From Botrytis cinerea B05.10 (lineage: Eukaryota > Ascomycota > Leotiomycetes > Helotiales > Sclerotiniaceae), in contig NC_037322.1 of the NCBI RefSeq assembly GCF_000143535.2, positions 1,798,001 through 1,862,000 on the forward strand: a DNA stretch of 64,000 nucleotides. The letters run 5' to 3'. Shown piece after piece: positions 1-64,000 of this stretch. The notes under the pieces were generated by a model that was not told the origin of the DNA, ran no database searches, and was given only the letters and a program-made list of their open reading frames with translations. A program made the position numbers and the translations under genes. Each line of letters begins with the position of its first letter. Positions within the stretch are counted from its first letter, which is position 1.

Positions 1-965
1 GTATTCATTGAGTTGCAAGCTGACCCATACACTTTCTGGATTTCCTTCTCCGTGGAACTTGGTAAGCATCTTCTTGGCTTGATCGCGTTTGTTGTTGACG
101 TAGAGCCATCTTGGGGATTCGGGGAGGAAGTAAGCGGAAATAAAGATGATACTGGAGAACATCAATTGGATCCAAATGATGAGTCTCCATGATTCGTCGC
201 CTCCGATGTTGCTTGCTCCACGAGCTACTCCGCTAGCAATAATTGATCCAGTGAACCTGAATCTGATTAGGTAGAGTCTAACAAAATATCCATATTGAAC
301 TTACCAAAAGCAATTGAAGATGGCTGTGACTACACCACGATATGCCGGGTGAGAAACTTCAACAACATACATGGGACCAGCGGCGGAAGCGATGTTGACA
401 CCAAAACCAAGCAAGAAACGACCACCCATGAATTGTCTTACACCTGCCTCTCTGGTTGCAACTCCTTGAATGATCGTACCGAGAATAATGCAGAGACATC
501 CGAGCCACATTCCAAATCTTCGTCCGAAAGTATCGGCTGCGGGTCCAACGAATGGCAATGAAACGACACCACCAATTTGGTACATGGAAGTAACAATACC
601 GGCCCAGATTCCAGCGTTTTCACCGTGGTAGAAATCGAGAAACCAAGGGTTCACAAGTAAGTTGTTGATGAGCGATCCATCATAACCGTTCATGGTAGCA
701 CAGAAGAATCCGATAAAGCAAGCTGTGTAGAGTTGGATTGTTGACCAAGTGAAAGCCTTGGGAGGCTCCTTGAGCATGGCTTCGTTGAATGTTTCATTTC
801 CGAGAACGACTTTGGCACCAACTTCGGCATGTTTCTGTGATTTCAATTGAGGTTAGAATGTATCTATGAAGAAATTGAATTGGAGCTCGTCAATCATACC
901 TCATCGTCACTTCGAGTGTGAGCGACCTCGGTCTCCTCGTACTGAGTATTTGTCTTCTCCGCCAT
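1..965 (-). CDS. MFS sugar transporter (lactose permease/hexose transporter-like), 5' part only
   Basis: This is the N-terminal part of a plasma-membrane sugar:proton symporter of the major facilitator superfamily; the gene runs off the left edge. Three exons were inferred on the minus strand: 965-900, 834-305 and 256 to beyond 1, with GT-AG introns at 899-835 and 304-257 that keep the frame. Visible family marks are the NGYDGS segment in the first transmembrane helix, the GRRFG loop between helices 2 and 3, and the PESPRWL signature after helix 6. The ATG at 965 opens a short acidic cytosolic tail. The arrangement resembles fungal lactose-permease-type carriers, but the transported sugar cannot be told from half a protein. 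The family call is secure; the exact start is likely. Confidence 0.88.
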
Positions 966-3060
966 GACTTCCAATTTTCTGCCAAACAAGAAATGACTAT
1001 GACAATGGAAAAGGATCTATTGATCTGAGAGAGGGATGAGGTTCCAAAATCAACGGAACATGCTTCATTTATGTATTGTAACGATGGCAACTCTGAACCC
1101 TGTCAATGAGAGGCTGGCCTTGTCCCTTCGTACAGCCATAAGCATACTCTCAATAGCGGAGCGCTAAATAATATTTGGAACCAATCTATCCTCCAACCCC
1201 GGATTTGCGGGCAGGCATTCCTGGTGTGCTTTTCTTCTCCAATAAAAATATGCCATACAACTTTGTGGGGTCTGGGGTTGCACATTATGCAAGTATACTT
1301 TTCATAGCATTCACAAGGACTTCGGATCCTTGGTCCTTTCGTTTGCACGTATGAATCTCATCCCATTGTCGGCTGGCCGTGAGGAGGCAAAAAAGAGTCA
1401 ACCCTTGAGAAGTATCAGAACTGCTGATTCGAAGAGATGTTTCCTAGTACAGGAAAGTCATTTGCGGAGTAACTACCCCGTGTTCCAGAAAAGGAATAGA
1501 CTGACAACGCCTGACATGGCAATCGAGCTGATTTTTGGCGAGATTGGCCTTTTGGTATCCGCTTGTCACCTGTATACCAAGCAATGCTTAATACCCTTTT
1601 CCACGAATGAATATCCCATCCCACGACAAGGGATTTAAAGTTTCAAATAGAATAATCACCCTTCTGGTTAAAACGGGTTCCTGGTGGTGGTCTGTGATAG
1701 ATCATTATTCGGTCCCGCTCTCTGCTTTTCCTCGTCTGTCTTCTTTGGGGTTTCGTTAATATTTCGGTGGCGTTGAAGCGATGGATTTCCTTGGAGCGTT
1801 GCAGTGCCAGTTTGTACAATGAGACATTGCGTGATATTTTAGACGGAAAATGTTAGCATAGTTGTGATATCACGTGAATGTCATGAGTTGTACTTTTATG
1901 TGAGTTGTGTCTGCATTTCGTGAGGTCGACCAATCATTGGTAATATTGCCGCCTACTAGTGCTAATCTGGGGAAACTATGTTTTTGAGAGACAGGAGGGA
2001 TTTTCTGGTAGCAAGTGCTCTAGTTTGTAGGACAATGCATGCTACATGCGCGACATGCTTCTAGAATTCACCACCATTAAACCTACTTCAACACATCGAT
2101 CGACAACGCAACAACATTGCAATACTATTTTCTCCCTTGGACAAATAAGCCGCCTTTTCAACCCCAACAGAACTGCTCCAGCACACGACAACCTTCATTA
2201 CAGATCCCCAACCAACACACCATCTGCGGCGCAGCCGGTGCACCTCTCGCCTTGGCCGCAAAGCCTAATCTCGATTCAAGAGTCCCATCCCGACATCCAC
2301 ATCTATGCATCCATCAAATTTCCAACCAATATATTCTTCGACCCAAGCAGAATTTTCAAATTGGGGAAACCATATTCTCGGGATTTTCTGCTTGTCGATA
2401 ATCCAGACTCAGAGCTTGGGAAGCCGAATATGGTTAAGATTTCTCATCACAAGCTCCGTCGACGATTTCGTATTAGATAAAAAATACCCGTCTTCGCCGC
2501 ATTTGCAATTTTGCCTCCCAACAATTAGATCAGTTGCTGAGACTTTGGGCTTTGATATACACATTTGACTTCTTTTTCCAGGATGGATTCTCCGTACGCA
2601 CGTACAAATATCAAATTATCAAAGTGATGGGATTTGGGGATTTGGGGTCTCCAGATTTCAATGGACGGATGGATGTATCAGCCGACTAGGTTCGGAATCC
2701 TTTGCCGTTATTACTCGAATTATTGACCTAGATATCCACAAGCCTGCAGGAGGACAAATATCAGATCCTACTCTGTACTCTGGATCGGTACAGCCGAGGC
2801 ATGTGGACTGGGATAGGTATATATTCACGTGATATTCTAGCTACGAAGTACTGTGAAAAGAAGAGAACGAACATACATGCGTTTGGGAGAGAGTTGCTAC
2901 AAGAAACATCTAATTAGATTGTGTTGGAATCTGAAAAACTACGGAATATCACTATTTACTTAAAGTATATCAAACTCTAGATGTGAAGGTTGGTAAGTGA
3001 TGTGTCCGACAGATCAGGAAGATACTCGACCTCAAGATTGATATCTAGCGGGCTAATCCA
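966..3060. other. Intergenic region upstream of the sugar transporter
   Basis: About 2.1 kb of promoter-side sequence for the divergent-facing transporter gene. It has mixed composition and several short ORFs (for example near 1330-1640 and 2046-2570), none with a recognisable domain, a plausible splice pattern or low-bias coding character. Nothing else could be supported. Confidence 0.6.
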
Positions 3061-5592
3061 GTTGATATGATCAAAAAAAGTCCAGCTAATCTCTTTCACA
3101 CCATATTCGAATCACTGTCTATCTCATCAATACAAAACAGATCATCGAACATCAACAGATCAAGACAAATACCTAGCATCAAATCCACACACAACAGACT
3201 CCTCAAAACACTCCTCTTCTCCTCTCCTCTCCGAACGAAAGTTTTCACAAGCCCATCCAGTCTCGAAATCCAACCCTCAATCTCGACATCTAACCCTCAA
3301 TCCCAATCCCAATCCTCACTCACCAGTCCAAACCCAAACTATCAAACATCACAACCTCGCAAACTCACAATCCGCTCCATTGAAACCCAGCCATTAATCT
3401 CCATAGTCATCCAGCCATCCGCAGTGGTTACTAGAGCGATCTGCAGAATACATAAAAGTAGCCGATGAGTATATCTTCACTCAGATAGTCTCTTACTTAT
3501 CGAGTCCTCGATACGTTTCTCTGCCGAATGCTGAATGCAAACATGCAAACATGCATTCTATACCTACCAGATATAAAGTAGTACAATTTATTCAAGATAC
3601 AAACTAACATGAGTATAGATATACATATAGAGCTAGATATCTCCTCTTTCCTTACTTACTTATCCCCCTCGAGCTCAAATTCCTTCACTCCATACACACA
3701 ATTCATACAACTAATCCGCAAATTCGCTACATCCCATTCCACTCCTCAGATTTTCCACTCCCTAATTCCCATTCATACCTACAACCTACAACCTACAATC
3801 TAATCCCCGTCCCAACCCTCTCACACCAAATTCCCACGTCCATTTTTCCCTTTCCAAAACCTCTAGCAAAACTCTCCATCCTACAAATCTTCACAGTCTT
3901 CAACCAGTTAGCGAAATACATACATACATACACATACTCGAGCACGCCTCACATGCATATAGACAGTATTCCTTTTATATACTATACATCCCGGATACTC
4001 ACTATCTAGCATTTTCTCCTTTTCACTTCAAAACGATTTTATCTACTTTACTCTAACACTGTATAATACAGCACAGTATAATCCAATCCATCTTCCTCCT
4101 CTCCTCTCCTCTCATCTCATCTCATCTCATTTATATCTATCTATCTAATCCATCCAGCCATCCAGCCATCCATCTCTCTATCCCTTATAACAAAAAAAAA
4201 AAAAAAGACACTCGCCAAATAAAGCTAAAACCTCTACAACCAAAATTCCCATCCCATTTTACCAAATACTTCTAATCCATCTACTCATCTACCCACCTAC
4301 GACAACGAAATCAGCTCTTATACTCTTATCTTCCCTTTCTCTTCAACTCCAACTCTATCTTTACCTCTAAATTCAAATATATTCATCACTAACTCACTCA
4401 CTCACTCACTTACCTACTCACCTCACCTACCTATCCACCCACTCACTTACTCACTCACTCAATATTACTTACCCACCACTCACTCCCCAACAATAAACCA
4501 AAGCAATCCAAAAACATTATAATATAAGAAAATCTCCCATCCCCCATCCCCCATACCTCTCTCCTCTCTCCTCAAAATTATCCCATCCCATCCAAACCCA
4601 TCCAATCAAACCAAACCAAACAGCACCATTTCCCCAATCTCATTCTTCAAAAACTACAATCACAATCACAATCACAATCCAAAAAAAAGTGAGAAAAAAA
4701 AAAAAAAAATAATAATAATAATAATAATAATAATATATATATCATCAAATAAGATTTAATTTATGATACTTATTCATTCTTTTGATTTATCCATCTATCT
4801 ATCTATCGATTCTATTCTATTCTCTTCTACTCACCTCACCTCACCTCACCTCACCCATACCTCCTTTTTTTCTTTTCTTTTTTTTTGTATTCTATTCTAT
4901 TTCATCCTATTCAATCCCATCTCATCCCATTCATATTCCAAAACCCAACAAATTTACCATTCAGTCCCTACATCTTCTCTTCTCTTCTCACCCCATCCCT
5001 TTCCATTCGCTTCGATTTCATCACATCTATATGATATGATATCTATTTATATCATATCTGTACCTATATCTATATCTATATCCATATCCATATTATTACC
5101 CAACCAACCAATCAACAAACCATATCAAACATCAAATATCAAAACATTTCAGTATAACACAAGCACAAGCACAATCACAAAAGCGCAGAAGTAGATAATA
5201 AACTTCAGTCTGGATATTCAATTAGTAATTACCAACTACCAACCCTCAACCTCTGACAACTGCCAACTGCCTCGATTTCATTTTCTATCATATTTGAATC
5301 CATTCTATTCCCCTCCTTCCCTACCCTCCAATGCCATTCTTTTCATAGAAATCAATGCCTATACTATTGACTATTCATCGATCCACTCATCCATCCTTCC
5401 GTCCGTCCATACGTATTGTCCCTCTGTGCACTTCTCCATAATTCCATTGCCCCTTCCCTCAATCCTCGAACTTAACATTTAACCCCCTACCTCTCTTCGC
5501 TAAGATCCATCCACATTAAATTCTTGAAGCTATCTGATTCATCCTCGCAATGATTTCTCATCCCCCTTTTAACATATATCCTAACATCCAAA
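3061..5592. other. G-depleted, C/T/A-rich low-complexity spacer
   Basis: This spacer lies downstream of hse1. The plus strand is almost free of G: between 4381 and 4680 only three of 300 bases are G. It contains runs of CTCA/CTAC/CCAT-type short repeats, an A tract near 4190, and an A run followed by (AAT)n near 4687-4732. The long ORFs here are biased translations full of Ser, Pro, Ile and Thr, with no domain, and are not called as genes. Confidence 0.7.
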
Positions 5593-7970
5593 CTAGTAAG
5601 CAGCATTTTGCCTATAAAAATCCGCCGGATTGGACGCACCACCTGGTGGCGCACTAGGCGCATTAGCCAGCCCCTGACTTGGTCCCTGATTACTATCACT
5701 ACTGTCCGGTCTTTGGTACGCCTTGTATTGCCCCTGGCTAGGCAACGTTGATCTCGCATCCCCTAACACCGGATATGGGCTCCCCTGAACTGGACTCGGC
5801 AAAGAACCAGGAGGCGCTGGTGGTTCATAAGATGGCTGAGGAGGTTGTGATGGTTGTTGAGAAGGGTTATAAGCATTATATTGATGAGGTGGTTGAGGTT
5901 GTTGAGTTGGGGCTGGCGTGGCTGAATATGGGTCTGTTTCGGCCCATGCAGTATATGGATGAGGGTTTTGTTGTTGAACTGGAGAATCATAGACAGAAGT
6001 TGCAAGCTCTTGTGGATTAGAATATGTACTTTGGGGGCGATGACCAGTTTGTGGTTGTTGAGTTGGGTATTGCGTGGGAGGAGGACTGCTAGTTTCAAGT
6101 GGAGGCGGTTGTGAGCCTGATGGAATACGAGGGGTAGGATCTCTTTGAGGGTATGGCTGTTGGCTCTCTGATTGTGGGGGTTGCTGACCGGGGTATGGTA
6201 GATAACTCTCTGATTGCGGAGGTTGTTGGCTGGGATATGGTTGATGACTCTCTGACTGTGGAGGCTGTTGACCAGGATATTGTTGATGGCTCTCTGATTG
6301 TGGAGGTTGTTGACTAGGATATGGCTGGTGACTGTCTGATTGAGGAGGTTGTTGACCTGGAGCTACAACGTAAAAAGGGGCTGGTCCATTACGCTGAGGA
6401 GGATAACCGTTAGATGGAGATGGTTGCGGCTGATATGGTGGTTCTGCATAGAATTAGTATATCAATATTTATTAATATTTGAGCTCACTCACCTGACTGA
6501 GATGGTGTATAATATCTCTGGGGCTCTTGTTGTGGTCTTGCGGCTTGAGGAGGGTACCCATAACTCTGTGGACCTTGAGGTACTTGCCCAGGACGACCAT
6601 ACTGATAAGGTTGTGCCTGTGTCATGGAAGCATCAAGTAAGCTTTCATAATCACGACATGATTTAATGAATCTCTCATTGAGTTGTGTGAAATCGTCTAA
6701 TGTATGTTAGTGAGCTGATCATGAGCTGTATTGTTTGACGAATATGCTACTCTTACCTTTTCTTTGAGAGTACTTTCCAATAAGCTCAATAAGCTTTGGC
6801 CTAATTGCGAGAGTAGAATGGTAAAGTTTCTAAGTATGTCAGCAAATGGCTCGAAAATACGGATATTGAAAACCTACTGTAATCTCCTCATTATCACGGG
6901 CATCTAATTGAGATGATGAAGTACTCAATAATGTAAGTAACTTCTCGACATTCTTGATTTCCGCAAAAACCTCGGCCTCCATTTGCGCTTCTCTTTGAAG
7001 TTCTTCTGGCGTGGGATCGACCAATTTCTCGACATAATTCAATGGGAAAATACCCGTCTTTCCTCGTAAAGAGCCCCTCCACCAATCCTTGTATACTGAT
7101 CCTACAACTGTAATGATGTCACCCTTTCGAAACTGTAACTCGTCTGCATCTGTAGGTTGAAAATTATGAAGTGCCCTAACTCTCGAGACAGTAGCCGCGG
7201 TAGTCCCAGATGGTACTTGCTGTGGCTGTGCAGCTTGTTGCGATTGTGCCGGACCTGCGGATGAACTGGATGGTTGTGCAGGTTTTGGCTGACTACTTTT
7301 ATCTTGAATGGATAATTTTAAGGCCATCTGTAATTCATCTTCTTCCTTCTGACGATCCAAATCCGTAAGTCGATTCTTTGATGGGGCAGAAGGTGGGTGT
7401 AAGTTGGGATTCTGGCTCTTCAAGCGTTGGTACTGATCACTCATAATCCCCAAATCAGGGTCTTTAAACATTTCTGCCCATTCCGCCATTCGTTCCAGAA
7501 TCTTTGCCTTGACTTGTTGATGTGTGTTTCTATCGTTCGCCAGTCTCAATAGTGCATCCGTGAATGCTCTCGAGGCCAGCTCTCTATGCATTTTCGCTCC
7601 GCAATTTTGACTCAAAGCATTGGCAAGCTATATGATTAAACGTCAGATCTGTTGAAAGCTATCCCGACTCACGCGATGACGAACCTCCAAAGTATATAAT
7701 TGTACGTTGGCATTTCGATGCGCCAACCTCTTTATCATGCTTGCAACGGCATCTTTGGCACCACTATCTTCACCGGTTACTTTGTCGCAAACATCCATAA
7801 TGTATTCCCAGTTTTCCGAAGTGAGGTTCTCGTCGGTCGCCTTGGCTATAGCATCCATAAATTAGCACCATGCTCAAGGCTTCATTCGAGGCAACTGGGG
7901 ATTCGAGTGAAATCACAAGCTGTGACTTACCGACGACCTCGTCAAAGGCATTTTGTTGCGCGCGAAACAT
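5593..7970 (-). CDS. hse1: ESCRT-0 subunit Hse1 (STAM homologue), class E vacuolar sorting protein
   Basis: Hse1 pairs with Vps27 in ESCRT-0 on endosomes and sorts ubiquitinated cargo into multivesicular bodies. Six exons were reconstructed: 7970-7931, 7845-7685, 7627-6878, 6829-6757, 6696-6493 and 6443-5593, all with GT-AG introns, giving 692 aa. Domains in order: VHS at about 1-145, a ubiquitin-interacting motif at about 162-177 (EEDELQMALKLS), SH3 at about 215-270 (ALHNF, DWWRG and FPLNYVE are visible), a coiled-coil/GAT-like core at about 275-370, and a long Gln/Pro-rich tail. The tail holds five copies of a 14-residue repeat. The domain order and length fit fungal Hse1. The start at 7970 gives the conserved MFRAQQN N-terminus. 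Confidence 0.95.
6148..6357 (-). repeat. Five tandem 42-bp (14-aa) repeats in hse1
   Basis: On the coding strand, five successive 14-codon units read QQPPQS(E/D)S(H/Y/Q)xxYPx. Units differ at a few positions only. They lie in the disordered Gln/Pro-rich tail of Hse1. Boundaries are approximate by one codon. Confidence 0.8.
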
Positions 7971-8745
7971 TGTATACGAATTCCTATATTACTTGAATGT
8001 TTCAAGAAATAGTAAATGTCGTGGGAATTTGGTGGTTATGAAGGTGTAGGTAATAAGCAAGAGTTGTAGATGGTTTGTTCCTAGATGACCGCGCCCCGCT
8101 AAATATACAAGTGCTGTGGTAGCGTATCACGAGCATATCAACGTCACTGGAAGCTTTCCGACGCCGCACAAGGCATAAGGCATCAAACCAGAATCCGATG
8201 TATTGGAGAATGCGATGCTAAAAATAGAAATTGTGATTTTAACTTCAATGTTGGTATAACCCAAGGAAACAATGCAATCTTTCGATCAAGTGGAAGTTTG
8301 ATGCTGTAACATCGAGCCGGACATATTCAACTCATGGTTTGATCACAGTATGCATATGCATTTGCTCAACGTTCAACGTAAATATACATTCAAAGAATAG
8401 AGTATTCAAAGTTTTGGATCAGCATCCAAGCTCTGGATATTGAAGCCGGACCTAATCTACTTGCTTTCATAGAGGCAAGAGCTAATTTCTTGTTGTACAT
8501 ATAAACAATTGCACACTTACTGTCTGTAAGTGTAGCAGATTGTGACATAAAAAAAAGGGGTTGAAGAATCCCATGTCAAGGGAAACCGCAACAGACAACC
8601 CGGCGCTATGCTTCCAATCAATTAGTTTCCTTCCCAATACCACAATCATCCATCCAGATACGAAACAGCGCCTGTACTCCATCGTTATATGCATAAAAGG
8701 AGACCCCCGAGATAATTTTTGCTACAACAAGAGAGCTTACTTGTG
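7971..8745. other. Intergenic: hse1 promoter and 3' flank of the Zds gene
   Basis: A 775-bp spacer between two genes on the same (minus) strand. It must hold the hse1 promoter and the terminator of the upstream Zds-family gene. Short ORFs here show no family features. No specific regulatory site could be supported. Confidence 0.5.
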
Positions 8746-9085
8746 CTACCACATCTCACCGTCGTCGGCTGCTTGATCATGTGATTGTGTTCGCCCATAA
8801 TCGTAGTACTTCTGATTCTGATCATTATAACCATTCTCACTATTGTTTTGACCGGTGCGAGATTGTGGACGATTGTGGTTCTGCTCGGACTCGCCACCTT
8901 GATGATCGTAATCATATATTTGAGAGTCGTCAACATAATTAACAGCTTCACCAGAATGGTTGGGATTTTGGGATTGCTCAGCGTATTGAGTGATGCCCTA
9001 TAAAGTGTCAGTTTAATATATCCTCAAGTTCCTAAAATTGATAAAATTATACCTGGTGGTAATCGTAACGATATTGGTCACCCTC

Positions 9086-9116
<31 letters not shown>

Positions 9117-11968
9117 TGTTGTTGTCTCAACTGTTCTTGTTGCTCTAGATATTTTTGTTCTTGCTCCTTCTGCTTTCTCTCCGCCTCTGCCTTCTTCTGT
9201 TGTACAGATTGAGGTACTTGCATATGTGGATGCATTTGTTGAACCTTGGCCAAATACGAATACATGAAGTTGCTAAGCAGAACCTGACTGTATAATGCCC
9301 GTTTAGGGTTAGCCAATTTGATGTGAGCCATGCGATAAATTGCCCTTTCTTCCATTATTGAAAATCTTGTCCAGTTGTAATCAATGTCTGGCTTCAAGAT
9401 ACGCTGCGGTGGTTCCGGCGAAATAGTGCGAAGTGAACTTCCTTTTTTGCCTCCTGAATCTCGATCGGCTTTCTTCTTTCCACCACCAAAAAGGGACGAG
9501 AAGATGCCGTCCTTCTCCTTTTTAGGCTCTCCGCCAGCTTTACGACTACTTTCTTTCTTCCGTTCATTTTCGAGTTTATTATCAACATTATCTCTCTCGA
9601 CTAAGAAACTTTCCCGGCCTCTCGTAGTTGTCTCCATGGTGGATTGCAAAACATCCAATCGAGCATTATCATGCACTTTCTCCGATGAAACCTTGGCTTT
9701 ATTCTTATCATCTTTCTTCTTGTCCTTCTTGTCCTTTTCATCACTCCCTTTAAACCAACCCCAACTAGTCTTCCGAGGCCCGGAGTTTTCCTCCTCTCTC
9801 TCCTTTTTACCTTTCTTGTCGGTCTTCTTATCATCAAAGGTTGGAATGTGAGTGAGCGTATCCGTTCTCAAAGAGTTCACCGGAAGCGAAGAAGATTGCT
9901 GATGTTGAGGCATTTCGTTTGCTGTTGATGTCTTTGGGAGACTGGCACCACCGGAAGAACCTTGACGCTCCAATACCGGACGTTTGGCTGATCTCGCTGG
10001 AGGTTCTGGAATAGACTGAGGAGCCGCTTGGGGAGCTGCTTGAGGAGCCTCTTGAGGAGCCGCTTGAGGAATTGCTGGCGAAGCGTGCTGTTTCGGTGAA
10101 ACTGGCGTAGTCTGTGAAGATGTTCTTTCGGGGTACTGGAGAGTTTGCTTGCCCACTTGTGGCTCTGGAGTTTCTTCTACCGGAGGTGGTGTCTCTACTA
10201 TACGTGGGACTGGCGAATCCGTTCGAGGATGACTAGTACTCCTTGATCGAGTTGCATCTTGAGCAGGGGAGGGAGGCTGTTGACTGGCGTTGGGTAATAT
10301 CTCTGCAGGTAATGTTGAAGCTGGAGAATCAGATCGTGTAGGCACTTCGTTGGCAACGTTTCCCGGAATTGGAGGAACCGGTGGAACCTGCTCGATGTTC
10401 TGCATACGCCGTGCACTTCTGTTGGGTCTCGAAAAATTATCCGTGTTACCTGAAGGCTCCGATTGGGTGTGTGTAAGAGGGTAGCCTGCAGATGGACGCC
10501 CATCAATCGGCGAAGCCGTTGGTGAATCTCCTCCGTCCGTATCAGCTCGAATAGAGCCAGCCCTTTTTGAAAATGGAACTCGCTCTCCCTTTCTCAAGCT
10601 TCCCCTCCTGTATGTCGTGTGTGTGGACCTCCTTAGACCAATCCCGGGCGCTTGGGGTAAGATAGGTAAATCTTCACCTTGAACACCTTCACCTCTTCCC
10701 GTATCGAGATTCAATTTCTGCATTGCTTTTGAAGGATCCTTTACCAGCTCGTCCAATTCCTGAAGATCCGAGATTCTGATATCGGGCGTGTGATGTGACG
10801 ATAAAGACTTTTTCCTCTCTAAGTGTTCCGCCCCATCTTGGTACCCTATAGCTCCCTTACCACCCGAATTATCAATCTGCCTTGACAACATAGATTTCTT
10901 CCTCCTCAATCCTGCCCCCGACCCACTCTGATCGACTCCATTAGCCGTTAATGAAGTTTGATCACCAGATCGTCTTTTTATTGATTGAACACGGTTCTCC
11001 AGAAAGGTTTTGAATTCCATGGGTGCCAGCTCGGGGTGGACTCTGGCAGGTACCCAAAAAAGTCGCGATGGATCGTCCTCGTTGTCGTTTCCTGTTGGAG
11101 CTGCTGTGGGCATTGAAGACACGCCTTGGAACGACGGCAGATCCGGATCACTGGTATTGCCCACATCCATAGACATTCGCCGTAACGCTTGCAAATTACT
11201 TAGCTCTTGTGCGACAGCAGCTGGCCCGGATTCATAGTCGATATCGTTCAGCGGGAACTCCGCATTTGCAGTACCTCCTGCATTAGGATCACGTAAGGAC
11301 AAAGATGGCGATATTGGACCTCCATCTCCAAATGTTGGACTCCTGGGACTTTGCATGATTGCTGGTGATGTATGCGCTTTGTGGTTTCCATTTGCTAAGG
11401 GTACTGGTCTGGGTCTAATGCTGCTGTTTGTGTCGTAAAATGAATTCGTTATTTCTTCGATAGACTCACTGGAAGAGGAGGGCATAAAGCTTAGAGGTCG
11501 TGAATCTTGTTTTGAATAGTCATCATCCCCATACATGTCCCCAATAGCCTCCGTTACATGATGGTTTGGATCGTTGATAGAAATTCGTGGATCCCGTCTA
11601 GGTGCAAAACTCCCCCCAAGTTGTTCTCGAGGTCTCGAAGAGGTCTATTGAAGAGGAAAGAGGTTAGTAAAGTTTATTGAAACAGGTTTCAAATAAGAGA
11701 GATATCTTTGCAGAAAGTATTATGCGAAAGGATCGAGGTCTAGCAAGGAAAGAGAGTGTAGCCGGAATGAATCAAGAGAGAGTGAGAGAGTGAGAGGGAG
11801 AGGCCCGACTCGAATGTCCAACAGACAAGCAGACAAGCATGAGGAGTGGTTGGGCAAGGTAGTAGGTAGCGTAGCTCGTAAATAGTATTCAGATTCTGCT
11901 TCTTTCCCACCATGTACGTCGCGTCGCACAACGTAGCAAGTATTCCATAGAGATGTGCATACCTTCAT
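8746..11968 (-). CDS. Zds-family protein (PP2A-Cdc55 regulator, cell polarity/mitotic exit)
   Basis: Yeast Zds1/Zds2 bind the PP2A regulatory subunit Cdc55 and act in polarity, septin organisation and mitotic exit. The exons supported are 11644-9053 and 8997-8746, with a 55-nt intron between them that is in phase. A tiny first exon, 11968-11963 (Met-Lys), is the simplest start but is uncertain; further 5' exons are possible. The predicted protein is about 949 aa. The diagnostic Zds C-terminal domain is at about residues 743-803 (WTRFSIMEERAIYRMAHIKL). A second conserved block with LFWVPARVHPELAP lies near residue 195. The middle is disordered and rich in Pro, Ser and Lys. A 13-Gln run follows the Zds domain, and the final exon ends in an acidic DDGEMW tail. 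Confidence 0.88.
9086..9124 (-). repeat. CAG/CAA trinucleotide repeat encoding 13 glutamines
   Basis: Thirteen consecutive Gln codons, eight of them CAG in a row flanked by CAA codons, lie after the Zds domain. Such tracts are often length-variable between strains. Confidence 0.9.
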
Positions 11969-14869
11969 CGGGAGTTGTGATGCGGGTCTTCCAAGAATTC
12001 CCTTGCTGAGATAGAAGAACTAGCACCTAATAGAATCACTGACGATACCGGCGATCTCATCTGGAGTTGTATGGATTATGGATTTAGTGTGGCAAGACTG
12101 GAGAGGATTAAAGAGCTTAATAAATATACATCGGCGGGCACATGAATAAAAGGATGTCAAATGGGTGCAGGTGGAGAAAAGAGTTGCGATGGCATAATGT
12201 TGTTGCGTGCAGTAATGATCGAGGGTGTAAGTGAGAGAGTGCGGGTGAGGGTGAGGGTGAGGGTGCGGGTAGGTGTGAGTGTTGCTTGGGGATACTGGTG
12301 ATGGTAAATAGGAAGGATCTCAATTAATTCGAGTTGTGCAATTGGCACCAAATGGGGATTGTGGTCGTGAGTAAAGTGACATGTGAGTGGATAGATTGGG
12401 GGGAGAGTTTTTTTGGGGGGGGTCCACCAGCGACCAGTGACCAGTAACCAGTGACCCGCCGTGGGTGATGGAGCGGTTTGGTGCTCTGCCTGGGTTTTAT
12501 TTATATTTATGGGATTTACGAGGAGAGCAACCTTGCCAATACAGATAATACATGGTAAACTTTGGCTAGCGAACGAGAGATCGACGTGAATCTGGCCCTC
12601 CTTTGCTGAGAACATTCGTGTGCATGGCAGCAACCAACCGTCACAACATGATGCATTGTGGAAAGGAAGACGAGGGAGCAGAATGGAAATTCTAGAGACC
12701 AGGTCCTTCAATATATGCCTACCTGGGTACGTCCAGCAAACACATGTATACTTGGAACATTCACTCTTTGACGAAAGTGTCACATAGGGGCTATCCGAAT
12801 AGGGGATACACGATCTAATGTCCGAGTCCATGTATGAACGTATGATGAACGAACGTATGAACATCTGGGAACTACCTGGGCAAACCTGGATTGCTGGGTT
12901 CCTGATATTGATGCATGTTGCTGCACTCACCAGACAAGCCCATTGTCTTCCACACAAATGACATAACTGATGGATCTTGTAGCATTAGATATCACGAGTA
13001 TAATCACACGGTACATACATACTGCAAACGGCATGTACATACTGCACAGTAACGTGATCAAGCTCAAGGCCACGGTACACATATATATCTATCAACACCT
13101 CCTCTACCAGCTGTGCTTTCTCTTGTATATCTCCCAAGACTTCTTTCGTGTCACCCACCCACCACCTCCTCGCCCAGGGCTGAATTTGGCATCTGACTGT
13201 ATTTCCATCTCGGACGCGTTTGGGATGCTGTTTACCAGGTAATCAGGGTTCTTATCTTAGTTGGTTGCTCCAGCGCCTAGAGCCATCCTTCAATTGAGAG
13301 ATTCTTAAACATCCTTTCCGCGATGAGCTAGCCATGCGGCGCAGACACATGATAATCCAAGAAAAAGAGGCAGGGGAATGAGAGGGCACGCACCGGAAGC
13401 TTGACCTTCCCGAACATAGGTACTGTGTGTGTTATGTAAGATGTTGTCATTTCAAATGATCCATTGAGCCTCCGAATGTTGTCTCTCTCTCCAACACACT
13501 CGCCGTGAAGGTACAGACACCTCAAAGGCTTTTCGCACGGCATTTTGTAGAATTTGATACAGATACACATATCCTCGAGTGCACATTGTAAGTGTTCCTT
13601 CTGCGGGGTGCATAGGTAGTGAGGGAAGAAAAAGAAGTTTTTGGAAGACTTTGAAATCATGACTAAGGTTAATTATAGAACATGGGCTGGCTCAGGGGCA
13701 TCTGCAAGTGTGTGTGTGGGCAACGGTTTGTCGCTCTATCGATCTAGAATCTTTTGTTCTTCTTCCATTTCTTCTATGTATTGTATCGTATCGTATCACA
13801 TCGTATCACATCGTATCACATCGTATCCGCATCGTGTCCGCATTTCGCCTCCGCCGCCGCCGCCGCCGCCGTTGTCTGTCACAAGATAAGGAAAAAGCAA
13901 ATCGAACGAAGAGAAGAGAAGAGAAAAGAAAAGAAAGCTTTCAACCATCAAAACGCCCAAACGCCCAAACGACATTGCCCTTTTTTCACACTTCTCTCAT
14001 CGTGCATATCCATATAGATAAAACGGTGCCAGAATACGGTCGCCCAATAAAGTTATTTGCTGTACGATTAGCTCTATTTCCCTTCCTCACAGCCACAATG
14101 TTGAGAGTTCGCATTGACTCCATTTTTGCATGTCTGAAACTGATCTTCACCACCTCATTTCAAGACACACCACGTATTCAGAGATGAGGGTCTCTCGTAA
14201 AAAGGGTAAAGTTCATCGAGAGAAATACGATTTATAGATTTTATAGAGTGTGAGACATCTTGGGACTACACATGCATGCATGCATGCAAACCTACATACC
14301 GACAGGCCTACACAATCAATCAATCAATCAATCAGACGAAATTTCCTTCCACTCACAGTCAATCAATCGTTTTGACTTTCTTTCTCCGGAATGTGAATGG
14401 ACATTGATACCTTTCGACATGGGAGCATGCTACCCTGCTTCCTGCTTCCCCTAGGGTATCCTGTCGCTGACAACGCCATGTCGCCTATTCGGGTCAATAT
14501 ATGATCCTTTGCTGGCGTATATGCAGTCGCTCGCCAGCTTCATATCCCCAGTTAACCATGGGAGTACAGTCCATATCCAACAGTAGGTAAAGAGGAAGAA
14601 CGAAATGGGGTTCGACAACTGGTTTGTGTTTACCCCACAAGTACTCTATTTTCCCCGCATCTTCATGATCTGCAGAAGCCTGCAATTCTCGACAATTCAA
14701 CCGCGTCGGAAAAACTCACCTCGGTATATCCATTGACCGAGTTTTGGAGAATCAATCGCTGATGCGACTTTGTGATTGTTCCTGAAATTGTACAAATGGC
14801 GTGGCTTTCCGCTGGAATTCGATCGACAACGAAGCATCGTGCGCTCATACAGAGTGCGGCTCTCAAATC
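11969..14869. other. Intergenic region between divergent Zds and rhamnosidase genes
   Basis: A 2.9-kb divergent spacer holding both promoters and possibly 5' leader exons of the Zds gene. It contains a (GGGTGA)-like run near 12240-12275, a decamer repeat with a CCG run near 13791-13872, GCATGCAT near 14275 and (AATC)n near 14315. A 266-codon minus-strand ORF at 12157-12957 has no recognisable features and is not called. Confidence 0.55.
13791..13872. repeat. Decamer tandem repeat followed by CCG triplet run
   Basis: TCGTATCACA occurs three times in tandem at 13791-13820 and then in degenerate form to about 13840. A (CCG)n run follows at about 13850-13872. Confidence 0.75.
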
Positions 14870-17092
14870 ATGGCTATAATCAAACGTTTGGTTGCTCTTG
14901 TCGCACTTTCTCTTTCTTTAGATTTGGTTTCTGCTCAAGCATGCTGGAAAAATACGACTTGCAGTGGGCCTCTGGAAGCCGCCTTCCCGGGCCCTTGGGA
15001 TGCAAATATCTATGCACCTTCAAGCCGCCAGGTATCTCCGAAATCCGTCTTGTCCGCAACAACCGGGGCTGTTCTATCCAACTTCTCGGGGTCGATTGGA
15101 CTCTCTGGAAATGGTTCGAAATATACTCTCGACTTTGGTAAAGAGGTGGGCGGACTCGTGACTCTCAAATACACTTCCTCGGGACCTGGTGCAATCGGGT
15201 TGGCATTCACTGAAGCCAAGGATTACATCGGGGAGTGGTCTGACTCGTCCAATGGAGGGTTCAAAGGACCAGACGGCGCTATCTATGCAAATTTCACATC
15301 AGCTGGTGCAGGAACATATACCATGCCAGATCTTTCGCTTCGTGGAGGTTTCAGATACTTGACCTTGTTCTTAATCACCGATGGTGCCACGAATGTCAAC
15401 ATTAGCAGCATCGTTCTTGAAATTGGGTTCCAGCCAACATGGTCAAATTTACAAGCATACCAAGGATACTTTCACAGCAGTGATGAAATGCTCAACAAGA
15501 TTTGGTATTCTGGTGCATACACGCTGCAAACAAATGCAGTTCCTGTAAATACTGGACGTCAAATCCCTACGGTCAAAGTGGGTTGGGCAAACAATGGCAC
15601 TATGGGACCGGGTGATACAATCATTGTGGATGGAGCAAAGCGGGACCGAGCTGTTTGGCCTGGTGACATGGGTATTGCCGTGCCATCGACATTTATCAGT
15701 ATTGGTGACCTCGTCAGTGTCAAAAATGCACTTCAGGTCATGTACAACTACCAGGTATGTCAGTATTTAGTTGATATCTTTGTTCCCGCTCAGTGTTGGA
15801 AGCCCTTCTTTTACAAACTCACTTTCCATCTTGAAACTGCTTCATCGACCGAAGATCCGGGCTGACTCAATTTAGAACAATGTGACGGGCGCATTTCCAG
15901 AGGCAGGGCCACCGTTACTACAACTGGGCTCTGATACATATCATATGTGGACTATGATTGGAACTTACAACTACGTCCTTTACACCAATGATACTTCGTT
16001 CCTCTTGCAAAACTGGGCGAAGTATCAATTGGCGATGAACTATGTTTATGGAAAAGTCAGCGCTCCTGGTCTTCTTGAGGTCACAGGAATTCGAGATTGG
16101 GCTCGCTGGCAGCAAGGTTTCAATAACAGTGAAGCACAAATGATGTATGTTTTGATACCAATGTGACTCAGGTGGTTGGCTAACAAATACGCAGTCTCTA
16201 TCGAACCCTTCTTACTGGCGCTGATTTGGCCAAATGGGCTGGTGATACTACCAACTTGACGGCGACATGGACCAGTCATGCGGCTTCCCTTAAGACAGCT
16301 GTCAACAAGTACTGCTTTGATTCATCTTATGGATCTTTCAAAGACAATGCAACAGCGACTACATTACATCCTCAAGACGCAAATAGCATGGCTCTTTTGT
16401 TCGGAGTTGTTTCCCCAACATCCTCTACAGCCCAAACTATTTCCACCAATCTTCTCAAGAATTGGACCCCAATCGGAGCTGTCGCGCCCGAACTTCCAGA
16501 AAACATATCCCCCTTCATATCGAGTTTCGAAATACAAGCCCACTTTACAATTGGAGAAACGAGCCGTGCGCTCGATCTCATCCGTCGATGTTGGGGTTGG
16601 TATCTCAACAACCCCAATGGAACCGAAAGCACAGTCATCGAAGGCTATCTCCAAAATGGTACCTTTGCATATCGATCAAGCAGAGGCTATATGTACGATA
16701 CCTCGTATGTATCTCACGCACATGGCTGGTCTTCAGGTCCTACATCCGCCCTCACAGAGTTTGTATTGGGACTTAGTGTTACTAGCCCCGTAGGCAAAAC
16801 GTGGAAATTAACACCACAATTCGGAGACTTGACGAGTGCAGAAGGTGGATTTGTGACTACACTGGGAAAATTCCAAGCGGCTTGGAATCTTACAAAGACG
16901 GGATACACGTTGGATTTTGCGGTGCCGGAAGGTACTACAGGGTCATTGATTTTACCAGTAAGAAAGGCGGGGGTGGTGCCAAGTATTGTTTTGAACGGAA
17001 AAGAGATCAAGGGGTCGAGGGACTTGAAGGTTGTGAATGGGGGTGTGGCTTTGGAGACTAATGGTGGGAAACATAGTATTGTTGTTCGTTGA
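14870..17092 (+). CDS. Secreted alpha-L-rhamnosidase, GH78-type
   Basis: Predicted to cleave terminal alpha-L-rhamnose from plant pectin side chains or flavonoid glycosides outside the cell. The exons 14870-15754, 15876-16144 and 16195-17092 join in frame to 683 aa. The ATG at 14870 is chosen over the upstream in-frame ATG at 14801 because it starts a clean signal peptide (MAIIKRLVALVALSLSLDLV, cleavage near Ser-Ala-Gln). An N-terminal beta domain is followed by an (alpha/alpha)6 six-hairpin domain. The block DGAKRDRAVWPGD at about residues 253-266 is the family's acidic catalytic segment. There are many Asn-X-Ser/Thr sites, as expected for a secreted protein. Substrate preference is not readable from sequence. 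Confidence 0.88.
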
Positions 17093-17928
17093 AGATCTAT
17101 ACGCTAGCTTTTAACATTTATTTACCACATCACTACTAAGGCTCGTGTGCTCGAGCATACGATCTTTGGATTTGCATTCTAAACCGTGGCTGTGAGTATG
17201 AATTTTATGAAATATCTGAAACGTCCCTGTTCGTCATAGCCCCCGAGTCCATAAAATGGAAAATCAGGGTCTTGTAATCTGATCTACTTGAGATGAATGA
17301 TCGTCATAATTTTCACATATCGTTGTTTCATCGAAGAGTGATTTGAGTGGTTTTTGTGAAAGCGCATGAATCAGACTAATTTTCAACTAATCTTCAAATA
17401 TCAGATATTGAAAGGGTGGGTGATGACGTATGTTGACATAACTAAGTAAAGGGGTCTTTTAGTGGGAAGTTGGGAAGACGGGAGGTTAAGGCGGGAAACA
17501 TAAATAAGTACAATGCTCGAGTACATCATCATCATCATCATCATCATCAATCCATTCATCAATAACCTCATGATTATAACCAACCTTCTTCAACCGCGAA
17601 ATCGAATATCATTCTAGAATCACTTGAGGATCTTATCCCTCTAAATTGAGCAATAAGATTTGATTTACCTAGCCTCCGCACACTCCACCAAGTCTTCATC
17701 CGCAACCAGGATTCAAGATTACCGAAAGACAAACGACAACAAGGGTCGTATTTGAATACGACCCCACTCAGTGACCAGGAGGTAAGTTGAGTACAGCGAG
17801 CGAGCGAGCGATAGTGAATAGCATCTTTTTGTATATTATCCATACGTCGCTCCTCTTGCTTCAATCTCCCATTCTCTCTTCATTTTCTGCACAAGCTGCC
17901 TTTTCGGGAGGAAGAAAACTAATACAAG
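17093..17928. other. Intergenic: rhamnosidase 3' flank and Slm1-like gene promoter
   Basis: An 836-bp spacer between two plus-strand genes. It holds a (CAT)n run at about 17525-17550 and a (GAGC)n run near 17800. No other feature was recognised. Confidence 0.5.
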
Positions 17929-19590
17929 ATGATGCGCAAACAGTCATTACACGCCAATATGTCAGGATCACAAGTAGCAGGTGCGCCTGGGTCCGCGCCA
18001 GCGAATCTGCCAGTGAGATCATTCTCGACCAGCAGTGCATTGACAGATCGCACGGATGAGGGAGAGGCAGTACCATTGGAGAATCCTAGTGATGTGAGTA
18101 TCTTCGCGAACCGTAAGGATTGTAAAAGGTCCAATACCGGGGTTGGGGGAGGATAAGAGATCGCTTGTGGCTAATTGAATCTCCGCGCGCAGACTTCAGA
18201 ATTGTTAGGAGAAAGATTAAGAGCTTGGAAACATGCAGTTGGGTATCTCGAGGATTATATTGGAGCAACAGAGAAGGTACAAAGACAACAATCAAAGGAA
18301 TATGAGAAGGTTTTGAAGACTATCGCAAACCCCTTGAAAGAGGGGCACCATTTCCAGCAAGAATTAGGAGGCATGGCGGGCATGTTCGAAAACATGCGAG
18401 CGAACACTCAGGTATGCTTCATGCGATGTTTTGCTATTGCACAAATGCTGACTGGATAGGGTTTAATAAATTCGCACCTCGAAACAGAGAAGAATCTGAA
18501 AGGCACGGTACTCCCCATCCTCGATCGACTACACAAGGAAATCAAAAACAAATCTAAGGAGTTACTTTCTGGAGCTTCAAAGGGAGCGAAAGAAGTCGAC
18601 AAGGCTAGAAATATCACACAAAAACATATTGAGCTTTTGGGATCACAGACTGCGAACTACCAATCTAGCGCTGCTTCCATGAAGTCGGCCGAAGATCCAT
18701 ATGTCGTTCACCGAGGTATCCTACATCGACTTCACAAGCAAGTTTTGGAGGAAAACACCAATCGTCATGATCTTATCCAAGTTCAAAATAACTTTGCGCA
18801 ATTTGAGGCTCATGTTATTGAGATCATCCAACAGACCATGATGAGCTTCACTCAGATAATTACGAGCCAATCTCAAAAAGAACAGACATTCTTCTCAGAT
18901 ATACTGAACACTTGCCAAGGAGTCCCTGCAAATCTCGAGTGGGAAGGCTTCGTCAACCGTAACCAAGCTTTGCTCGTCGATCCCAACGCCCCAGACCGCT
19001 CAGTGGAAGCGATCAGCTTCCCCAACCAAAATCACGCTAGCACTCAGGCTCTTATCGAGGGTTCTCTTGAACGCAAAAGCAGAAACAAGTTGAGTTTTGC
19101 TGGTTACACTACAGGCTACTATGTCGTAACTCCAAGCAAATTCCTCCATGAGTTCAAAGACAACGACAATATTCGTAAAGACCCCGTTCCGGAGTTATCC
19201 ATCTATCTTCCCGACGCTATAATTGGAAGTACCAGCGGCGAAAAGTTCAATATTAAAGGAAAAGATGTTTCCAAGGGAATAGGAAGTAAATTATCTGGTA
19301 CCTCTGAAATCGCCTTCAAAGCGCATTCGGCAGCGGATGCCAATAAATGGTATGAAGTAATCAGATCGGTCGCGGGATCAGGTCCAGCAGAAGCAACCAG
19401 TCCAATGGGTCCATTGAGTCCAACCTCCCCAGCTGATTCAAAACAAAGCTCCATGAGCTATCCTGCGGAAAAACAACCTGAATCGATTCAAACTGGGGGA
19501 ACAATTACGGGAGGGGAGACAGTCGCTAGTCCTGTGACAACAAATACAACTGATTTTGCACCTGGGACAGTACCAGAGAAAACTGGTTAA
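17929..19590 (+). CDS. Slm1/Slm2-like BAR-type and PH domain protein
   Basis: Slm proteins bind PI(4,5)P2 at the plasma membrane and relay eisosome/membrane stress to TORC2. The exons 17929-18093, 18193-18411 and 18460-19590 join in phase 0 to 504 aa. Residues about 57-310 form a long helical, BAR-like region (LGERLRAWKHAVGYLEDYI and following heptads). A PH domain lies at about 325-435, with an EGSLERKS first strand, YYVVTPSKFLHEF and a C-terminal helix ending NKWYEVI. The tail is Ser/Thr/Pro-rich and disordered. A second Met at 17959 is an alternative start. Rgc1/Ask10 proteins share this architecture but are longer, so Slm1 is preferred. Confidence 0.85.
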
Positions 19591-20348
19591 ACTGATAGAG
19601 AGGAGAGAGTGCATGGAGATTGTAATTCAAGGGGAAAGGGAGGAGGATGGGATTTAGCGAATTGGCACAGAGAAGCAAACTTAGGCAGTGCGTTAGCGTG
19701 TACTTGAGTTGTCAAATATGATATGCTCTTTTGAGCATTTGGATGATGTTTGATTGACGGTTGAAACATTTGACTTATATCCAGCGGGGAGGGATGAACA
19801 GAGGTAATGTTTAGTTTTGTATATTGGTATCAAGATTTGTTCCTTATTTTCACTGCAATCTGGTGTATATATTGTCTTTGAGTTCAGTGAATGGATGGAT
19901 GTTTCTTGTTTTTTTGTTTGATCTGATCATTCAATTGTCTCCATGTCTGTGAGTAGGTAGGTATTTCTGACAGAAACGTGAAGAGTCCATGCATGGCAAT
20001 TATGAGCAATCTCACCGTTCAGCGGGGTTAGAGAAAGGAAGCATCGATGAGAGAGTGCGTGCTTCAACATCTGAGGGATATTCGACTGGCTTTCTGAAAA
20101 GGACTGATCGAAAGAGATGTCGTTAGGTAGGTGCGTTCATTGAGTCTGGTTAGGGTAAGTGCTCCTTCCTTCTATGTGGGTGAGATACGGATTGGTTTTG
20201 GGAAAGATTCTGTGTTAGGTTTGTTGGGTTTGGATCTGTATGCTGTGTGTGTGTTGTTGGGATATATTCGACCTGGTACTTTGTCGATTATACCACCGTA
20301 TTCAATTCTCGAACATCGTCGTCCGTTAAGTTCATACACGAAACCATC
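19591..20348. other. Intergenic: ABC transporter promoter
   Basis: A 758-bp spacer between the Slm1-like gene and the ABC transporter. It has mixed composition, and no recognisable regulatory element can be supported. Confidence 0.5.
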
Positions 20349-23300
20349 ATGGACAATTCGGGATACTCAAAATTAAAGGAGCCTCCAATTACCCCACCAT
20401 CTCGAGTTCATGCAGCTTATCCACGTGAAAAGCATCAAAAAGTAGAATGTGCCCCTCAACCAAGTGATCCATTCCAAGACTCGTCACTGCCTCGACCTTC
20501 ATTTGCGGAGCAAAGATTCGAGCTTCCATCCACACTTCTTAGTCCGCTGAAGCCACCCGAAACATCAGATCAATTCAAAAATCCTTTCTTGAATCTTCTT
20601 CCCAATTCTCCTCTGAATCCCCGGAGCAGCAATTTCAATCCGGAAGAATGGATCACCAATTTGGTGGCCTTCATGGGACAGGATCCGAGACGATATCCTC
20701 GGAGGAGTGCGGGATTTTCTTTTGAGAATCTGACTGTTTATACTTACAGGAAACCAACTGATTATCAGAAGAATGTTGCCAATGTTGTGCTTGAACTTGG
20801 CGCTTTTGCTCGCTGGTTGGTTGGGTCTGGAAAACAGAAGGTCCAGATCTTGAAAGGGTTTGATGGTTTGATTGAGCATGGTGAAATGCTGTTGGTTCTT
20901 GGTCGGCCAGGAAGTGGAGTTTCTTCGTTCCTGAAGACGATATCGGGGAATACTCGTGGACTTTTTGTCGAGCCGGACTCGGATATCAATTACCAAGGAG
21001 TCTCTGTGAGCGAGATGCACACACGGTTTAGGGGTGAAGTTATATATCTGGCCGAGTTCGATAGTCATTTTCCAAATTTGACGGTTGGCCAGACGCTACT
21101 TTTCGCAGCCAAAGCTCGAGCACCACGCGATTTTACTTTTCCTGGAGTGACTCGAAAAGTATATGCAGAGCACATGAGGGATGTGATGATGAAAACATTA
21201 GGTCTTAGTCACGTGGAGAATGTACTTGTTGGAGATGATTCTGTGAAAGGTATCAGTCGAGCTGAGAGGAAGAGAGTGAGCATCGCAGAAGCAGCCTTAA
21301 GTGGATGTACCTTACAGTGCTGGGATAACTGCACCAGAGGTTTCGATAACACTCATGCACTTGAGTTTTATAAGACGATTCGACTTTCCACTACCCTTGG
21401 AAGAACAACAGCGTGCGTCGCTTTGTATCAAGTACCTCAAATGGCTTATGATGTAAGATTTAGTCACGAGCCTAGAGAGAATACTGCTGACTTCGCGAAT
21501 AGCTATTCGATAAAGTTACAGCATGTTATCATTCACGTTTCTCCTGTGAAATATTACTGATGAGCGCCATAGGTTCTATACGAAGGAAGGCAAATATACT
21601 TTGGCCCATGCCACGAAGCAAAATCCTTCTTCATCGACATGGGATTTGTTTGTCCTCCATATCAAACCACAGCTGACTTCTTGACGTCCCTCACAAATCC
21701 AGATGAGAGGATAATCCAGTAATAATATCAGCCAGTCCTTTTAATCTTTAACGCTGACAATCACAAAGACCAGGTTTCGAATTTCGAGTCCCACGAACTC
21801 CCGAAGAATTCGTTATGGTATGGAAAACAAGCCGTCATTATGCAAGACTTATGCAAGAACTCGAAGCTTATGAAAATGAATTCCCGTTCGATGGGACTCA
21901 CGCGTTGGATTTTGCGGCTGCTAGGAGATCTCAGCAGGCTAAATATCTGTTCGTCTTTGATTTTCATCCCAGTCTTGATCTTCGACTTACTAATTGAACT
22001 TCAGGAGAGGCAAATCAGTATATAAGCTCTGTCCGAGACAACAAGTTGTTTTGTGTATCGTTAGAGGCCTGCAGAGGTTACGAAGTGACATCAACCGCAT
22101 AATTCTTGACCTAGTAATTAAGACTTTTATGGCTCTAGCTGTGGGTGTCGTCTTCTACGATATGCCGGATGATACTAGCAGTATGAATAATAGAAGTATG
22201 TTAATATTTATCATGATACTATTAAATGCTTTCACAGACTCACTCGAGGTAGTATTAAGAACTTTCAGGCATAATTTTGCTTCACTGACACCGCTCTAGG
22301 TCCTCCAACTGCCTGATCAACGTCTTGTCGTGGAGAAACAAGCGAGATATGCATTTGTTCACCCAGTCGCCGAAGCATTTGCTTCAATAGTATGCAGCAT
22401 ACCAATCAAGTTTTGCAGTAATGTTCTTTTTAACGCCATTCTATACTTCATGGCAAGTTTGAGGAGAACAACCATGGCGTTTTTCACTTTCATTGTCTTC
22501 TCATTTGTTCTTAGTTTGACACTTTCTATGGCTTTCAGAACTATTGGAGCTTCTTGCCGATCTCATGCCCAAGCCAGCTTCTCAACAGCAGTCGTTATTT
22601 TGGCTTTTATGATGTATGCAGGATTTGTGGTACCCCGGATGAAAATGGCGCCATGGTTAGGATGGATTGCATACGTTAATCCGGTTGCGTGTGCCTATGA
22701 AAGTTTAATAATCAACGAATTTTCAGGTCAGATCTTTCCATGTGGAAATCTTGTGCCGAGTGGGCCACCTTACATTAGCACAAGCCCTCATAATCGAGTG
22801 TGTGCTGTTGTTGGGGCTATCTCTGGATTTGAAAATGTCTTGGGGACTATATATCTTGAGCTCAGGTTTGGGTTACAACCTAACCACTTATGGCGGTACG
22901 TGAAAGTCTCGTAATACTTTGTAATTGACAACAAGGGAGGGAAAAACGCGTTCAAGATACCAAGCAGCTAATGCATCCAGAAATATGAGCATTCTATTTG
23001 CTTTCATGGCATTTTTCATGGCCGCATACCTACTTGTTATGACTCATATATCGATGGAGAAAATGAACGGAGAGATACTGTTATTTCAGCGGGGACACAA
23101 ACCTCTGCACAAGAGGCAAAAGCATCTTGAAATTTACTCAAGCACAGATGCTCATAGGTATGGTGGAAATGGCGATCCAATAACCAAAATTCAAAGACAA
23201 ACGTCAACTTTTCAATGGAAAGATATTTGCCTGGATATCAAAACTAGAGATGGCACACGTCGAATTCTAGATCATGTTGATGGCTGGGTAAAACCAGGGA

Positions 23301-25653
23301 CTTTGACCGCACTTATGGTATGTTTGATGGAGCGAGCTTGATACCAATGCTGATGAGGATTACATATAGGGTCCAACAGGAGCAGGGAAAACTTCGTTGT
23401 TAGATGTTCTGGCGTCTAGAAGCAACGTTGGTGTAGTTTCTGGTGAATCCTTTGTTGATGGCTGCATAAAAGATATATCGTTTCAACGCAAAGTTGGATA
23501 TATTCAACAGGAGGACTTTCACCTTGCAACAATGACAGTGCGCGAAGCACTACAGTTTAGTGCAATTATGCGTCAATCAGGCAAGACTACCAAGAAAGAG
23601 AAAATTGCTTATGTGGAAGAGATGATTAAGCTATTGGAAATGGATGTATACGCGGATGCGATTATAGGAGTACCTGGTGAAGGCTCGTAAGATCCGAACC
23701 CACTTCTTATGTAAAGACTAATGGCAACCCAGGGTTGAACATTGAACAGAGAAAGAAACTGACTATAGGCATCGAGCTTGTCGCTAAGCCAAAGCTTCTA
23801 CTCTTTTTAGATGAACCTACCACTGGCCTCGATAGTAGCACATCATGGGAAATAATTGAGCTTTTGAAAAAGATGACAGCTCACGGTCAAGCTGTTTTAT
23901 GCACAATTCATCAACCCTCTACAGCATTGTTTCGACGCTTTGATAGTCTTCTTTTTCTTGGCCCTGGAGGTCGACCCTTATACTTTGGTAGGCTTGGTGA
24001 GAATTGCGAAACTGTTAAGAGGTATTTCGAATCCAATGGAGCGGATCCTTGTCCCCTGGGTGGAAATGTTGTTGAATGGATCATGCAGTAAGTTAATTTA
24101 ACTTGTCAATTCCTCAAGCAATAATCGGGTAGTTAACATGAAGAAGGACTGTTGGATGTAATCCCAGTTCAACAAACCTAATCAATTGGCCCGAAGTCTG
24201 GAGAAATAGTCATGAACTAGTCCTTGTTCATCGAAAGTTAGATCATATGAGAAAGGCATTAGTTGCAAGGTCCAGCTTTTTTCTGACAGGAACTAAAAAG
24301 CCACCGCACCGGAAGGAATTTGCTACAACTTTTATAGTACAAGTATGGCAATGCTTCAGAAGAACAACTCTACACTACTGGCGGACACCTTCTTATATCT
24401 ATTCGAAAATCGGATTATCCCTTTTTTATGTTCGTTCTGTCCTCTTCATAAACCTCGTCGTTTTCTAAAGTTAATCATTGGTATTAGGCTCTATTTATTG
24501 GGTTCTCATCCTTTAGAGATGCAAGTTCTTTGCAGGATCTGCAGAATCAGACTTTCAACGTTTTTATGCTTCTGTGAGTCCCTCATAGAACCAGCAGGAA
24601 TTGAACCATTAGTAATTGTGATGTAGAACTTTAGCATCTACCTTTGTTGCGCAGATTCTCCCAAATGCTTTAGTGCAACGAGCTTTGTTTGAAGCCCGAG
24701 AGCGTCCCGCGAAGATTTACTCATGGCCAGCTTTCATTATTAGCAATATACTTGTTGAATTGCCATGGAATACGCTTTCGGCAATAATTGTATTTCTGTG
24801 TTGGTATTATCCCGTGGGGATGTATCGTAACGCAATATCAACGAAATCAATACTTGAGAGAAATGGAGTGATGGTGCTGCTGATCTGGATATACCTGATA
24901 TATGCAAGTACATTCGGATACATGGTACAAGTTGGTCTGGAGCTTACAATGATGGCTGGCAATCTGTCTAATGCAGCATTTTTTTTGTCATTGATGTTTT
25001 GTGGGTAAGTGTGATATGATAGTTCACTCTTTGAATACAGTTAAGGCTAACCGATATTTTCTAGCATAATTTCAGCGCCTATAGCACTGTCTCAGATATG
25101 GCGTATCGTATGGCGTCTGTCTCCGTTCACTTATCTTGTTGATGGGATGCTCTCGATTGGTCTTGGGAACGTTCCTGTCACATGTTCCCAATTCGAATCT
25201 CTTCATTTCGAACCAGTGACTGGGGGTACCTGTGGCTCTTACATGGCTAGCTATATCCAGAAAGCAGGAGGTTATCTAACTAATCCTTCCGCAAAGACTA
25301 GATGTGTTTATTGTCCCCTGAAAGATTCGAATGAGTTCCTTGCTGCTGCTGGTATGAGTTACACGAACAGGTGGCGAAATTTTTGCATCATGTGGGCTTA
25401 TGTGGGCTTCAATGTTGTTATGACTTTGTTTATATACTGGCTGGTTAGGGTCCCGAAGAATTGGAAGGGAAAGGCGAAGGAGAATTTGGACGGTTCATTG
25501 GGCGCGAGAAATGAACTTGTCAGTGAACCGAGTGAACCAAGCGGAGCTAGTCATTCGGAAAGAAGCTTTGTGAAAGTGAGTGGATATAAAGAGGAGAGTC
25601 CTCAAACTAAGAAGCGTGGTAGGTCTGATGATATCGAGCTTGTTCAGATGTGA
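20349..25653 (+). CDS. Full-size PDR-type ABC transporter (ABCG), 13 exons
   Basis: A plasma-membrane drug/toxin efflux pump type with (NBD-TMD)x2 order. Exons: 20349-21452, 21503-21520, 21573-21718, 21769-21948, 22005-22248, 22300-22895, 22981-23317, 23370-23682, 23733-24087, 24147-24429, 24488-24573, 24627-25004 and 25065-25653, totalling 1542 aa, the usual length. NBD1 has Walker [10 protein letters not shown], signature [10 protein letters not shown] and [13 protein letters not shown]2 has Walker [10 protein letters not shown], the degenerate signature [12 protein letters not shown] and Walker [14 protein letters not shown]. Two introns (21521-21572 and 23683-23732) must use GC donors to keep the frame. 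If the second is not spliced this way, a stop follows at once. The signature in NBD1 lacks the usual SGGE. It may be functional, specialised or a young pseudogene. Confidence 0.85.
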
Positions 25654-26075
25654 GGGAGAGGGGAGAGGGAAAGTGTTGATAGGAAGTTGCAATTGCGGCA
25701 TCAGAAAGGAGGGGCAGTCTGGGATGTCATATCGATTAGCTTGATGGTATTTTTGTTGGCTCTTTTATGTACCTGGGTAGGTAAATGTATGGAATACATA
25801 CCTAGCAGATGTTAGTGAACTCGTCTAGTTAGGTATAATTATATAATCAACAAAATTTAAAGTTTATTCAAAATTAATTTGCTATAAAAATCTTGGAAGT
25901 CTAGAGATTGAAGTTCAATTGCTAATCAATCAGGCACTAAAGCGGCATTGTGATAAACGCCAATATTACCCCTCAACTTACGTCGTACAAACCAAAATTT
26001 ATTCTGTACCGCACCTTTCATCATTTACGCCTCAACTCTAAACGTACCTCCTCCATACCTAACTCACAACCAAAC
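25654..26075. other. Intergenic: promoter of the ataxin-10-like gene
   Basis: A 422-bp AT-rich spacer. The frame of the next gene is open upstream to 25950, but the conserved-looking start is the ATG at 26076. Confidence 0.5.
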
Positions 26076-29000
26076 ATGTACTGCGCAGAATGCGGGCATC
26101 CTCTTCCTGATATTCGCGACGACAATACAACATGCAGCAAATGTAAAACGCGACTGGGTACCTGGTGGGACGAATCTTCGAAAACGATGCGAACGAACCG
26201 CGAAGCATTCGTACCGACAAACATGATGAGCGAAATCATGGGCGGCAGAAGCCATTTCGAAATCAACAAAACGGTTTCCGAGAGAACAAATACTTATGGG
26301 TTGGAAGAGAGAGGATTTCTCGCCACATTGACGATGTTGGAAATGCGATGGGGACCCGGTGGCGGCGCGGGCTTGGGACGCAAAACAATGGAGGGCTTGG
26401 GGAAAATGATCAGAAGTACATTGGACATGTCGCTGTCCCGCGGCGAGGTGCGCGAGGCGCTCGCGAAAAACGTCGATATCTGGATGCGGCTGCAGCGGAT
26501 ATTTTATCTGGCGGTGCCGATCTTGGTCTCGCGCTCGCTGCGCGAATCGTACTCGGAACAGGGGGTTCCGGCGGGGCCGGACGTGTCGGAGAGCGTGGCG
26601 CTCATCTTGAAGAATTTCGAGGTGCTGACGGAGGATCTGGGATATTTGAATAATTTGCTCGTTGTGAGTCGCAACATGTTGGCGGTTAAGGAGACGGCGC
26701 AGGAGATTTGTAGGGCGGTGGGCTTGGATAAGCAGGTGCATAAGTTGATTATCTTGTGCGTGAATGTGACGAGTAAGGGGTATGATGGGGAGAATGTGGA
26801 TGATAACAGTAGGGGGAGGTTGAACGAGGTGACGGAACTTTGTGAGTTTTTCTAGAGCTTTTTTTTTTTTGTCTTCAGTTGGGGATGGGATTAAAGATGG
26901 CAATGGTTCTTCTTGAGCGATGATTGAGTTTGTGGACGATACTGATTTCTTTGCAGATAAAAAACTTCTGGTCACTTGTTTACAACATACGCATAATTGG
27001 ACTATGGGTAATGATAGATTCAAGATGTCATTTTGGTTCGATATGCTTTTCGATAATGATTTGCATAATGATCCGGTTCATGAACTTCCTCCGGATGATT
27101 TGAATGTGGAGAAGGTTTATCATGAGGTTAGGAATTGGTTGACTAGACATTCGGCAGATCAAGATGAGACAGCCAAGGAACTTTTGGAGAAATACGCCGC
27201 CGAAGCTGACATGGATTGTACACCTGGACCGTTACCACAAATCGACGAATTTACTGTGACTGAGGCGGATAAGGAAGATGATCCGGAAGAAACGACGCCG
27301 GTTTGGAAACCTGAATTGACGGATAAATATGAGCAAGATCGAGTTTACGCCCGTGTGTCACATGAGATTGATATTTGGTGGAAGCGTCAGAGAGATCAGA
27401 ATTATGAAGGTTGGGTTGTCAAGATGGTCACTGTGGAAGATGCGATAAAGCGTGCGGAGGCTTGTAAAGAAACTGCCATGGAAAGATTTCTTCCTCAACG
27501 AGCTTTCCAGGACCAGGATGCGTATGATCAGGATGAACAGTTAGAGGAACCACCTCTTCATGATGAGATTGATGGTGATACTCGGTCGATGGATGGTCAT
27601 GATGGCGAAGATGATGGCGAAGAAGAGGATGAAGAAGATGATGATGAGTCTTATGCGGAAGGACCTCTGAGAGGTCTTTTGACCGAGATTCCTAACATTC
27701 TCGACACGAAACAAATCGAAGCTCTTCATATGACGGTCAAAGCTTGTATTGTCGATTCGATGGGCTCAGGACTTACACCAGCCGGCGAAAATCTTCAGAA
27801 GACAAGATGCAAAATGTTTTTGGCTTTGGATTGTGGCAAAAATCTACTTAGGGAAATGCTGGTTTTCATCGCTGTTTGGGAACAAACTGATCAGCATTTC
27901 ATTTTCCAAATCACTGCTCAAATTATCGAGTCTTTCCATCATAATGCTTTGTTGCCATATGCTTGGAGCTCGCTGAGGATTATGAAGGATATTGTGTCGC
28001 CAGCACAAACTGTTCTTTTACGCCTCATCAACTACATGTTCCGCGCTCGAAAGGATAGTCCTATCTATGATGATCTCAGAGATTACAACAGAGATGCAAA
28101 ACTCATTCATTTCCTCTTTACATATTTCCGTACACGAGTTGTACCTGATTGTATTGCCCTTATTCACGCGCAAGCTCAAATTCGAACTAAGAATAGCGAT
28201 CCTAATGATTTCCCCGTCGATTTATGGGATATGGAACGTGCCAAGGATGGTCTCTCGCAGTATCTCGATTTCATCTCTGTTATTGCCGAAATACCAGAGA
28301 TGCGACCACTTCTTATTGAATGGGAAGCAGTATATGAACTTATTGCTCTCCTTAGAGCTCTTGATTTAGGTGTTGCTAAAAAGAATCTTTCGGAACAACC
28401 ATTACCTAATCGGAGACAAGCACCTGTTCCTCAACAAGGAGGAGGTATTCAAGCAACAGAACGTCCATATGAAAGTCCCACATCGCAAAATGCACCACAA
28501 TTCCCAGGTCAGGGTCAATCTCTTCCTCCCCTTCATGATACACCACATAAGTTCCCTTGGTCGGGTATTAAAATCCAAATACTTATCATTCTTACTTCAC
28601 TTGTGGCACCCAATAATCCGCGCAGACAAGGACCGGGAAATCCAATTGTGCAGAAACAATTGCTTAATCAGGATGGAATTATGCCGTTACTTAACTGTTG
28701 TGTTTATGATGGACATAATGAGTATTTGAAAGAGAGAGCGACGCTAGCATTGAAATATGTTATGGAGGGGTGTGAGGAGGCGCAGAAATGGGTTAAAGAT
28801 TTGGTACCGGCTGGGAAACAGAGGACGGGTGCGGGTGCGAATGGTGCACAGGGAAATGGGAATGCTAATGGGAATGGGGGTGGAGGGACAGGAGGGGCCC
28901 CGGTAACTACGAGTGCAGGATCTAATGGAATGCATATGCAAATGTCAGTGGGGAATAGTATCGATGTGGATCCGACGTTGCAGTTGGAAAAGTTGAGATT

Positions 29001-29076
29001 GCAGGAGAGGGTTAGGATTGCGGAGCAGAAGGCTAGGGAGATGAGGGGGAAGGAGAATGGACAGGGTCAGGGATAG
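26076..29076 (+). CDS. Ataxin-10/Ctr86-domain armadillo-like protein with N-terminal zinc ribbon
   Basis: Two exons, 26076-26841 and 26957-29076, are joined by a GTGAGT...GCAG intron. The join restores an uninterrupted helical segment (VTELYKKLLVTCLQ) and gives 961 aa. Residues 3-22 hold CxxC-x13-CxxC (CAEC...CSKC), a zinc-ribbon pattern. The body is alpha-helical, armadillo-like, with an acidic run near residues 510-530. Close to the C-terminus, FPWSGIKIQILIILTSLVAP plus GIMPLLNCCVYDGHNEYLKE matches the pattern of the ataxin-10 homology domain (yeast Ctr86, human ATXN10). The tail is Gly/Asn-rich and then a short coiled coil. The biochemical role of fungal members is poorly defined. Exon 1 is markedly richer in G+C than exon 2. 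Confidence 0.78.
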
Positions 29077-30564
29077 AGAGGAAAGTCATGAAGTGGATTT
29101 GCATTGCTTGGCGTATTAAAATGGTGTGGGATATGTGATGTGGAAATTGTAGAAAGGGAAGGGAAGGGAAGGAAATGGAAAAGAATGGAAAGGAAGAGAG
29201 GTATGATACCCTTTTTGGCGTTTGGAAAGATTGGGCTGGGCTGGGCTGGGTTGGCTTGAGTTGGGTTGGGTTGATAAAGGGAAAATGTTTGATTGTATGG
29301 TTTATGTAGTGTATGTGGTGTATGTAGCATAGCATAGCATGGCATGGCATGGTAGGTTAAGAAATATTAGAGAATTTTGTGGAATTTTGTGGAATGGATG
29401 AAATCATAAGAGTGACTGATTTTATGTGTGGGAATGATGAATGGGAATGATGTCTGAAGTGTTGAGAGAGAAAGGGAGGGGGTTATGGAAGATTGATGGT
29501 TGATGATTGAGGAGGTGAAAGAGAGTGTGATGTGGAATGTATAGTATATAGATATTTGATGAGGTGAGGGAATGTGAGAATATGACAGGTAGAGAGAGGG
29601 GTGGAGGAGGTGTATGAGAGGCGGAAGAAAGATGAGGTAGGACAGGAAAGTAGGACGGAGAGGAAGAGGAGATTCAATCATATATATAGTATTTGGAAAG
29701 AGAGAAGTGCTTGGAGAGAGGGGTGGGATGATGGGGTGGAGGAATGGCTTTTTTTTGTGAATTGTGAAATGTGGTGGAGATCAGATGATATATTTTGGGA
29801 GTAGCGATGCTTCCTTTCTTGGATAGATTTACTTGATTTTCTTCATGGGAGAATTTTCTGGTATGGAATTTTGAGAGATAGATAGATAGATATGGGTTAC
29901 TAACTAGGGTGGAGGGTTAGCTAGCGAGATGTATGGAATCTGGATGAGGAAAGAGAGAAAGGAGAAAGGGGTTGGAATGAGATTTTTTTTTATGAAGTGG
30001 AAGGGATGTTTAGAGATTACTTTTTCTAGAGTTTCTCATTGATCATTATTATTATTATTATTATTATTCAAAATCGTTGGGAATATTTGCATCCCTATAT
30101 CTATCAACTGATATTCAAAATTTCGGTTTTGTTAAACACATAGAGTGATATATCTAAATGTTGATAATTAGACATTGTATATTGTATATACTGTCATATT
30201 CTACTTTATTTCGCTAGCGAAGAGATATTAAAATGTTACTCGAGTTGTTGTTTACTAAATTTGTTTCGCATCGCAATGTCAATGTTAATGTTATGGTGTT
30301 GCCTACCTGGGGTGTCAAACAAGGTCATACATGACCTCATAGCTGAGACTTGGAATTTCGAGGTCGGTCGTAAGTTGGGGTTTGTGTTGGGGGGATTTGG
30401 GGCAGCAGGATTTTGTATGAGTTATATATTTGAGCATGGGCAAGTCAGAGGGTTTGGAAAAAACAAAAAAAAAGACGGTAAATTACTTGGGGTTTTGTTG
30501 TTGGATTTCAGTTGCATCTGCTCACATTTTTTATATCCTTGTTCAATCGGTTTCGAGTCTAGAA
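29077..30564. other. C-depleted, purine-rich 3' flank and spacer
   Basis: The plus strand is rich in G and A and very poor in C (no C at all in 29461-29580). It includes GGGAA runs near 29155-29200, GGGCT/GGGTT runs near 29234-29270, GGCAT repeats near 29335 and an (ATT)n run at about 30047-30068. No gene was seen. The upstream part of the next ORF's frame (30430 onward) may be 5' UTR. Confidence 0.65.
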
Positions 30565-31152
30565 ATGGGTCGGGACGACTACTATGTTTATGATGATCAT
30601 GGGAAGCCTATAAATTCTCGAGACCATCAAGATCATCGTCGAGTTAGAGATGGAGGTGGCCGTCGAGATAAAGGTCGAGATTATCATCATTCTAAACCTA
30701 CCATTAAAAAGGATTCAGTCGCTCGAGACCGTCGAGAACATCATCGGGGTGAGCCTCAAGATGGACATCGAGGACATCATAGTTCCGGAGGCTCTCTTCA
30801 GATTGATGATTTCGTTGAATATCTTGTAGGTCCAGATCTCATAAAATCTTCTAAGATCAGGCCGACCAGGGGATTACCTCCTCCACATTCCTATGCCCCA
30901 AGTTCTGTTTTGCAATCGGTCCATTCTGAAACTCCATCGTCAAGCAAGGAGAGAATTCCGAGAATAAAGGATATTGACAGAAGGGCATTTAAGGGTCAAT
31001 CAACGGCATATATAGAACGGCCACAGGGTAAACCAGAGACAATAGCCAGAGTGCGCGCATATATAGATGGCGTGGAAAAAGCACGCGATAAAGAAGAGTT
31101 ATTCGAGGATAAAGCAATGAGTGATCATTTATCGAGGAGGAGGAATCATTAA
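30565..31152 (+). CDS. Hypothetical basic, Arg/His/Asp-rich protein
   Basis: Not recognised. The ATG at 30565 begins a 195-aa hydrophilic protein (MGRDDYYVYDDHGKPIN). The first 80 residues are rich in RD, RR, HR and GG like an RS/RD-type disordered region. A more ordinary segment follows (LQIDDFVEYLVGPDLIKSS) and then a basic helical C-terminus. There are no signal peptide or membrane segments. The frame is open upstream to 30430, so a longer N-terminus or an upstream exon is possible. The low-bias segment at residues 75-195 argues that it is a real gene. Confidence 0.5.
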   Translation: MGRDDYYVYDDHGKPINSRDHQDHRRVRDGGGRRDKGRDYHHSKPTIKKDSVARDRREHHRGEPQDGHRGHHSSGGSLQIDDFVEYLVGPDLIKSSKIRPTRGLPPPHSYAPSSVLQSVHSETPSSSKERIPRIKDIDRRAFKGQSTAYIERPQGKPETIARVRAYIDGVEKARDKEELFEDKAMSDHLSRRRNH

Positions 31153-31852
31153 AGGAGGACAAAAGGAAAAGAGCGAATGAGAGATGATCTAGAAGAGGAT
31201 ATCAAGAAGAGCCGAATAGCAATGAACAGTGGGTGAGAGGATATTGTCGATAGGGACAGATTAGGAGGGAAACTTGAGGATGCCTGGAGAAGTTTTAATC
31301 GTCATGGCTATTTCCTAGAAGCCAGGCGGAAGATTAGTCTTTTGGCGATTGCTACACTAGTGCAGGTATCTGATTAAAATTGCTTTTTTCGAGGATTCTT
31401 TCAATCTCGTTGCACTTTTGGATTTCCAATCATTGCGTTAGTTACACTTTCGTAGCCTGAATGAATAAAATTTGGGCCAATTGTTCGGTCATGACGTGCC
31501 GAGAGGTTGAATTTGGTCGACTGCGGTTCAATACCTTCAAGACCACGAAAGTGACCCCTTCACATCAGGCACCAAATTGATTATTTCAAACTTACATCAC
31601 GAGATTATTTTTCTCTATTATCTAAATACAACTTTAAAATATAGCCATCACAGTACACGTCGTCAAAGCCTACCACTCGACTCCCACGTGCACTCGAGCC
31701 ACTTACTCCTATCCTAAATTCCCGCCCCACATCGGTACCCCCCATCCCCTCGCTTAACTTGGGGGAAAATCTCTGCAAAAAATCTTCTCCGCTTTGGCAT
31801 TTCTAATATATTCGCATTTTCCTTCCATCTCTTCAACAAATACAATACAACA
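31153..31852. other. Intergenic region upstream of tRNA-Glu
   Basis: A 700-bp mixed-composition spacer. A GGTTCAATACC box-B-like string near 31526-31536 has no matching tRNA fold. Nothing else was seen. Confidence 0.5.
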
Positions 31853-31951
31853 TCCGGCATGGTGTAGTGGCTAGCATTTCCGCCTCTCATTCGAAGCTAT
31901 TCAGCTTCAATCAAGTCGCGGGAGACCGGGGTTCAATTCCCCGTACCGGAA
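31853..31951 (+). tRNA. tRNA-Glu (anticodon CTC) with a 27-nt intron
   Basis: Exon 31853-31889 (37 nt) and exon 31917-31951 (35 nt, including discriminator A) fold as a 72-nt tRNA. The intron 31890-31916 sits directly after position 37, the standard nuclear tRNA intron site. Box A is TGGTGTAGTGG and box B is GGTTCAATTCC. The anticodon stem TCCGC/GCGGG and T stem CGGGG/CCCCG pair well. The acceptor stem TCCGGCA/TACCGGA has one C-A mismatch at the sixth pair. A T-rich Pol III terminator (ATTTTTA) begins about 5 nt after the gene. Confidence 0.9.
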
Positions 31952-32965
31952 TTTATTTTTATTTATTGAAGTATCTTTCTTCTTCCCTTTTTGTGGAAAT
32001 AGAAAATGATGGAATAAAAATTTACACCTTTTTTTTTTTTTTTTTTTTTTTTTTCAGATTTTAGACTTGATGTATTTCGGAGAAAGATATATATATATAT
32101 ACATGGCTTTTGAGAACTCATTCTCACACAATATAACATGGCCAACAAAGTCACAATCGAAGTATTCCGATTACTTCTCCTATATCCCAGAAATACGACC
32201 CCTATTAAGTCAACATTCATTCAAGTTATATACTATAAATCAATGTCCTATCATTCATCAACCAAGAACCAAAGAAGAACCAAGAACCAAGGAATTCTTT
32301 CTCTTTTTTCTCAAATTCGTAATTGTTTGATTGATTAACCGATCGACATCATAGTACTACTTTGTAGAATATCATAGACGCCTTCGGCGGTATCTTTGGC
32401 TTTGTCAGTTACCCCAAGGCCTTAATTGATTAAGTTGGATCTCCCGACGGCGTTCTCGACTTTCTAGTTAGAAGAAAAAGAATAGGTTACTACGGTCTTG
32501 CTTTGCTGTACATGGCATCTCAATCTATCTTATTCCACTTGTCATTCCTCATGTTTCCACAACACATTAATGATAAAGTAACTGGGCGTTCGATGCAGTA
32601 GAAAAGTCTTAGCGAGGAATATACAAATGCGAATATGTGATTGCGTACATACGGTCGACTGGCTAGCTCGATTGTGATTCATGAATGAGTATATAAAGAT
32701 ATCTGTTCTCGATTCTACAACTCTCAAGAACTTCGTAGTTTAAGCGCCTAAGGAATTGAGGACTTAGAATTATACATTTCTTTTACAAACTACACAATAC
32801 CAACTCACGGCTCAATTCTGAAATTTCCTTTAGCCGACCTTTCATTCACAACTTCGAGTTGAAAATCCTAATTGTCAATAAACACCATATACAAGTACTG
32901 CTTGCATACTTATCCAATCACTAATCATCCTCCCATTGCTCATCTATCCATCCAAAAAAACGGAA
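31952..32965. other. Intergenic region with a 26-T run
   Basis: The spacer between tRNA-Glu and the next ORF contains an uninterrupted T26 tract at 32029-32054 and a short (AT)n at about 32089-32101. Short ORFs here are not supported. Confidence 0.55.
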
Positions 32966-34438
32966 ATGGCACCGTCAAAAAAAGGTCACTCTCCACCTAT
33001 CCCGCGAGATCTACGCAATATATCTAGGGAAGGTTTACCTGCATTTCAACCACCACAAGCACAACCATCAAATCGGTCTTTAAATATTTCATCAAGATCC
33101 TCAAGAAACCTCCCTCCCATCTTTCCCAATCTCCTCCCCAGATCTACATCACAAGGTCTGAATCCAAGACCTGTATCTGGAACCCAACCTCAAACTCAAA
33201 CTCAAACTCAACCTCAAAATCAACCTCAACCTCACACTCAACCTCAGCCTCGCCATATTTCATCTAGAGCTAGCTCTAGAACGCAATCCCGATTCCAATC
33301 CCAATCTAGCTCTCGACCACTGTTACCAAGCCTCTCGCTTTCAAGACCTCGAGATCTTGTTCCAAGACCTAGAATCACTTCGATGGACAGCAATTTAACT
33401 TTGGGTCCAGGCCAAGGTCAATTTCAAGCTCAACTTCAAACTCAACTACGACCACACATCAACTCACAGTCTCAGAATCAAAACCAGGGATTCTATACTA
33501 ACTTTTTCCCTCCTTTTACTGATGGGTACTCTCCTGCCACTCAGTTCCAAACAACTACTCCACCCACAAATGGGTATTCATACCAGGGCACCCACCGAGC
33601 TTTAAATCCACCTCAACCTCCAACACAAGTTCACCCCGAAACTCGAACTCAGAATCAAGAGTTTTACAGCAACTTTCCGTATCCGTTTCCTACTGCGCAC
33701 TCTCCTTTCTCTCAGTTTCAGATGAACACTGAACCTGAAGATCGAGAACTCCATCGAGGTACCCACCAAGATTTAATTCAAGCTCCAATTCAAGCTCAAA
33801 ATGAAACCTTCACTCGAGCTAACAAACGTGCTCGACTTTCCTATTCACATTCCAACCCAAACAGCAGAGTGAACGCGGAAGGAAGCGAACGAAGAAATGA
33901 ACATGGAGCCGCCAACAGAACGAGAACTGCCACTGGAAACCGGAATGCGAATCATATCACAACCCAGAACGACCCCCAGTCTCCCAATGATACATCTTCA
34001 GAATCACCACTCAGCACACCGCCTGATTCTGTTTCAACTTCACCACCCCTCTTCCCACTTCGTAATCTTCCACGCTTTGGTAGTTTTAGACGTAGTCAGG
34101 GACTTGGCTGGTCTCCTGGAAGTAGAACCAGAGCTCTAGATGAACGTCGGAATTGGAATCGGACAGAGAATGGAATTGGAACCGGGGATGGAAGAATCAT
34201 TCCCCATTTACCCTCCAACCGCTCCAACCCCATTCCAACTCCCTACACCGAGCTTCCCGTCTTCTCCAGTAACCTAGATATTGCAAATCGTCCAACTGTA
34301 GCGCAGAAAAGATGGATGTATGCTGTGCGGAAGGAAGGGAGGAGTAATGATCGGAGCGAGAATGGAGGATATAGTAGAGGGATTGAAGGGCAGATGATTC
34401 GCCTGTTTGGGGGTGTGGGGGATGGAGGAGTGGGTTAA
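32966..34438 (+). CDS. Hypothetical Gln/Pro/Ser-rich disordered protein
   Basis: Not recognised. A single-exon reading frame of 490 aa starts at the ATG at 32966 (MAPSKKGHSPPIP); an in-frame ATG lies further up at 32936. It is dominated by Gln, Pro, Ser, Asn and Arg. A QTQTQTQPQNQPQPHTQ run lies near residues 77-95. Two imperfect internal repeats are visible around GFYTNFFPPFTDGYSPATQF and EFYSNFPYPFPTAHSPFSQF (about 60 residues apart). The C-terminus is more ordinary (RPTVAQKRWMYAVRKEG). The internal protein-level duplication and long frame support a real gene, perhaps an intrinsically disordered regulator; no function is claimed. Confidence 0.6.
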   Translation: MAPSKKGHSPPIPRDLRNISREGLPAFQPPQAQPSNRSLNISSRSSRNLPPIFPNLLPRSTSQGLNPRPVSGTQPQTQTQTQPQNQPQPHTQPQPRHISSRASSRTQSRFQSQSSSRPLLPSLSLSRPRDLVPRPRITSMDSNLTLGPGQGQFQAQLQTQLRPHINSQSQNQNQGFYTNFFPPFTDGYSPATQFQTTTPPTNGYSYQGTHRALNPPQPPTQVHPETRTQNQEFYSNFPYPFPTAHSPFSQFQMNTEPEDRELHRGTHQDLIQAPIQAQNETFTRANKRARLSYSHSNPNSRVNAEGSERRNEHGAANRTRTATGNRNANHITTQNDPQSPNDTSSESPLSTPPDSVSTSPPLFPLRNLPRFGSFRRSQGLGWSPGSRTRALDERRNWNRTENGIGTGDGRIIPHLPSNRSNPIPTPYTELPVFSSNLDIANRPTVAQKRWMYAVRKEGRSNDRSENGGYSRGIEGQMIRLFGGVGDGGVG

Positions 34439-35291
34439 ATCGAGGAGTGAGGGTGCGAGATAGGAGATGGGAGACGAGGGGTAGGGAGATGGATAGGGGA
34501 TGGGGATAGAAATGGGAAGGAGATAATGAGAAGGAGGATGAAGTTAAACATGACAATAGAAAGATAAACATGCATATAATATCATCTCATCTTCACTTAC
34601 TTATGAAGAAATGATGGATAGCACAGGGGAGGGAGGAGGAATAAAAAGCACAAAAAAAGACAACCGTTTCGATTTGGATTTTAACGAATGAATGAGTGAA
34701 TGGAAGGATAGAGATGATATCAATCTCAATAATGGAGTAAAATATATATATTATCAAACACCGAAATACCAAAAAAGATTTTTTTCAAGAACATATGAAA
34801 ATGAGAGGAGTACGAATCCAACTAAATCTGTACAAGCAACCAAACCCCCAAAACGATCTCTCTCTCGCGTGGAAAATATCAAAAACAATGTTAGGAACAA
34901 TCTCTATTATTCATTCCTCTTGTCTCTATATTCTTTGTTTTCATAACCACAGCGCACAAAGAAACTTACAAATTTGAATCATCAAGTAAGAATTCTTTTT
35001 CTTTCTTTGTTCATGACCTACCTACCTACCTACCTAACTACCTATCATGGAACGAGACAACACAAAACAAAACAATAGAACAAGAGAACAACATAGCAAA
35101 CCCCCCCTCCCCCCAAAATCAAAACACTTTTAAACAATACCCAAGAACAGTATTACATATGTATATATATATATATATATATATATCAACCTCCCCAACG
35201 TCAATCTTTTCTAAATATCAAAACCCCAGGATCCCAATCATCCACCCACTGATCAAACACTCTACACCCACACTCGCACCCACACAGCAAG
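34439..35291. other. Intergenic spacer with microsatellites
   Basis: An 853-bp spacer with GGGATG-like purine runs just after the upstream gene, (CTAC)n near 35020 and (TA)n at about 35160-35184. No gene was seen. Confidence 0.55.
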
Positions 35292-36062
35292 ATGTCCACC
35301 ACATCCCTCGCATTCAGTCTCGGGGACCCAATCATCTGTCTCAATACCTCCTGCAACTACCCCTTCGGTCGCATTTGCGAAGAATGTTCATTTGAACTCG
35401 AATCTCGAGCTGCTCTTCAAGTACAATCCCAATCCCAAGCGCAAGCGCAAGAAACCCCCAATTCCAAACCCAAGAATAGAGTTACCAAGAATCAGACAGC
35501 ATTCCCAAGAAGTACAACCGTGCAATCCCGCAGTCTCGATATTCCTCAACGCGTCGCGAATATTGTGGAGGATCTTCAGGAGATTTTTGCATTTATACCT
35601 GCAGCTGCGGTACACTCATCTTCATTCTCTTCATCTGAATGTCCAGCAGCCCCAGCCCCAGCCCCAGCTCCTACAATCCCCAAAGCACCCAGTAAGTTAA
35701 GCACCCATAACCTACAAATCTTCGATTCCACCTCCTTTCCACTCCCACTTCCCCCTTTCTCAAAACCACACTCCACATCCACATCTACATCCAGCTCCTC
35801 CCATTCAAACCCCCAATCCCATGCGCTCAATCCTCCCACACTCAACACCTGGCTCGACGATATCGTCATCCGTACACTCGAAGGTCAAGTACTCTCCCCT
35901 TCATACATTGGCGGTGCCAATGAAGAAAATGAACTGGAAGCTTTGTGTCCGTATTGCGATTCTTCGATGGGAGAAGGAGCATGGAGGGAATTGCATTTGA
36001 TCAATTGTCGGTATGCGCACGTGGAAGCCGAGAGATTAGAGATTGCGAGGGGGGGATGGTGA
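35292..36062 (+). CDS. Hypothetical protein with N- and C-terminal cysteine clusters
   Basis: Not recognised. A single-exon frame of 256 aa. The N-terminus has CLNTSCNYPFGRICEEC (four Cys within 17 residues). The C-terminus has CPYCDSSMGEGAWRELHLINC, a C-x2-C-x12-H-x3-C pattern like a C2HC zinc finger. Between them is a Ser/Pro/Ala-rich linker with a short helical part (RVANIVEDLQEIFAFIP). The paired metal-binding-like ends suggest a real small zinc protein. The ATG at 35292 is the first in frame. Confidence 0.6.
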   Translation: MSTTSLAFSLGDPIICLNTSCNYPFGRICEECSFELESRAALQVQSQSQAQAQETPNSKPKNRVTKNQTAFPRSTTVQSRSLDIPQRVANIVEDLQEIFAFIPAAAVHSSSFSSSECPAAPAPAPAPTIPKAPSKLSTHNLQIFDSTSFPLPLPPFSKPHSTSTSTSSSSHSNPQSHALNPPTLNTWLDDIVIRTLEGQVLSPSYIGGANEENELEALCPYCDSSMGEGAWRELHLINCRYAHVEAERLEIARGGW

Positions 36063-37829
36063 AGAGGTGAAGGATGAAGGGAAGAAAATGAGGGATGAAT
36101 AGGTAGGTATATGTAGCTGGTCTATACTGTGGAGTTTGAGTTAATATTTCTTTACAAGTACTTACTTACGAATGAGGAATATATATATTCCCAGTCCAAC
36201 ATAATATAAATCGAAACAAAATATTTCCATTTCAAATAAACACTATCAAATACACAAACACACAAATAACCAATTCAGCAATATAAACCAACAATTTTCC
36301 TACCCAAAAACCATCATCCATTAACAAAAAATAAAATAGAATAAAAAATAACATAATTTTCCACTCACACGAAATCACAGCGACTACCTACCTACCAACT
36401 ATCCTATTCTAAACTTACCAAAATGCGATTTCTATATACTCTTCCTATCTATCTATTCCCTCTCAATATCATAATCATAATCATGAGATCAATATCAATC
36501 TCACCCGAATAGTAATAGTAACAACCCCATCAGAAACGACAACGAAAAAACCAATTAGCCACAATACATCTCGGGAACCCATACTCCCACCCAGTACTTC
36601 AGAGTATTTTCCCAACTAACTAACATACACAAGCCAGACAGACTACCTGGTACCTAGTATCTGACATATACAAATGTATCTAATAAATGCCCAGTCAGTC
36701 TAGCTATTAGACTTAAGTACCTATATTTGACAATACATGCATACGTACATACGCACATACATACATACATACATTCCGTTCAACACTAATTGAGGAGTAA
36801 TATATAATATATAATACATAACACATAATATTCTAGAGAGAGTCATATCCAGGTACTAAAAAATAAGATATTGTATACGGAAAAGTTGATGTGATTGAAT
36901 ATGATGTGACTGTGATTGTACCAACTGGGTACTAAGGACTATTTATTTCCTCTATCTTTTTGACTCGTCTCACCATCCCCTTTTTTTTTGTTTTTTCTCT
37001 CGCGACTTGCTCATAAAAGATGAGGTGATATAATGAATGAATGGATAGATGATAGATGATATGTAAAACACGGATGTGAAGAATGAGTGAACGAAGAGAG
37101 AAGAAAGATAAAAGAGGAAGAGGAAAAGAAACTAAAGTAAGAATTGGATGGATCGCTTGATTCCTATTGAGATTCTTTTTTGCGGAAGTCTGCTCTGCTC
37201 TGCTCTGCTCTGTTTCTGTTTCTGTTTTTGTCTTTGTCTCTGTGCCTACTTTCCACCCCTCGAATTCCCTTGAATTCAAATCGGAAATCTGGAGGTTTGT
37301 ATATACATACATACATACATAGCCATCTACCTATCCATCTACCCGCCTACCTCCATACCCGCCTACCTGCGAACCAACCAAACCAACCAAGCCAAGCTAA
37401 ATAAAACATTCCACATAATTACAATTATCATTAAAATAACCTAGGAGAGACTGACTCACTGACTGACTCATTGACCGACTCACCAACTGATCATCTACCT
37501 ACCCTCGAACCAACAAACCCAACAACCCAAACCAAGTCGTCCATCATTCATCCATCCATCCATCCATCCATTCCACCACTCACACCCCCCCTCCCCAAGT
37601 AAGATAGAATAGAACAAAACACGATAAAAAAAAACCCCGCCCCCCAGAATCCATCCACGGTAAAGCTGCACGTATGCACCTTGATGATGAAATCGCACAT
37701 ACCATATCCCAATACCATACCCCCATACCATACCACACCACACCACACCCTGTGGTAGCAGAATCCGCGATTAACGAAATGAGCGCTTCGTTAGCCCCCA
37801 AAAATATTAAATACTTTTATAAGATATTG

Positions 37830-37861
<32 letters not shown>

Positions 37862-38437
37862 CGATTAGGCGAATAACTTCTTCACAAACGATTAGAAAAT
37901 TTTCCTCTTAAAGGATTTAATGAAATTCTTGAATTTTGCTTTTAGATAATCAATACTTGATTTCTATGAAATGCGATTAATAATTGAATTCAATATGAAA
38001 TATATAAATTAGAGTTATATAAATATAGCAATAAAGCTTTTAATTAAAGAAATAAATTGAAAATGACATAGGTAAATGATTTACTCCTTACTTCTCTTCT
38101 TCTTCTTTTTCTTCTTCAAGCTTTCGATTAATATCTTTTACTTACTTTATAACTCTTACACTCGATGCCCTTCTCCTCCTCCTCCTCCTCCTCCTCCTCC
38201 TCCTAGCTTTTACATTTATTCCTTTCCTCTTTCCAACTTTCCCACTCGCTTCTCTTTTACTTAACTTACTTTTCCTATAATTGTAATATTTATCGCATTC
38301 TGAAATCTCGACGGCCTTTGACAAGCTAGACTAATATAATAATAACTAATTATATAAAAAAGAAAGAAAGAGGTGAATATTTGTTTCTCTATTTATCTAT
38401 CTATTTATTTATTAGTCTATCTATCTATCTATCTATC
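36063..38437. other. Gene-poor microsatellite-rich spacer left of the retrotransposon
   Basis: A 2.4-kb low-complexity spacer. It has (CATA)n near 36755-36773, (CATC)n near 37550-37567, an uninterrupted A29 tract at 37830-37858, an AT-rich block at 37860-38060, (CTC)n at about 38175-38204 and a (CTAT)n run at about 38417-38437 that holds the insertion site. No gene was supported. Confidence 0.65.
38433..38437. repeat. Target-site duplication CTATC (left copy)
   Basis: CTATC precedes the left LTR and CTATC (45056-45060) follows the right LTR. Because the target is a CTAT microsatellite, a 5-bp duplication is consistent but cannot be proven from this sequence alone. Confidence 0.6.
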
Positions 38438-38998
38438 TGTTACGGGAGCTGCCTCTAGGGTCACGTGGAAGTGTCTAGAGATCTCTCGAGGTGGTTTAGA
38501 CTAGACTTCAAGTAGGAATTCAATAAGGTTGTAACTGGTTGCAATTCTCGTAACTATAGTAATGAAACTAATGATTGTTCTTGAGCACGAAGCTCTACAT
38601 TGTAATGAAACCCATTCCATATATAGACCTTCGTCCTGAAGTCGAATCGACAAGTCGAGTCGGCAAGTCGAGTCGGCTTTGTAGTCACATGACACTTGTC
38701 CTGTGACTCTTATTGTCCTAGTTTGTCCTTTTGTCCTGGGGCTAATCCCCTGGGGTATTACTAATATAACTTCGCGAAAAGTTTGCAAAGTTATGTTCGG
38801 CGTTTCCTAGAACCTATTGTCCTAGGAACTGTATCCTACGTTCTAGGATATCCTATGACTAATACTATATACATGCCTGAGGCTTTCCTTGGGTGCCTAG
38901 TGTCCCCCGGTATACTGCAGCTGAATCACTGAGGCCTATAATACCATTATAGCCTATACGTTGGTGATTCTACAGCCTGTTACTAATCCGTCGTAACA
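38438..38998 (-). repeat. 3' LTR (left) of the retrotransposon
   Basis: A 561-bp terminal repeat bounded by TGTTACG...CGTAACA. It reads identical to the copy at 44495-45055 over its full length by eye, with equal length and the same internal ORF shadow. Confidence 0.97.
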
Positions 38999-39011
38999 CT
39001 ATCCCCTTCTT
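38999..39011 (-). promoter_or_regulatory. Polypurine tract for plus-strand priming
   Basis: In element sense, AAGAAGGGGATAG lies directly before the 3' LTR, the required place for the polypurine tract. Confidence 0.75.
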
Positions 39012-39096
39012 AGCCTAGCGCTTGTCCCAAGCGTTTATATTAGTACGTCTTCCCTTCTGTATTTAATGTAAGTGAGTGTGATATTTTCTTTTCATT

Positions 39097-39714
39097 ATGC
39101 CTCCTGTCCGAACAACTTCTGTTCATGATCCCGCATTCTTATCCGCTCGTGTCGCCCGTTCTGGTAGTAAACGTGAGCCTTGTGCTTTGTGTTTTCAAAC
39201 AGGTCGTGATTGTTTGGTGGACGAAGAATTGTCAAAACGCTGTTCCGCGTGTATTCGTTTCAAGAAGGGTCGCTGTCACCCTGGGTTTGCGATGCCTTCT
39301 CAATATGAATCTCTGGAGCGACAGCAGGAGCAGCTTCGCTTGGAAGAGGAAAAGGCTTTTGCCGAATCGCAAGTTCTTTCCGCTAAGTCCCAAGAATTGA
39401 CGGCTCGAATTCTTCGTTTGCGTCGTCAACAAGAATTTCTTCGCAAGCGTGAAAAGGAGATGATTCGTCGAGATCTTCGTACGCTAGAAGAGCTTGATCT
39501 AGCTGAGGAGAATGAAAGGTTGGAAAAGGAAAAATTGGAAAAGGAGCGTGCGGAGAAAGAGACAGCAACCGCTGTTACTACGTCTACTCCTAGTGGTTCT
39601 TCTTTTGGTTTCTTCGACCCCTCGTTGCCTTTGTTGTCTGATGCGGAGCTTGAGGCTTTGTTGGCAGATGTGGGTACTTCAGGTGGAATGCCCGTAGTTT
39701 CTCAGGGCAGCTGA
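39097..39714 (+). CDS. Antisense six-cysteine (Zn2Cys6-spaced) coiled-coil protein inside the retrotransposon
   Basis: A 205-aa ORF on the strand opposite gag-pol. It starts 98 nt inside the left LTR and its last 125 bases overlap the 3' end of pol. The cysteines C29, C32, C39, C49, C52 and C60 have spacing C-x2-C-x6-C-x9-C-x2-C-x7-C, which fits the fungal Zn(II)2Cys6 binuclear cluster, although the usual basic residues between them are sparse. Residues about 70-155 are a Glu/Lys/Arg/Leu-rich coiled coil. The tail is Ser/Thr-rich with an acidic LSDAELEALLADVG end. A DUF-type cysteine domain of unknown role is an alternative. Function is unknown; a regulator of the element or of host chromatin is conjecture. 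Confidence 0.75.
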   Translation: MPPVRTTSVHDPAFLSARVARSGSKREPCALCFQTGRDCLVDEELSKRCSACIRFKKGRCHPGFAMPSQYESLERQQEQLRLEEEKAFAESQVLSAKSQELTARILRLRRQQEFLRKREKEMIRRDLRTLEELDLAEENERLEKEKLEKERAEKETATAVTTSTPSGSSFGFFDPSLPLLSDAELEALLADVGTSGGMPVVSQGS

Positions 39715-42700
39715 GATCTTCCTTGAGTTCCCATGTGTTTTCTGAATGTGGGTAGTCTAACCATTTGATCAAATACTTGACCTTGTTTCTGACGTATTTG
39801 CAGTCTAGTATTGTTTCGACATCGTATATGGCGTTTGGGTTGACTGGTTCAATTTCTGTAAATGGCGCATTTGGCGCTCCTGGTGGTGCTGGTTCGAGCA
39901 AGGATATGTGGAATACTGGGTGGATATTCATTGTGTCTGGTAATTTCAATTGATAATTAACCGTTCCTATTACCTTATCAATCTTGAATGGTCCTAGTTT
40001 CCTGTGGTCGAGTTTATTGCTTGGTCTCTTGGTTTCGATGTTTCGTCGTAGCAAATAAACTTTATCCCCCTCTTTAAGCGTAGGTTCCATACTACGTTTC
40101 GTATTGTAGTACGCTGCTGTTCTGGAAGATATGAATCTTAGATCAAGAGCCAGTTGCTCTTGGAGATCTTTCAACTGTTCGACTTGTACTATCGCTGATT
40201 CGGCATTAACTTCTTGTGGTATCGGGATTTTATACGCTTGTGGATTAAACCCAAAATTAGCTCGTGCTGGTGTGATTTTCGTGGTTTCCGTTTCCGATGT
40301 ATTGTATGCGAACTGTGCCATGGGTAATAGCTCTACCCAATTGTCTTGTCGATAATTTACATAGCATCTAAGATATGCTTCCATTGTCTGATTGGTCCTC
40401 TCTGTTTGACCATCTGTTTGTGGGTGGAAAGATGTCGATAGCTTTCTCTTGATACCCATAAGTGCTAATAAGGTAGTCCAGAATTTCGAGGTAAAGAGCT
40501 TGTCTCGATCCGAGATTATCTCATCTGGTACTCCGTGTATGCTTACTATGATCCTTAGGAACACATATGCTAGTTGTTCAGCATCCCATGTTTCCTTGAA
40601 TGGTATCATATATGCAAATTTCGTTAGCCTGTCTACTATATTGAGTATCGCGTCGTACTCAATTCCTGTAGTAGGATCTTTTGAGAGTGGTAGTTTGACC
40701 ACAAAGTCCCATGTGATGGACTTCCATGGCTGAGAAGGCATGTCTGGGGTCTGGAGCTGACCATACGGAGCATGTCGTGATGACTTGTTTCGTATGCAGG
40801 TGTCACAATTTCCAACAACTTCTTCAACTATCGTTCTCATTCGTGGGAAGTAACTGATTTCCCGTATTCTTGCAAATGTCCTTGCAATTCCTTGATGTCC
40901 ATGTGCCGGTAATCCGTGTTGTTCCGTCACAAATTCCTTGGTCATTTGACTCGGAATGTATACTTTTCCATGAAAGTATATGGTATCATTTTCTATAGTG
41001 AATCCTGGTTCTATTGTCTTGCGTATGCGTGTGGCAGTAGCATCCTTGTCGTAGTGTGATTGGATCTGTTTCTTGAGGTGGTTGTCTTCCAACAGGTGTG
41101 TTGCTGCAAGCTGTGGTGCATTGTAAACCAGTGATTCGCCGTCTTTCTTGAATATAGCGTATGACTCGTACGTTTTGTTTTCTTGATATTCTGGTTTTCG
41201 GCTAAGAGCGTCGGCTCTAGCGTTTTCTGATCCTTTGACATATGAAATTCTGAAATTGTAGTTGGCCATGGTCTCCGACCATCTGACCTGTCGTCTGTTT
41301 AACTGCTTCGTTGTGGTGAAGTAAACCAAGTTCTTATGATCTGTATACACCTGTACCGTGTATTTCGATCCTTCCAAATACACTCGCCATTCTCTAAATG
41401 CATCGACTATCGCCAGTAATTCTTTGTCATATATCTCGTAATTCAATTCGGCTGGTGATAGTTTTCGGGAGTAGAATGCGATTGGCTGGTATTTTCCATT
41501 CTGGCCCGGTTGGCTCAGAACTGCTCCTATAGCGAAATCCGAGGAGTCCGTCTCCACTATGATTTCTTTCTCTGGGTCAAAAGTCAACAGTATTGGCTCT
41601 TCTGCCACTGCTTGTTTGAGCGTATCGAATGACTCCTGTGCTTTGGCAGTCCATTCGAAGCTTCCTTGATCTTTTCTGGTTAACGTGGTCAAGGGTGTAG
41701 TAATCCCTGAATAACCCTTGATGAATCTTCTGTAGAAGTTGACGAACCCTAGAAAGGATTGTACTTCCTTGATTGTGGTTGGCTGCTTCCATTCGAGCAC
41801 TGCCTTAACCTTGTCTTTGCTCATCTTGAGCCCTTGGCTTGACACGGTGAATCCCAAGAATTCTGTTTCGGTGACATGGAATTCGCATTTGCTTGGTTTG
41901 CACAGCAAGTCTGCCTTGGATAGGCTTTCGAGGATGTTGCTAACGTCCTTAATGTGTTGAACCTTGTTGTTTGAATATACTAGGATGTCGTCCAAGTAGC
42001 ATATACAGCAAGTATCCAAGTATTGTGACAACACATTGTTCATAAGCCTCATGAAAGTAGCTGGTGCGTTGGTTAGCCCGAACGGCATAACTTGGTACTC
42101 GTATAGCCCGTATCTTGTTTTGAAAGCGGTCTTCCATTCTTCGCCTTCCTTCATTCTGATCAAGTGGTAACCATTACGTAGGTCCATCTTGGTAAATATC
42201 GTAGCTCCGCCTAACCGATCTCTTAATTCCGTAGCTAATGGAAGTGGATATCGATCCTTCTTAGTGAGTGCGTTAAGCTTTCTATAGTCTACAACTAGTC
42301 TATCGGGTCCATCCTTCTTGGGTACCCACATAGTTGGACTGGCCACTTGGGACGCGGATTCCCTGATCCATCCCTTGGCTAAATTGTCGTCGATGTACTC
42401 TCTGAGCCTCTTTAACTCATCGGCTGACATTGAATAAATTGGGGTGTGCACAGGCATCTTGCCTTCTTCCAATATTATCTCATGATCCCATGGCTTGTGT
42501 TCCGGTAAAGCCTCATGGATCCCTGGTTCTTTGAAAACATGTTCATATTTCTTGTACTGTTCTGGTATCGTAGGCCTTTCTTTTGCCTCGATTGCGATTT
42601 CGTGCCGTGTCGTTGGCTTCTGCATTTGTAGAGGAGGTGTACTGGCCTTCGCTCTTAATGGAGGACCCTGGACTGGGTGTCCTACGTCGCCGGTGTTGTT

Positions 42701-44443
42701 CGCGTTCAACTCTCCTTGGCGCGTGTTACGTCTCGCGGACGCCTCTAGCGTGTCCCTGTGACCGCTTTTGCACTGATCAAATGTCACAACTCCTTGTGCC
42801 CAATCTATTTTCGGATTATGTGCCTTTAACCATGGCATTCCTAAGATGATCTGTTGTTGGCCCAATGGCACAACGTCAAGCTGTATAACCTCTGTATGTT
42901 GGGTTATGCCCATTCGTATTGGGATTGTCTCCTGCGAAATCTTTCCGTCAGACCCTGCTAGCTGTCCATCAACTAACTGCAATCGATAGGGGTGTTGTTT
43001 CGTTTGAAGTGGTATTCCCAAGTACTTTACAGCTTCCGGTGCAATAAAATTTCCTGTAGCCCCTGAATCTATCATGGCTGATTGTATGTGTCCATTTATC
43101 TGAACCTTGCAGTATATCTGTCCTGCCTGTCCCGTAGCATTTAACTGCTGGGTAACTTTGCGAACTTCTTGCGAAGTTATATTGGGAGTTAAATCCTCGC
43201 ATGTTACATTATTCTGATGGTTCTTCGTCTTTCTCTTCTTAGGGGACCATCCGGTTGCTTCTTTATCTGATCGATGGATTCCGCAGAATTCATCATAGCA
43301 AGCTGTCCAGCTCATCGTGGCGTGGTCTGCTTCTGCCTCGTCCTGATGACTTTCTTCTGTCACAGAGGGTGTTGGGGTTCTGTAATACTCTTGCTCCCAT
43401 AAGTCTATTGCATTCATGCCCTCTTGATTTCGTGGTAATTCCTTTAGTAATTGCTGGAATTCCTCAACGGTGAAAGTCTCAGTATTTTCGGATTTAGTTG
43501 GATTTTCTGGGATTGTAAAGGTAGCGTTAAGTTGGCCTTTGCCGAACTTAGGTTTGAAGTTGCCCCTTTTTCCTCCTGTCTTCTTGCTTCGGCAGTCTGC
43601 TGCTCGGTGCCCTGCTTTTCCACATTCAAAGCATAAGTTGTTTTCTCGTCTTCGTCTCTTTTCCGAGTCATCGTTCCCGTTTGTGTAGTGCGTGGCGTCT
43701 AGTTCCATGGGGTCTCCGTATCTCTGTGGATTGTAACGTGGTCTACCCTCATTTTTGCGGTAACGCCCTTGCTTCTGATTTCCTTGGGGTTTGTATGATC
43801 TCTGGCTTTGTCGATATCTGTAGAGACGATCATCTGATTCGATGGAGTCCTGAATTAGATCGTTCAGATCTGTACTCTCGGCAGATCTTTCTAATTCCAG
43901 TCTGACTTCTGGTTTGAGTCCCTTGCGGTAGTGACTCATGATAGCGATTTCGTCCCACTTGGTTGTTCCAGCATATCTTCGAAATTCCGTAGCATATTTC
44001 AATGCTGATCCTGTCTGCTTGAGGTTGAAGATCTTATCTTCCGCTACCTCTAACTCGTTGGAATTTCCGAAGATTCTACGAATCTCTGTCTTAAATCCTT
44101 CAAAACTATTGAAGATTGTTCGGGTGGGTTGCATACGATCCTTATCGTCATGCTCGAAATAGTCGCGCAAATATGGTTGGATCCATTTGGTTGCTTCACC
44201 TCGAAGGTATGATGCGGCCCATATACTCTTGGATTCCTTGGTAGTGAACTTGTCCTCATTGAATCGAAAGTAGATCTCAAGTTGTAAGAGGAAAGTATCG
44301 AGCTCTTGTCGACTACCTTGGTACTTGTCTGGTAAGGCGATCTTAAGGGTTTCGTTGATAGTGATCTCCTTTGGGGCGTCGGTCATCTCGATGTCGTTGG
44401 TGTCTCCGGCAGATTGACCTGTGGCGGTAGCTCTGGATGCCAT
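39590..44443 (-). CDS. Gag-Pol polyprotein of Ty3/gypsy retrotransposon, intact, with chromodomain
   Basis: One uninterrupted 1617-aa frame encodes everything needed for retrotransposition. Gag occupies about 1-290 and ends in the zinc knuckle C271-x2-C-x4-H-x4-C284. The aspartic protease has DSG at 459-461. Reverse transcriptase spans about 655-830 with YLDD at 816-819. RNase H is at about 960-1080 (ETDSSDFAIGAVL, YTDHKNL). Integrase has the HHCC zinc domain (H1176, H1181 or H1183, C1213, C1216) and a D1246-D1312-E1348 triad. A chromodomain lies at about 1540-1590 (YLIKWLDYPHSENTWE). Gag and pol share one frame with no frameshift site. No inactivating mutation is seen. The ATG at 44443 lies 51 nt inside the 5' LTR. 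Confidence 0.97.
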   Translation of the reverse strand: MASRATATGQSAGDTNDIEMTDAPKEITINETLKIALPDKYQGSRQELDTFLLQLEIYFRFNEDKFTTKESKSIWAASYLRGEATKWIQPYLRDYFEHDDKDRMQPTRTIFNSFEGFKTEIRRIFGNSNELEVAEDKIFNLKQTGSALKYATEFRRYAGTTKWDEIAIMSHYRKGLKPEVRLELERSAESTDLNDLIQDSIESDDRLYRYRQSQRSYKPQGNQKQGRYRKNEGRPRYNPQRYGDPMELDATHYTNGNDDSEKRRRRENNLCFECGKAGHRAADCRSKKTGGKRGNFKPKFGKGQLNATFTIPENPTKSENTETFTVEEFQQLLKELPRNQEGMNAIDLWEQEYYRTPTPSVTEESHQDEAEADHATMSWTACYDEFCGIHRSDKEATGWSPKKRKTKNHQNNVTCEDLTPNITSQEVRKVTQQLNATGQAGQIYCKVQINGHIQSAMIDSGATGNFIAPEAVKYLGIPLQTKQHPYRLQLVDGQLAGSDGKISQETIPIRMGITQHTEVIQLDVVPLGQQQIILGMPWLKAHNPKIDWAQGVVTFDQCKSGHRDTLEASARRNTRQGELNANNTGDVGHPVQGPPLRAKASTPPLQMQKPTTRHEIAIEAKERPTIPEQYKKYEHVFKEPGIHEALPEHKPWDHEIILEEGKMPVHTPIYSMSADELKRLREYIDDNLAKGWIRESASQVASPTMWVPKKDGPDRLVVDYRKLNALTKKDRYPLPLATELRDRLGGATIFTKMDLRNGYHLIRMKEGEEWKTAFKTRYGLYEYQVMPFGLTNAPATFMRLMNNVLSQYLDTCCICYLDDILVYSNNKVQHIKDVSNILESLSKADLLCKPSKCEFHVTETEFLGFTVSSQGLKMSKDKVKAVLEWKQPTTIKEVQSFLGFVNFYRRFIKGYSGITTPLTTLTRKDQGSFEWTAKAQESFDTLKQAVAEEPILLTFDPEKEIIVETDSSDFAIGAVLSQPGQNGKYQPIAFYSRKLSPAELNYEIYDKELLAIVDAFREWRVYLEGSKYTVQVYTDHKNLVYFTTTKQLNRRQVRWSETMANYNFRISYVKGSENARADALSRKPEYQENKTYESYAIFKKDGESLVYNAPQLAATHLLEDNHLKKQIQSHYDKDATATRIRKTIEPGFTIENDTIYFHGKVYIPSQMTKEFVTEQHGLPAHGHQGIARTFARIREISYFPRMRTIVEEVVGNCDTCIRNKSSRHAPYGQLQTPDMPSQPWKSITWDFVVKLPLSKDPTTGIEYDAILNIVDRLTKFAYMIPFKETWDAEQLAYVFLRIIVSIHGVPDEIISDRDKLFTSKFWTTLLALMGIKRKLSTSFHPQTDGQTERTNQTMEAYLRCYVNYRQDNWVELLPMAQFAYNTSETETTKITPARANFGFNPQAYKIPIPQEVNAESAIVQVEQLKDLQEQLALDLRFISSRTAAYYNTKRSMEPTLKEGDKVYLLRRNIETKRPSNKLDHRKLGPFKIDKVIGTVNYQLKLPDTMNIHPVFHISLLEPAPPGAPNAPFTEIEPVNPNAIYDVETILDCKYVRNKVKYLIKWLDYPHSENTWELKEDLSCPEKLRAFHLKYPHLPTKPQAPHQTTKATRGRRNQKKNH
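40945..40966 (+). ncRNA. 22-nt match to a reported Botrytis small RNA (Bc-siR5), antisense to pol
   Basis: The stretch begins TTTGACTCGGAATG and ends ACTTT. As I remember the published sequence of Bc-siR5, a retrotransposon-derived Botrytis small RNA reported to silence a host plant gene, it agrees at all or all but the last base. It is antisense to pol codons about 1160-1166, just before the integrase zinc domain. The recollection was not checked. Confidence 0.5.
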
Positions 44444-44484
44444 ATTAGCGGTTGGTTATCGAATCGGTACTTGAAGCAGAAAGG

Positions 44485-44493
44485 GTGCTCAAA
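44485..44493 (-). promoter_or_regulatory. Primer-binding site, self-priming (Tf1-like) type
   Basis: In element sense, TTTGAGCAC starts one base after the 5' LTR. It does not begin with the TGG that complements a tRNA 3' CCA end. It can pair with GTGCTCAAG inside the LTR (44637-44645 on the plus strand as CTTGAGCAC): eight Watson-Crick pairs plus a G-U. That string lies about 38 nt after a TATATAT, where the mRNA could begin, as in Tf1 self-priming. Confidence 0.65.
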
Positions 44494-44494
44494 G

Positions 44495-45055
44495 TGTTAC
44501 GGGAGCTGCCTCTAGGGTCACGTGGAAGTGTCTAGAGATCTCTCGAGGTGGTTTAGACTAGACTTCAAGTAGGAATTCAATAAGGTTGTAACTGGTTGCA
44601 ATTCTCGTAACTATAGTAATGAAACTAATGATTGTTCTTGAGCACGAAGCTCTACATTGTAATGAAACCCATTCCATATATAGACCTTCGTCCTGAAGTC
44701 GAATCGACAAGTCGAGTCGGCAAGTCGAGTCGGCTTTGTAGTCACATGACACTTGTCCTGTGACTCTTATTGTCCTAGTTTGTCCTTTTGTCCTGGGGCT
44801 AATCCCCTGGGGTATTACTAATATAACTTCGCGAAAAGTTTGCAAAGTTATGTTCGGCGTTTCCTAGAACCTATTGTCCTAGGAACTGTATCCTACGTTC
44901 TAGGATATCCTATGACTAATACTATATACATGCCTGAGGCTTTCCTTGGGTGCCTAGTGTCCCCCGGTATACTGCAGCTGAATCACTGAGGCCTATAATA
45001 CCATTATAGCCTATACGTTGGTGATTCTACAGCCTGTTACTAATCCGTCGTAACA
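44495..45055 (-). repeat. 5' LTR (right) of the retrotransposon
   Basis: A 561-bp terminal repeat. In element sense it carries the promoter for gag-pol and a GTGCTCAAG string that can pair with the primer-binding site. It is identical by eye to the 3' LTR, indicating recent insertion. Confidence 0.97.
44676..44682 (-). promoter_or_regulatory. Putative TATA box of the 5' LTR promoter
   Basis: TATATAT in element sense, followed about 38 nt later by the GTGCTCAAG string proposed as the transcript start/self-primer. The same motif exists in the other LTR. Confidence 0.5.
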
Positions 45056-45104
<49 letters not shown>

Positions 45105-45105
45105 G
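45056..45105. repeat. (CTAT)n microsatellite, right side of the insertion site, with TSD copy
   Basis: A tetranucleotide run starts directly at the LTR end. With the run at about 38417-38437 it forms the pre-insertion microsatellite. Its first five bases, CTATC, are the right TSD copy. Confidence 0.85.
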
Positions 45106-45915
45106 GTCTATCTATTTTATATATGATCTACGATCTAATGAATAGATGTATATATCTATATATATATAAGTGAGGAGTGAGTAAATGAATGAGTAAGTAA
45201 GCAAGTAAATAAATAAATAAATCACATAATAATATATACACAAATAATACAACTACATATAATAAAAAGAGCATTTATATATATATATTAAATCATCGAT
45301 AACATTATCTATTAAGAAATCAAAGATTAAAAACTAAAGATCATATACTAAAGGCCATCGGCGATTAAATATCAAAGATTTATTCATTCATTCATTCATT
45401 CATCTATCTAGATCATCTATCTATCTACCTACCAACCCCCAAAAAATCCGAATCAGTAATATATATATCTATCTATCTACCTCCATATCATATATCATAT
45501 CTCCAAATCTCTCTCTATACTTTCATATATTTTGATTTAATCCGATTTGATTTCCTTTCCACCTCTGACCCCGAGTACCTAGGCCTACCTAGGCCTACCT
45601 CGAGCCTACCTACCTACCTATTAGTCAGTCAGTCAATCAGTTTATTCATTCTCTCTCTGATATAATAATAATTAGTAAGAACCTTTGATTTTATCTTTTT
45701 ATTCTTTCTGGGGATTCATTTATTTATTTACGTATTTACTTATTTACTCACTTGAATTTGAGCAATCGATAATCAATAATCAATAAATCGTAGATGGACT
45801 AGAACAGAACAGAACAGAACAGAACAGAGTGATAATCACAAGAGGAGGGTTTAATATATAATAGATAAATAATATATAAGCAACCTATTAGTTGATAACT
45901 ATATATATCCTCTCT

Positions 45916-45972
<57 letters not shown>

Positions 45973-47935
45973 TTTAATCTCTCTCCCCCTTTCTCCAAAG
46001 AAAAAGAAAAAGAAGTACAATTACAATCAATACAATATCATTCAAAACCATCCCCACAACAAAACCACAACTCTAGAATTCCACTCCCACCAAATTGATT
46101 ACAGGGTATATAGGGATTGTTTGTATGGTTCGGTTCGTGTGTATGTAAAATGTGTAAGTAAGTAAGTATATCATAATGTACACTTCTTATCGGGATAGAA
46201 ATAAATGTATAGGGGGTAAACAAATATAAATACTAATGAATAGATTGTATTGAAGTGGTTGCATGTGATGCGATATGATGAGGCTGTTTGTATTTTATTG
46301 TATTAAATCGTCGGATGTGTGTGCAGGAAGGAAGATGATCGAGGAAAGGAGAAGAGGAAAGGAAAGGAAAAGTGTATATATATATATATATATGGAGAAA
46401 GAGAAAAAGAGAAAAAGAGAAAGAGGATGAGGATGATCGATTTAATTTTCTTTTCGCTGGGGAAACTTTGATATCGATATTCTATAGGATAGTATATAGT
46501 TACACAATCTATACACCATGTATACATACCATATCGGTGGCTGTGTTTTTATTATTGTGGCGGCGGATATATCGTATCGTGTTGTGTTGTGCTGTGTGTT
46601 ATTTACCTGCCTCCTTTCTTTCTCGGTATGTAGGGATATAATACAAGGATTGACTCATTTTGATTCTGTGCTCGAAATGAATGAATGAATGAATGAATGC
46701 ATTCTGCTTAATTCGCATATATGTATATATATGAGATAGGTCGTTGTATGAAGAAGTGGAAGTGGTGCATGATAGATGAGGAGTATGTAGGTACCTACGT
46801 GATATGATATGATGATACCTAGTTGATCTAGTATGTATCTAACATCTCGACAGCACACTGCAGTGTGAAAATTTGTGTGGAGGTGAGGAGGCGAGGAGGG
46901 GATGTGATTGGTTTTGATGATTTGTTGATGAATGATGAGTTTATGTATACTTGGCTCCTTGATAAAGAGAAAGAGAGAAAGAAAGAATGTTTGTTGTATC
47001 AAATGACCCTGCCCATGGGTTACTTACTGATCATTGATCATTGACCATTGACCATTGACCCCCATACTCTTACATCGCTGCCTTTCTTCACATCTTTCTC
47101 TCGCATTCATTCAATCGGAAGGGATCGCATGTATAGCCGGTGACTCGGTCTGGAAATATAGATGGGTGATGGGTGATGGGTGATTGATACTACTTTGATG
47201 GGAAGGTCCCCTTTTTACGCGTGTTTGGTACCTTGGTTTGCATTATCGATCCTGGATTGTGTGTGGAGGACATGCAATGATTGCAGGTTTTGATGTAGGT
47301 AGACGTTCTAGAGATATTCGTGTGTGGGTGTGTAAGTGTATGTAAGTGAGTGTAAGTGTACATGTATGTGTATGTATATGTATATGTGTGTTGATGCCTA
47401 GTGCGTATATCGGTTGTTGAGATGTACCTCGATGTGATCTGAAATGTGATTGGAATACTCGGAAGGCAGGTAACCTTAGCTAGTCGATAATGTGAAAATG
47501 GATTAATAAGTTAGTTCAAGCAGAGGAAGGCTATGATGTTGTGACGGTGCAATTTCCCTTTCCTATTGGTTGATGGATGTTCTTATCGTTGGCTGATTCA
47601 TCGTTATCGTTATCGGGAGAAGACGCAAAGTCAATGAATGAATGAATGAATGAACGAGAGCACTAGTTGTTAGTAGAACTGAATGCAGCATGGAGTTACT
47701 AGGTAGGAAGGCAGTAGGTATGTTCTTTACACTGACTGTGCTTTTCTATTGGATCTTGGGTTCTTGTAAGTGCAGTGGGCTTATTGCTTAATTGTTCCTA
47801 TCGACCTCCCTCATTGTGATATAGACGTGGGTACGTAGCGTCAATTGTGTAGAGAGAGAATCGTATAATTGAGATGGGCATGAGAGATGGGTATGGATCT
47901 GGTTATATCGTGTGTTCTTTACACGGAAAGACAAG

Positions 47936-47970
<35 letters not shown>

Positions 47971-49333
47971 TCATATTTATGTAGATACATGTGTATGTAC
48001 CTACCTACCTACCTACCTTACATATATGCACAAGCACAAGCACAAGCACACGCACACACACAAGTTCAAGGGCAAGAGCAAGAGCAAGAGCACCGAAAGG
48101 AGCTTCACTCCACACAGACCTCTCATTTTTCTTTCTTCACTTCAACGCTCGAGATCGCTGCTTACCTACGTGATTGTCACTAGGCTGGGCAGGTACTTTT
48201 ATTATTATTGTTTCATCATATCATCCACACCATCCATAGAGCCACACCATCCATAGAGCCACATCATCCATAGAGCCACACCACCCATCATCCATCCCAT
48301 CACCAGTGACCACCAGTGACGATATGAATCACGGATAAGGAAGGATGCGACCGACCGATGTCTCTCGCGGGAATCAACACATCTTCTTCGTATTTGCTCG
48401 TCCCCTTCGTTGGTCTCGCTGCTGTTTTGCTTGATCGCCTCAGACTTTGCACGAAAAACATGAGGAAACTCTATCGTTCCGTCCCTCCTTGTTGCGACTC
48501 TGGCTATCATCCCTCCTTGACGTGCTAGAGAAAGACTCAATCCCACACCTGCAATCACAAGGCTCAATTCTGTCGTCAAAACTACTAGTCCTGTATGTAC
48601 GGGGTCAGGACTAGGCCACTGCTCAGTCAATCAATTACAGTTCAGTCATAGTACCCACACTCATAAACCTGCATGACTCTCTTGCTCCCAGCCCCAGTCT
48701 CCATCTCGCGCTCCCTCTCTCCCTCTTAATCGCCATCGGAGCTTCAACCTCCTTGTACCACCACAACTTCCATTGTCCATTTTACTTGACAACTCGACGG
48801 CTTTCGCAATTTCTTCATCTTGTTTTCTCCCGCCCGTCGCCATATTGAGCGCAATAATTCCATCCATCCACACGCCAACCGGCTCGCAATCGGCACCAAT
48901 TGGAGCCATTCATATTCCACTCGACTCATCCATCTATCGTACGCCTTAGTGAAAGCCTTATTCGCAATCATGTCTTCTGCTTGAAATCTAGTACCCACTT
49001 CACGCATCTCCCCCCCCCTCCAACAACCACCTTCTTTCCCACTTCACTGCCTGGGAGGATACCCAATACGGACCTCCATCTCCTGGGTCCCATACTATAT
49101 CGAGAGATTGCAAAACTCTAGAACCCTCGAATATTTTACTAGATCATACTACGATGGATGCCCAAGTTATGTGGTATCGTGGAACCGCTTTATTTACCAT
49201 CTAGAATCACGATTGTTGATGTGTGAGACTTGAGTAGGAGCATTATCTTTCTGCAAATACCAGCGCATCTTGCATTTGCTGCTGAACCGACAGCGTGCTA
49301 CGATTCAACATCTACGTCAGCAATTATCATATA
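45106..49333. other. Gene-poor microsatellite-rich spacer right of the retrotransposon
   Basis: A 4.2-kb spacer with (AATA)n near 45208, (ATTC)n near 45380, (CAGAA)n near 45800-45828, (CTTT)n at about 45918-45970, (TA)n near 46376-46394 and 47936-47966, (ATGA)n near 46677-46698, (CTAC)n near 48000-48017 and a 17-bp triplicate at 48234-48284. The last about 700 bp form the atg13 promoter/leader. ORFs in it are biased and unsupported. Confidence 0.6.
48234..48284. repeat. Three tandem 17-bp units
   Basis: CCATAGAGCCACACCAT and two near-identical copies follow one another directly. Confidence 0.85.
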
Positions 49334-52300
49334 ATGCATCAACATCCTCGTCCTTCACCTAGGACGGCCTCACCAGCCTCGTCACCACAAACAAATCCAA
49401 CTCGCACAAACAACCCTAGAGAAGAAGGTCGATCTGCCCATTCGAGAACACTATCAGATATGCCACATTATCAAGAAGCAGACGATGCAGGTGGAGATGG
49501 TGGATCCATGGTTGCTACTGGCCCAAGTCGAGAAGCGGTCAAGAGAATGGATCAAATCATTTCAGTCAGTGATGCTCAATCATCATACATGCCCGACCTC
49601 GATTCGAAACGAAGCTAACCTGCACTCTGTAGAATTTCCACACGAAAGCTGCAATCATCTTACTAGGATCAAGAGTAGGACTTCCTGTAGTCCTCAACAG
49701 AGATGGGACCGTGAAAGTGAGCAAATGGGTATGTCCTCTCCCTCTCTCTCTCTCACTCTCTGCCTTCGCCGCTGTCACCAACTAACGGTTCCTGCCAATA
49801 GTTTCAAATCGAAACCGATGATACCGATGCATACCGAGATGAACTCAACACATGGCGTACGTGCGGTGGCTTCCAAAACCGACCACCACCACTTATAATA
49901 GAAACATACATCGATACTTCCCACTTGACGAAAAGTCAAAGGTTGGTTATCGTAGATGATTTGGGAAAGCGATGGGATGCTTTGGATGCTCTGAGTGATT
50001 CTAGTAGTTCCGATGATGAACGTAGCGAAGTCATACTAGAACGTTGGAGAGTTGAGCTCGGAGATATTCCTGGAGAGCAGCCCAATAATTTTGCTCCTAC
50101 CCTACCCCTTCTCTACAAACAGTGTGTTGTTTTCTTTCGCGCATTGTATTCAGCATCCAAATTATTGCCGGCCCAGAAATTCAAAAAGAACATTGGAAAG
50201 AGTGGAGCGCCAACAAATTCATTGATTGTTAATTGTCGTATCACAACCGGTAATACTCAACCACGTCGAATCGATGGCCTTAAGCAACCTATATTCGACC
50301 ACAGTGGTCCAGTTACCTCGACGCATAACCTTGGAACCACTGAAACTCCAGCCGGTCCTATTTTCGCCGAAGTAACATATCGAAATGATTGTAACTTTCG
50401 TGTTGATGATTCTGAATCTCTTCTCAGCTCTCGATTCATGGGTGCCGACGAACATTTCTTCACTCCTTCATTGGCCGCGAGAGGTGATTTAAGTCGTCGA
50501 AGGTCAACGAAGCAGCCTGAAATTGGCTCACTTCCAGCACACAAACAACTTACAGATGATTCGGGTCCAATTCAAACATATGGAAGTTTATCAACATTCC
50601 ATGGAAACGCTCCTCCAAGAGGCTCGAGTCCAATATCCGCCTTGAGAGCTCAGAGACCCATAGGATCAGACACAAGTTCCCCGCCGATGGGATCGTTACC
50701 ACAATCACGACCATTACTCGCATCGAAAGGTTCTATAAAGTCATTGGAAGGTATCGCGATGGCGAGAAGACCATCATTGTCGTTTCAACCATTCAAAGCC
50801 GGTTCACTATCTTCTTCCCCCAGCCGTGCCACTTATGCTGGTGAGACTTTACCTGCATCTCCAGGATCCTTACCGAGAGCATCGGGAATTAGTGCACTTG
50901 CACAAGCAAGAAACCGTTCATCTCTCATAGCTGGAATGCCAGCTACTTTGAGAGGTGGCCCAATGGCCGCAGATAATGTTGTCCCGACATCAGTCTCGAG
51001 CTCACCAAAACCTGCTCCCATTCGATACAGCAGTAGTTTTAGTCATCGTCGTGGCAGATCATCTTATGGAGGGGCTAGTAAAACGGTAGAAGATGATCAA
51101 GGTAGCAGTGGTAAACAAAGCCTCTCATCTTCTGTGCAGCCAGGCTCTGGAATCCTTGCAGAAGCGGGAACAGGTGGTAGTTCTGGATCTTTACAAACCG
51201 ATGATGACAACATATCAGACTTTTTGAAACTTTTGGAGAGTAAGAAAACTTTGCAAAGTTTCGAGCCTTCAGGAGAAGCATCGAAGAAGAGAGCCACTGC
51301 ACAATTATCCCGATTTCAATCAATGCGCGATTCACATAATGCTTTAACAGATTCCATGGCTTCATCAACAATGCTACAAAGATCATCAAGTTCTTCGAGT
51401 CGACAATTATCCAGTGTACCTCCTATGGTTGCTGCTACCTCAATTTCGGCAGGATCATCCCCTGGTAAACCCATCTCACCACACACACCTCATACTCCCG
51501 CCATTCCTTCACGATTAAGCGCAAATTCAATAGCTGAGTATGATCAACCACGAAGACCAAGTCGACGAAGTAGGACTTCCGAGGCAAGATTAGATGATGT
51601 GGAAGATGATGATCTCCCAAATGATGCTGGAACAAATGCTATTGATATTCCTACCTCACCTAGACCATATTACCCTCACGCTCGAAGGTCAAGTTCTGTT
51701 GCCCAACAACATAGATCCTTGGCAATTGATGAAGAGTTGGGTGATCTTCCATTTGGGGTGCATAGAAGTATAAGCTTAGGAGCCGATGATCGCGAGCCAC
51801 CAAGTTTAAGTACCCTTTTGAATATTGGGCAAGCATCTGAAGAGGTAGAATCACCAACTGGACAATCTTCATCCCAACTTCAACCTGCTCCTCGAATTTC
51901 CGAAGGTACTACAGCCATGTCTCGTCAAACTTCATCGTCTCTGGAAGCTCATGATTCAGATGTTCCTCAACCTTCTCGATTTGGTGGTCCAGGTTCTGCA
52001 AATTCACCATACCGACCACGTATTGGTAAAACTGGCGGACGTGGAGTCACTCCACCACAAACCGGCTCTTTCTCTAGCCTCTTAGTAGACAGAGGAAGTG
52101 GAAGTGGTAGCGAACGAGCCAGTGGTGGCAGATATAGTTTTAGCAGGGGTCAATATGAACCAGATGATGAGCCATTACTCTTTGATATGAGTGAGATTGG
52201 ACGAGATCGAAGAAGCATCGACGAAGCTAGAGGATACGAAGCAAGTAGAGGAGGTGATTCTGGCTCAAGTAGTCGAAGAGGTAGTCGATGGGGTCGGTAA
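49334..52300 (+). CDS. atg13: Autophagy-related protein 13 (Atg1 kinase complex)
   Basis: Atg13 is the TOR-controlled scaffold that activates the Atg1 kinase with Atg17 at the pre-autophagosomal site. The exons 49334-49564, 49633-49728 and 49802-52300, all phase 0, give 941 aa. The N-terminal HORMA domain (about residues 78-300) shows NFHTKAAIILLGSR, KVSKWFQIETDDTDAYRDEL, WRTC and PPPLIIETYIDTSHL, which are characteristic of Atg13. The remaining about 640 residues are Ser-rich and disordered, as is usual; this part carries the phosphorylation and Atg1/Atg17-binding segments. The ATG at 49334 gives a Pro/Ser-rich leader typical of filamentous fungi; the open frame upstream has no other support. 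Confidence 0.95.
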
Positions 52301-53754
52301 TTCATTTCAACATACGAAGCGAATATGGAGACCGGATGCTCCAACAAATTACGTTTCGAATTATTGATGCATGATACGTCATTTACGATACGATTATAAG
52401 ATATGTTGTATAGTTTGGAGACACATAGCGAAGTGCGCGTTGATTTTTATTTATTTTTATAATCATCGGATGGAGTTGAAGGTTTATTGAATCCTTTCCA
52501 TCACAATTGTTTTTTATCGGATTGATCCTTCACAGGATGTCAAATGAGCACATTTGATCTTCTCTTTTGCTTTTTTTGGCGCATCTCGTCTTGTATTTAT
52601 TTATTTATCCTGAGAGGTGCTTTGGGAACAAGGGGAGGATGGGTCATAAATTGAATGGATGGATAGGTAGTTTAGTGCGCATGGTTGGATTTGATACCTT
52701 GGTGTTCTTAAGAGTTGATGGATAGGTATGGGAGGGTGGTCAATGGATATGGAGTGTGTAGGGCCCTTGAGGAATACATATTATCAATTAACCACCTACA
52801 TATATCTATATTATGAAGAAAGACACTCTACTCTACTTTTACCCGAGTTCTCTCTAGAAAATTAAAAAGATGATAATTTTGATGACGACATTTTCTACGA
52901 CGTGTTGCTCATCTGAATTTTGTGTATGTGAGGAAATATCCTAGAAGGTCACTTGACTTATTACTACGTCTAGTTAGATGATTAAGAACTGAGCTGACTG
53001 GACTGAACTGGACTGTACCTGTAACATATCCTCGGTCGCTCGGTCGGTTCGGCTCGGCGGACATGGATGAGTGGGTCATTGGGATGGATGGATTGGATGG
53101 ATACGTGAGCTTTCCCCGCATTTTGGTGGGATGTTTGTTACGTAGTTGGGGGGAGGGGGGAAGAGACGTCATGACTTGTGGTGTGGTATGGTGCGTTGTG
53201 TTATGTATGTATGTATATGTAGGTATATGTATGGATACGTGGTGGGATTGAGTTGTTCTGTTTTGAGTTTACCTTTTGGACTTTGGATTTTGCAGACTTG
53301 AGTTTTATGAAGATTTGTGTGAAGATTTGTGTGAGGATTAAGGAATCAAGTGAGGGATAAGAGGATAGGGATAAATAAGTAAGGGATAAGAGAGGATAGG
53401 GATAGGGATTGAACATTCCTGAGGGATCGAGAGAAGACAGGGAAAAAGACACGAGGAGATAGACGGAGGAAACGAAACGGAACGAGAGGAACGAGAGGAA
53501 TAGGAAGAAGGGTAAGGATAGGAAGAGGGATAAGGATAAGAGATCGTACGAAGCAAAGGAACGAGGAAAGTTACAAGACAAGATTACACGAACGAAAGAC
53601 ACGGATAGGGAAACCGAATACCAACGAGTCCACGGACGGAGGAAAGAATCGAGTAAACGCACCAGATAACAGGATAGGATAGGATAGGATAGGATAGGAT
53701 AGGATAGGATAGGAATTGGCACGAAAGAGATAGAGAGATAGAGAGAAAGCAAAG
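52301..53754. other. Intergenic: atg13 3' flank and transhydrogenase promoter/leader
   Basis: A 1.45-kb spacer. The part before the next ATG is purine-rich, with GGGATA-type runs near 53350-53410 and (GGATA)n at about 53672-53713. A long minus-strand ORF at 53201-53752 is a by-product of this bias. Confidence 0.6.
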
Positions 53755-56293
53755 ATGTCGGCGATACGCGTTGCTCCTACGGTTAGTGGGTTATTTTTCT
53801 TTTTTCTTTCTTTTCTTTTCTTTTCTTTCTGGGTTTTGGGATGAGATGGTGGGAGGGTAAGGGTTATTTGGGTGAGAGGATGAGAGTGAAGGGGTGAGAG
53901 GGTGAGGGGTTTGTATGGGGTGATAGAGTTGTATGTTTCCATAGTGTGGATTGAGAATGAGAGAATTATATGGGGGTACTGGTGCAGGGCAGATTGATAG
54001 AGGAAATGGGTAGATGGGCAGATTGGCAGATGAGAGAAGAGAAAATTCGAGCGCAGCGAGGTCTGGGGGTTTGGGGGCTTGCCCCCATGATCATCGAATG
54101 GAGTGAACAGGTGGCGGAGGGAAGGAGGGAATCTCTCATTTGCATTATATTTCATCTACAAACAAGCAAACAAACAGACCATACTAACACACTCTCTTGC
54201 AGAAAGCCGCTCGAGCCATGAGCCTCCTTCGCACAATCCAATACACACACCCACCCAGCTGCCCTTGCCACAACAATCCCTCACACCACCACCACCACCC
54301 CAGCACCTCTCTCCTCTCGCAAACCAAACGCAATCTCCAGCGCAACTACGCCACGCCTATGGATCCCACGCGCGAAAAAGAATATGCGTTTGAGATGGCG
54401 GCTTCGTCGATACGCTTTGGACCCGGGGTGACGAGGGAGGTGGGTATGGATTTTAAAAATTTGGGGAGTAAGAGGGTGCTGGTTGTGACGGATAAGGTGG
54501 TTAGGGAGTTGGAGGCCATGAGACAGGTTAGGGAGGGCTTGGGGAGGGAGGGGGTGGAGTTTGAGGTTTTTGAGGGGACCAGGGTGGAGCCGAAGGATAC
54601 GAGGTTTGTTGGTTTTTCTTTTGGGTTTTGAGTTTTGAGTTTTGAGTTTTGGGGGGAGGGAGGGCGAAGGGGTGCTTGGAGGGGTTTGTGATGCTGGGGA
54701 TTATTTTCCTTTTGACTTTCTTCCCATGGATGGTCTGGTTGCTCTTTAGTGAGTGTGGTGGAAGATGAAGAGAAATGCATTGCTTCAAGTGGAGCAACCA
54801 TGTGAATCTCAGAAACGTGATGGAATTCCTGCATCTTTTGTTATTCCAAATAGATACATTTTCTAACAGATGAACAGTATCAAAGAAGCAATTCAATTCT
54901 CCAAGAATTATCAACCAGATGCTTTTCTAGCAGTGGGTGGTGGCTCAGTCATCGATACTGCTAAGCTCATGAATCTGTATACCTGTTATCCAGATGCCGA
55001 CTTCATGGATTTTGTAAATGCACCACTTGGCAAAGGTAGACCCATAGATAAAACCCTCTTACCTCTCATCGCCGTTCCCACCACCGCTGGAACCGGCTCC
55101 GAAACAACCGGCACTGCAATCTTCGATCTCGTCTCCCATAAAGCTAAAACGGGCATTGCGCACAGAAATCTCAAACCCCTTCTCGGTATATGCGATCCTC
55201 TCAATACGCGCACCATGCCTTCTGCTGTACATGCTAGCTCGGGATTAGATGTGCTCTGTCATAGCTTGGAGAGTTGGACTGCCATTCCTTATTATGAGAG
55301 GACCCCCAGACCCCAAAATCCTATCATGCGACCGGCGTATCAGGGCGCAAATCCGATTAGTGATATTTTTTCCCTGCAGGCGTTGAAGAGTACGGCGAAG
55401 TATCTTCCGAGGGCTACGAAGGATCCTGAGGATTATGAGGCTCAGAGTCAGATGTTGTTGGCGGCTACGTTGGCGGGGGTGGGGTTTGGAAATGCGGGGG
55501 TTCATTTGTGTCATGGTATGTTGTTTTTTTTATTTCTCTTTTTTTTTTTTTTTGGCTTGGTTGAATTTGGTAGTTGAGATTGGTTTTTGAGTGTGTTGTA
55601 TAAGCTAGATTGTGGTCTAGAGGGAAGGGTTTTGAGTGTTGAAGTTTCTTCGATTGTTGAGTTTATTCGGAAGAATAGACTTGATGAGATGATCAAGCTT
55701 GGGGTATTGAGAAAGCCTTCAAGCTTGAAGTATTTCGGCTTTGACTATAGTATGGAATGTTTGACATACTATATATATGACTTTAGAGTTATATTAGTGT
55801 TCACCAACACCAAATTGATTAGCAGTATTATATTTTCCTCCCAAACCATATACTAACACACCCAGGAATGTCCTACCCCATATCCGGCCAAAACCCAGGC
55901 TATACGCATCCCGGCTACGTAACCCAAACGCCCATCATTCCGCACGGAGTATCGGTCGCCGTTTCCGCGCCCGCCGTCTTCCGCTTCACCGGCGCCTCGA
56001 ACCCAGAACGTCATCTCCAAGCAGCTGAATGCTTTGGTGTGGATATCTCGAATGTGAAGAAGGAGAGTGCGGGCGCGGTGTTGGCGGAAGCGTTGGAGAA
56101 GTTTTTGGAGGAATTGGGCGATCAGCCTAAGGGCTTGAAGGATTTGGGGTTCAAGAGGGAACATATTGATGGGTTAGTTGAGGGGACGTTGCCGCAGAAG
56201 AGGGTTTTGATGCTAGCGCCGAATTTGGCGGAGGAGGTGGGCGAGGAGAGAGAACAGTTGAGAAGGCTTTTTGAGGATGCTATGGGTGATTGA
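53755..56293 (+). CDS. Mitochondrial hydroxyacid-oxoacid transhydrogenase (iron-type ADH, ADHFE1 homologue)
   Basis: Predicted to oxidise 4-hydroxybutyrate with reduction of 2-oxoglutarate in mitochondria. The exons 53755-53781, 54203-54603, 54878-55515 and 55866-56293 join to 497 aa. The N-terminus is basic and ends in RNYAT, a typical presequence cleavage context. Conserved blocks are YAFEMAASSIRFGPGVTREV, the nucleotide-binding AVGGGSVIDTAK (about residue 163), TTAGTGSETTG, the metal-site segments GLDVLCHSLE (about 267) and GVHLCHGMSYPISG (about 351), and PHGVSVAV. Splice choices were set by matching the ADHFE1 pattern. The introns are 421, 274 and 350 nt, several times longer than elsewhere in the window. 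Confidence 0.92.
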
Positions 56294-58083
56294 TTGTGGT
56301 TTGGGGGTGTGGGGGAGTTGTTTGTTTGTTTGTTTGGGGGGAGACGAGAGGGGGGATGGTGGTTTTCTTTCTGCGTGTGTGTGTGTGTGTGTGTGTTTGT
56401 GTCTGTATGTCTGTACTGTATTGTATTGTACACATTTGATTATGATTATTCAAGCCATTATGAAATTTACATTGACATTTATATTGTCATGAACATGGTT
56501 ACGATTCGATTCGATTCTATACCTTACCTTACCTTATCTTACCTACCTTGAGTCTACAAACTGCCAAGAAGACTGACTTAATGAGGTTCGGAGTTGGAGT
56601 TGGAGCTTGAGTTTTGAGCTTGAATTCTGTTGATTCTGCATAATGGATAATGGACTTTGCTGTTGTTGTTATTGCAGAAAAGGAGAGGAGAGGAGAGGAG
56701 AGGAGAGGAGAGGAAAGGAAAGGGGCGTAGGGATTCGAATGAAGATTGAGAATGGGGGATTGGAGATTGGAGATTGGAGATTAGATATTGGAGATTAGGA
56801 TTAGAAGAATTATCTTTCTTACTTATATGTAATGTTTGATGTTTGAAGTTTGATGTTTGATGTTTGGATTTGGATGTGTTTAATTTATTTTAATTTAATT
56901 TTATTTTTTTTCTTCTTTTTTTTATATATATATCTTTTTTTTAAAGAAGAGGAAGAGATGAAAAGAGAGAAAGAGATATTAGAAGTTAAGAAATAATAGG
57001 ATGAGGATTTGTTTATTTATCTATCTATCTATCTAGCTAGCTAGGTAGCTATTTATTGGTTTATTGGGTTTTGATAGATTCACTTTACTGGTTTTCTGGG
57101 GTTCTTTCCGGGGGGGGGGGGTTTTTTGGAGGATAAAATGGTATTATTTGTTTACTGGGATAATAATTAGCGGGATGATTTTTTCTGGCTGTCTGTCTGA
57201 CTGACTAGTTATTTATCGATTTGTTTGTTTGGCTGGTTATTTGGCTGGTTATTTGTCTGTCTTTCTGGTTCTGGTTCTGGTCCTGGTTGGAGGAATAGAG
57301 GGATAGAGGGATAGGCATAGATAGAGGTATAGATAGAGAGAAGGGATGGGGAGATAGATGGAATAAATGAAGGATTGGAGGGATAGAGATGGAGGGAAGG
57401 GAAGAGAGGGAAGAGAAGGAAGAGAATCTTAAATTATATTGGATATGGGTTGGATATGGGTTGTTATATTGCGTTTGAATCATGTTGGATTTGGGTTGTT
57501 GATTAGAATGTGAATATAAATTTGAAATGGGTTACTGTTTGTTTGAGAAATTATCCATGAGATTTTTTTAATCTGATTTAGTTCTTCACATTTTTGTAAT
57601 CTCTCTCTGGTTTTGCGTGAGATGGAAATCGACTCGAGACTCGACTTGGTCCGACTTCATTTGATCCAACTTCATTTGACCATTTGACAATCTGATTGAC
57701 CGACAGACAGAACAATTTTTTCTTCACACTCACACATACTTTCACAATTTATTTACTTACCTTTGTATTTACCTTTTTGTGGATTCTTTTTTTCTAATTT
57801 TGAACTAAAGATTGAGATTAGAAATTGATTGTACGTATGGTTAACTTGATTCCATCCGACTTCACTTCTTTACAATACACTACACTCACTTCTTCGAATT
57901 CACTGCGAATTCACTTCTTAATTTCTCATCTTCTTCACACAAATTTACTTACTTCTTTCAATTCGGACCGACCGACGACCGATCAACGAGTTGATTTTTC
58001 ACTTTCATCGACTGTCTATCTTTCGGGGTGTTTGTGTACATTGGATTGAAAGAACTTTAAACTTTTGAGTTTTTCTTTTGACA

Positions 58084-58119
<36 letters not shown>

Positions 58120-58457
58120 CTTGTATCTACCTTTGGGTGAGGAATTTGTGGTTTGTGGTTCGAGAGACATTGAAGATTGTGTTCAAGAAGATTAAGAAAG
58201 ACTTGGATGAAAGAACTGGAGAATTGGATGAAAATAGTCTGGTTTATCTGATAACTATCCAGTTGTTGATTGGATTCATTGGACTTGTTGAGCTTTTGTT
58301 TATTGGGAGAGTTGGGAAGAGAAGATTCAAGGAGAAGAAGAGAGGTTCTTCGGAGGTCTTTTGAACAACGTCAACGTCAACTATCGAACAACTATCTTTC
58401 AAGTTTCGACTATCAATCAACTTCCAACGACAAACCTTCATCTCAATAACCCATCAA
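56294..58457. other. C-poor low-complexity spacer and 5' leader of the next gene
   Basis: A 2.2-kb spacer with (GT)n near 56376-56398, (GGAGA)n near 56682-56713, GGAGATT repeats near 56757-56800, (CTAT)n near 57020 and (AG)n at about 58087-58117. The plus strand is C-poor up to about 57480. No gene was supported. Confidence 0.6.
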
Positions 58458-60672
58458 ATGTCTCACCATATATCCTCCTTCTTCAAATCCGCCGCTGGCG
58501 TAGCCGAAAATGTCTGGGAAAGCGCCGCAAATAATCTCTCGAATAGTCCAAAACGCCATCGCGATCGCAGGGTAACCGTTGGTCAAGCTGGAAACCAACC
58601 CATTCAACAACCTCAGCAAGCCAAGAAAGCTCAACAACCTCAACCAAGACGCCTATTCCCAGCTGTAAGGCCTGCAGCTATTCCAGTTGCTTCAGCTCAA
58701 CCTATTGGTCTCGGTTTGGGTATGGAACTGAGTGATCAATTTCAATCTAGCATTCCACGCGGTGTTGAAAACCAAAACCCAAACCCAAATTCAAAGATAT
58801 CTGTAATGGTTGATTCAACTCCTACAAAGAAAAGCACAAGCGCCACAACAACACCGCCAAACATCACTTCAACCTCAGCACTCACAAAAACCTTCAGCAA
58901 AAACACCCAAAGAAGCGCAAATAGTAAGGAGACAAGCACGAGCAAGAGTGGAAATAGTTATAATCCGCTCGTGACTACGAGTTCAACATATACGAATCCG
59001 AGTGAGAATTTACCCCCAACTCCGAATTTGAGGGCGGTGGATGAGCTGGGGAGGTTTGCTGATACGGTTGCTAAGGTTGGTGTGGGTGCTATTGGGGATG
59101 AGGATAGTGGGGGAGAAGAAAGTGGAGGGGGAAGTGCGAGTCAAAGTCAGAGCCAGGGTGATGAAATTAGTCCGGTGGATGGATTGAGTATGTTTGGTCC
59201 TAGTCCTGGTCTTGTGGTTGGCTTTGGTGGTGCTGTTACACATGAGCGAAGCGAGCGTCAAGGAAGTATCAATATGCAAACTCCCACTGCTACAGCCTCG
59301 GGATCTCGAGTTCATACCTACCGAGGCGTTGATCATGGCCCTGTTGCGATTCCTGGTTCGGGTTCAGCATCAGGTTCAGCATCGGGTTTCAATACTCCAA
59401 GACTTATTGCTGCAGGAATTAGTACCACAGGATTGGGTACTTCAGGAGTCAGTACGCAGAGAAGAGAACGTGCTTTTACTATTCCGAGAAAACCTGTCCC
59501 GATGACGATTGTTGTAGGAAACACTGGTTTCGAAGTTGTACCTTATGGACGCCCAATTGAAGAGATTAGCACTGGCGCCTGTATCGTGAACAGGCAGGAG
59601 TGCATGGATTGGAAGGAAGAGTTCGGTGGACAAGTTGAAGACGAGGGAGAAGATGAAGGTGGTGAGGAAGAAGAAGTTGCTGGGGAGAACGAAGAGGAGA
59701 GAAAAGAAAGATTGGAGAAGGAGAGAAAGGAGAGAGAGAAGCGAGATCTGTAAGTTGGTTTTCGTTTTCAAGTTTTCAAGTTTGTCGCCTCCCGTTAAAG
59801 ATATCGTGTATTCCTACACTTGACCATCTATCCCCCAAACACTTTTCGTCCCACTTCAAAACTCCAAAACTAACAAACTCCAGCCTCCACGAAAACCCCC
59901 TCCTCTCCCACCCAATCGAACCAACCACAATCGCTACCGGCACTCCACCAACCGTCTCTCCAATCTATATTGCGGCAACCTCTCTCAATTCCAAACGTCG
60001 GGGATTTCGTCGTTCCTGGACCGCTCCCATTAACGGCTTTAATTTCACCAGTTTAGGCGGAATTGGCGTCATGGGTTTCGGAAACACAAATCAAGATGCA
60101 AGTATGCACGGAGGACTTGGCGATGCAGGAATGGGAATGGCAATGGGTCAGAGAGGTAGTGCACGCGATAGGTATAGTGGAAATAGTAGTGAAGGAATAG
60201 GAATGGGTTCGAGACGGGGAAGTTTTTTGAGGAGAGCTAGTGTTAGTTTCAAGGGAATGGGAATGGGAATGCAGGAATTTTTGAGGAGTGCGAGTGGAGG
60301 TGGAAGTAGTGTATTTGCTGGGGCGGGTGCTGTTGCTGGTCCGGGAGGTATGGATCATACAGGTGGAGGTCGAAACTCAGGAATCGAAAGACCGGCTACG
60401 ATGCAATCGGAGTACAGAGGTGTGGGAGGATATGCAGGGGATGAGGCAATGTCTATTGCACGCGAGAGAATTGCCGAAGCTGGTATGTTATGTATTTTCT
60501 ATTTACTTTTCCTTTTTTTTACTGCTAGATTCATCTGGAATTGAGTAAGTTACTAACTAGTCCTTTGTCAATAGAAACTCAAAGACGAAGAAGCCATCGC
60601 GAATCAATGATCCTGCCAAAATTCGAGTGGGAGGAAGAGTTCACTAGTGCGGATGATGAGGATGATGCTTAG
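58458..60672 (+). CDS. Hypothetical Ser/Gly-rich disordered protein, three exons
   Basis: Not recognised. The exons 58458-59749, 59884-60482 and 60575-60672 have canonical GT-AG introns and join in frame to 662 aa. The N-terminus (MSHHISSFFKSAAGVAENVW) could form an amphipathic helix. The body is low-complexity with Gln/Pro, Ser/Thr and Gly-rich parts. An acidic-then-basic Glu/Lys/Arg run ends exon 1. Exon 2 has a more conserved-looking RRGFRRSWTAPINGFNF segment and Gly/Met-rich repeats. The protein closes with PKFEWEEEFTSADDEDDA, an acidic tail. No membrane segments. Preserved splicing frames support a real gene; the function is unknown. Confidence 0.72.
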
Positions 60673-61357
60673 GTTATGTTTTCAATTTGTCTCGGAAGTT
60701 TATGAATACAATACTAGGTTGTTTGACAATGGGAATGAATGGATGGATACTGGTTAATCAGGGCTACATAAAATTCGTTGGCTGGATGGATACTTTGCAT
60801 GTTTGCTAAGAGGGAAGGTCTGCTTGCTGTGGTGATGAATGAATTATGGGAGAATAGGACAGCTATAGCTGTATTTCATGAGTGCTACGACTGAATATGG
60901 AGGAAATGTAATGGAATCAATGGATAGGAGGACTTAATACATGGATGCGTAAATGAGAGGATTTGATGATGAGTTTTAGCTAGATAGTCAGAGATTTGTG
61001 AAGGAAGTCCGGGTGGGGTGCTTGACTTACTTAGATACTTCGATTACTTCACTTACTGGACTGGGTAGATAGTCATTTGAGAGATTTGAAATCGATGATT
61101 GCTTTTTCCAATATGTGGTTCTGGTGGGATTGGTGATTTAGAGAAGGTTCTTGAAATGTCTACCTAGGTACTTGGCTACGGATGCTGTATGGTCTATGAT
61201 ACAGTAGAAAGTTGTACTACTGTCTAACCGAGGAGATTATTTGGCTATTTAGCCTCTCTCTTCCTCTCTCTCATATATTACTTTATCTAGGACCTTTTTC
61301 ACCATATTTTTTGTTCTACATATTTCTTCTTTATCTCGGATCCAACTCAGCTGTATC
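60673..61357. other. Intergenic spacer
   Basis: 685 bp of mixed composition between the hypothetical gene and a broken reading frame. Nothing recognised. Confidence 0.5.
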
Positions 61358-61837
61358 TTGCAAACTTCAAAATGCACCCACCAGAAAACCAAATCAACGT
61401 CCAACCCTTCTTTGTCTATTTCTTCTGAACACTCAGTCATATTTGGGCCTACTACATTTCAACACTCAGTATACTTGAAGAAGCAAGATACTACTGGTCT
61501 CCAAACATTGGTAATTGGTATTGGAGAGGATAAAGTGTACTCTCCAATTTTTCAAGCACAAGAAAGGGCTATTGTCAGATTTGAAGCTCTCGAGAAGTTT
61601 TCGAGACAACTGAAGACGGTTCGTCGTCTGGAGATATATCAATAAAAGGAAGCTGAATCAAACTTTAAAATCCTTGAGCTTGGGTCAATTGAGATACCTC
61701 ACACTTTTCCTGACATTCATCGTAGAAGAGTTGAAGAACTGGAAAGGAAGATTAATGGGTGGTTCAGAGAGGGAACCAACAAATGGGAACATGAGGAGAA
61801 TGAGAGACAGAGGACTCTTATGACTCGTGAAACATGA
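61358..61837 (+). pseudogene. Broken reading frame with one in-frame stop, possible gene remnant
   Basis: One frame is open from 61358 to 61837 except for a single TAA at 61643-61645. The translations on both sides have normal composition and look like parts of one helical protein (FQAQERAIVRFEALEKFSRQ before; HRRRVEELERKINGWFREG after). There is no in-frame ATG at the head. It may be a decayed gene, or a spliced gene whose intron removes the stop; a short ATG-led frame at 61371 could be a first exon. No family was recognised. Confidence 0.35.
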
Positions 61838-62978
61838 GTGATAAAGAAGAGAAGGGTCATGAATGCATTGAATTTCCCTTGGTAACATTTCATCATGGTT
61901 GCTCTGGTCGGAAACAATATTGTCATTTAAATGTAGAATTAGTATTTTAGAATGCTAGCAAGTATGCTAGCAAGTATGCTTTGTGTATGTAATAAAAGTA
62001 TTTTGGAAAGCAAGGGGGGATTCAATGGCAGATTATTGGATTCATAAGAGATTATATTTATAACTGTAGGGGATACAAAGGAGGTTAAATTTAATACTAC
62101 ATTGTTGGTAGTATAGTTTTTCTCACATGATGATTCTGCGATACAATTTTCAAGAGTCTAATAACTCTGTGATAGAATAATGAACGATATTCCATTTCGT
62201 TGTTCACATAATGTGATTTTGTGCTCACAATCTCAGAAACTGTTTGCCATGGCATGCTCTTCTTTATGCTGTTGAATACAGGCCTCATCCTCATGTATCA
62301 AAATATCTTGAAGAGAGCCATTTAGAGTTTTCCCGCCATGGATAAATAAATGAATGTGAATAAGGAAGAAAGAAATTGAAGTAGTTACTAATAAAAGCCA
62401 GTGTTTCTAGGTAGTAATGATTTTCACACATAGAATAATGTATATGGATCCTGAGGAAGAATTACCAACAAATTGCCAAGACTCATTTATCTTGCTAATA
62501 AACATGTAGTTTGACCCGAAGTAGAAGGTTCCCGTGACTTGAGGTTTTCTTATTGACAGAAAGTGACTTCCTCTTCAGGGAAGATTCACTGGTATCTCAA
62601 GTCGTTCTAAGTGTTGATAAACCAAAAAAAATCAGGACAACGCCATTGCCAAATTTTGTTTCTAACCAGCCTCAAAAAGTCGCGACTCGAAAGCTATAGC
62701 CAAGTCACCAGATTAGTTTATTTTGTCACATCGTAGATTTCTATCAGGTGAAGCTAGGAGGAATACGTACAGGTTCGACCCTTACACATGATAAGTTTCT
62801 ATTCTCAGTCTCCATCTCATGTCCCTCATGGTAAGTTTTGAATCCATAACTACAAATACTCCACATGGAACACAGATTAAATCCATATATCTAACAAATT
62901 TATAGCAAATCTTATCTTTTCTTCATTCCTCAAAGTCAGGCTTGTTAAAAGCATCTATCGAATCAAATTCACAGCAAG
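61838..62978. other. AT-rich intergenic spacer
   Basis: 1.1 kb without supported features apart from a GCTAGCAAGTAT duplication near 61953-61978. Contains the promoter of the next gene. Confidence 0.5.
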
Positions 62979-63803
62979 ATGATGCGATCAAAGTCTCAAG
63001 ATACCCGAAAGATCCCACCTCGTACAGCACAAACCCAAGCCGTGCCTTCAAACAATAGGGAAATCAACCAAACGAGTGAAGTAGCTTTCAAAAGAACTAT
63101 TCCAGGCACAAATGGTGTAATAGCTAACACGACAAAGCGTTTTCATCATGGAATTTGGATTGAACCATCAGCCAAAGAGTCTGATCTAGATTGTAGCCCT
63201 ACTGACCAGCAGTGGATATTTGCTAATAGTTTCAGTTCGGGAGATAGTCTAGTCTCGCAGAAAGTTGAGAACAAGATGTTTAAGCTTCTTCCAAAAACAG
63301 TTGCGGAAACGGAGAAGACAGAGGTGAAAGAGAAGATATCGAAGGCATTCGTTGTAAATACAAAGACAATGAATCTACCTGAGCCCGATTCAACATTCGA
63401 GACGCTTGAGAGTACGGATAGAAGAAGTCGGCGAACACATACAAAGGTCAAAACATATAATGATAAGACCTTGGCTAGGGGAGCTGTATCTTCGAGTAGT
63501 GAGCATCAAAGTGATAGTGATATTTCAGAAAACACTACCCGGCAACAAATCGTATCACCTAAACAGCCTCAAATGGCGATGGAAGATCCAGTCAGATCAC
63601 ACGTTAGATCAGAATCTAGGTCGTTGGGCACGGAGCATGAAGATATTAAGAGAAGAAGTCGACGAGCACATCCGAAGGTCAAGACTTACAACACTAAGGT
63701 TCTATCTGGCACAGCTATACATACTCCGACGAAGTTCATAAAAGATTACAATCTAGGGGTTGAAGAACGGAGACAAAGTCTGCCACCTGGACGACGTAGA
63801 TGA
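62979..63803 (+). CDS. Hypothetical protein with a duplicated basic motif
   Basis: Not recognised. A single-exon frame of 274 aa from an ATGATG start. It is hydrophilic, with no signal or membrane segment. A basic unit of about 20 residues occurs twice, RRSRRTHTKVKTYNDKTLAR near residue 148 and RRSRRAHPKVKTYNTKVLSG near residue 225. The second copy continues TAIHTPTKF. The basic RRSRR...TYN pattern is reminiscent of short chromatin-associated motifs (for example the shugoshin C-terminal basic motif), but the match is too weak to name. The conserved pair supports a real, possibly nuclear protein. Exons downstream of 63803 cannot be excluded. Confidence 0.6.
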   Translation: MMRSKSQDTRKIPPRTAQTQAVPSNNREINQTSEVAFKRTIPGTNGVIANTTKRFHHGIWIEPSAKESDLDCSPTDQQWIFANSFSSGDSLVSQKVENKMFKLLPKTVAETEKTEVKEKISKAFVVNTKTMNLPEPDSTFETLESTDRRSRRTHTKVKTYNDKTLARGAVSSSSEHQSDSDISENTTRQQIVSPKQPQMAMEDPVRSHVRSESRSLGTEHEDIKRRSRRAHPKVKTYNTKVLSGTAIHTPTKFIKDYNLGVEERRQSLPPGRRR

Positions 63804-64000
63804 AAGGGAAAAGTTTAAAGTACTCTGTACCAAGCAGACATCGGATTCACAGTTTGAGAAGCGTAGATATTGAAAATCTCGGGAGATACTGGAAGCATAT
63901 GGAACTCCACAACATCATCCGTATTGTTTACCCTGGCAATCTTTACCACAAAATATTCCACTTTTGTGTATCATGAGAAAGTCACATCAAGGCGTAGAGA
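63804..64000. other. 3' flank of the last gene
   Basis: The final 197 bases after the stop codon. No feature seen. Confidence 0.4.

What the first reader, a model, noticed from the sequence alone, without database searches (positions are those of the whole stretch)
39097..39714. Extra antisense gene with Zn2Cys6-like cysteine spacing carried by the retrotransposon
A 205-codon ORF opposite gag-pol has six cysteines in C-x2-C-x6-C-x9-C-x2-C-x7-C spacing, which meets the consensus of fungal binuclear zinc clusters, followed by a coiled coil. Autonomous Ty3/gypsy elements do not need such a gene. I recall that additional ORFs have been reported in Botrytis gypsy elements but could not check. It may regulate the element, its silencing or host genes.
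Basis: partly seen in the sequence, partly recalled or inferred. Interest (0 to 1): 0.8.

Follow-up and report, generated by a model that had tools for sequence, protein, structure and literature searches.

The report
Retrotransposon gene matched to own promoter
A fungal jumping gene carries a small extra gene, already known as brtn, that looks like a DNA-binding switch protein, and each version of it comes with its own set of short repeats in the element's promoter, which suggests a self-recognition system that can be tested.

Summary
The ORF is real and maintained. It is the published antisense gene brtn of Boty-like (BcGypsy1) Ty3/gypsy elements (Zhao et al. 2011, seen only as cited), so the gene is not new.

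What I did not find in print (Zhao 2011 is not held):
(1) The six-cysteine domain looks like a divergent Zn2Cys6 cluster. All 15 Foldseek matches of its model are fungal zinc-cluster proteins, each weak alone. A long helix and an acidic tail follow.
(2) Subfamilies with nearly identical pol (96-99% over 39715-40300) differ in two separate islands: brtn, and a short repeat array beside the U3 TATA-like box.
(3) Each BRTN class has its own array motif; 32 of 32 readable 3' LTR/brtn pairs agree, but they represent only four classes.
(4) In the brtn/pol overlap the constraint lies on BRTN.

Best reading: BRTN is a self-encoded transcription factor that reads its own LTR, more likely an activator or anti-silencer than a repressor. 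Binding, expression and sign are untested.

The parts
38438..45055 (-). Ty3/gypsy chromovirus (Boty-like, BcGypsy1 type), whole insertion; flanked by CTATC on both sides, but within a TATC microsatellite, so the duplication is not certain
   Evidence: identical 561-bp LTRs and flanks; pol domains
38438..38998 (-). 3' LTR of the element (left in the window)
44495..45055 (-). 5' LTR of the element (right in the window)
38617..38629 (-). TATA-like box of U3, 3' LTR copy (the 5' LTR copy starts at 44674)
   Evidence: sequence; function inferred
38639..38677 (.). U3 repeat array of class A: three 13-bp units with GTCGA; proposed BRTN target
   Evidence: binding inferred
44696..44734 (.). the same array in the 5' LTR, upstream of the gag-pol TATA-like box
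39034..39043 (+). TATA-like sequence 63 bp before the brtn ATG; possible brtn promoter
   Evidence: function inferred
39097..39714 (+). brtn, 205 codons
39181..39276 (+). six-cysteine zinc-cluster-like domain, residues 29-60
39301..39570 (+). long helix, residues 69-158, probable coiled coil
   Evidence: AlphaFold2
39577..39711 (+). acidic, hydrophobic tail (last 45 residues), possible activation domain
   Evidence: function inferred
39590..44443 (-). gag-pol, 1617 codons
39590..39714 (.). convergent overlap of brtn and pol; the brtn frame is constrained, the pol frame nearly neutral

Best explanation
brtn encodes a small transcription factor of the element's own: a divergent Zn2Cys6 cluster that reads DNA, a coiled coil that makes it a dimer, and an acidic tail that probably activates. 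It would be transcribed from a TATA-like site beside the 3' LTR. The protein binds an array of short repeats directly upstream of the gag-pol TATA-like box in U3 and most likely raises, or frees from silencing, gag-pol transcription. Each BRTN class reads its own array, so array and BRTN form a lock and key that sits as a matched pair on one shared gag-pol backbone. Shown: the ORF, its constraint, the domain layout by sequence and model, the two islands of divergence, the class-specific arrays. Inferred: zinc, DNA binding, the bound site, expression, and the sign (I hold activation about twice as likely as repression).
For: Zinc cluster: spacing; PF00172 in 19 of 58 relatives, best E 1.1e-4, next family 4 of 58; 15 of 15 Foldseek matches (E up to 10) of the domain model and 3 of 4 of the whole model are fungal zinc-cluster proteins (that these entries are Zn2Cys6 is partly recalled). 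Activator layout: net acidic tail in 38 of 38, net basic zinc segment in 33 of 38 relatives tested; one helix 69-158. Constraint: dN/dS 0.16-0.36 outside the overlap in the 11 of 15 pairs not saturated; in the overlap 0-0.59 for the brtn frame (14 of 15 pairs with a value) against 0.61-1.24 for the pol frame (13 of 15). Pairing: pairs AE, AG, EG are 98% identical in the U3 linker and 100% around the PPT but 18-33% in the array and 32-47% in brtn codons 1-100; 32 of 32 readable 3' LTRs carry the motif of their brtn class; only within-class array pairs (AB, AC, BC, DE) exceed all 1000 shuffles.
Confidence: 0.55

Rival explanations
1. BRTN is a self-repressor: it binds its array and shuts down copies of its own class (copy-number control), so that a new class escapes the resident repressor, as phages of another immunity type do (phage comparison recalled).
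For: Array next to the TATA-like box; several classes kept in one genome on nearly the same pol; high-GC copies per subfamily with full-length brtn: A 5, B 1, C 2, D 5, E 5, F 6, G 5. Repression gives a clear advantage to new classes.
Against: Acidic hydrophobic tail in 38 of 38 relatives tested, which fits activation better; near-identical LTRs in most high-GC copies speak for recent movement despite resident copies.
Confidence: 0.22
2. Array and brtn diverge side by side only because both sit at the 3' end of the element; BRTN works elsewhere, for example in nuclear import, integration or as a partner of Gag or integrase.
For: They are close together and inherited together; arrays can change quickly by slippage; two copies carry a 5' LTR array of another class.
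Against: The 232 bp of U3 linker and the PPT region between the islands are 97-100% identical among A, B, C, E and G, so the two islands are not one block of divergence. Recombination between LTR and brtn does occur (B: brtn codons 1-100 identical to A, LTR identical to C), yet no cross-class 3' pair was seen.
Confidence: 0.17
3. What matters is the antisense RNA (double-stranded RNA, small RNAs), not the protein.
For: BcGypsy1 yields small RNAs (PMC8365987, passages), and antisense RNA roles have been proposed for such ORFs (PMC7264820, passages).
Against: Constraint acts on amino acids, the frame is open in 29 of 29 high-GC copies read, and the protein domain is conserved among relatives of several genera.
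Confidence: 0.05

Closest known systems
brtn/BRTN of Boty-like (BcGypsy1) retrotransposons, Zhao et al. 2011 Virology (paper not held; cited in PMC8365987, PMC7264820, PMC4227169; BRTN named in PMC5987419)
   Same: Same gene: antisense, between pol and 3' LTR, same element family; a relative in the database is named 'Putative BRTN' (P0010, 53% identity).
   Different: Not a different gene. The zinc-cluster reading and the pairing with U3 arrays were not found in the passages I saw; Zhao 2011 itself could not be checked.
Fungal Zn2Cys6 transcription factors (PF00172; Gal4, Leu3, Pho7, AlcR, Hap1)
   Same: Cysteine spacing, a helix at each CxxC pair, helix for dimerisation after the domain, acidic tail.
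   Different: Much shorter, carried by a retroelement, and too divergent for Pfam in the window protein.
VANC proteins of Arabidopsis VANDAL DNA transposons (PMC5735166; abstract and passages)
   Same: Element-encoded protein whose targets are tandem repeats in the element's own non-coding DNA, with protein and targets diverging together between related elements.
   Different: DNA transposon, plant, anti-silencing shown by experiment there; no sequence relation was tested here.
Foamy virus transactivator Tas (search listing and start of abstract of PMC4929722)
   Same: Retroelement-encoded protein that binds its own LTR promoter and raises transcription.
   Different: Sense orientation and other protein type (recalled); animal retrovirus.
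HBZ of HTLV-1 (recalled, no call)
   Same: Antisense gene at the 3' end of a retroelement encoding a regulatory protein with a coiled coil.
   Different: bZIP protein, spliced gene, different domain (recalled).
Antisense ORFs (aORF-3R) of plant elements such as Grande, RIRE2, Retand (PMC7264820, passages)
   Same: Position and orientation; function described as unknown.
   Different: Other protein families; no homology shown.

Membership tests
brtn of Boty-like elements | Antisense ORF between pol and the 3' LTR of a Boty-like Ty3/gypsy element | tested here: met
brtn of Boty-like elements | Sequence homology to named BRTN | tested here: met
   P0010 'Putative BRTN', 53% identity over 100% of the query, E 1.4e-44
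Fungal Zn2Cys6 (PF00172) | Six cysteines in CX2CX6CX5-12CX2CX6-8C | tested here: met
   window protein exact; 40 of 59 proteins examined fit, many others being fragments
Fungal Zn2Cys6 (PF00172) | Match to the Pfam model above its cut-off | tested here: inconclusive
   window protein no match; 19 of 58 relatives match at E up to 1, best 1.1e-4; cut-offs were not shown for these
Fungal Zn2Cys6 (PF00172) | Binuclear zinc-cluster fold | tested here: inconclusive
Fungal Zn2Cys6 (PF00172) | Binds two zinc ions and DNA | not testable with these tools
   needs protein
Ty3/gypsy chromovirus | gag, protease, RT, RNase H, integrase order with C-terminal chromodomain and LTRs | tested here: met
VANC-type self-recognition (works like, not a member) | Repeated motifs in the element's own non-coding DNA that differ between classes together with the protein | tested here: met
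   four classes in one genome
VANC-type self-recognition (works like, not a member) | Protein binds the motif and relieves silencing | not testable with these tools
   needs binding and expression assays

The most novel reading that the evidence does not exclude
Boty-like elements carry exchangeable identity cassettes: a zinc-cluster protein and its matched U3 array. Several old classes persist across genera on one nearly uniform gag-pol backbone, so that each class controls only itself, like immunity types of phages (comparison recalled). I found no such system described for LTR retrotransposons in my searches.
Probability: 0.35. Interest if true: 0.85.

Novelty: new variant of a known kind. 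Interest (0 to 1): 0.62.

Why it matters
A 2020 review calls the function of antisense ORFs between pol and the 3' LTR unknown (PMC7264820, passages). A concrete protein-DNA pairing, with four natural classes as built-in specificity controls, makes one of them directly testable. It would also show how an LTR element can gain private control of its promoter, and why one gag-pol backbone carries several divergent 3' ends.

Full report
What is there. The window lies on contig C13 of a genome of 42.6 Mb in 18 contigs; that it is Botrytis cinerea is my inference from the closest named proteins. A Ty3/gypsy chromovirus fills 38438-45055 on the - strand. It has two identical 561-bp LTRs and CTATC on both flanks, inside a TATC microsatellite, and a 1617-aa gag-pol ORF with protease, RT, RNase H, integrase and chromodomain. 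The finding's ORF (39097-39714, +) sits between pol and the 3' LTR and overlaps the pol tail by 125 bp.

It is a known gene. Zhao et al. 2011 (Virology 417:248; [quoted passage not shown] PMC8365987 notes that brtn is not in the latest B05.10 annotation. A 2020 review calls the function of such ORFs unknown and says no clear similarity to other proteins had been described for any of them (PMC7264820, passages). A Monilinia fructigena transcript resembles truncated Pol and BRTN; the passage does not give its strand (PMC5987419).

Is it maintained? Of 60 genomic matches I first read the 36 best-scoring. In 29 of 36 brtn is a full-length ORF of 189-206 aa; the other 7 have GC 0.16-0.37, as expected after RIP. 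Of the 29, 24 also have a full-length pol ORF; in 5 pol is broken and brtn still open. The 29 fall into seven near-clonal subfamilies (A-G), so they are not independent. Between subfamilies the part of brtn outside the overlap has dN/dS 0.16-0.36 in the 11 of 15 pairs not saturated at synonymous sites; the other 4 have pN/pS 0.44-0.54. In the overlap the brtn frame has 0-0.59 (14 of 15 pairs with a value), the pol frame 0.61-1.24 (13 of 15). Simple counting is biased in overlapping frames, but the contrast points to constraint on BRTN. The first 28 residues evolve loosely (dN/dS up to 1.49 in single pairs).

What protein is it? Searches gave 14 and then 58 relatives. Of 59 proteins examined, 40 fit the strict Zn2Cys6 spacing, and many others are fragments. 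The window protein has no Pfam match at E up to 10, but PF00172 is the commonest match in the family, 19 of 58 members with best E 1.1e-4, against 4 of 58 for the next. AlphaFold2 with 58 rows gives a helix at each CxxC pair, a helix over 69-158 and a short helix in the tail, mean pLDDT 85.3, pTM 0.48. The domain alone is modelled less surely (pLDDT 66.6). All 15 Foldseek matches of that model with E up to 10 are chains of Pho7, AlcR, Leu3, Hap1, Lac9, Ppr1 and Gal4, best E 0.93; three of four for the whole model are of this kind. That these are Zn2Cys6 proteins is stated in the title for Ppr1 and otherwise recalled. No single match is significant; their agreement is the evidence. The last 45 residues are net acidic in 38 of 38 relatives tested, and the zinc segment net basic in 33 of 38.

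Two islands. The subfamilies share most of gag-pol: synonymous differences are 0-0.13 in the gag, protease, RT, RNase H and integrase segments tested, up to 0.39 in the chromodomain for pairs with F, and DNA identity over 39715-40300 is 96-99% in all 21 pairs. One G copy used (L019) has a D-type 5' LTR, so its identity to D in gag and RT may come from exchange. Along the 3' module, pairs AE, AG and EG are 95-96% identical in the U5-R side, 18-33% in a short U3 block, 98% in the U3 linker (38770-39001), 100% around the PPT, 32-47% in brtn codons 1-100 and 99% in pol (sliding view). D and F also differ in the linker (11-34% with others), so the island pattern rests on A, B, C, E and G. The block lies directly upstream, in element sense, of a TATA-like box.

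The block is a repeat array whose motif goes with the BRTN class. A, B and C have GTCGA repeats in 13- or 12-bp units, D and E CGCTCC (4 and 2 copies), F GGATAG (7), G TGGGA (8, in symmetric order). At k=6 the repetition exceeds all but at most 1 of 2000 dinucleotide shuffles for each block; at k=5 and k=7 D, and at k=7 E, are weaker (up to 66 of 2000). Of 21 pairs of blocks only AB, AC, BC and DE exceed all 1000 shuffles (B and C are the same array); EF (5 of 1000) and DG (8 of 1000) are weak. These four pairs are the within-class pairs by zinc domain: AB 32/32, AC and BC 19/32, DE 25/31; the others run from 9/35 to 17/32, so the zinc domain alone hardly sets AC apart. Classed by nearest BRTN and by motif, 32 of 32 loci with a readable 3' array agree (10 ABC, 10 DE, 7 F, 5 G); 7 of 39 had none readable. 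B joins a BRTN identical to A over codons 1-100 with the LTR of C: exchange between LTR and brtn happens, here within a class. L019 and L031 have a 5' LTR of another class than their brtn, which I read as exchange after insertion. By eye, the 14 further LTR stretches show only these four kinds of motif, L049 being a shortened G-like form.

Age of the classes. In a tree of 49 rows, A-type BRTN joins Botrytis, Monilinia, Sclerotinia nivalis and Stromatinia (100/98), and G-type joins Botrytis and S. sclerotiorum (100/100 for 9 rows; 97/90 for the inner 7) (species from names). So the classes seem older than these genera, or have crossed between them, while pol within this genome is nearly uniform. 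Import of old 3' ends onto one backbone fits this better than local mutation. This is inference: no pol from the other species was compared.

How it probably works. I infer that BRTN is made from the TATA-like site at 39034, dimerises through its helix and binds the array next to the gag-pol TATA-like box. The acidic tail points to activation or anti-silencing. Repression (self-immunity) explains the upkeep of several classes at least as well and is the main rival. The nearest working analogue is VANC of Arabidopsis VANDAL elements, where protein and tandem-repeat targets diverge together (PMC5735166, abstract and passages). I found no report of this for BRTN in the held library, but Zhao 2011 could not be read.

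Limits. One genome, four array classes, no RNA, no binding data, no DNA from other species. The interest lies in the testable pairing, not in the existence of the gene.

Noticed in passing
L011, L019, L031: These copies have 5' and 3' LTRs of different subfamilies (L019: D-type 5' and G-type 3'; L031: E-type and A-type; L011: A-type and C-type), suggesting exchange between copies after insertion.
   Followed up: partly
G subfamily array, L020 about 306-402 (brtn orientation): The eight TGGGA/TCCCA sites are spaced almost symmetrically (9, 19, 9, 5, 9, 19, 9), as expected for paired sites of a dimer.
   Followed up: partly
L012, L020, L021, L038, L043: High-GC copies in which the gag-pol ORF is interrupted while brtn is still open.
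   Followed up: no
E array (L015) and F array (L017): Besides CGCTCC, the E array repeats GGACAGC/GCTGTCC, one base from the GGATAGC of F; this may explain the weak EF similarity.
   Followed up: no
38410-38437 and 45056-45105: The element sits in a long TATC/CTAT microsatellite.
   Followed up: no
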